The notes beneath the pieces are model-generated. The model saw nothing but the letters and a program-made list of their open reading frames with translations, was not told where the DNA came from and searched no databases. From contig NZ_BHYL01000084.1 of NCBI RefSeq assembly GCF_003851725.1, forward strand, positions 1 through 32,718: a stretch of DNA of 32,718 nucleotides. The letters are read 5' to 3'. The DNA comes from Cellulomonas algicola (GTDB lineage Bacteria; Actinomycetota; Actinomycetes; Actinomycetales; Cellulomonadaceae). Positions 1 to 32,718 of this stretch are shown one piece after another; within the stretch, counting starts at the first letter, position 1, and each line of letters begins with the position of its first letter. The position numbers and the translations under genes are program-made.

Positions 1-53
1 TTCGGGCCGGGATCCGCCGCGTGAGGGCGGTGGCCCCGCGATCGGCGTGCGCG

Positions 54-129
54 TCGCGCGAAGGCGCGCCGCGCAAGCACCGCGTGTCGAGCGAAGGCAC
101 CTCGCGAACGCACCGCGCGTCGCGCGACG
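54..129. repeat. 33-bp imperfect tandem repeat upstream of dtd
   Basis: Two imperfect 33-bp units (54-86 and 87-119) and the first 10 bases of a third (120-129) lie directly before dtd. Both full units begin TCG.GCGAAGGC and share GCACCGCG near their end; about three quarters of positions agree. Because the period is a multiple of three, it keeps a reading frame open that could be mistaken for an N-terminal extension of dtd. No function is evident. Confidence 0.55.
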
Positions 130-148
130 TGCCGTCCCGGGGGCAGGA

Positions 149-589
149 GTGAGGGCCGTCGTGCAGCGCGTGACGCGCGCGTCCGTGACGGTCGACGGCG
201 AGGTCGTCGGGTCGATCGACCGCCCGGGGCTGGTCGCGCTGGTCGGCGTGACGCCCGGCGACGGCACCGCGCAGGTCGAGCTGGTCGCCCGCAAGATCGC
301 CGAGCTGCGGATCCTGCGGGACGAGCGCAGCGCGGTCGAGGTCGGCGCCCCGGTGCTCGTCGTCAGCCAGTTCACGCTCTACGCGGACACCCGCAAGGGG
401 CGCCGCCCGACGTGGAACGCCGCCGCGCCGGGACCGGTCGCCGAGCCGCTCGTCGAGGCGGTCGTCGCGGCGCTGCGCGAGCGCGGGCTCGAGGTCGCGA
501 CCGGGGTGTTCGGTGCGGACATGGCGGTCGAGCTCGTCAACGACGGGCCGGTGACGATCCTGCTGGAGTCGTCACCGGCCGCCGTCTGA
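149..589 (+). CDS. dtd: D-aminoacyl-tRNA deacylase
   Basis: This enzyme hydrolyses D-amino acids, and wrongly attached glycine, from tRNA in the cytoplasm, so they do not enter protein. The 146-residue protein begins [13 protein letters not shown], the usual DTD start, contains the active-site motif SQFTLY and ends with the NDGPVT motif and LLES, so both halves of the active site are present and the length is normal for the family. I chose the GTG at 149 because GGGCAGGA lies just before it and family homology begins there. The frame stays open upstream to 47, but that part is only Arg/Ala-rich repeat sequence. It converges on the next gene with a 4-bp gap. The assignment is secure. Confidence 0.93.
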
Positions 590-593
590 CGGG

Positions 594-1103
594 TCAGGAC
601 TTCGCGAACGTGTGCGACCAGATCTCCGCACCGTCGGCGTTGACGTAGACGTACCGGACCTGCGGGTCCGTCGTGATGCCCTGGCCCTCCATCTCGGGGA
701 ACACGGCGGAGTCGCACACGTCCTGGAGCTGGTCGACCTGGCCGTCGAGCGCGCTCGCCGTCGCAGGGGCGTCGAGCTGCTGCGCGTAGGTGTACGTGTA
801 GACGACGGTGCTCGGCTGCTCGCCCGTGATCGTGATCGCGGAGTACGTGCCGTCGAACTGCGACATGAGCTGCGGGACCGTGGCCTGCAGGGCCGTGACG
901 TACGCGTCGAGCGCGGCGGCCTGGTCGTCGCCGGAGTCGGCCGAGTCCTCGGTGGCCTCGGTGTCCGTCGCGGGCGCCTCCTTGGTCGGGGCCGCGGCCG
1001 TCGTCTCCTCGGCCTCGGGGCTCGACGACGAGCACGCCGCGGTGAGGGTGAGCGCGGTCGCGATCAGCAGCGCGGCAGCGGCGCGCCGGGTGGTGGTCTG
1101 CAC
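594..1103 (-). CDS. DUF4854-like lipoprotein
   Basis: This is a predicted secreted lipoprotein of 169 residues. It has a basic start, a hydrophobic segment and a lipobox ending LTAAC (Cys about residue 24), followed by a low-complexity Ser/Glu/Thr/Ala/Asp linker to about residue 65 and a globular C-terminal domain. That domain (VVYTYTYAQQ, then VRYVYVNADGAEIWSHTF) resembles, from memory, DUF4854, which is common in Gram-positive lipoproteins and has no known role. The GTG start at 1103 has AGAGGA eight bases upstream. It is transcribed away from the peptidoglycan-binding protein gene, with 252 bp between the two starts. It should sit on the outer face of the membrane. The lipoprotein call is firm; the family name is tentative. 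Confidence 0.8.
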   Translation of the reverse strand: MQTTTRRAAAALLIATALTLTAACSSSSPEAEETTAAAPTKEAPATDTEATEDSADSGDDQAAALDAYVTALQATVPQLMSQFDGTYSAITITGEQPSTVVYTYTYAQQLDAPATASALDGQVDQLQDVCDSAVFPEMEGQGITTDPQVRYVYVNADGAEIWSHTFAKS

Positions 1104-1355
1104 GGGGTGGTCCTCTTTCGGTCTGCGTCGACGTGTGGTGCCGCCGGACGCCGGTGTCCCGAGGCGGGAGAAGTCTGGCAGGGGTCGCGTCGGTTGTCAG
1201 GGGCACCCGGAGGGCGAGACGTGACGGCTGGGCCGCGGTCGATCGGCCCGCCGCGCTGCGGGCAGCGTCCGTCACCACTCAGGAACGCCTCTGACCAGCC
1301 GATCAGTCAACACGGGTCTCCACTCGGGATGCCTGACACGGAAGGCACCATCCGC

Positions 1356-3071
1356 ATGTCTGCACGCACGTCCTCCCGCGCCCGCCGCGGGGCCTCCGCC
1401 GCCGCCGCGGCCATCCTGACCGCCGCTCTCACCGCCGTCGCCACGGTCCCCGCGTCCGCCGTCCCGCCGGCCGCGACGGTCACGGTCGCGCCCGCGGCGC
1501 TGTCGAACGACGACACCCCCAACTTCGCCGGCACGACCGATGGCCTCGGCGGCGTGGTCGACATCACGATCGACGGCGCGACCACGTCCACGCCCTCCGA
1601 CCCGCTGGGCGGCTGGGAGTTCGAGGGTCCGGCGCTCGCCGACGGCCCGCACACCTACAGCGTGGACTACGCCGGCGGGCAGATCGCCTCGGGCACGTTC
1701 ACGGTCGACACGGAGGCCGACATCTCGGTCACGCCCCCGGTGTTCGAGCGCCCCGGACGGCACACGACCGCCACGTCGCTCACGTTCGGCGTGACCAGCG
1801 AGCCCGGTGCCACGGTGACCTACAGCCTCGACGGCGACGAGCCCGTCGTCGTGACCGGGAGCACGGTCCAGCTGACCGGTCTGACCGAGGGCTACCACTT
1901 CATCGACTTCGCCGTCGTGGACGCGGCCGGCAACCACAACGGCACCGCATGGGACTGGACCGTCGACTCCTCGGTCGTGGCCCCGTCCGTCCCGGAGACC
2001 CTCTCCTTCGCCGCGACCGTCGACGAGCAGACCACGATCGACCTCGACGACCACGTGACCGCGGGCACCCACACCGTCACCGGGTTCGACGCGTGGACCA
2101 CGGACGGCGAGGCGCTCGGCTTCCAGTTCGACTGGGAGGACACGCACGTCGTCACGCTGTACCCGCGGACGGCCGGCACGTTCACCTTCACGTTCTCCGT
2201 CTGGACGGAGGAGGGCGAGCAGTCGAACGAGTCGACCGTGACGGTCGACGTCGCCGAGGCGCCGCTGGTGTCCGCGTCGTGGCTGGCGAAGCCCGACGCC
2301 TCCACCACGTCGACGACCGCCCGGTTCGCCGTCGCGACCGACCCCGGCGCGACCCTCGAGTACGTCGTCGACCTGCCCGAGGGCGCCCAGAGCGTCACCC
2401 CGGTCGAGGTCGACGGCACCGAGTTCACCCTGACGGGCCTCGCGGTGGGCCGGCACACGATCCGCGTCTACGCGGTGGCCGACGGCCACTACTCGCAGCC
2501 GTTGGACTACGTCTGGGAGGTCGTCGCCACGGGCTCCGCTCCCGCGCAGCCGACCGCGCCGGCCGCCCCCGCACCGTCCGCACCCGCCCCCGTCCTCTCG
2601 AAGGACGCGATCCCGGCGGCGCAGATCGCGCAGGGCGTCAAGCGCGGGGCCACCGGCCCGTCGGTCGTGATCATCCAGCGGATCGTCGGCACCCCGCAGG
2701 ACGGCGTCTTCGGGCCGGCCACGCGGGCGGCGGTCGTCGCGTTCCAGCGGACCCACGGCCTCGTGGCCGACGGCATCGTCGGTCCGCGGACCTGGGCCGT
2801 GCTCGTGCAGGTCGCCAACGGCGGGACGGGTGTCCGCCCGGTCGTCACCGTGTCGATCCCGCAGGTGCTGATCAACCGCGGCATCTCGAGCGGCGCGACC
2901 GGCCAGCCGGTCGTCCTCATCCAGCGCGCCGTCGGCGCCCAGGTGGACGGCCGTTTCGGCCCGCGCACCACGGTGGCCGTGAAGGCGTTCCAGAAGGCGC
3001 ACGGCCTGGTCGCCGACGGCATCGTCGGCCGCCTGACCTGGGCGAAGATCCTCGAGGTCGGCGCTCGCTGA
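1356..3071 (+). CDS. Secreted Ig-like/peptidoglycan-binding repeat protein
   Basis: This is a predicted exported wall-associated protein of 571 residues. A signal peptide with a twin-basic start, a long Ala-rich core and a likely cut after PASA (residue 35) leads into about 350 residues of beta-rich repeats resembling bacterial Ig-like domains (for example PGATVTYSLDGDEP, PGATLEYVVDLPEG). After a Pro/Ala linker come two PG_binding_1-type domains at about 423-490 and 506-568, each with the pattern DG.FGP.T..AV.AFQ..HGLVADGIVG. No catalytic domain is visible, so it probably anchors or scaffolds at the cell wall. I chose the ATG at 1356 because GGAAGG lies ten bases upstream; an ATG at 1329 is possible. 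A strong hairpin follows the stop. Confidence 0.85.
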   Translation: MSARTSSRARRGASAAAAAILTAALTAVATVPASAVPPAATVTVAPAALSNDDTPNFAGTTDGLGGVVDITIDGATTSTPSDPLGGWEFEGPALADGPHTYSVDYAGGQIASGTFTVDTEADISVTPPVFERPGRHTTATSLTFGVTSEPGATVTYSLDGDEPVVVTGSTVQLTGLTEGYHFIDFAVVDAAGNHNGTAWDWTVDSSVVAPSVPETLSFAATVDEQTTIDLDDHVTAGTHTVTGFDAWTTDGEALGFQFDWEDTHVVTLYPRTAGTFTFTFSVWTEEGEQSNESTVTVDVAEAPLVSASWLAKPDASTTSTTARFAVATDPGATLEYVVDLPEGAQSVTPVEVDGTEFTLTGLAVGRHTIRVYAVADGHYSQPLDYVWEVVATGSAPAQPTAPAAPAPSAPAPVLSKDAIPAAQIAQGVKRGATGPSVVIIQRIVGTPQDGVFGPATRAAVVAFQRTHGLVADGIVGPRTWAVLVQVANGGTGVRPVVTVSIPQVLINRGISSGATGQPVVLIQRAVGAQVDGRFGPRTTVAVKAFQKAHGLVADGIVGRLTWAKILEVGAR

Positions 3072-3089
3072 CCGGAGGCCGTACGACCG

Positions 3090-3126
3090 CCCGGGGCGGG
3101 TTGCCTGACCGGCAGCCCGCCCCGGG
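3090..3126 (+). terminator. Strong hairpin after the PG-binding gene
   Basis: CCCGGGGCGGG (3090-3100) pairs with CCCGCCCCGGG (3116-3126), 11 perfect base pairs, and TGCC/GGCA pairs inside, leaving a 5-nt loop. It begins 19 bases after the stop codon. No U tract follows, which is common for actinobacterial terminators. Confidence 0.75.
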
Positions 3127-3185
3127 TGCGTGCACCGGGCACCCGCTGACGGTGTCGCGAGTCGCCCCTGCCGGCACGCACGGAG

Positions 3186-3218
3186 AAGGCCCCTCGGAGT
3201 AAGCGTCCGAGGGGCCTT
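3186..3218 (+). repeat. Hairpin repeat, copy 1 (loop GTAAGCG)
   Basis: A perfect 13-bp stem, AAGGCCCCTCGGA with its complement at 3206-3218, encloses the 7-nt loop GTAAGCG (3199-3205). A second copy lies at 3733-3763 in the same orientation with the same loop. The base pair closing the loop is A-T here and T-A there. It could serve as a second terminator, but the retained loop and covarying stem suggest a structure kept for its own sake. Confidence 0.75.
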
Positions 3219-3732
3219 CCCGTGGCCGCAGGTCCGCGTCCGCCGGAGGACCGGCGAGGACACCGCTGCGACGGTGCGGTTCCTGCCCGTCACCCGGCCT
3301 TCCTCCGGTTCCGTCGCCCGGGGGGCGTCGGCGCCGTCGGTCCGCCGCGGGCGGGAGGACTGCGTCCGGCCTTCCGGTCCGTTGCGACCCCTGTGTCGTC
3401 GTCCACAGGTCGACGAGTTGCCTCGTCGAGCTGGTCGCCCGTTCTCCGGTCGGCCCGTGCCCGACAGCCCTCGTCGCGGGTGGTCCGCCCTCGAAAGGGC
3501 CTCTCACCTGCGATCTTGATGCCGTCGAGCTCGTTGGTGAAGTTCTAGTCCTGTGTTGTGGGGGCGTGCAAGAGGGTCGGGAGGCCGACTTTTGTCCACC
3601 GGTGCGCCCACAGGTTCGTCCACAGCTCGTGCAGGGCCGACACCGGTTGCCCACAGGGCTGTGGACGGAATGTGTGGACACGCCACCCGCAGTTCACCCG
3701 TCCGGGGCAGGACGCTCGTTAGGCTGGGAGGT
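3219..3732. other. Gene-free stretch between the two hairpins
   Basis: I see no convincing gene in this 514-bp stretch. Open frames on both strands are short, Arg/Pro-rich and lack ribosome binding sites. One minus-strand frame (about 3550 down to 3300) reads NFTNELDGIKIAGERP before becoming low-complexity; it has no credible start and could be the relic of a lost gene. Base composition is less GC-rich than the flanks near 3510-3600, which also hints at foreign or decayed DNA. The right part holds the DnaA-box-like cluster. Confidence 0.5.
3592..3681. promoter_or_regulatory. Cluster of DnaA-box-like 9-mers
   Basis: Six 9-mers resemble the actinobacterial DnaA box TTGTCCACA: 3592-3600 TTGTCCACC, 3604-3612 GCGCCCACA, 3616-3624 TCGTCCACA and 3647-3655 TTGCCCACA on the plus strand, with 3660-3668 (CCGTCCACA) and 3673-3681 (GTGTCCACA) on the minus strand. 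Most match at 7 or 8 of 9 positions. A further TCGTCCACA lies at 3399-3407. No dnaA or dnaN is near, so this is not the usual oriC. A DnaA titration or reactivation site, a remnant origin, or sites for another protein are possible. Confidence 0.45.
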
Positions 3733-3763
3733 AGGCCCCTCGGTGTAAGCGACCGAGGGGCCT
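3733..3763 (+). repeat. Hairpin repeat, copy 2 (loop GTAAGCG)
   Basis: A 12-bp perfect stem, AGGCCCCTCGGT with its complement at 3752-3763, encloses loop GTAAGCG (3745-3751). It is the same element as copy 1, 547 bp away in direct orientation. The flanks differ, but the stem and loop are kept, with a compensatory change at the closing pair. Confidence 0.75.
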
Positions 3764-3874
3764 TCGTCATGTTCGCGCCCCGGTTCGCCGAGCTCCTCCC
3801 GTCCGGCTCGCGTCCGGCGGCGTCGACCCCGTCGCATCGCGTCACGCGACGCCGCGAGGCTCTCGGCACATTCA

Positions 3875-3888
3875 CTACCGGCTGGTAG
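3875..3888. promoter_or_regulatory. Likely TetR operator of the glucosidase gene
   Basis: The inverted repeat CTACC-GGCT-GGTAG lies about 40 bp before the glucosidase start, in a locally AT-richer patch where its promoter should be. A TetR-family gene lies just beyond the glucosidase, making it the natural candidate to bind here. This is inferred from symmetry and context. Confidence 0.5.
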
Positions 3889-3927
3889 GTTTTTGGTCGT
3901 CCGTTGTCGCGAGGACGAGGAGCCGTC

Positions 3928-6192
3928 ATGGGGTACGCACCGTTCGACGTCGAGCACGTGCTGGCCGCGCTCACCCTCAAGGAGAAGGCCGCCCTCACGT
4001 CCGGCCGCGACTTCTGGCACGCGAAGGGCGTCGAGCGCCTGGGCGTCCCCGCCCTGATGCTCACCGACGGGCCCCACGGCCTGCGCAAGCAGCGCAGCGG
4101 CGCGGACCACCTCGGCCTCTTCGACTCCGTCCCCGCCACCTGCTTCCCGACCGCCGCCGCGCTCGGGTCCACGTGGGAAGTCGACCTCGTCCGACGCGTC
4201 GGCGAGGCGCTCGGTCGCGAGACCCGCGCCCACGACGTCGCCGTCCTCCTCGGCCCCGGCGTCAACATCAAGCGGACCCCGCTGTGCGGGCGCAACTTCG
4301 AGTACGTCTCGGAGGACCCGGTCGTCGCGGGGGAGATCGGCGTCGCGCTCGTCGACGGCATCCAGAGCCAGGGCGTCGGCACGTCGCTCAAGCACTACGC
4401 GGCCAACAACCAGGAGACGGACCGCATGCGCGTCTCCGCGGAGGTCGACGAGCGGACGCTGCGCGAGATCTACCTGCCCGCGTTCGAGCGCGTCGTCACG
4501 CGTGCGCAGCCGTGGACCGTCATGTGCGCGTACAACAAGCTCAACGGCACGTTCGTGTCCGAGCACCACTGGCTGCTCACGGAGGTCCTGCGCGACGAGT
4601 GGGCCTTCGAGGGCCTCGTCGTGAGCGACTGGGGTGCCGTGCACGACCGTGTCGCCGCGCTCGACGCCGGCCTCGACCTCCAGATGCCCGCCGCCGGCCC
4701 GCGCCCCGACGAGGCCGTCGTCGACGCCGTCCGCGCCGGGATGCTCGACGAGGCCGTCCTCGACACCGCCGTCCGCCGCGTCCTGCACCTGATCGCCCGC
4801 GCGCTCCCGGCCCTGGCGGACGCCGACAGCACGGTCGACGTCGACGCGCACCACGCCCTGGCCCGCGAGGCGGCCGCGGCCGGTGCCGTCCTGCTGAAGA
4901 ACGACCCCGTCGACGGCGCACCCGTCCTGCCGCTCGACGGCGGCGACGGGCTGCTCGTCGTCGGCGAGTTCGCCCGCACCCCGCGCTACCAGGGCGCCGG
5001 CTCCTCGCAGGTCGTCCCCACCCGCCTCGACGACGCGCTCACCGCGCTCCGGGCGGCCACGAGCACCGACCTGCCGTTCGAGCCCGGCTTCACGATCTCG
5101 GGCGGGCCGACAGGCGACGACGACGCGCACCGCGCGGCCGCGGTGGAGGCGGCCCGCACGGCGCGCACCGTCGTCGTCTTCCTCGGCCTGCCCGGGCCCG
5201 ACGAGTCCGAGGGCTACGACCGCCCCCGGCTGGGCCTCCCCGACAACCAGGTCGCGACGCTCGAGGCGGTCGCCGCGGTGAACCCGCGCGTCGTCGTCGT
5301 GCTCGCCAACGGGTCCGCCGTCTCGCTGCCGTGGCGCGACCGCGCCGCCGCCGTGCTCGAGGCGTGGCTCGGCGGGCAGGCGGGCGGGTCCGCCGTCGCC
5401 GACCTGCTGCTCGGGACCGTCGCACCGTCCGGCCGCCTCGCGGAGTCGATCCCGCTGCGGATCGAGGACACCCCCGCGTTCGGCAACTTCCCCGGCGAGG
5501 GCGGCATCGTCCGGTACGGCGAGGGCGTCCTGGTCGGGTACCGCTGGTACGACACGCGCGGCGTCGACGTGGCCTACCCGTTCGGCCACGGGCTGACGTA
5601 CACGACCTTCGGCTACTCGGACGTCCGGGCGCGGGCGCTCGGCGAAGGTGCCGACGTGCGCGTCGAGGTGTCCGCGACCGTCACCAACACCGGCGACCGG
5701 CCCGGCGCCGAGGTCGTGCAGGTCTACGTCCGCGACCCCGAGGCGTCCGTGCTGCGGCCGACGCGTGAGCTCAAGGCGTTCGCCAAGGTCGCGCTCGCGC
5801 CCGGCGAGTCGCAGACCGTGACGTTCACGCTCGACGCCCGCGACCTGTCGTACTGGCACCCCGGGCTCCGGCGCTGGGTCGTCGAGGGCGGCACGTTCGT
5901 CGTCGAGGTCGGCGCGTCGTCGCGCGACGTGCGCGGCAGCGCCTCCGTCGAGGTCGTCGGCCAGCCGCTGTGGGGCGAGCTCACCGCGTGGTCGACCCTC
6001 GCCGAGTGGATGGCGCACCCTGTGGGCGGGTCGCTCATCGGCGCCGTCCTGGCGTCCGACGACGCGCCGCCCATGGACGAGACCATGGCCGCGATGCTGG
6101 CGCAGACGCCCGCGCGCGTCTTCGCCGACTTCGGGCTGTCGCCGCTGACGCCCGAGCAGCTCGACGTGCTGGTGGAGAAGGCGAACGCCTGA
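3928..6192 (+). CDS. GH3-family beta-glucosidase
   Basis: This retaining glycoside hydrolase probably frees glucose or xylose from short oligosaccharides inside the cell; there is no signal peptide. The 754-residue protein has the GH3 N-terminal barrel (TDGPHGLRKQ, then KHYAANNQETDR), with VVSDWGAVHDR placing the catalytic nucleophile at Asp234. The second alpha/beta domain has ESEGYDRPRLGLP, where Glu428 (or Glu426) fits the acid/base position. A fibronectin-III-like domain follows (about 570-665), then about 70 residues of tail. ATG 3928 was chosen because GAGGACGAGGAG precedes it. The TetR gene converges from the far side. Substrate cannot be told from sequence. The family call is secure; the symbol bglX is avoided because that enzyme is periplasmic. 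Confidence 0.93.
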   Translation: MGYAPFDVEHVLAALTLKEKAALTSGRDFWHAKGVERLGVPALMLTDGPHGLRKQRSGADHLGLFDSVPATCFPTAAALGSTWEVDLVRRVGEALGRETRAHDVAVLLGPGVNIKRTPLCGRNFEYVSEDPVVAGEIGVALVDGIQSQGVGTSLKHYAANNQETDRMRVSAEVDERTLREIYLPAFERVVTRAQPWTVMCAYNKLNGTFVSEHHWLLTEVLRDEWAFEGLVVSDWGAVHDRVAALDAGLDLQMPAAGPRPDEAVVDAVRAGMLDEAVLDTAVRRVLHLIARALPALADADSTVDVDAHHALAREAAAAGAVLLKNDPVDGAPVLPLDGGDGLLVVGEFARTPRYQGAGSSQVVPTRLDDALTALRAATSTDLPFEPGFTISGGPTGDDDAHRAAAVEAARTARTVVVFLGLPGPDESEGYDRPRLGLPDNQVATLEAVAAVNPRVVVVLANGSAVSLPWRDRAAAVLEAWLGGQAGGSAVADLLLGTVAPSGRLAESIPLRIEDTPAFGNFPGEGGIVRYGEGVLVGYRWYDTRGVDVAYPFGHGLTYTTFGYSDVRARALGEGADVRVEVSATVTNTGDRPGAEVVQVYVRDPEASVLRPTRELKAFAKVALAPGESQTVTFTLDARDLSYWHPGLRRWVVEGGTFVVEVGASSRDVRGSASVEVVGQPLWGELTAWSTLAEWMAHPVGGSLIGAVLASDDAPPMDETMAAMLAQTPARVFADFGLSPLTPEQLDVLVEKANA

Positions 6193-6302
6193 CACGGCGG
6201 CGACAGGGGCCGCCGCTGGCGGCACCGCGGCCGTCAGCGACGACCGCCGTCCGGCGCCTCCGGACCGCGGCCCGTCGCGATCCACGGGCACTCGGCGGTC
6301 CG

Positions 6303-6935
6303 CTACCGCGCGGTGTCGTCCACCGGCACGAACAACGCCGCGTAGGCGGCGCGCAGGCCCGCGGCCATGTCGACGCGCGTGCCCTGGGCGTCGGCCTCCA
6401 GCAGCCACTGGACCTGGAGGCCGTCCATGACGGCGACGAGCAGGCGGGCCGCGGTCAGCGGGTCGACGCCGGGGCGCAGGCCGCCGGCGAGGCGGCGCTC
6501 CTCGAGCATCTCGGCGGTCGTCCCCACGACGCGCGCGTAGCGGTCCTGGAAGTACGCGTGCGCGGGGTGGCCCGGTGACGTGGCCTCGCCCGAGAGGGTC
6601 GTGAACAGCTCGACGATCGCGGGGCGGCGCGCGTTGCGCTCGACCAGCAGGACGAGCGCCTCGAAGTAGTCGACGCCCGCCTCGCGGTCCGCGCGGATCG
6701 CGGCCTCGTCGATCTCGTCGCGGCGCTGGAGCACCGCCTCGAGCAGCGCGGCCTTGCTCTTGAAGTGGTGCAGCAGGCCCGGGTGCGTGATGCCGACGCG
6801 GGACGCGACCTCACGCAGCGACGCCGACGTGTACCCGACCTCGCCGAACAGTCGCATCGCGGCGTCGAGGATCTCCTCGCGCGTCGCGCGCCCACGGGCG
6901 TAGCCGGTCGGGGTGCCGCTGACCTCGGTCGACAT
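6303..6935 (-). CDS. TetR-family transcriptional regulator
   Basis: This is a DNA-binding repressor-type protein of 210 residues. The N-terminal helix-turn-helix domain is clear at residues 15-62 (REEILDAAMRLFGEVGYTSASLREVASRVGI, ending LLHHFKSKAALL), with the usual TetR pattern. The ligand-binding C-terminal half is all-helical, with TAARLLVAVMDGLQVQWLLE near the end. It faces the GH3 glucosidase gene, 110 bp away, and a TetR-like inverted repeat (3875-3888) precedes that gene, so I infer that it represses the glucosidase until a sugar ligand binds. No similar palindrome lies before its own start, so autoregulation is not supported. Confidence 0.9.
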   Translation of the reverse strand: MSTEVSGTPTGYARGRATREEILDAAMRLFGEVGYTSASLREVASRVGITHPGLLHHFKSKAALLEAVLQRRDEIDEAAIRADREAGVDYFEALVLLVERNARRPAIVELFTTLSGEATSPGHPAHAYFQDRYARVVGTTAEMLEERRLAGGLRPGVDPLTAARLLVAVMDGLQVQWLLEADAQGTRVDMAAGLRAAYAALFVPVDDTAR

Positions 6936-7073
6936 GCGCCCAGGATGGCACGCGGCGGTCGGGTGCCGGCCCGTGTCCGCCAGGGTGAGGTCGGCCGCCC
7001 GGTCGCCTCGCGAGCGCGGGACGGGCGTGCGGCGTGCCGCAGCGGTCGGGGGAGCCGAGGTCCTGGGTCGGGC

Positions 7074-7631
7074 TCAGGAGTCGTCGGGGGACGGCGCGGG
7101 ACCGGTCGTGCCCGAGCTGCCCGACTCGGCCGGTGAGCCGCTCGGGCCGGGGCTCGGCTTGCTCGCGGGTGCGTTGCCCGCGACCTGGTCGAGCGTGTAG
7201 CCGATCCCGGCGCCCGCGCCCGCGACGAGCAGCAGCGTGATGCCCGCGAAGATCAGCGAGCGCGCGGGCGTCAGCTTCGCGAGGCCGGCGGCGACCTGCG
7301 GCACGAGCGCCTGGACGGCCGCCGTCGGCGCGTCACGGGTACCCGCGCCCGGGTCGGACTCGGTGGTCTCCGTCGTCGTGACCTTGACGTACTCCGCGGT
7401 GAACGTCCCGCAGCCGACCGCGATGAGCAGCAGCCCGCCCGCGCACAGTGCACCGATCGCGAGCGCGCCCAGCTGGCCGGTCGAGCGCACGTCGACCAGG
7501 TGCCACACCACGGCGCCGACGCCCGCCACCAGCACCACGCCGACGACCCAGCCGACCGCGTGCCGCACCTCCAGCGAGCGCAGCGAGAACGCGGGCTCGC
7601 TCGTCGTGGTCCTCGTCGTCCTCGTCGGCAC
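7074..7631 (-). CDS. Small membrane protein, unknown function
   Basis: I do not recognise this family. The 185-residue protein has three predicted membrane segments: AVGWVVGVVLVAGVGAVVW at about 27-45, LGALAIGALCAGGLLLIAVG at about 58-77 and LIFAGITLLLVAGAGAGIG at about 127-145. A Thr/Glu-rich stretch separates segments 2 and 3, and the C-terminal 35 residues are Pro/Ser/Gly-rich and probably disordered. The GTG start at 7631 has a purine-rich site (GAGG) upstream. The frame is open for 800 bp further upstream, but that part is the antisense of the macrodomain gene. The gene diverges from that gene with 219 bp between the starts. Confidence 0.7.
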   Translation of the reverse strand: MPTRTTRTTTSEPAFSLRSLEVRHAVGWVVGVVLVAGVGAVVWHLVDVRSTGQLGALAIGALCAGGLLLIAVGCGTFTAEYVKVTTTETTESDPGAGTRDAPTAAVQALVPQVAAGLAKLTPARSLIFAGITLLLVAGAGAGIGYTLDQVAGNAPASKPSPGPSGSPAESGSSGTTGPAPSPDDS

Positions 7632-7850
7632 CCCGCCACCTCGCTCCCGCGCGACCCTGCGCACCTCGTGTCCCGCGTCGCGGCGTCGTGCGAGCCGGCG
7701 CGACCGCCCGCCGTGCCGTCCCGACCGCCGCCCTGCCGTCCCGACCGGCCGCGACGTGCGACCTGGTCCGCACGCTAGACCCGGGCAAACCGGGCGCGCG
7801 AGCCCCCGCGCCGCTGGCCGGGCGCCCGAGCCCACCCCAGGATGGGTCGC

Positions 7851-8411
7851 ATGCAGATCGAGGCCGTCCGGGGGGACATCACGACGCAGGACGTCGACGC
7901 GGTCGTCAACGCCGCGAACTCGTCGCTGCTGGGCGGCGGCGGGGTCGACGGCGCGATCCACGCGGCGGCCGGGCCGCGGCTGCTGGAGGCGTGCCGAGAG
8001 GTGCGACGCACGACCTACCCGGACGGTCTGCCCGTCGGGGACGCCGTCGTCACGCCCGGCTTCGACCTGCCGGCGCGCTGGGTCGTGCACACCGTCGGCC
8101 CGAACTGGAACCGCGGGCAGCGGGAGACCGCCGACCTGGCGTCGTGCTTCACGCGGTCCCTCGAACGGGCGGTCGAGGTCGGGGCGGCGAGCATCGCGTT
8201 CCCCGCGGTGAGCGCGGGTGCCTACGGGTGGGATGCCGACGAGGTCGCGCGGATCGGCGTCGCGGCCGCACGTGCGTGGCAGGGGTCGACCGAGCGCCCG
8301 GACGAGGACGGGCACACGCACCCGAGCGGGATCGCGCTCGTGCGCTTCGTGCTGTTCTCGGCGCCCCTGCTGGACGCGTTCGAGCGCGCGCTGGGGGCAC
8401 CGCACCGCTGA
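7851..8411 (+). CDS. Macrodomain O-acetyl-ADP-ribose deacetylase
   Basis: This 186-residue single-domain macro protein is of the MacroD/YmdB type, which removes acetyl from O-acetyl-ADP-ribose or ADP-ribose from acidic residues. RGDITTQDVDAVVNAANSSL carries Asp9 for adenine binding and Asn20/Asn23 of the catalytic loop; LGGGGVDGAIHAAAGP is the glycine-rich ribose loop, and FPAVSAGAYGWD the diphosphate loop. All key positions are intact. I chose ATG 7851 because AGGATGGG lies at correct spacing before it; an ATG nine bases upstream has no room for that site. It converges on the transporter gene, with a shared hairpin between. The physiological target is unknown. Confidence 0.92.
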   Translation: MQIEAVRGDITTQDVDAVVNAANSSLLGGGGVDGAIHAAAGPRLLEACREVRRTTYPDGLPVGDAVVTPGFDLPARWVVHTVGPNWNRGQRETADLASCFTRSLERAVEVGAASIAFPAVSAGAYGWDADEVARIGVAAARAWQGSTERPDEDGHTHPSGIALVRFVLFSAPLLDAFERALGAPHR

Positions 8412-8470
8412 CACGCCACGCGGCGCACCACCCGTCGTGCGCGCCGTCCCGCGGTCGCGCACGAGCCGCC

Positions 8471-8503
8471 GGCCCGTCCCGCGTCGCGCATGCGGGGCGG
8501 GCC
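8471..8503. terminator. Hairpin between convergent genes
   Basis: GGCCCGTCCCGC (8471-8482) pairs with GCGGGGCGGGCC (8492-8503), 12 bp with one G-T pair and a 9-nt loop. It lies between the stops of the macrodomain and transporter genes and could end transcription in both directions. Confidence 0.6.
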
Positions 8504-8523
8504 CGGTGGCTCTCGGGCCGTCG

Positions 8524-10650
8524 TCAGCGGGTCGGGACGGGCTCCTGCCGCGCGGCGTCGGGACCGTCCACCGCGTGCCGGGCGTGCGTCGGCTCAGGTC
8601 GACGGGACAGGGCGCTCGGCCACCACATGCGCGGCCCGATGTCGAGGTTGAGCGCGGTGACGAGGATCGAGCGGACGACGAGCGTGTCGAGCAGCACGCC
8701 GAGCGCCACGGCGAACCCGATCTCGGCGAACGACACGACGGGCAGCGTGCCCAGGGCGGCGAACGTCCCCGCGAGCACCAGGCCCGCGGACGTGATGACG
8801 CCGCCCGTCGCCGCGAGGCCGACGAGCGCGCCCCGCCGGTGCCCCAGCCGCAGCGCCTCCTCCCGCACGCGCGTCATGAGGAAGATGTTGTAGTCGACGC
8901 CGAGAGCCACGAGGAACACGAACGTGAAGAGCGGGAACGACGAGTCGGTGCCGCCGAACCCGAACGCGTAGCGGAAGACGAGCGCGCTGATCCCGATGGC
9001 AGCGCCGAAGCTCAGCACGACCGTGCCCATGAGGACGAGCGGGGCGACGAGCGACCTCAGGAGCAGCACGAGCACCAGGAAGACGACGAGCAGGATGATC
9101 GGGATGAGCAGCCGGTTGTCCGCCGCGGACGCGCGCTGCGCGTCGAGGTCGATCGCGGTCGACCCGCCGACCATCGCGTCGGCGTCGGGGACGGCGTGCA
9201 CCGCGTCGCGCACGCGGTCGACGGTCGCGTCCGCCGCGTCGCTGTCGGGCGCCGACTCCAGGGTCCCCTCGAGGTAGGCGAGGCCGTCGGTGACCACGGG
9301 CTCGCTCACGGAGTCCGCGTCGATGCCCTCGACGCCGGCGAACGCGACGCGGACCGCGTCGGCCTGCGAGGCGTCCGCGAGCACGACGACGGGCGCGCCC
9401 GCCCCGCCGTCGAAGTGGTCCTCGAGGACCTTCTCGCCCGCGATCGACGGCTGGGCCGTGCGGAACGACTCCTCGTTCGACAGGCCCGTCGGGTCGAGCT
9501 GGAGCCAGCCGATGCTCGCGACGGCCAGCACGGCCGCGGTCGCGAGCCAGATCCGGCGCGGGTGACGGGCGACCTGCGCGCCGATCCGCGCCCACACGCC
9601 GTGCGTCGTCGGCTCGTCGTCGCCGAGGTGCGGCACCTTCGGCCAGAACACCCAGCGGCCGAAGGTCACGAGCAGCGCGGGCAGCAGCGTGAGCATGACG
9701 AGCAGCGCGACGCCGATGCCGATCGCGGCGACCGGTCCGAGCCCGGCGGTCGAGTTCATCGTCGCGAGCAGCAGCACGAGCATGCCGGCGGCGACGGTCG
9801 CGGCCGACGCGATGATCGCGGGGCTCGCGCGGTGCAGCGCCTCCGCCATCGCCGCGTGCCGGTCGCCGTGCTTGCGGAGCTCCTCGCGGTACCGGGCCAC
9901 CAGGAGAAGCGCGTAGTCCGTGCCCGCGCCGAACACCAGGACGGTGAGGATGCCCGCGCTCTGCGCGTTCACCGTGAGGTCGAAGCGGTCCGCCAGCACG
10001 TACACGACGGCCTGCGCGACGGTCAGCGCGACGACCGCCGACACGACCGGGAGGAGCCACAGCACCGGGCTCCGGTACGTGAGCAGCAGCATGACGATGA
10101 CGACGCCGCCCGCCGCGAACAGCAGCGTCGAGTCGATCCCCTCGAACGCCTTCGACTGGTCGGCCGCGAGGCCCGCCGGCCCGGTCACGTACGGCACCAG
10201 GCCGTCGGCGCCCTGGGCGACAGTCGTGCGGATGGACTCGACGGTCGGCCCGAGCGAGTCCCAGCCGTCGGGCGCCTCGATCGGCACGATCACCTGCACC
10301 GCCTCGCCGTCCTGCGACGGGATCGGCCCGACGACGTCCCCGGCGAGCCCGTCCAGGTCGGCGAACGCCGCGACGTCCGCGGCGACCGTCTCCTGGTCCG
10401 ACGGCCGCAGACCGCCGTCGCGCTCGTAGACGACGACCGCGGGCACCACGTCGTCGGGCTGGAACGCGGCCGCGGCCGCGAGCACCTCCGTCGACTCCGC
10501 GTCCGCGGGGAGCCACGACTCCGCGTCGTTCTCCTGCGCGCTCGTGAGCTTCCCCGCGAGCGGTCCCAGCAGCGCGGTGACGACGAGCCAGAACGCGATG
10601 ACGACGTACTTCACGTAGCGGTGGGTGATCCACCCGGCGACCTGGGACAT
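8524..10650 (-). CDS. MMPL/RND-superfamily transporter
   Basis: This large inner-membrane transporter of the MmpL type has 708 residues. It has a duplicated layout: one N-terminal membrane helix (VKYVVIAFWLVVTALLGPLAG), an extracytoplasmic domain, a five-helix block, then the same arrangement again. The proton-relay motif is present in both halves: GAGTDY with Asp245 and GVDYN with Asp586, each followed by the expected R/YREE loop. Actinobacterial relatives export lipids, siderophores or drugs; the substrate here cannot be inferred. The last 35 residues are a Pro/Arg-rich cytoplasmic tail. About 290 bp with several palindromes lie upstream, so the gene may have its own regulator, but none is adjacent. 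Confidence 0.92.
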   Translation of the reverse strand: MSQVAGWITHRYVKYVVIAFWLVVTALLGPLAGKLTSAQENDAESWLPADAESTEVLAAAAAFQPDDVVPAVVVYERDGGLRPSDQETVAADVAAFADLDGLAGDVVGPIPSQDGEAVQVIVPIEAPDGWDSLGPTVESIRTTVAQGADGLVPYVTGPAGLAADQSKAFEGIDSTLLFAAGGVVIVMLLLTYRSPVLWLLPVVSAVVALTVAQAVVYVLADRFDLTVNAQSAGILTVLVFGAGTDYALLLVARYREELRKHGDRHAAMAEALHRASPAIIASAATVAAGMLVLLLATMNSTAGLGPVAAIGIGVALLVMLTLLPALLVTFGRWVFWPKVPHLGDDEPTTHGVWARIGAQVARHPRRIWLATAAVLAVASIGWLQLDPTGLSNEESFRTAQPSIAGEKVLEDHFDGGAGAPVVVLADASQADAVRVAFAGVEGIDADSVSEPVVTDGLAYLEGTLESAPDSDAADATVDRVRDAVHAVPDADAMVGGSTAIDLDAQRASAADNRLLIPIILLVVFLVLVLLLRSLVAPLVLMGTVVLSFGAAIGISALVFRYAFGFGGTDSSFPLFTFVFLVALGVDYNIFLMTRVREEALRLGHRRGALVGLAATGGVITSAGLVLAGTFAALGTLPVVSFAEIGFAVALGVLLDTLVVRSILVTALNLDIGPRMWWPSALSRRPEPTHARHAVDGPDAARQEPVPTR

Positions 10651-10866
10651 GACGGTTCCTCGGGTCTCGACGACAGGGACGGCCGGTGCGTGGTGCGGCG
10701 GTGCGGTGTGCGGGTGCGGCGGTTGCTCCGGTGCGGCAGTGCCAGGTGCGGACGGGGCGCCCCGCAGGGGTGCGCGACGTGCGCGACGCGCGTGGTCCGG
10801 GGTGCCCGGCGCACCCTCCGCGCCGGGCGTCCCCGTGAGGACGACGCTCTCGCAGAAGGGGACAGA

Positions 10867-10911
10867 CCGGACATCCGGGATACCCCCGAATCGTGGGTCG
10901 GGGTGCCCCGA
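10867..10911. promoter_or_regulatory. Nested palindromes before the transporter gene
   Basis: The gap 10651-10940 contains no gene. Within it, CCGGA-CA-TCCGG (10867-10878) and TCGGGG-TG-CCCCGA (10898-10911) are symmetrical, and CCCCGA at 10884-10889 can also pair with 10898-10903. They lie about 220 bp upstream of the transporter start and 30 bp past the hydrolase stop, so they may be operators or a terminator. Confidence 0.3.
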
Positions 10912-10940
10912 GGTGTCGAGGGCGCGCTCTCAGGGTCCGC

Positions 10941-11534
10941 TCAGGAAGCGGTGCCGAGCAGCCAGTCGCGCACCGCTGTCGTCACCGCCGCGTCGTCCTT
11001 CGGGGAGTGGTCGCCCGTGACGAAGACTGTGGTCAGCGGGCCGCGGACGGTCGACAGGTGCGTCGTCAGCTCGCCGGGCGAGCCGAACGGGTCGCGCCGG
11101 CCCGACACCGCCAGCACCGGCACGGCGACGTCGGGCAGGTGCTCGACCCGCAGGCGGTCGGGCCTGCCCGGCGGGTGCAGCGGGTACGAGAGCAGGACGA
11201 GCCCGGCCACCGGGAACCCCTGGGCGACCGCCATCGACGACATCCGCCCGCCGAACGACCGGCCGCCGAGGACGAGCCGCTCGGTCCCCACCCCGAGCTC
11301 CGTCGCGAAGGCGGTCGCGTGCGCGCGCAGGTGGGCGACCGCGGCCTCGGGGCGGTCCGGGGCACGGCTGCCGCGCTCGCGGTTGGGGAAGTTCAGCCGC
11401 AGCACCGGCAGCGGGGCGAGCGCCGCCTCCAGCGCGACGAGCGTCCGGTGGTCCCGGTCGGCGCCCGCGCCAGGCGTCAGCACGACCCCCGCGACGTCCA
11501 CCGGCCCGCGCCTCGTCGACTCGTCCCCGCCCAT
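10941..11534 (-). CDS. Alpha/beta-hydrolase, Tex30/dienelactone-hydrolase type
   Basis: This cytoplasmic serine hydrolase of 197 residues has an unknown substrate. LTPGAGADRDHRTL gives the oxyanion-side loop, GGRSFGGRM is the nucleophile elbow with Ser93, SGRRDPFG provides the acid and TGDHS the histidine, so a complete catalytic triad is visible. The pattern NFPNRERG and the small size match the KANL3/Tex30-like hydrolases common in actinobacteria. ATG 11534 was chosen because GAGAGGG lies eight bases upstream; a GTG three codons earlier is less well placed. It lies downstream of, and in the same direction as, the PLP enzyme gene, but a hairpin in the 252-bp gap suggests separate transcription. 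Confidence 0.85.
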   Translation of the reverse strand: MGGDESTRRGPVDVAGVVLTPGAGADRDHRTLVALEAALAPLPVLRLNFPNRERGSRAPDRPEAAVAHLRAHATAFATELGVGTERLVLGGRSFGGRMSSMAVAQGFPVAGLVLLSYPLHPPGRPDRLRVEHLPDVAVPVLAVSGRRDPFGSPGELTTHLSTVRGPLTTVFVTGDHSPKDDAAVTTAVRDWLLGTAS

Positions 11535-11674
11535 GCCACCCACCCTCTCGCGCCGGCGCCCTCGCTGTCCGCGTGCGCGGGTCCGCGGACAGCGACGCCA
11601 GCGCCGCTGGACCGGCGCGGGACGACCCCGGCGTTGCGCGCCCGACGCGCCGCAGGCGTGCGGTGGCCCGTGAA

Positions 11675-11721
11675 CCGGGTCTGGCTACCGCTCTGGCGGG
11701 CGGTGCGGTACCGAGACCCGG
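11675..11721 (-). terminator. Two-part hairpin after the PLP enzyme gene
   Basis: CCGGGTCT (11675-11682) pairs with AGACCCGG (11714-11721), and inside it TACCGC (11686-11691) pairs with GCGGTA (11705-11710), separated by a small internal loop. It lies 66 bp past the PLP enzyme stop and upstream of the hydrolase gene, so it could be a terminator or an operator for the hydrolase. Confidence 0.4.
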
Positions 11722-11786
11722 GTCGGCCGCCCGACCGCACCGACCGGGCAGCGAGGGCGACGGATGACGCGCCGCGGGGGGAGGGG

Positions 11787-12896
11787 TCAGCCGGGCAGGT
11801 GGGGCTCGACGGCGGTGAGCGCGCGGGCCACGTCGTCCGTGTCGTTCCAGACGTGGAAGGCCAGCCGGACGCCGCCGCCGCGACCCGCGACCCGGCAGCC
11901 GGCGTCGGTGAGGGCCGCGCGGAGCGTGCCGGCGTCGTCGTCGGGGAGCGAGACGATCGCGCTCCCGCCCGGGCCGAGCCCGACGCCGCCCCGGAACGCG
12001 TCCGCGAGCGCGACGTCGTACGCGCGCACGTCGTGCGGGTCGACGGTCGCGAACGCCTCGACCGCGGGTGCGGTGCCGAGCCACACGAGCCACGCGGGCG
12101 ACACGTCGAACCGGCGCGCGTCGCCGGCGAGCGTCATCTCGGGGCCGTAGATCGACCGCCAGATCTCCTCGCCCGCGTACCAGCCCGCCGAGAGCGGGCG
12201 CAGGCGCTCGCGGGCGGTGTCGGCGACGGTGAGGAACGCGGCACCGCGCGGACCGGCGAGCCACTTGTACGCGGCACCGACGGTCACGTCGAAGCGGCCC
12301 GCATCGACGGGGAACCAGCCGACGGCCTGCGTCGCGTCGCACACCGTGAGCGCGCCGACGGCCCGGGCGGCCGCCACGACCGCGTCGGCGTCGGCGACCC
12401 GACCGTCGCGCGACTGCACGAGCGAGAACGCGACGACCGCCGTCGACGGGTCGACGCTCGCCGCGAGCTCCTCGAGCGGTACCTGACGCACCGTCACGCC
12501 CCGGTCGGCGTGCACGAGGAACGGGAAGACGACCGACGCGAAGTCCCCGTCGACGACCACGACCTCGGCGCCGTCGGGCACGCTCGCCGCGACGAGGCCG
12601 ACGAGGCTCGACGCCTGCGCGCCGATCGCGACCGACGACGTGTCGACGCCGACGATCCGCGCGTACGCCGCCCGGGACCGGTCGACCGCGTCGTCGTACG
12701 CGGCCATGTCGATCCGCCCCGCCTGCCACGCGTCGATCCCGGCGCGCATCGCGTCGGCCGTGGCGCGCGGCGGGAGGCCGCACGTCGCCGCGTCGAGGTA
12801 CCCCGGCACGCGGTCGATCGCGGCCCGCAGCGTCGTGAGCGGGTCGGTCGTGCTCGTGGTGGTCCCGGTGGGTGCGGTGCGGGCGTCGGTCGTCAT
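11787..12896 (-). CDS. Class-V aminotransferase-fold PLP enzyme
   Basis: This 369-residue PLP enzyme is of the NifS/kynureninase/isopenicillin-N-epimerase-like group. CDATQAVGWFPVD carries the Asp that contacts the cofactor ring, and AAYKWLAGPRG carries the PLP-binding Lys211. The N-terminal YLDAATCGLPP is the substrate-entry motif of this group. There is no NifS-type cysteine loop, so cysteine desulfurase activity is unlikely. ATG 12896 was chosen over an upstream in-frame start because family similarity begins there. A RidA-type gene lies 74 bp upstream on the same strand; RidA proteins remove reactive enamines that PLP enzymes make, which suggests a shared pathway, perhaps a lyase or racemase step. 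The reaction is not identified. Confidence 0.85.
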   Translation of the reverse strand: MTTDARTAPTGTTTSTTDPLTTLRAAIDRVPGYLDAATCGLPPRATADAMRAGIDAWQAGRIDMAAYDDAVDRSRAAYARIVGVDTSSVAIGAQASSLVGLVAASVPDGAEVVVVDGDFASVVFPFLVHADRGVTVRQVPLEELAASVDPSTAVVAFSLVQSRDGRVADADAVVAAARAVGALTVCDATQAVGWFPVDAGRFDVTVGAAYKWLAGPRGAAFLTVADTARERLRPLSAGWYAGEEIWRSIYGPEMTLAGDARRFDVSPAWLVWLGTAPAVEAFATVDPHDVRAYDVALADAFRGGVGLGPGGSAIVSLPDDDAGTLRAALTDAGCRVAGRGGGVRLAFHVWNDTDDVARALTAVEPHLPG

Positions 12897-12970
12897 GAGC
12901 CCGATCGTCACCCGCGCGGCGCCGCCGCACAACGACCACGCCCCCGGACGCGACCTGCGCGAGGGCGGGG

Positions 12971-13375
12971 TCAGCGGACGACGGCCGCGATCGCCGAGAC
13001 CTCCACGAGCGCGCCGGGGACGCCGAGTCCGGCCACGCGGGCGGCGGTGACCAGCGGCGGCGCGCCCTCGCGTGCCAGCGCCGGAGCGGCGGCGCCGTAC
13101 GCGGCGGCGAGGTCGACGCCGTCGACGAACAGCACCGTGACGCTCACGAGGTCGTCGACGCCCGCGCCGGCCGCGCCCAGGGCGGTGACGAGGTTCGCCA
13201 TCGTCTTCGTGACCTGGGCGGCGACGTCGTCGCCGCCGACGAGGGCGCCGGACGCGTCGACGGCGTTCTGCCCGCCGACGTAGATCGTCGTCGCGCCGGG
13301 CGGCACGACGGCGGCGTGGGAGAACGCGGGGCTCTGCACGAGCCCGTCGGGGCGGAGGAACGTGATCGTGTCCAT
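12971..13375 (-). CDS. RidA-family (YjgF/YER057c/UK114) protein
   Basis: This 134-residue protein is of the Rid family, normally a trimer that hydrolyses 2-aminoacrylate and other enamines or imines. LVQSPAFSHAAVVPPGATTIYVGGQNAVDASG is the typical first strand-turn-strand block, AQVTKTMANLVTALGAAGAGVDDLVSVTVLFVDG the central helix and strand, and PPLVTAARVAGLGVPGALVEVSAIA the last block, with the arginine near the position used for binding the substrate carboxylate. It may belong to a subfamily other than archetypal RidA, so no symbol is given. It is the first gene of a likely two-gene unit with the PLP enzyme. Confidence 0.88.
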   Translation of the reverse strand: MDTITFLRPDGLVQSPAFSHAAVVPPGATTIYVGGQNAVDASGALVGGDDVAAQVTKTMANLVTALGAAGAGVDDLVSVTVLFVDGVDLAAAYGAAAPALAREGAPPLVTAARVAGLGVPGALVEVSAIAAVVR

Positions 13376-13582
13376 GCGCGCCACGCTAGGGCGGTAACCG
13401 GACGGATCGCGTCCGGGTTGTCCGACGACGTGCGAAACCTGCTGGTCAGCGAGCGAACAGCCGACGCCAGCCCGAGGACGGCTTCGGCTCAACCGGGCGG
13501 CGGATCTCGGCGACGGAGACGGGACCCGTCGTCGGCCGTCAGCGTCGATCGTGCCGCCGGGACGCGACCGCGCCCAGGACCG

Positions 13583-14443
13583 TCACCCGAGCGCGATGCC
13601 CAGCGCGGAGGCGATGGTGCGGACGACGCCGTTGGCGTTGTTCGACGGGGCGACGAAGCGCGCGTGCGCGCGGACCTCGGGGTGCGCGTTGTCCATCGCG
13701 AACGACCAGGCGGCGGCGTCGAGCATGCCGAGGTCGTTGAAGTAGTCGCCGAACGCCATGGTCTGCTCGCGCGTGACGCCGAGAGACTCCTGCACGGACC
13801 GCAGTGCGGCGCCCTTGTCGACGGTGCGGCTCATGACGTCGACCCAGTGCTGCCCGGAGACCACGACGCGCGACTCGCGGCGCAGCTCGGACAGCGCGGG
13901 ACCGGCGCCACGCTCGGCGGGGCCGAAGTCGTAGACGGCGACCTTGAGGACGTCGTCGTCGACCGCGCGCAGGTCGTCGACGACCTCGAGCAGCGCGTAG
14001 TACGGCTCGCACTGCGCGAGGAACCGCTCGTCGGACCGCTCGACGTACGCGGACCGCTTGCCGCACAGGACGGTGCCGACGTCGAGGCCGGCAGCGGCCT
14101 CGGAACGGACGACCTCGACGACGTCGTGGGCCGTGGCCGTCGCGAGGGTGTCGGACGCGACCTCGACCCCGCCGTGCACCACGTAGGCGCCGTTCTCCGC
14201 GACGTAGACGAGGTCGTCACGGCCGATCTGGGCGCGCAGCGTCGCGTACTGCCGGCCGCTCGCGGGGCACACCATGACGCCGCGCGCGAGGAGCTCGTCG
14301 AGCAGCGGCCAGAACGTCGGGTGCACGCGCTTGTCGTCGTCGAGAAGCGACCCGTCCATGTCGAGCGCGACGAGGCGCACGTCGGGGACCTCGTCGAGGA
14401 CGGGCGGCTCGAGCACGGGGAAGTCGACGTTCACCCGGCCCAT
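13583..14443 (-). CDS. Cof-type HAD-superfamily phosphatase
   Basis: This cytoplasmic phosphatase of 286 residues is of the HAD IIB (Cof/YidA-like) class, which acts on sugar phosphates and other small phosphoesters. All four HAD motifs are present: LDMDGSLL (nucleophile Asp and acid Asp), PASGRQ (the phosphate-binding Ser of motif 2), DKGAAL (Lys) and AFGDYFNDLGML (metal-binding Asp). The cap domain lies between motifs 2 and 3, as in type IIB. The end motif SNNANGV is also typical. ATG 14443 has only a close GCGAGG before it, and its exact start is less certain. It diverges from clpC, with 202 bp between them. The substrate is unknown. Confidence 0.9.
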   Translation of the reverse strand: MGRVNVDFPVLEPPVLDEVPDVRLVALDMDGSLLDDDKRVHPTFWPLLDELLARGVMVCPASGRQYATLRAQIGRDDLVYVAENGAYVVHGGVEVASDTLATATAHDVVEVVRSEAAAGLDVGTVLCGKRSAYVERSDERFLAQCEPYYALLEVVDDLRAVDDDVLKVAVYDFGPAERGAGPALSELRRESRVVVSGQHWVDVMSRTVDKGAALRSVQESLGVTREQTMAFGDYFNDLGMLDAAAWSFAMDNAHPEVRAHARFVAPSNNANGVVRTIASALGIALG

Positions 14444-14519
14444 CCTCGCAAACCGCCGCGTGCCGCCCGCGTCACGCCAGGCACGTGCCCGGACGGACCG
14501 CCCGTCCGGGTCGCCTTTC

Positions 14520-14534
14520 ACGCCTGCGGCGAAC
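14520..14534. promoter_or_regulatory. Candidate ClgR site of clpC
   Basis: ACGCCTGCGGCGAAC has the CGC-N5-GCG core with flanking A and AA described for ClgR, the actinobacterial activator of clp genes (recalled consensus, with two mismatches in the spacer). It lies about 30 bp upstream of the proposed -10 element, a fitting place for an activator. Confidence 0.45.
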
Positions 14535-14544
14535 ACGGGCAGTG

Positions 14545-14568
14545 GGGGGTACCCCCTGTGGTTAGCAT
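14545..14568 (+). promoter_or_regulatory. clpC promoter with a 12-bp palindrome
   Basis: TAGCAT at 14563-14568 fits the TANNNT -10 pattern. The perfect palindrome GGGGGTACCCCC (14545-14556) covers the spacer and the edge of the expected -35 position, and no good -35 hexamer is seen. That combination suggests activator-dependent initiation. The leader to clpC would be about 70 nt. Confidence 0.45.
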
Positions 14569-14645
14569 CGAACAACGCCGCTCGTCGTCGCCCACCGGCC
14601 GCCGCCCCGGGTACCCGGCGAGCACGTCGCTCGTGAGGAGTGCAC

Positions 14646-17228
<2,583 letters not shown>

Positions 17229-17246
17229 CGCCCACCGTCTGACCGC

Positions 17247-17282
17247 AGGAGGCCCGGTCCCCACGAGGGGGCCGGGCCTCCT
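17247..17282. terminator. clpC terminator
   Basis: AGGAGGCCCGG (17247-17257) pairs with CCGGGCCTCCT (17272-17282), and CCCC/GGGG pairs continue inside to a 4-nt ACGA loop, giving about 16 bp. It lies between the convergent stops of clpC and the DUF4862-like gene and could serve both. Confidence 0.85.
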
Positions 17283-17288
17283 CGCGTG

Positions 17289-18248
17289 TCAGCGGGCTAC
17301 GGGGGCGGTGCGTGCGGCGGCCACCTGGTCGATCGTCGCGGTGACGACCGCGAGGCGGGTGGCGACATCGGCGTCGTGCGGGCGGACGCCCCACTTGAGC
17401 CCGATCCGCGGGACGTCGCCGGCGGCGGCGAGGGTGGCCGCGACCTCCGGCGGGCCGAGCAGCGACGCCGACGACGCGACGAGTGCCGAGTGGTCGCCGC
17501 GCGGTGGGATGTGCATGTCGCCCCAGGCGGCTCCCCACGCGGTGTCGGCGTCGGTCGCGCCGGACAGGACGAGGAGCCGCAGCAGGCCGGCGTCGGCGAC
17601 GGCGCGCGTGTGCGCCACGGGGGTCGCGGTGTCGCGGCCCTCGATCGCGGAGCGTCCCCAGTTGACGACCATGCCGAGCAGGTCGGGTGCGAGCCCGAAC
17701 GACTGCACGAGCGCGACCTCCTCGTCGAGACCGAGGAAGCCCTTGGCGGGCGCCTGCCCGGGCACGAGCGCGTCGCAGTGCTCGACGAGCAGCTCGGCGC
17801 CCGCGAGGTCCCAGCCGAGGATCTCGTCGAGCGAGCGTTCGAACGCGTCCCGCGAGCCGAGGAGCGGGCCGGGCGCGCTGTGCACCTCGACGGCACTGAC
17901 GCGCCGGACTCCGTGCCGGTCGGCGAGGACGTGCGCGAGGTCGCGGGCGCGGGCCACGTCGTCGAGCGCCCGGGCGCGCTGCTCGGGGTCGGTGGACGCG
18001 AGACCGTAGGCCGGGACCTCGGCGCGGCGCGCGGTCATCGTCGGCACGAGCGAGACGACGAGGTCGCGTGCTGCGGGGACGTGCGCGTCGATCCAGGCGG
18101 GGTCGAGCGTGCGGTGCCCCTCGGGCTGGAGCGCGAACTCGAGGCCGGCGAGGTCGAGGTCCGCGACGGCGTCGAAGAACTGGTCCTCGGCGGCGGGTTC
18201 GGTCGGGGCGGTGATGTACGCGGAGACGTACAGGTCGGGCGTCGTCAT
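17289..18248 (-). CDS. DUF4862-like protein of a uronate locus
   Basis: This 319-residue cytoplasmic protein resembles the uncharacterised DUF4862 family (recalled, not searched). It starts YVSAYITAPTEP and has features of a TIM barrel of the xylose-isomerase-like kind: LAGLEFAL early, AVEVHSAP in the middle, LLVEHCDA, MVVNWGRSAIEGRD, GDMHIPPRGDH and a final GLKWGVRP. The Glu, His, Asp and Asn residues at strand ends could bind a metal, as in sugar isomerases and epimerases. GGAGGAC precedes the ATG. It diverges from the TRAP transporter and KduI/IclR/KduD genes across a shared control region, so I infer a role in uronate or keto-deoxy-sugar metabolism; the reaction is unknown. Confidence 0.75.
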   Translation of the reverse strand: MTTPDLYVSAYITAPTEPAAEDQFFDAVADLDLAGLEFALQPEGHRTLDPAWIDAHVPAARDLVVSLVPTMTARRAEVPAYGLASTDPEQRARALDDVARARDLAHVLADRHGVRRVSAVEVHSAPGPLLGSRDAFERSLDEILGWDLAGAELLVEHCDALVPGQAPAKGFLGLDEEVALVQSFGLAPDLLGMVVNWGRSAIEGRDTATPVAHTRAVADAGLLRLLVLSGATDADTAWGAAWGDMHIPPRGDHSALVASSASLLGPPEVAATLAAAGDVPRIGLKWGVRPHDADVATRLAVVTATIDQVAAARTAPVAR

Positions 18249-18343
18249 GCGTCCTCCGGGGTGCGTCGGGGTAGCCGGAGCGGGTGCGGCATGGCCGCTG
18301 CGGCGGCGCGGAGAACGGCTTTCCCTGCCCGGAAGGCGGGGTG

Positions 18344-18372
18344 TTGACCGGTCTGCGACGCTGCGTTACCGT
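18344..18372 (+). promoter_or_regulatory. Promoter of the TRAP/kdu operon
   Basis: TTGACC (18344-18349), a 17-bp spacer and TACCGT (18367-18372) make a good sigma-70-type promoter, with a start near 18379. The leader to dctP is then about 218 nt, is C-rich from 18430 to 18590 and has no other element that I can recognise. Confidence 0.65.
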
Positions 18373-18386
18373 TCCGTTCCGCTAGA

Positions 18387-18401
18387 TGGAACCGAGTTCC
18401 A
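18387..18401. promoter_or_regulatory. Likely IclR (KdgR-type) operator
   Basis: TGGAAC-CGA-GTTCCA is a perfect 6-3-6 palindrome about 8-22 bases after the predicted transcription start, the position of a repressor roadblock. IclR-family sites are typically such short-spaced palindromes, and the only regulator gene in the locus is of the IclR family. It could also control the divergent DUF4862-like gene. Confidence 0.6.
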
Positions 18402-18596
18402 CGAAAGTCTGACATCGTCGTCCTGACTCCCGCAACCACCGGTACCGCACCCCGCAACCGCACCCGCGCCGCACCCGGCCTGCACCCGCCGGCGGCGCCG
18501 CGGGCTGCACCACCCGCACCCCCGGACCATCCCCGCGCACGCCCTGCGAGCGCCCGAGCGCCCACGCCTGCCGTGGGCCCGCACCGAGGAGCACCC

Positions 18597-19637
18597 ATGA
18601 GGCGAAACACCGTCGTTTCCGTCACCGCGCTCACCTTCGCCACCGCGCTCGGCCTCGCCGCCTGCAGCACCGGCGGCACCGGCACCGCCGCCGGCGACAG
18701 CACCGGGTCGTCGGGCGGCCAGGCCGCGACCGTCTTCAAGGTCGCGTTCAACCAGCAGCCCAACCACCCGCAGTTCCGGGCGCTCGACGCGATGGGCGAG
18801 CGCATCAAGGAGCGCACCGACGGCGCGTACGACCTGGAGATCTACCCGAACGAGACGCTCGGCGCGCAGAAGGAGACCATCGAGCTCGTGCAGTCGGGGG
18901 CCGTCGAGTTCTCGGTCGTCGCGAGCCCGCTGATGGAGAACTTCAACCCCGACTTCGTGGTCTTCAACCTGCCGTTCACGTTCGACTCGCAGGACCACCA
19001 GCGCGAGACGACGAACGACCCCGACATCGTGTCGGAGCTGTACTCGTCGCTCGACGACCAGGACCTGCACGTGCTCGCCGCGTTCCACGGCGGGGTCCGG
19101 TCGATGTACAACGGCGAGAAGCCGATCGAGACGCCCGCCGACCTCGAGGGCATGAAGGTCCGCGTCATCGAGTCCGACACCAACATCGAGATGATCCGCC
19201 TCATGGGCGGCACCGGGACGCCCATGGGCATGGGCGAGGTGTACGGCGCGCTCCAGTCGGGCGTCATCGACGCGGCCGAGAACAACGAGCTCACCTACGC
19301 GAACGTCAAGCACGCCGAGGTGGCGCCGTACTTCAGCTACACGCGGCACCTCATGCTGCCCGACTACCTCATCACCAACCCGGCGGTGATGGACGGTCTG
19401 CCCGACGACGTGCGCGCGATCTTCGAGGAGGAGCTCGCCGCCGCGGTCGAGGAGGAGGGCGACCTCTGGAAGACCGAGATCGAGGTCGCCAAGGAGATGG
19501 CGACCGAGGCGGGCGCGCAGTTCAACGAGGTCGACGAGGAGGCGTTCGCGGAGGTCATCCGCCCGCTCACGGAGTCGAAGCTCGACAACGACGTCATCCG
19601 CGAGATCCACGAGAAGGTCCGCGCCGCCGCCGGGTGA
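18597..19637 (+). CDS. dctP: TRAP transporter solute-binding lipoprotein (DctP)
   Basis: This is the substrate-binding subunit of a tripartite sodium-driven importer for organic acids, 346 residues long. A signal sequence with lipobox GLAAC anchors it by a lipid at Cys22 or so; an Ala/Gly/Ser linker follows. The DctP core is clear: HPQFRALDAMGERIKERTDGAYDLEIYPN, then LGAQKETIELVQSGAVEF, and GMKVRVIES with Arg189, the residue that in this family pairs with the substrate carboxylate, then EVYGALQSGVIDAAEN. GAGGAG stands before the ATG. It is the first gene of dctPQM-kduI-iclR-kduD. Given KduI and KduD, a uronate or unsaturated oligouronate is the likely ligand (inference). Confidence 0.93.
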   Translation: MRRNTVVSVTALTFATALGLAACSTGGTGTAAGDSTGSSGGQAATVFKVAFNQQPNHPQFRALDAMGERIKERTDGAYDLEIYPNETLGAQKETIELVQSGAVEFSVVASPLMENFNPDFVVFNLPFTFDSQDHQRETTNDPDIVSELYSSLDDQDLHVLAAFHGGVRSMYNGEKPIETPADLEGMKVRVIESDTNIEMIRLMGGTGTPMGMGEVYGALQSGVIDAAENNELTYANVKHAEVAPYFSYTRHLMLPDYLITNPAVMDGLPDDVRAIFEEELAAAVEEEGDLWKTEIEVAKEMATEAGAQFNEVDEEAFAEVIRPLTESKLDNDVIREIHEKVRAAAG

Positions 19638-19692
19638 CGGCCGCGCACCGGCCTCGCGCTCCCGCGCTCCCCGCACACCGAGAGGTCTGCTG

Positions 19693-20304
19693 ATGACATC
19701 CCCTCCCGCACCCCCGCCGCCACCGGACGACGGCCCCGACGACGGCGGCGACGCCGACGCGCCGCGACCCGTGCCCACCGAGCACGCGCTGCTCACCCGG
19801 TTCAAGACGGCGCTCGACGCCGTGCTCCGGGCGGTCTGCGTGACGCTCTTCGCGCTGCTCGTGCTGCTCGTGACGTGGCAGGTCTTCACGCGCCTCGTGC
19901 TGGACGCCCCGAGCGTCTGGTCCGAGGAGGCCGCCCGGTACGTGTTCGTGTGGGTCAGCCTCATCGGCGTGTCGATCGCGACCGGCGAGAAGGCCGACGT
20001 GGCGATCGACTACTTCGTGCTCAAGGCCCCGCTGGCCGCGCAGCGCGTGCTCGAGATCGTCGCGTACCTCAGCACCCTCACGTTCGCCGTCGTCGTCATG
20101 GTCTGGGGCGGCTGGACCAACGCGCACCAGACGTGGGACCAGGCCAACCCGGTCCTGCCCGTCTCGGCGGGAGCCCTGTACCTCGCGGTCCCGGTCGCGG
20201 GCGTGCTGTTCGCCTTCTACCTGCTCCACCACCTGGCCGGCACGCTCTCGCGCCGGTACGCCGGGGTCGAGCACACCGCACCCGAGGAAGGGGTCGAGCT
20301 GTGA
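19693..20304 (+). CDS. dctQ: TRAP transporter small permease (DctQ)
   Basis: This is the four-helix subunit that joins the binding protein to the large permease; it has 203 residues. A 30-residue Pro/Asp-rich N-terminal tail (including a run of five prolines) is unusual, and is followed by VCVTLFALLVLLVTWQVFTRLVL (helix 1), the DctQ signature WSEEAARYVFVWVSLIGVSIA (helix 2), VLEIVAYLSTLTFAVVVMVWGGW (helix 3) and ALYLAVPVAGVLFAFYLLHHLA (helix 4). Its stop overlaps the GTG start of the large permease gene by four bases, so the two are translationally coupled. Confidence 0.93.
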   Translation: MTSPPAPPPPPDDGPDDGGDADAPRPVPTEHALLTRFKTALDAVLRAVCVTLFALLVLLVTWQVFTRLVLDAPSVWSEEAARYVFVWVSLIGVSIATGEKADVAIDYFVLKAPLAAQRVLEIVAYLSTLTFAVVVMVWGGWTNAHQTWDQANPVLPVSAGALYLAVPVAGVLFAFYLLHHLAGTLSRRYAGVEHTAPEEGVEL

Positions 20305-21608
20305 CCGACGTCGCGCTCGTGACGGCCGTCCTGTTCGGCGGCATGGCCGTGCTCATGGCGATCGGTGCGCCGGTCAGCATCAGCATCGGCCTGCCGTCGG
20401 CGGTCTCGCTCGTCCTCGTCCTGGGCCTCGAGGACGGCGCCGCGACGTCCGCGCAGCGGATGTTCAACGGCGTCAACTCGTTCGCCCTGCTCGCGATCCC
20501 GTTCTTCATCCTCGCCGGCGGGATCATGAACAACGGCGGCATCGCGACGCGGCTCATCAACCTCGCGAAGGTGCTCGTCGGCCGCACGCCCGCCCCGCTC
20601 GCGCAGACGAACGTCCTGGCGAACATGCTGTTCGGGGCGATCAGCGGGTCGGCGATCGCGGCCGCGGCGGCGGTCGGCACGACGATGTCGCCGATGCAGG
20701 CCCGCGAGAGGTACGACCGGGCGTTCACCGCCGCGACGAACGTCGCCTCCGCGCCCAGCGGCATGCTCATCCCGCCGAGCAACCTCATAATCATCTACGC
20801 GATGGCCAGCGGCAGCGCCTCGGTCGGCGCGCTGTTCCTCGCCGGGTACGTGCCGGGCGTCCTGTGGGGCGTCGCGTGCATGCTCGTCGTCGCGTGGTAC
20901 GCCCGTCGGCACCCCGAGCTCCGCGAGCCGGTCCGGGCGGACCTGCGTCAGATCGGGACCGTCTTCGTGCAGGCGCTGCCGTCCCTGGCGCTCGTGGTCG
21001 TCGTCATCGGCGGCATCGTCGGCGGCTTCTTCACCGCGACCGAGGGGTCGGCGGTCGCGGTGGTCGCGTCGCTCGTCCTGTCGTTCCTCTACCGGGCGAT
21101 CCGCGTGCGGGACCTGCCGCGCATCCTGTACTCCGCGGCGCGCACGAGCTCGGTCGTGATCTTCCTCATCGGCGTCTCGTCGATCATGTCGTTCGTCATG
21201 AGCTTCACGCGGATGCCGCAGCTCATCGCCGAGGGCCTGTTCGGGTGGACCGACAGCAAGGTCGTCGTGCTGCTCGTGATGATGCTGGTGCTGCTCGTCA
21301 TCGGCATCCCGCTCGACGCGACGCCCGCCGTGCTGATCTTCACGCCGATCTTCCTACCGATCGCGATGCAGTACGGGATCGACCCCGTGCACTTCGGCAT
21401 CATGCTCACCTTCAACCTCTGCATCGCGATCATCTCGCCCCCGTCGGCGCCCGTGCTGTTCGTCGGCGCGCAGGTCGCCGGCGTGCGGATCGAGCCCGTC
21501 ATCCGCCACCTCATGCCGTTCTTCCTCGCGCTCGTGGCGGTGCTCTTCCTCGTCGTCTTCGTCCCCGGGCTGTCGCTGTGGCTGCCCGGCCTCGTCGGCC
21601 TGCTCTGA
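20301..21608 (+). CDS. dctM: TRAP transporter large permease (DctM)
   Basis: This is the 435-residue transport subunit, with about 12 hydrophobic segments. DctM signatures are present: MAIGAPVSISIGLPSAVSL near the start, FALLAIPFFILAGGIMNNGGI, GAISGSAIAAAAAVGTTMSPMQ, then SAPSGMLIPPSNLIIIYAM and, in the second half, GIPLDATPAVLIFTPIFLPI and CIAIISPPSAPVLFVG. The layout and length are normal. The GTG start at 20301 overlaps the dctQ stop (GTGA). The protein belongs to the DctM type used with separate DctQ subunits, not the fused TAXI type. Confidence 0.95.
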   Translation: MTDVALVTAVLFGGMAVLMAIGAPVSISIGLPSAVSLVLVLGLEDGAATSAQRMFNGVNSFALLAIPFFILAGGIMNNGGIATRLINLAKVLVGRTPAPLAQTNVLANMLFGAISGSAIAAAAAVGTTMSPMQARERYDRAFTAATNVASAPSGMLIPPSNLIIIYAMASGSASVGALFLAGYVPGVLWGVACMLVVAWYARRHPELREPVRADLRQIGTVFVQALPSLALVVVVIGGIVGGFFTATEGSAVAVVASLVLSFLYRAIRVRDLPRILYSAARTSSVVIFLIGVSSIMSFVMSFTRMPQLIAEGLFGWTDSKVVVLLVMMLVLLVIGIPLDATPAVLIFTPIFLPIAMQYGIDPVHFGIMLTFNLCIAIISPPSAPVLFVGAQVAGVRIEPVIRHLMPFFLALVAVLFLVVFVPGLSLWLPGLVGLL

Positions 21609-21651
21609 GCCGGCCCCACCCCACCCGCACCCCGACCCGGAAGGTTTCCCG

Positions 21652-22491
21652 ATGGATCTGCGGTACGCCACCAGCCCCGAGCACGTGCGCGGCATGGACA
21701 CCGAGGAGCTGCGGCGACGGTTCCTCGTCCAGGACCTGTTCGCCGACGACGAGGCCCGCGCCGTGCAGACGCACCACGACCGCGTCGTGCTCGTCGGCGT
21801 CGTCCCGGCCACCCGCCCGGTCAGCCTGCCGACGTTCGCCGAGCTCCGGTCCGCGCACTTCTTCGAGCGGCGCGAGGCGGGCGTCGTCAACGTCGGCGGG
21901 CCGGGCACGGTCACCGTCGACGGCGAGACGCACACCGTCGACCGGGGCGCGTTCCTGTACGTGGGACGCGGTGCGCGCGACGTCGTGCTCGCGTCGACGG
22001 AGCCGACGGGGTCCGACGGCCCGGCCGCGTTCTACCTGTTCTCCGCACCGGCCCACACGTCCTACCCGACGACGCTCGTCGGGCCCGACGGCGGGACGGT
22101 GCGCGAGCTCGGCGACGCCCTCACGTCGAACCGTCGCACGCTGCGCCAGGTGATCCACGAGGGCGGCGTGCGCAGCTGCCAGGTCGTCATGGGCATGACG
22201 ACGCTGCACCCCGGCAGCATGTGGAACACCATGCCGGCCCACACCCACGACCGGCGGACGGAGGTCTACCTGTACGTCGACGTGCCCGACGACGCCCGCG
22301 TCGTGCACCTCCTCGGCGAGCCCGCCGAGACCCGGCACCTGCTGGTCGCGAACCGCGAGGCCGTCGTCTCGCCGAGCTGGTCCGTCCACTCGGGCGTCGG
22401 CACCGCGAGCTACGCCTTCGTCTGGGCCATGGCAGGCGAGAATCAGTCGTTCGACGACATGGATGGGCACCCCATCACCGACCTGCGCTAG
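21652..22491 (+). CDS. kduI: 5-dehydro-4-deoxy-D-glucuronate isomerase (KduI)
   Basis: KduI turns 5-keto-4-deoxyuronate, from breakdown of pectin or other polyuronides, into 2,5-diketo-3-deoxygluconate. The 279-residue protein spans the family's full length and starts MDLRYATSPEHVRGMDTEELR, as usual. The zinc ligands are visible as MPAHTHDRRTE (His197, His199, Glu204) and WSVHSGVG (His246), one position off those recalled for E. coli. GGENQSFDDMD-like ending (AGENQSFDDMD) is typical. It lies 43 bp after dctM and 27 bp before the regulator gene, in one operon. Confidence 0.95.
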   Translation: MDLRYATSPEHVRGMDTEELRRRFLVQDLFADDEARAVQTHHDRVVLVGVVPATRPVSLPTFAELRSAHFFERREAGVVNVGGPGTVTVDGETHTVDRGAFLYVGRGARDVVLASTEPTGSDGPAAFYLFSAPAHTSYPTTLVGPDGGTVRELGDALTSNRRTLRQVIHEGGVRSCQVVMGMTTLHPGSMWNTMPAHTHDRRTEVYLYVDVPDDARVVHLLGEPAETRHLLVANREAVVSPSWSVHSGVGTASYAFVWAMAGENQSFDDMDGHPITDLR

Positions 22492-22518
22492 CGCGCCCAC
22501 GACGACAGGTGGACGGAC

Positions 22519-23337
22519 ATGGTCTCCGGCTCGACGCCAGCACCCCGCACACGAGCGGGCGACGAGCCCGGCCGGCCCGGTCCGCAGCCGGAGGCGGCGC
22601 CCGGCGCGAGCGAGAAGACGCTGCTCGTGCTCGAGGCCGCGATGGCGCACGGCCGGTTCACCGACGTCGTCGAGGCCACGGGGCTCGCGAAGGCCACCAC
22701 CCACCGGATCCTCGCGACGCTCATCGAGCGCCAGTTCGTCGCGGTCGCCGCCGACGGCACGTACCTGCCCGGTCCGAAGATCCTGTCGCTCGCCGGGCAG
22801 GCCATGGCGCGCATCGACATCACGGCGATCGCGCAGCCGTTCGTCGACGAGCTCGTCGAGAAGACGCACTGCACCGTCCACGTCGGGGTCAAGAACGGCG
22901 ACGAGATCGTCTACCTGATCCGCGCCGACTCCGACAAGCCGTACCTCATGCCGTCGCGGGTCGGCCTCGCGATCCCCCTGCACACGTCGGGGATCGGGAA
23001 GGTCGTCCTCGGCGGGTTCACCGACCAAGGGCTCGAGCGGTTCGTCGAGCGGGTGGGCCTGCCACGACGGACCGCGAACACGATCACCACGCTGGACGGC
23101 CTGCGGGCCGAGGTCGCCGAGGTCCGGCGGCTCGGGTACGCGCTCGACCGCGAGGAGAACGTGCCGGGTGTCGCGTGCGTCGCGGCCCCGATCTACGACA
23201 CCACGCACACCGTCACCTACGGGATCAGCATCTCGACGCTGACCCTCGAGCACAGCATCGACCAGATCGAGGCGATGGCCCCCCTGGCCGTCGAGGCCGC
23301 GCAGAAGATCTCCGCGGCGCTCGGTCACACGGGCTGA
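22519..23337 (+). CDS. IclR-family regulator, KdgR-type by context
   Basis: This 272-residue regulator has a 30-residue Pro-rich extension, a winged helix-turn-helix at about 33-90 (SEKTLLVLEAAMAHGRFTDVVEATGLAKATTHRIL) and an IclR effector domain at about 100-268 (AIPLHTSGIGKVVLGGF, LGYALDREENVPGVACVAAPI, YGISISTLTLEH). All parts of the family are present. It lies between kduI and kduD in the operon that it probably represses through the palindrome at 18387-18401. The likely effector is 2-keto-3-deoxygluconate or a related intermediate, as for KdgR in enterobacteria; this is inference. Confidence 0.9.
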   Translation: MVSGSTPAPRTRAGDEPGRPGPQPEAAPGASEKTLLVLEAAMAHGRFTDVVEATGLAKATTHRILATLIERQFVAVAADGTYLPGPKILSLAGQAMARIDITAIAQPFVDELVEKTHCTVHVGVKNGDEIVYLIRADSDKPYLMPSRVGLAIPLHTSGIGKVVLGGFTDQGLERFVERVGLPRRTANTITTLDGLRAEVAEVRRLGYALDREENVPGVACVAAPIYDTTHTVTYGISISTLTLEHSIDQIEAMAPLAVEAAQKISAALGHTG

Positions 23338-23378
23338 CCGCACCGGTCGCCCACGGCGCACCGGAGGAGAGCACGCCC

Positions 23379-24170
23379 ATGACGACCGCCCCCAGCACCT
23401 CGGCCGACTACACGGCCCGCCTCTTCGGGCTGACCGGCCGGCTCGCGGTCGTCACCGGCGCCAGCCGCGGCATCGGGCTCGCCGTGGCCGAGGCGCTGGC
23501 CTGGTCCGGCGCCGACGTGATCGGCGTCAGCCACTCCCTGCCGTCGGGCGCGTCAGACGCCCGCGCCGCGGTCGAGGCCGCCGGACGGACGTTCACGCCG
23601 CTGCGGGCCGACCTCGCCGACCGGGCCGCCGTCGCCGCGCTCGCCACCGACCTCGCCGGCCGGGACGTCGACATCCTCGTGAACAACGGCGGCACGATCC
23701 GCCGCACACCTGCCGTCGCCCACACCGACGAGGACTTCGACCACGTGCTCGACGTCAACCTGCGCTCGGCGTTCGTCCTGTCGCGCGAGGTCGGGCGGAC
23801 CATGGTGGCGCGCGGGTCGGGGCGGATCGTCAACGTCGCGTCGATGCTGAGCTTCCAGGGCGGGATCACCGTGCCCGGGTACACGGCGTCGAAGTCGGCG
23901 CTCGCGGGCCTGACCCGCGCGCTCGCGAACGAGTGGGCGTCGTCCGGGGTGCACGTCAACGCCGTCGCGCCCGGCTACGTGGCGACCGCGAACACCGACG
24001 ACCTGCGCGCCGACCGGTCGCGCGCCGCCGAGATCCTCGGGCGGATCCCCGCGCACCGGTGGGCGACGCCCTCCGACGTGGCCGGGGCCGTCGTGTTCCT
24101 GTGCTCGCCGGCCGCGGACTACGTCCACGGCGCGGTTCTCCCCGTCGACGGCGGCTGGCTGGCCCGCTGA
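23379..24170 (+). CDS. kduD: 2-dehydro-3-deoxy-D-gluconate 5-dehydrogenase (KduD), SDR family
   Basis: This NAD(P)H-dependent short-chain dehydrogenase should reduce 2,5-diketo-3-deoxygluconate to 2-keto-3-deoxygluconate, the step after KduI. The 263-residue protein has the cofactor motif TGASRGIG at 26-33, NNGG at 102-105, and the catalytic set Asn127, Ser155, Tyr168 and Lys172. The stretch LSFQGGITVPGYTASKSAL is characteristic of KduD. GGAGGAG precedes ATG 23379. SDR enzymes are hard to tell apart from sequence alone; the KduI neighbour makes KduD much the best choice. No KDG kinase or aldolase gene is in the window, so the pathway must finish elsewhere. Confidence 0.9.
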   Translation: MTTAPSTSADYTARLFGLTGRLAVVTGASRGIGLAVAEALAWSGADVIGVSHSLPSGASDARAAVEAAGRTFTPLRADLADRAAVAALATDLAGRDVDILVNNGGTIRRTPAVAHTDEDFDHVLDVNLRSAFVLSREVGRTMVARGSGRIVNVASMLSFQGGITVPGYTASKSALAGLTRALANEWASSGVHVNAVAPGYVATANTDDLRADRSRAAEILGRIPAHRWATPSDVAGAVVFLCSPAADYVHGAVLPVDGGWLAR

Positions 24171-24196
24171 GCGGGCCGGACCGCAGGACGGCCCGC
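24161..24196. terminator. Overlapping hairpins at the kduD stop
   Basis: GGCCCGC (24161-24167) can pair with GCGGGCC (24171-24177), putting the TGA stop in a 3-nt loop, or GCGGGCCG (24171-24178) can pair with CGGCCCGC (24189-24196) with a 10-nt loop. The second form is a plausible terminator between kduD and the convergent gene. Confidence 0.5.
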
Positions 24197-24236
24197 ACGG
24201 CGCTTGCCCGGGCCACCGCCTGAGCCACCGCCGGGG

Positions 24237-24854
24237 CTACCGTCGGGCGACGCCCAGCGTGCGCAGGTGCAGCGCCGCGAGGTCGCGGACGACGGGAGCG
24301 TCGTCGTCACCCCACGCAGCAGCAGGGTCCGGGTGCACGGCGAGCAGGTCGCGCGGTGCGGCGGACGTCAGCGCACGGAGCGCGAGCACGCGGTCGCCCT
24401 GCGGCCCCACTGACGACAGCAGGCGCAGGTCGTGCGTCCCACGCCACCACCGCACGCGCGGGCTGAGCCGGGCGACCAGGGCGACCAGGAGGGGGACCGC
24501 GACCACGGCGACGGCGAGCACGAGCGCGAGCCGCTCGACGGCCTGGACCTGCTCGTAGCTCGCTGCGGCGATCGCGGCCGCGCCGTCGGACGCGCCGTCG
24601 AGCGGGGCGGACAGGGGTTCGCCGACGAGCGGGACGACCGCGACGCCGTCGCGCCCCGCGGCGAGCTGATCGGCGATCCCGTCGGCGCCCGAGCCGATGC
24701 TGCGGACGGGGTCGGCGAGGTGCCACACCGCCGCGTGGACGCGGACCGCCAGCCACACGGAGGCGGCGACGACCACGAGGGCGACGAGGTCGCCGACGAC
24801 CTGCCGCCGCAGGATCGGGCTCGGGGTCGCGTAGAGGCGAGGCACGCGCCGCAT
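24237..24854 (-). CDS. Two-helix membrane protein, unknown function
   Basis: I do not recognise this protein beyond its being a conserved-looking membrane protein of 205 residues. One helix lies at about 20-45 (VVGDLVALVVVAASVWLAVRVHAAVW) and a second at about 108-128 (LALVLAVAVVAVPLLVALVARL). The 65 residues between them (including ADPVRSIGSGADGIADQLA) should be outside, and the C-terminal 75 residues (WWRGTHDLRLL, then LLAVHPDPAAAW, ending LHLRTLGVARR) form a cytoplasmic domain. It converges on kduD and is followed upstream by another minus-strand gene, 57 bp away, that may be co-transcribed with it. Confidence 0.75.
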   Translation of the reverse strand: MRRVPRLYATPSPILRRQVVGDLVALVVVAASVWLAVRVHAAVWHLADPVRSIGSGADGIADQLAAGRDGVAVVPLVGEPLSAPLDGASDGAAAIAAASYEQVQAVERLALVLAVAVVAVPLLVALVARLSPRVRWWRGTHDLRLLSSVGPQGDRVLALRALTSAAPRDLLAVHPDPAAAWGDDDAPVVRDLAALHLRTLGVARR

Positions 24855-24911
24855 GCTAGGACCAGCCGCTCCGTCCGGCCCGGCGAACGGCGGGCGGCGG
24901 TGCGGGGCTCG

Positions 24912-25583
24912 TCAGGGGGCGAGAGAGCGTCGGGCTTCCTCGAGCGTCTCGCTCCGCACCGGGTGGTCGACGAGCTGCTGGACGACCACGCCGGGTCCGT
25001 AGCGCGCGTCGTCGTCGGCGGGGATGCCCAGCGCGGCCAGGTAGCGCAGCAGCAGCGGCCGGTCGAACCGGTCGCGGACCCGGCGCGCCGTGTACCGGTC
25101 CGTGTCCTCGAAGTCGAACGGGTCGCCGAGCGCGTACCACGACCACCGATCGTCGGCCGCGTCCGCGGTGAGCGTCCGCACGTGCCGCGACGGCACTTGC
25201 CCGCCGGGGCCGTGCACCCAGAGCTGTGTCGACTGGTGCCCGGGTCCGTGCCGCGGCGCGTGCACGGCCACGACGCACCGGGCGTCGAGCCGCGCCGCGA
25301 GGGCATGTGCGGATGCGGTCGGGTCGCCGCCCTCCGTCCCGTTGTTCAGGTACGCCGACCAGCGGTCCCCGCACGGGAGGACGAGCTCGCGCGTCCACGG
25401 CGACTCGAACGGGGCGAGGTCCTCGAGCACGTCGGGGTACGCGCGTGGCGACGACACCACGGTCCGGTGCCCGAGCCCGGTGCGCCACCGGACGAGCTCG
25501 TCGACGAGGCCGTCCGCGGGGACGTCGACGAACTGCACGGACCAGCCGATCGGGCTGGCCGCGCCGCCCAGGAGGATCGTCAC
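24912..25583 (-). CDS. Unrecognised cytoplasmic protein
   Basis: I do not recognise this 223-residue protein. It has no signal peptide or membrane segment. Visible features are a start of VTILLGGAASPIGWSVQFVDVP, an acidic and Trp/Tyr-rich middle (DDRWSWYALGDPFDFEDTDRYTAR) and a C-terminal helix-rich part ending DHPVRSETLEEARRSLAP. The many exposed charged residues suggest a soluble protein. The GTG at 25583 was chosen because AT-poor intergenic sequence begins there and GGTACGGTCGGG precedes it, though that is a weak ribosome site. It diverges from the phosphonate operon and shares its control region, so it may be co-regulated, but nothing in it points to phosphonate chemistry. Confidence 0.65.
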   Translation of the reverse strand: MTILLGGAASPIGWSVQFVDVPADGLVDELVRWRTGLGHRTVVSSPRAYPDVLEDLAPFESPWTRELVLPCGDRWSAYLNNGTEGGDPTASAHALAARLDARCVVAVHAPRHGPGHQSTQLWVHGPGGQVPSRHVRTLTADAADDRWSWYALGDPFDFEDTDRYTARRVRDRFDRPLLLRYLAALGIPADDDARYGPGVVVQQLVDHPVRSETLEEARRSLAP

Positions 25584-25648
25584 GCGCCCGACCGTACCGG
25601 CCGCCGTGGGTCGTCGGGCGGGCCGGTGCGAGTCGGGAGCGCACCATC

Positions 25649-25676
25649 TGGACGGCCGTCCACGCGGAGGTGGACG
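25649..25676. promoter_or_regulatory. Interleaved TGGACG palindromes before the phosphonate operon
   Basis: TGGACGGCCGTCCA (25649-25662) is a perfect 14-bp palindrome. Its right arm, CGTCCAC (25657-25663), also pairs with GTGGACG (25670-25676) across six bases. The three TGGACG half-sites end 16 bp before the -35 element, a place suited to an activator or repressor of the divergent genes. The binding protein is unknown. Confidence 0.5.
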
Positions 25677-25691
25677 CGACATGACCCTTTC

Positions 25692-25721
25692 TTGCCACTT
25701 GTCCGGATTGTTCGCTAACGT
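25692..25721 (+). promoter_or_regulatory. Promoter of the phosphonate operon
   Basis: TTGCCA (25692-25697), an 18-bp spacer and TAACGT (25716-25721) form a good promoter in an AT-richer patch (about 25680-25720) that stands out from its surroundings. The start would be near 25728, giving a leader of about 73 nt to the cupin gene. Confidence 0.65.
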
Positions 25722-25800
25722 GCCGTGACGCCACGCGGTGCCGGTGCATTTCCCGGGCCGACGGGCGTCCTTTCTTTCGCACGGCAGGGGGAGCACGAGC

Positions 25801-26166
25801 GTGCACATCGACAGGAACTCGACCGACAAGTACAAGCCGGAGTACGACGTCCTCGTCCGGCGCTTCGCGGAGACCTTCGCGCAGACGAGCCCGGGCAAGG
25901 AGGCCATGGGCGCGGCCATCTCGGTGTTCGAGCCGGGCGAGACGATCCGCGAGCACGTCAACAAGCCCGAGGTCGAGGAGGTCTTCCTCGTCCTCGACGG
26001 CGACGTCGACTTCTACCTCGACGGCCGGCGCGAGCGCATCACGACCGGCGACATGGGGCTCGCGCACGTCGGCCAGGCGCACGCGTTCACCAACGCGGGC
26101 ACCGGGACGGCCCGGCTGCTGAGCATCTGGTGGCGCGCGGTGCGCGAGCCCGCGCCCGTGGCCTGA
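25801..26166 (+). CDS. Small cupin-domain protein
   Basis: This single-domain cupin of 121 residues has motif 1 as GETIREHVNKPEVEEVFLVLDGDV (with His-Val-Asn where HxH is usual, then Glu) and motif 2 as GDMGLAHVGQAHAFTNAG with His, so a metal site is probable but altered. The GTG at 25801 follows GGGGGAG at good spacing; in-frame upstream starts lack one. The MetRS-like gene starts five bases after its stop, so the two are co-expressed. Phosphonate pathways use cupin-fold dioxygenases and epoxidases (HEPD, HppE), but those are longer and two-domain or carry a helix-turn-helix, so this one may be an isomerase, a binding protein or an oxygenase subunit. Role unassigned. Confidence 0.85.
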   Translation: MHIDRNSTDKYKPEYDVLVRRFAETFAQTSPGKEAMGAAISVFEPGETIREHVNKPEVEEVFLVLDGDVDFYLDGRRERITTGDMGLAHVGQAHAFTNAGTGTARLLSIWWRAVREPAPVA

Positions 26167-26171
26167 CGGCG

Positions 26172-27527
26172 ATGGTGCGCCCCGCCCCGACGGTCGTCTT
26201 CACCCCGCCACCCACCCCGAACGGTGCCCTGCACGTCGGCCACGTCGGTGGTCCGTACCTGCGGGCCGACCTGTACGTGCGCCTCGTGCGGCTGCTCGAG
26301 GACCGCGAGATCCGGCACGTCAGCCACGTCGACACGTACCAGTCGTACGTCGCGAAGAAGGCCGTGGAGGTGGGTGCGGAGCCCGACGCGCTGTCCCGCG
26401 AGTACACCGGCCGGATCCGCGCGGACTTCGACGCCTACGCCCTGAGCCACGACGCGTTCGGCGACAACCGCGATCCCGAGTACCTGCGCTTCCTGCGCGA
26501 GGGCGTGCAGGCGCTCACCGACGTCGTGACGGTCGTCGAGCGCGAGGTGCCGCGGTGCGAGGGCTGCGGGCGCACGCAGCTCGAGGCGTACGCGCGCTCG
26601 GCGTGCACCGGCTGCCTGCACGACGCCTACCTCAACGTGTGCGAGAACTGCTCGCTCCCGCAGCAGGTCGACGACGCGCTCGGCCTGCTGTGCACGCAGT
26701 GCCGCACGGCGGCGGGCGGCACGACGACGGCCCGCTTCCTGTCGTTCGACGCCGGCGCCGTCGCGGCGGTCGAGGACACGATGCGGCACCGGCACGGGGC
26801 GTCCCGTCGGGCGTCGGCGCTGTTCGACCGGCTCGGCCCGCACCTCGCGCTGTGGCAGTTCGAGTCGCCGTACGGCATCGCCGTCGACGACTCCGGGCTG
26901 GTGCTGAACCCGTGGGTCGAGATCTTCTTCCACCACACGTGGTGCCTGCTCCAGGAATGCGGCGTCGACACCCGGCTGCCGTTTTCCGAGGCCGTGGCCG
27001 AGCTGAATCGTCGGGACCCCGACGTGATCTATTTCTTCGGCGTCGACAACACCTACTACTACGCGTTCCTGTTCACCGCGCTGGCGCAGGCGCTCGTCAT
27101 TCGTCCGATGGTGCCGTCGCGCGTGAAGATCAACCATTTCATGCACCTGCGCGGCGCGAAGATCTCGTCGAGCCGGGGCAACGTCGTGTGGGCGGACGAG
27201 CTCGTCGGGACCGCTCCGGTCGAGGTGCTGCGCACCCGCCTCGCCCGGTCGTGCCCCGAGTACGCGCCGCGCGAGCTGGCCGACGACGGGCCGCCGCTCA
27301 GCCCGGCACCCCCGGTCGGCGTCCCACCGGCCGGTGAGGGCCCGCGCGAGCTCGACGTCGTCCGTGCGCGGCTCGCGGACCTCGCCGCGATCGACGCGTT
27401 CTCGGTCGAGCGCCTCGTCGACGTCCTCGACAAGGGGCGGGAGCGCGCCCGCGCCGTCGGTGGCGGCGACGCGGACGCGATCGACGACTACCTCGCGCAC
27501 GTCTGCCGCGAGCTCCAGCTCGCGTAG
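26172..27527 (+). CDS. MetRS-like class I synthetase without a normal anticodon domain
   Basis: This 451-residue protein has the class I aminoacyl-tRNA synthetase catalytic fold and is closest to methionyl-tRNA synthetase. HVGH at 21-24 is the HIGH motif (in TPPPTPNGALHVGHVGG) and KISSS at 330-334 the KMSKS motif. The inserted zinc region has four CxxC pairs (Cys129/132, 145/148, 157/160, 174/177), as in two-knuckle MetRS. After KISSS only about 117 residues remain, with a Pro-rich linker (SPAPPVGVPPAGEGP) and a short helical end, so a full anticodon-binding domain is missing. Some codons near 26940-27130 are less GC-rich than the neighbours. Family knowledge: similar trimmed synthetases, such as MshC, join an amino acid to an amine. 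In this cluster the amine could be 2-aminoethylphosphonate (inference). Confidence 0.88.
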   Translation: MVRPAPTVVFTPPPTPNGALHVGHVGGPYLRADLYVRLVRLLEDREIRHVSHVDTYQSYVAKKAVEVGAEPDALSREYTGRIRADFDAYALSHDAFGDNRDPEYLRFLREGVQALTDVVTVVEREVPRCEGCGRTQLEAYARSACTGCLHDAYLNVCENCSLPQQVDDALGLLCTQCRTAAGGTTTARFLSFDAGAVAAVEDTMRHRHGASRRASALFDRLGPHLALWQFESPYGIAVDDSGLVLNPWVEIFFHHTWCLLQECGVDTRLPFSEAVAELNRRDPDVIYFFGVDNTYYYAFLFTALAQALVIRPMVPSRVKINHFMHLRGAKISSSRGNVVWADELVGTAPVEVLRTRLARSCPEYAPRELADDGPPLSPAPPVGVPPAGEGPRELDVVRARLADLAAIDAFSVERLVDVLDKGRERARAVGGGDADAIDDYLAHVCRELQLA

Positions 27528-27529
27528 CA

Positions 27530-27610
27530 GCCGCACACCCGGGCACTGCCGCCGCACACGCGGGCACTGCCGCCCACGCACGGGCACCGCTGCCCACGCA
27601 CGAGCACCGC
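27530..27610. repeat. 20-21-bp tandem repeat between synthetase-like gene and pepM
   Basis: Four imperfect copies of CGCCCACGCACGGGCACCGC run from 27530 to 27610 (27530-27549, 27550-27570, 27571-27590, 27591-27610). The whole 207-bp gap has no gene. A clear ribosome binding site (CAGGAGG, 27718-27724) ends it before the pepM gene, and no promoter is obvious, so the repeats may lie within a transcribed leader. Confidence 0.65.
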
Positions 27611-27734
27611 GACCACGCACGACGGTCGCGACCCAGCACCGCACCGCACCCGGCGACCGTCGGCGCGCGCCGCCCCGGCGGCACCGCGCCCTGCCGCCGT
27701 CCGAGCACGCCACTCCTCAGGAGGTTCGTCCGCC

Positions 27735-28679
27735 ATGACCCGCACCGACCACCCCGCCGTCCCCGTCCCCGCCCGCCGGACCACGCTGCGCGAGCTGTTC
27801 GACGCGCCCGGCCTGGTGCGGATCGTCGGCGCGCACAACCCGCTCGGCGCCCGGCTCGCGGAGCGCGCCGGCTTCGACGGCGTGTGGGCGAGCGGCCTGG
27901 AGGTCTCGGCGTCGCAGGGCGTGCCGGACGCCGACATCCTCACGATGAGCGACCTGCTGAGCGTGTCCGCGTCGATGGCGTCGGCGGTGCGCATCCCCGT
28001 CGTCTCCGACTGCGACGCGGGCTACGGCAACGTCCCGCAGGTCATGCACATGGTGCGCCGGTACGAGGCGGCCGGGATCTCGGCGGTGACGATCGAGGAC
28101 AAGCTCTTCCCGAAGATGAACAGCTTCGTCGCGAGCAACCAGAGCCTGCTCCCGGTCGAGGCGTTCTGCGGCAAGATCTCCGCGGCCGCCGCGGCGCGGA
28201 CGGGCGACCTGCTCGTGATCGCGCGCATCGAGGCGCTCATCGCGGGGCACGACCTGGACGAGGCGCTGTCCCGGGCGCACGCGTACGAGGCGGCGGGCGC
28301 GGACGCGGTGCTCATCCACGCCAAGGACCGGTCGCCCGACGTCGTGCTCGAGTTCCTCGAGCGCTGGTCGTCACCGCTGCCCGTCGTGGTGGTGCCGACG
28401 ACGTACCACACCGTCACCGCGACGGAGCTCGAGGACGCGGGCGCGAAGATGGTCGTGTACGCGAACCACGGGCTGCGCGCGCTCATCACGGCGGTGTCGG
28501 AGACCTTCTCGTCGATCCTGCGCGACGGTCGCACGTCGCGGTTCGAGGACGACATCGCGACCGTCGAGGACGTCTTCGAGCTCCAGGGCCTGCGCGACAT
28601 GCTCGACGAGGAGCGCCGGCACGACGCCGCGGGTGTCGAGCACGCGCTCGCCGCCGCACCGCTGGCGAACCGCTCGTGA
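27735..28679 (+). CDS. aepX: Phosphoenolpyruvate phosphomutase
   Basis: PEP mutase makes the first carbon-phosphorus bond of nearly all known phosphonates by turning phosphoenolpyruvate into phosphonopyruvate. The 314-residue protein has the signature EDK-x5-NS (Glu121, Asp122, Lys123, then Asn129 and Ser130, as EDKLFPKMNS), which separates true mutases from isocitrate and methylisocitrate lyases and from oxaloacetate hydrolases. VSDCDAGYGN holds the Mg-binding Asp residues, and the N-terminal GFDGVWASGLEVSAS fits the family. CAGGAGG stands ten bases before the ATG. Its stop overlaps the next start by four bases. pepM is another symbol for it. Very secure. Confidence 0.96.
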   Translation: MTRTDHPAVPVPARRTTLRELFDAPGLVRIVGAHNPLGARLAERAGFDGVWASGLEVSASQGVPDADILTMSDLLSVSASMASAVRIPVVSDCDAGYGNVPQVMHMVRRYEAAGISAVTIEDKLFPKMNSFVASNQSLLPVEAFCGKISAAAAARTGDLLVIARIEALIAGHDLDEALSRAHAYEAAGADAVLIHAKDRSPDVVLEFLERWSSPLPVVVVPTTYHTVTATELEDAGAKMVVYANHGLRALITAVSETFSSILRDGRTSRFEDDIATVEDVFELQGLRDMLDEERRHDAAGVEHALAAAPLANRS

Positions 28680-29818
28680 CGACGCTCGTCGACGCGCCCG
28701 CGGTGCTCGAGGCCGACGCGTTCCTCGACGTCCTCGCGGCGCGCGGGCTCGGACCGGTCGTCGGGGTGCCGTGCTCGTTCCTGGCCCCCGCGATCCGGCG
28801 CATGGAGGACGGCGCGGACGTCGAGTACCTGGCCGCGGCGAACGAGGGCGAGGCGGTCGCGATCGCCGTCGGTGCACGGCTGGGCGGGCGGCGGCCCGTC
28901 GTCGTCATGCAGAACTCCGGGCTCGGCAACGCCGTGAACCCGCTGACGTCGCTCGCGAGCACGCTCGAGGTGCCCGTGCTGCTGCTCGTCACGTGGCGCG
29001 GCGAGCCGGGCTTCCCGGACGAGCCGCAGCACCGGCTCATGGGCGAGATCACGCCCGACCTGCTCGACGCGATGGGCGTGCGGCACGAGATCCTCCCGTC
29101 CGACCCGGTGGTGCTCGGCGAGCGCGTCGACGACGCGCTGCGGCACCTGGACGCGACCGGTCGGCCGTTCGCGTTCGTCGTGCGCAAGGGCACGTTCGAG
29201 AAGGCCGTGCCGCGACCGCCCGCGGACGACGACGGCGGCGCCGGCCGTCCGCCGCTGCGCGCCGAGGTGCTGGGCGCGGTGGTCGACGCCGTCGGGCCCG
29301 AGACCGTGCTCGTCGCGACGACCGGCTACACCGCGCGCGAGCTCGCCGCCGGGTGGGACCGCCCGGAGAACCTGTACGTCGTCGGGTCGATGGGGTGCGC
29401 GTCGAGCGTCGCGCTGGGCCTCGCGACCGCCGCGCCCGACCGGCGGGTCGTGGTGCTCGACGGCGACGGCGCCGCGCTCATGCGGCTCGAGGCGCTCGCG
29501 ACGATCGGCGCGGTGCAGCCGCCGAACCTCGTGCACCTGGTCCTCGACAACGGGTCGTACGAGTCGACCGGGGGGCAGCGCACGTCGTCGGCGCACGTCG
29601 ACCTCGTGGGGGTCGCGCGGGCCTGCGGGTACGGCGACGCCCGGAGTGCGACGACCCCGTCCGCGGTCGCGGAGGCCGTGCGCGGCGCGACCGGCACGAC
29701 GTTCGTGCACGTGCCCGTGAGTCCCGGCACCGACCCGGACCTGCCGCGGCCGTCGATCCAGCCGCCCGACGCCGCCCGTCGCCTCGCGGCCGCGCTCGCG
29801 TCGGAGGTGCGGCCGTGA
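28676..29818 (+). CDS. aepY: Phosphonopyruvate decarboxylase
   Basis: This thiamine-diphosphate enzyme of 380 residues turns phosphonopyruvate into phosphonoacetaldehyde and so makes the unfavourable mutase step irreversible. GVPCSFLAPAIRRM and AANEGEAVAIAVGARLGG (with the catalytic Glu) and MQNSGLGNAVNPLTSL are typical of the enzyme's N-terminal half; the cofactor-binding half has GSMGCASSVALGLA and GDGAALMRLEAL (GDG from 263), then LDNGSYESTGGQ. Both halves are intact. The GTG start at 28676 overlaps the aepX stop (GTGA), and its own stop overlaps the next gene the same way. ppd is another symbol. Confidence 0.95.
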   Translation: MTTLVDAPAVLEADAFLDVLAARGLGPVVGVPCSFLAPAIRRMEDGADVEYLAAANEGEAVAIAVGARLGGRRPVVVMQNSGLGNAVNPLTSLASTLEVPVLLLVTWRGEPGFPDEPQHRLMGEITPDLLDAMGVRHEILPSDPVVLGERVDDALRHLDATGRPFAFVVRKGTFEKAVPRPPADDDGGAGRPPLRAEVLGAVVDAVGPETVLVATTGYTARELAAGWDRPENLYVVGSMGCASSVALGLATAAPDRRVVVLDGDGAALMRLEALATIGAVQPPNLVHLVLDNGSYESTGGQRTSSAHVDLVGVARACGYGDARSATTPSAVAEAVRGATGTTFVHVPVSPGTDPDLPRPSIQPPDAARRLAAALASEVRP

Positions 29819-30978
29819 CGCGCGTCGTGCTGCTGAACCCGGGGCCGGTGATGACGGCCGACGAGGTCCGCGAGGCCCTCGCCGGTCCGGACCTGTGCCA
29901 CCGGGAGGCCGACTTCGGCGACCTGCTGGCGCGCGTGCGGCACGAGCTCACCGACCTGTGCGGCGGCACCGGCTCGCACGGCACCGTCGTCCTCACGTCG
30001 TCCGGCACGGGCGCGGTCGAGGCGGCCGTCGCGAGCGCCGTACCGCCCGACGGCGTCGTCCTCACGCTCGAGAACGGGCACTACGGCGAGCGCATGCGCC
30101 AGATCGCGCAGTCGCACGGCATCCCCGTCCGCCGGTTCGAGGTGCCGTGGGGACGCCCGCTCGACGCGCGCGACGTCGCGGCCCGGCTCGCCGCGGAGCC
30201 GCAGGTCACGCACGTGACGCTCGTGCACCACGAGACGAGCACGGCCATGCTCAACGATCTGCCCGGCATCGCGCGCGTCGTCGCCGACGCGGGCCGGTCG
30301 CTGGTCGTCGACGCCGTGAGCAGCGTCGGGTGCGAGGAGGTCGACGTCGCGGCGCACGGCGTCGACTGGCTCGCGGGGACGTCGAACAAGTGCCTCGAGG
30401 GCATGCCCGGGCTGTCGTTCGTCACCGCGCGCGCCGACCTGCTCGACGCGCTCGACGGGCGCCCCGGACGCGGGTACACGGTCGACCTCGGCCGGCACCA
30501 CCGGGCCCAGGCGCGCGCGGGCGTCCCGGCCTTCACGCCCGCCGTCCCCACGTTCTACGCCCTCGAGGTCGCGCTGCGCCGGCTGCGCACGGAGACCGTG
30601 GCCGGTCGACGCGCCCGCTACGGGCGGCTCGCGGACCTGCTGCGCGACGGGCTCGCCGAGCGGGGGTTCGCGGTGCACCTCGACCCCGCCGAGCGTGCGT
30701 CCTCGCTCACGTCGCTCGACCTGCCGCCCGGCCTCGGGTACGCCGAGCTGCACGCCGGCCTGCGGGCGCGCGGCTACGTCGTCTACGCGTCGCAGGAGCA
30801 CCTGCGCGACCAGGCGTTCCGGGTCGCGACGATGGGCACGCTGACCGAGGACGAGGTCCGCGCGTTCCTGGCCGCGCTCGACGAGGTCGTCGCCGCCACG
30901 CCGCGCACGGGGCCTCGGCACGAGCGCGAACGACGGCACACGGGTCCGTCGCACGCCGTCGCGCCGGTGGCGCCGTGA
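29815..30978 (+). CDS. aepZ: 2-aminoethylphosphonate-forming class-V transaminase
   Basis: This PLP transaminase of 387 residues most likely converts phosphonoacetaldehyde to 2-aminoethylphosphonate, the usual third step. It resembles 2-aminoethylphosphonate-pyruvate transaminase (PhnW): LLNPGPVMTADEVREAL opening, SSGTGAVEAAVAS, VHHETSTAMLNDLPGIA, VDAVSSVGCEEVD and GTSNKCLEGMPG with PLP-Lys192. PhnW often works in catabolism, but with aepX and aepY just before it the biosynthetic direction is much more likely. The last 25 residues are a basic, low-complexity tail. The start overlaps the aepY stop, and its stop overlaps the next start, each by GTGA. Confidence 0.9.
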   Translation: MTRVVLLNPGPVMTADEVREALAGPDLCHREADFGDLLARVRHELTDLCGGTGSHGTVVLTSSGTGAVEAAVASAVPPDGVVLTLENGHYGERMRQIAQSHGIPVRRFEVPWGRPLDARDVAARLAAEPQVTHVTLVHHETSTAMLNDLPGIARVVADAGRSLVVDAVSSVGCEEVDVAAHGVDWLAGTSNKCLEGMPGLSFVTARADLLDALDGRPGRGYTVDLGRHHRAQARAGVPAFTPAVPTFYALEVALRRLRTETVAGRRARYGRLADLLRDGLAERGFAVHLDPAERASSLTSLDLPPGLGYAELHAGLRARGYVVYASQEHLRDQAFRVATMGTLTEDEVRAFLAALDEVVAATPRTGPRHERERRHTGPSHAVAPVAP

Positions 30979-32718
30979 CGCGTCCCCTGCGCGTCGCCGT
31001 CGTCGGGGGAGGCCCCCGGGCGACGTACGCCCTCGAACGGCTCAGCGCCCACGCAGACGCCCTGACGGTCGGCCGGACGCTCGAGGTGCACCTCTTCGAG
31101 CGGACCGGGCGGTTCGGCGCCGGGTCCGTGCACGACCCGCGGCAGCCGCTCACCGCGGTCCTCAACCGCACCGCGGACGAGGTGTCGTTCGCGGCCGACG
31201 AGACCGTGACCGGCGCGGGTCCGTTGCGCCCGCCCACCGAGCGTCCGACGCTCGCGCGGTGGATCGCGCAGCGGTCGGACGGTGTGCCCGAAGAGCCTGC
31301 GGCGTGGCCGCCGCGCGCCGTGCACGGCGCCGCGCTCGAGGAGCGGCTCGCCCGGTTCGCCGCCGACCTGGAGCGCACCGGGCGCGCGCACGTGCACCGG
31401 CACGCCGTCGAGGTCGTCGAGCTCCGCGAGGTTCGGCGCGCCGACCGCCTGCCCGGCGACCGCCTGCCCGGCGACCGCCTGCCCGGCGCCGGCGGGCGCG
31501 TGGCCGCCAGCGGCGGACCCGTCGACGAGACCGCCCACGGTGGCGGCACCGCCCCCGGGTGGCCTGACGGCCCGCTCGACGTCGTGGCCGCCGACGGGCG
31601 CACGTGGACGGTCGACGACGTCCTGCTCGTGACCGGCCACGGCTCGCCCCGACCCGCGCACCCGGCGGGAGACCCGTGCGCCGGACCCGGCGATCACGCG
31701 GCCGTGCACGTCACCCGCGCCTACCCGCTGGACGGCCGCGGCTCGGTCGCCGACGTGCCCGCCGGGTCCCGCGTCGCGCTCGTCGGCACGGGCATGACGG
31801 CCCTCGACGTGCTGATCGCGCTCACGGCGGGGCGCGGCGGCCGGTTCGCGCGTGCACGCGGCGGGCGGCTCACGTACCTGCGGTCCGGCGCGGAGCCGTC
31901 GGCGATCCACTGCACGAGCGGTTCGGGGGTGTTCCCGTACGCGCGGCCCGCGGTGCTGTCGACCGTGAGCCCGTTCGTCGACACGCGCGGCGGACGTTTC
32001 CTCCGGCACGACGTCCTGCCGCGGCTGCGCCGGTCGCGCGGCGGCCCGCGCGAGGGCGGCGGGGACGGCACGGGAGCGCTCGACGTCGAGCGCGACCTGC
32101 TGCCGCTGATCGTCCTCGAGATGGCCTTCCAGCACGACGCGACGCTGCGCGGCCTCGACGCCGCGCGCGACGCGGCGACCCGCGTGCAGGACGCCGTCGA
32201 CGCGTTCCTGGACGGCGGCCCCACCGGCCGGACGGGCGACGACGGCCGGCCCGACGCGCTCGCCCGGCTCCTGCTCGCGCACACCGGCGACGTCGACGAG
32301 GCCGACCGGTTCGACTGGGACGCGCTCGTCGACCCGCTCGCGACCGGCGACGACCTGGCCGACGTGATCGACCTCGACGTGCAGCGCGCGCACCAGGGCG
32401 TCGGCGTGAGCCCGCACCTCACTGCCCGCAACGGCGTGTGGCGGGACCTGCGCGGCGTCATCTCGGCGGCCGTCGACGACGGCGGGCTCACGGCCACGTC
32501 GCACCGACGGTTCGTCGAGCGCGTGGTGCCGTGGCACAACCGGTTCGCGAACGGGGCGTCTCCCGAGGTGATGGCGCGGGTCGCGGCACTGCTGCGGTCC
32601 GGCCTCGTGCGCGTCGACCGTGACGCTCCCGCCGACCGCGACGCCCCCGCGGCCCGCGTCGACGCCCGCGACCTCGGGCCGACACGCGGGCGTCGCGGGC
32701 CGTGCGCCGTGCCGGCGG
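30975..32718 (+). CDS. FAD/NAD(P)-binding oxidoreductase (partial at 3' end)
   Basis: The reading frame begins with GTG overlapping the aepZ stop and stays open past the window edge, so at least 581 residues are seen and the C-terminus is missing. VAVVGGGPRATYALERL at 6-22 is a dinucleotide-binding motif; LFERTGRFGAGSVHD fits the FAD-binding end of the first fold, and VALVGTGMTALDVLIAL at about 268 is a second nucleotide-binding motif. The architecture suggests the NAD_binding_9-type flavoproteins, whose members are mostly uncharacterised and partly resemble N-hydroxylating monooxygenases. A DRLPG triplet repeat lies at 157-171. Its place at the end of the phosphonate operon implies a tailoring oxidation or N-hydroxylation; the reaction is unknown. 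Confidence 0.85.
   Translation, partial: MTRPLRVAVVGGGPRATYALERLSAHADALTVGRTLEVHLFERTGRFGAGSVHDPRQPLTAVLNRTADEVSFAADETVTGAGPLRPPTERPTLARWIAQRSDGVPEEPAAWPPRAVHGAALEERLARFAADLERTGRAHVHRHAVEVVELREVRRADRLPGDRLPGDRLPGAGGRVAASGGPVDETAHGGGTAPGWPDGPLDVVAADGRTWTVDDVLLVTGHGSPRPAHPAGDPCAGPGDHAAVHVTRAYPLDGRGSVADVPAGSRVALVGTGMTALDVLIALTAGRGGRFARARGGRLTYLRSGAEPSAIHCTSGSGVFPYARPAVLSTVSPFVDTRGGRFLRHDVLPRLRRSRGGPREGGGDGTGALDVERDLLPLIVLEMAFQHDATLRGLDAARDAATRVQDAVDAFLDGGPTGRTGDDGRPDALARLLLAHTGDVDEADRFDWDALVDPLATGDDLADVIDLDVQRAHQGVGVSPHLTARNGVWRDLRGVISAAVDDGGLTATSHRRFVERVVPWHNRFANGASPEVMARVAALLRSGLVRVDRDAPADRDAPAARVDARDLGPTRGRRGPCAVPA
31442..31486 (+). repeat. Three exact 15-bp repeats inside the flavoprotein gene
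   Basis: CGACCGCCTGCCCGG occurs three times without change at 31442-31456, 31457-31471 and 31472-31486. In frame it reads DRLPG three times (residues 157-171), in what is probably a surface loop. Exact copies point to a recent expansion by slippage. Confidence 0.85.

Follow-up and report, generated by a model that had tools for sequence, protein, structure and literature searches.

The six genes considered here lie at the end of a 32,718-bp stretch of DNA (the window), which is an entire contig (G000:C84) of the draft genome of Cellulomonas algicola, and all are read on the forward strand. The host of the cluster is a soil-type bacterium. A standalone cupin homologous to those of RHS1 and PyrN (25801..26166; the ORF opens at 25738 with GTG and 25801 is judged the likelier start) is followed after 5 bp by the gene of a MetRS-like protein of 451 residues (26172..27527). 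A spacing of 207 bp, which includes an imperfect tandem repeat with a 20-bp unit (27530..27621), separates this pair from aepX (PEP mutase, 27735..28679), aepY (phosphonopyruvate decarboxylase, 28676..29818), aepZ (2-aminoethylphosphonate (AEP) aminotransferase, 29815..30978) and the gene of a FAD/NAD(P) flavoprotein (30975..32718) that is a predicted PcxL/HpxL-like AEP N-hydroxylase. The last gene runs for 581 codons to the contig end with no stop. Because the window is the whole contig, the cluster cannot be extended past 32718 there. A search with a full-length relative found no second contig carrying the missing carboxyl terminus in this draft genome; across this genome and that of C. septica (G013) the same query matched only the contig of the window.

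The Pfam families of the six proteins are, in order, Cupin_2 (PF07883), tRNA-synt_1g (PF09334), PEP_mutase, TPP_enzyme_N/C, Aminotran_5 (PF00266) and NAD_binding_9 (PF13454), and GC3 is 0.95–0.98 across all six frames. Coordinates, Pfam matches and GC3 thus bear out the gene set given in a preliminary description of this DNA, and the three GTGA overlaps that it reported (aepX/aepY, aepY/aepZ, aepZ/flavoprotein gene) are all read in the sequence. The good promoter that it placed before the cupin and MetRS-like genes was not recovered: a scan covering promoters of the sigma-70 type only gave no site between 25500 and 27800.

The three aep products are well supported, from their sequences, as enzymes that would convert phosphoenolpyruvate to AEP. 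AepX fits the PEP mutase 5unc (E 2e-126) better than phosphonopyruvate hydrolase (E 5.5e-74) and carries the EDK-x5-NS motif noted previously, in the form EDKLFPKMNS, which is missing from the three weaker PEP-mutase-like matches in the same genome. Against the NCBIfam models AepY scores over the cut-off (TIGR03297, 399.3 bits, cut-off 312.5), whereas AepX and AepZ lie somewhat under theirs (TIGR02320, 294.6 bits, cut-off 319.55; TIGR03301, 335 bits, cut-off 360.8).

A known bacterial hydrazine (N-N) synthetase consists of a cupin encoded beside a MetRS-like protein that lacks an anticodon domain (PMC8664883), and pairs of standalone proteins have been described (PMC8664883, PMC11705231). The MetRS-like protein of the window features HIGH- and KMSKS-like motifs and a zinc knuckle, and has no anticodon domain. 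PF09334 is its sole Pfam match, every NCBIfam MetRS model scores far under its cut-off, and the genome's own MetRS is a separate gene on another contig. A tree was built without L076, 37 named near-duplicates, 18 of the 37 listed MetRS-like proteins and matches of less than about 250 residues. In it 55 MetRS-like rows, among them that of the window and that of a Rhodococcus locus with a RHS1-like cupin (L077), split from five canonical MetRS with 100% SH-aLRT. The window protein falls in a 25-row clade of its own, which is not near any characterised enzyme. The lysine of the KMSKS-like motif (K330) is invariant in all 33 sequences compared, namely 32 of the 37 MetRS-like proteins and the window. 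Esterification of an amino acid onto an N-hydroxyamine is its predicted activity. The 37 MetRS-like proteins include some named as Leptospira, Rathayibacter and Pseudomonas. A search of 348 Pseudomonas genomes (query P0012, E 1e-60) gave no copy, which shows little as that set held no positive control.

The cupin aligns with 5uqp (RHS1) at E 2.5e-5, its glutamate in register with the catalytic one; three quercetin dioxygenase chains slightly outscore 5uqp in this sequence-only comparison. The same cupin family is found at 68 of the 69 MetRS-like loci, L077 included, and at four of four further Cellulomonas loci. The profile was seeded with the cupins of the window and of L016, so the window cupin's own profile E-value is not independent. 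The glutamate (RHS1 E69, PyrN E56) and the carboxyl-terminal histidine (RHS1 H103, PyrN H90) are invariant in 73/73 cupins, the window's among them (RHS1 numbering is mapped from the alignment of the window cupin with 5uqp). The second histidine of the HxH motif (H65 in RHS1, where zinc binding requires it; H52 in PyrN) is asparagine in the window, L015 and L016, where there is also a two-residue insertion; the window motif reads HVN. By alignment, of the zinc ligand set Asp/His-x-His, Glu and His, the window cupin keeps the first histidine, the glutamate and the carboxyl-terminal histidine, and the change to HxN with the insertion suggests that its metal site may differ. The AlphaFold model (pLDDT 91) is a clear cupin fold. 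The fold does not discriminate, however: Foldseek places 5uqp no higher than 46th by E-value (rmsd 1.2 A across 78 columns, 32% identity), and 5uqp is missing from the 50 VIA rows shown.

The flavoprotein gene directly follows aepZ, with which it overlaps. Its product matches the aspartate N-hydroxylase 8cp2 (E 1.7e-16), reported to be 54% identical to FzmM, and the nearest relatives in the family tree belong to an aepX-linked family. A PEP-mutase motif is found nearby in 14 of 20 loci of this family from 394 Streptomycetaceae genomes and is absent in the other six. The relatives are proteins of 953–1009 residues with a fused alpha/beta hydrolase (the fusion is seen in P0040). We take the WC-3744 protein to be HpxL. 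It is reported to be 58% identical to PcxL (WP_051704824.1). PcxL acts on AEP and runs on to the oxime (PMC10404684). From its family and its aepX linkage, the window flavoprotein is read as a putative AEP N-oxidase of the PcxL/HpxL kind.

Actinacidiphila glaucinigra (L016) carries all six genes in an identical order, beside NRPS genes. The gene order sought by the preliminary description therefore exists elsewhere, with no known product attached. Note that the order was read in DNA at two flanked copies only, the window and L016. Flanks made up only of phosphonolipid or glycan genes, which would speak against a tailored product, were not seen at the one flanking locus whose neighbours were scanned. 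Putative same-contig coincidences of MetRS-like genes with aepX (5/37, control mean 0.07) and with the flavoprotein gene (7/37, control mean 0.03) suggest further cases of the cluster beyond these two.

The likeness of the cupin/MetRS-like pair to hydrazine synthetases, together with the reading of the flavoprotein as an aepX-linked N-oxidase, leads us to propose a route from AEP through N-hydroxy-AEP to an N-(phosphonoethyl)hydrazino acid. AepX, AepY and AepZ would make AEP from phosphoenolpyruvate, and the flavoprotein, judging by its family and linkage, would N-hydroxylate it with NADPH and O2. By homology, the MetRS-like protein would then adenylate an amino acid and load it onto the hydroxyl of N-hydroxy-AEP, so that an O-aminoacyl hydroxylamine results; PyrN carries out the equivalent aminoacyl transfer with N6-hydroxylysine (PMC8664883). 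The cupin would probably rearrange this ester, with N-O cleavage and N-N formation, to an N-(2-phosphonoethyl)hydrazino acid, and our guess is that later genes beyond this contig finish the product. We put the probability that the cluster makes an N-N bonded aminophosphonate in this way, by synthesis, N-hydroxylation, esterification and rearrangement of AEP, at about 0.7. Two points cast the most doubt on this route: the cupin has an altered metal motif, and the oxidase might not stop at the hydroxylamine. The oxime end point of PcxL counts against the route, as a hydrazine synthetase needs a hydroxylamine.

The preliminary description had proposed an AEP-derived product that matched no known cluster and was made with unusual partner genes. 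The AEP pathway, the odd partner set and the failure to find a known product stand; the partner genes are more than miscellaneous tailoring functions, since the cupin and MetRS-like proteins resemble a hydrazine synthetase pair (PMC8664883) and the flavoprotein falls into a family linked to aepX. In the main-text accounts the hydroxylated partners named for cupin/MetRS enzymes comprise amino acids plus a few amines, with no phosphonates among them, and no phosphonate from such a pair was found in searches of an open-licence library or in the main texts of PMC11705231, PMC13302981, PMC12723261, PMC12871164, PMC2922099 and PMC8664883. It is more likely than not, if less so than the route itself, that the cluster represents a distinct branch of hydrazine synthetases which uses N-hydroxy-AEP in place of N-hydroxylysine or N-hydroxyornithine, has a remodelled cupin metal site and yields N-(phosphonoethyl)hydrazino acids as a product class in actinobacteria and possibly other phyla. 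If so, C-P and N-N bond formation, two rare chemistries, would be joined by one enzyme logic and hydrazine synthetases would extend to a phosphonate hydroxylamine. The combination of cupin, MetRS-like and aepX genes offers a genome-mining marker for a phosphonate class that we did not find described in the open-licence library searched, and AEP with three proteins (flavoprotein, MetRS-like protein and cupin) would be enough to test the key steps.

The MetRS-like protein might instead form a phosphonopeptide-like conjugate by an amide or ester linkage, with AEP, its oxime or its hydroxylamine as substrate, while the cupin does something other than form an N-N bond. The altered HxH motif, the quercetin dioxygenases as top sequence matches, the oxime product of PcxL (PMC10404684) and the first prediction of MetRS paralogues as peptide ligases (PMC2922099) would all suit this alternative, which we consider unlikely, given that the catalytic glutamate of N-N forming cupins is kept in all 73 cupins and that a cupin is present at 68 of the 69 MetRS-like loci, the RHS1-type locus among them.

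AEP could also serve merely as a nitrogen carrier, as lysine does in the s56-p1 pathway, where Spb39, a D-amino acid oxidase (DAO) homologue, cleaves the hydrazine adduct (PMC7347517). Oxidative cleavage of the hydrazine would then give a phosphorus-free product from the hydrazino acid, and AepZ would re-aminate phosphonoacetaldehyde. L016 does encode a DAO-family oxidase, weak homologues of which (~24–29% identity) immediately follow the MetRS-like gene in 18 of the 30 Pseudomonas loci and in L023; the window's cluster, however, shows no DAO gene, and a complete de novo AEP pathway would be costly for a recyclable carrier. L016 also encodes a TauD dioxygenase that is 63–75% identical to the TauD of five aepX and flavoprotein loci with no MetRS-like gene, which points to tailoring of the phosphonate itself. 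This alternative is likewise improbable. That two separate pathways are merely adjacent, the cupin/MetRS pair acting on a lysine- or ornithine-derived hydroxylamine beside an AEP-oxime pathway, would agree with the repeat-bearing 207 bp between the gene groups and with the aepX-aepY-aepZ-flavoprotein order that L104–L108 show with no cupin or MetRS-like gene, but is very improbable in view of the same joined order in A. glaucinigra and Cellulomonas, the recurring MetRS-like/aepX coincidences and the lack of any Pfam match to the lysine/ornithine N-hydroxylase family among the six proteins.

The N-N bonded aminophosphonate route proposed here shares elements with several known systems. The phosphonocystoximate and hydroxynitrilaphos clusters (PcxL/HpxL) have in common with it the AEP pathway and a flavoprotein that we interpret as belonging to one N-oxidase family with PcxL and HpxL; L104–L108, with the order aepX-aepY-aepZ-flavoprotein, are taken to be putative clusters of this kind. 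The window differs from such loci by its cupin and MetRS-like genes, which are found at none of 19 other Streptomycetaceae flavoprotein loci in the 20 kb read. Fosfazinomycin likewise combines a phosphonate and an N-N bond in a natural product, but its N-N bond is described as arising from aspartate oxidised by FzmM and then FzmL, via nitrous acid, with no cupin/MetRS pair (PMC11705231, PMC10404684). A comparison with this type shows that the window flavoprotein matches 8cp2, yet has aepX-linked nearest relatives, and that no lyase is present among the six cluster proteins. The MtRS-paralogue operons described with a lysine N6-monooxygenase (PMC2922099) share the MetRS paralogue and the standalone cupin, whereas the six window proteins have no lysine N6-monooxygenase domain and include the NAD_binding_9 flavoprotein and AepXYZ. 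Further parallels are PyrN, Spb40, Tri28, RHS1 with its MetRS, and Cellulomonas flavigena D5UDN8/D5UDN9, with which the window shares the cupin/MetRS-like pair, the catalytic glutamate, the lysine of the KMSKS-like motif and an adjoining flavin N-hydroxylase, a predicted one in the window. It is set apart from these hydrazine synthetases by its own MetRS-like clade of 25 rows, an HxN cupin with a two-residue insertion and AEP as the predicted amine partner.

The phosphonate cluster lies at the 3' end of contig C84 of the Cellulomonas algicola draft genome (4.5 Mb, 535 contigs). Its six plus-strand genes code, in this order, for a cupin, a MetRS-like protein, AepX, AepY, AepZ and a FAD flavoprotein. 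GTGA overlaps join aepX, aepY, aepZ and the FAD gene, which runs past the contig end. An imperfect tandem repeat (window 27530-27621, unit 20 bp, about 4 copies) separates aepX from the MetRS-like gene. The nearest named locus is L015 of Cellulomonas septica, whose MetRS-like protein is 97% identical to that of the window. Upstream of the cluster, genes for a TRAP-type solute-binding protein, KduI and an IclR regulator (window 18573-23337) adjoin a minus-strand DUF4862 gene (window 17289-18248). The TRAP/KduI/IclR genes are probably a sugar-acid uptake and catabolism locus and look unrelated to the phosphonate cluster.

AepX matches PEP mutase 5unc at E 2e-126 versus 5.5e-74 for phosphonopyruvate hydrolase. 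Four proteins of the genome resemble PEP mutase, and of these AepX alone carries the motif EDKLFPKMNS. The AepY score exceeds its NCBIfam cut-off; those of AepX and AepZ are somewhat under theirs.

With an E-value limit of 1, the flavoprotein has a single PDB match, 8cp2 (E 1.7e-16), an aspartate N-hydroxylase according to excerpts of PMC10404684, which also describe the oxidation of 2-aminoethylphosphonate (AEP) to 2-hydroxyiminoethylphosphonate by PcxL. The nearest relatives of the window flavoprotein carry Cellulomonas names. The Cellulomonas proteins P0039-P0046 (953-1009 aa) have an extra domain after the flavoprotein part of the chain, PF02273 by Pfam, that by eye is alpha/beta hydrolase-like; the window contig stops short of it. 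Relative to P0040, the window protein has an extra stretch with the repeated peptide RLPGD (window 31445-31554), whose flanks are 94% and 93% identical. In a midpoint-rooted tree (52 rows) it clusters with proteins P0046 and P0074 inside a 43-row aepX-linked family. The NAD_binding_9 proteins from Pseudomonas, Nocardia and locus L128 branch separately (100%). Relatives of flavoprotein P0056 (E 1e-60) occur in 19 of 394 Streptomycetaceae genomes (20 loci, ~20 kb read at each). The PEP-mutase motif was found in the DNA read at 14 of these loci and not in that of L115 and L118-L122; cupin and MetRS-like genes were present only in Actinacidiphila glaucinigra. Family, linkage and gene order predict a PcxL-like flavoprotein.

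The simplest reading is that AEP would be converted to N-hydroxy-AEP, then to an O-aminoacyl ester and finally to an N-(2-phosphonoethyl)hydrazino acid; all these substrates and the product we infer. Excerpts of PMC8664883 describe a MetRS-like domain or protein that joins an amino acid to an N-hydroxyamino acid as ester and a zinc cupin that rearranges the ester to a hydrazine; both may be standalone proteins. That AEP serves instead as a carrier is unlikely.

What the data show directly are gene content and order, family placement and the conserved catalytic residues. A tree of 60 rows splits 55 MetRS-like proteins from 5 canonical MetRS, one of which is the genome's own (100% SH-aLRT), and places the window protein in a 25-row clade (100% support); it was built by a quick method from thinned rows, with several long branches and two near-identical pairs kept. 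A profile built from the cupins of the window and A. glaucinigra and iterated four times detected a cupin in 68 of 69 MetRS-like loci (30 from Pseudomonas; L078 gave no match), as well as in the window itself and all 4 additional Cellulomonas loci. The catalytic Glu and C-terminal His are kept in 73/73 cupins. By eye, the cupin of Rhodococcus wratislaviensis (L077) is almost identical to the N-N forming cupin RHS1. The window cupin, confidently modelled by AlphaFold as a cupin fold (pLDDT 91), matches RHS1 (5uqp) at E 2.5e-5 in a PDB sequence search, just behind three chains of quercetin dioxygenase (E 7.2e-6 to 8.6e-6), and shares with L015 and A. glaucinigra an HxH to HxN change and two inserted residues. 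A conjugate formed without an N-N bond is as unlikely as the carrier role of AEP. In the Pseudomonas loci, a DAO-like gene directly follows the MetRS-like gene in 18 of 30 (e.g. L029, L035), and many have a NAD_binding_9 flavoprotein ~6.5 kb downstream.

The gene content and order recur. The A. glaucinigra locus L016 has all six genes in unchanged order, plus genes for an NRPS, 2-oxoacid dehydrogenase E1 and E2, a methyltransferase, a DAO oxidase and TauD. Longest-contig sizes were exactly equal for MetRS-like and aepX proteins in 5/37 cases and for MetRS-like proteins and flavoproteins in 7/37, indirect linkage evidence in which each protein represents a cluster; control sizes shifted by 1-60 gave means of 0.07 and 0.03 coincidences. 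All three proteins coincide on contig 259605; for the contig 86714 coincidence the printed strain names disagree (NPDC059385 vs NPDC059447). Two unrelated, merely adjacent pathways are very improbable. The TauD gene of L016 (18893-19966) codes a dioxygenase 63-75% identical to the TauD proteins of L110, L111, L113, L114 and L116, which have aepX and the flavoprotein and lack cupin and MetRS genes, hinting at a hydroxylated AEP precursor.

The cupin/MetRS-like system is rare. A phylum search (396 genomes, E 1e-50) matched only the C. algicola genome itself, and relatives of protein P0009 at 1e-60 occur in 2/394 Streptomycetaceae genomes, those of L016 and L128. At L128, and at L017 and L018, which are related to it, the DNA read holds genes for a cupin and a MetRS-like protein and no aepX match; thus the wider MetRS-like clade is not entirely of the AEP type. 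These three loci may represent a further cluster of the hydrazine type that uses another amine. By eye, L017 and L018 also code a FAD protein, a GNAT and a methyltransferase, and L018, which begins near a contig end, a transporter.

Excerpts of PMC11705231 list hydrazine synthetases, including a Cellulomonas flavigena pair, whose partners are amino acids or amines, and handle fosfazinomycin as a separate route. The strings "hydrazi" and "cupin" are absent from the main texts of phosphonate papers PMC13302981, PMC12723261 and PMC12871164, as is "phosphon" from those of PMC8664883 and PMC2922099. Hydrazine synthetases are already known, and because of these literature listings and text look-ups we rate the present cluster as a new version of them.
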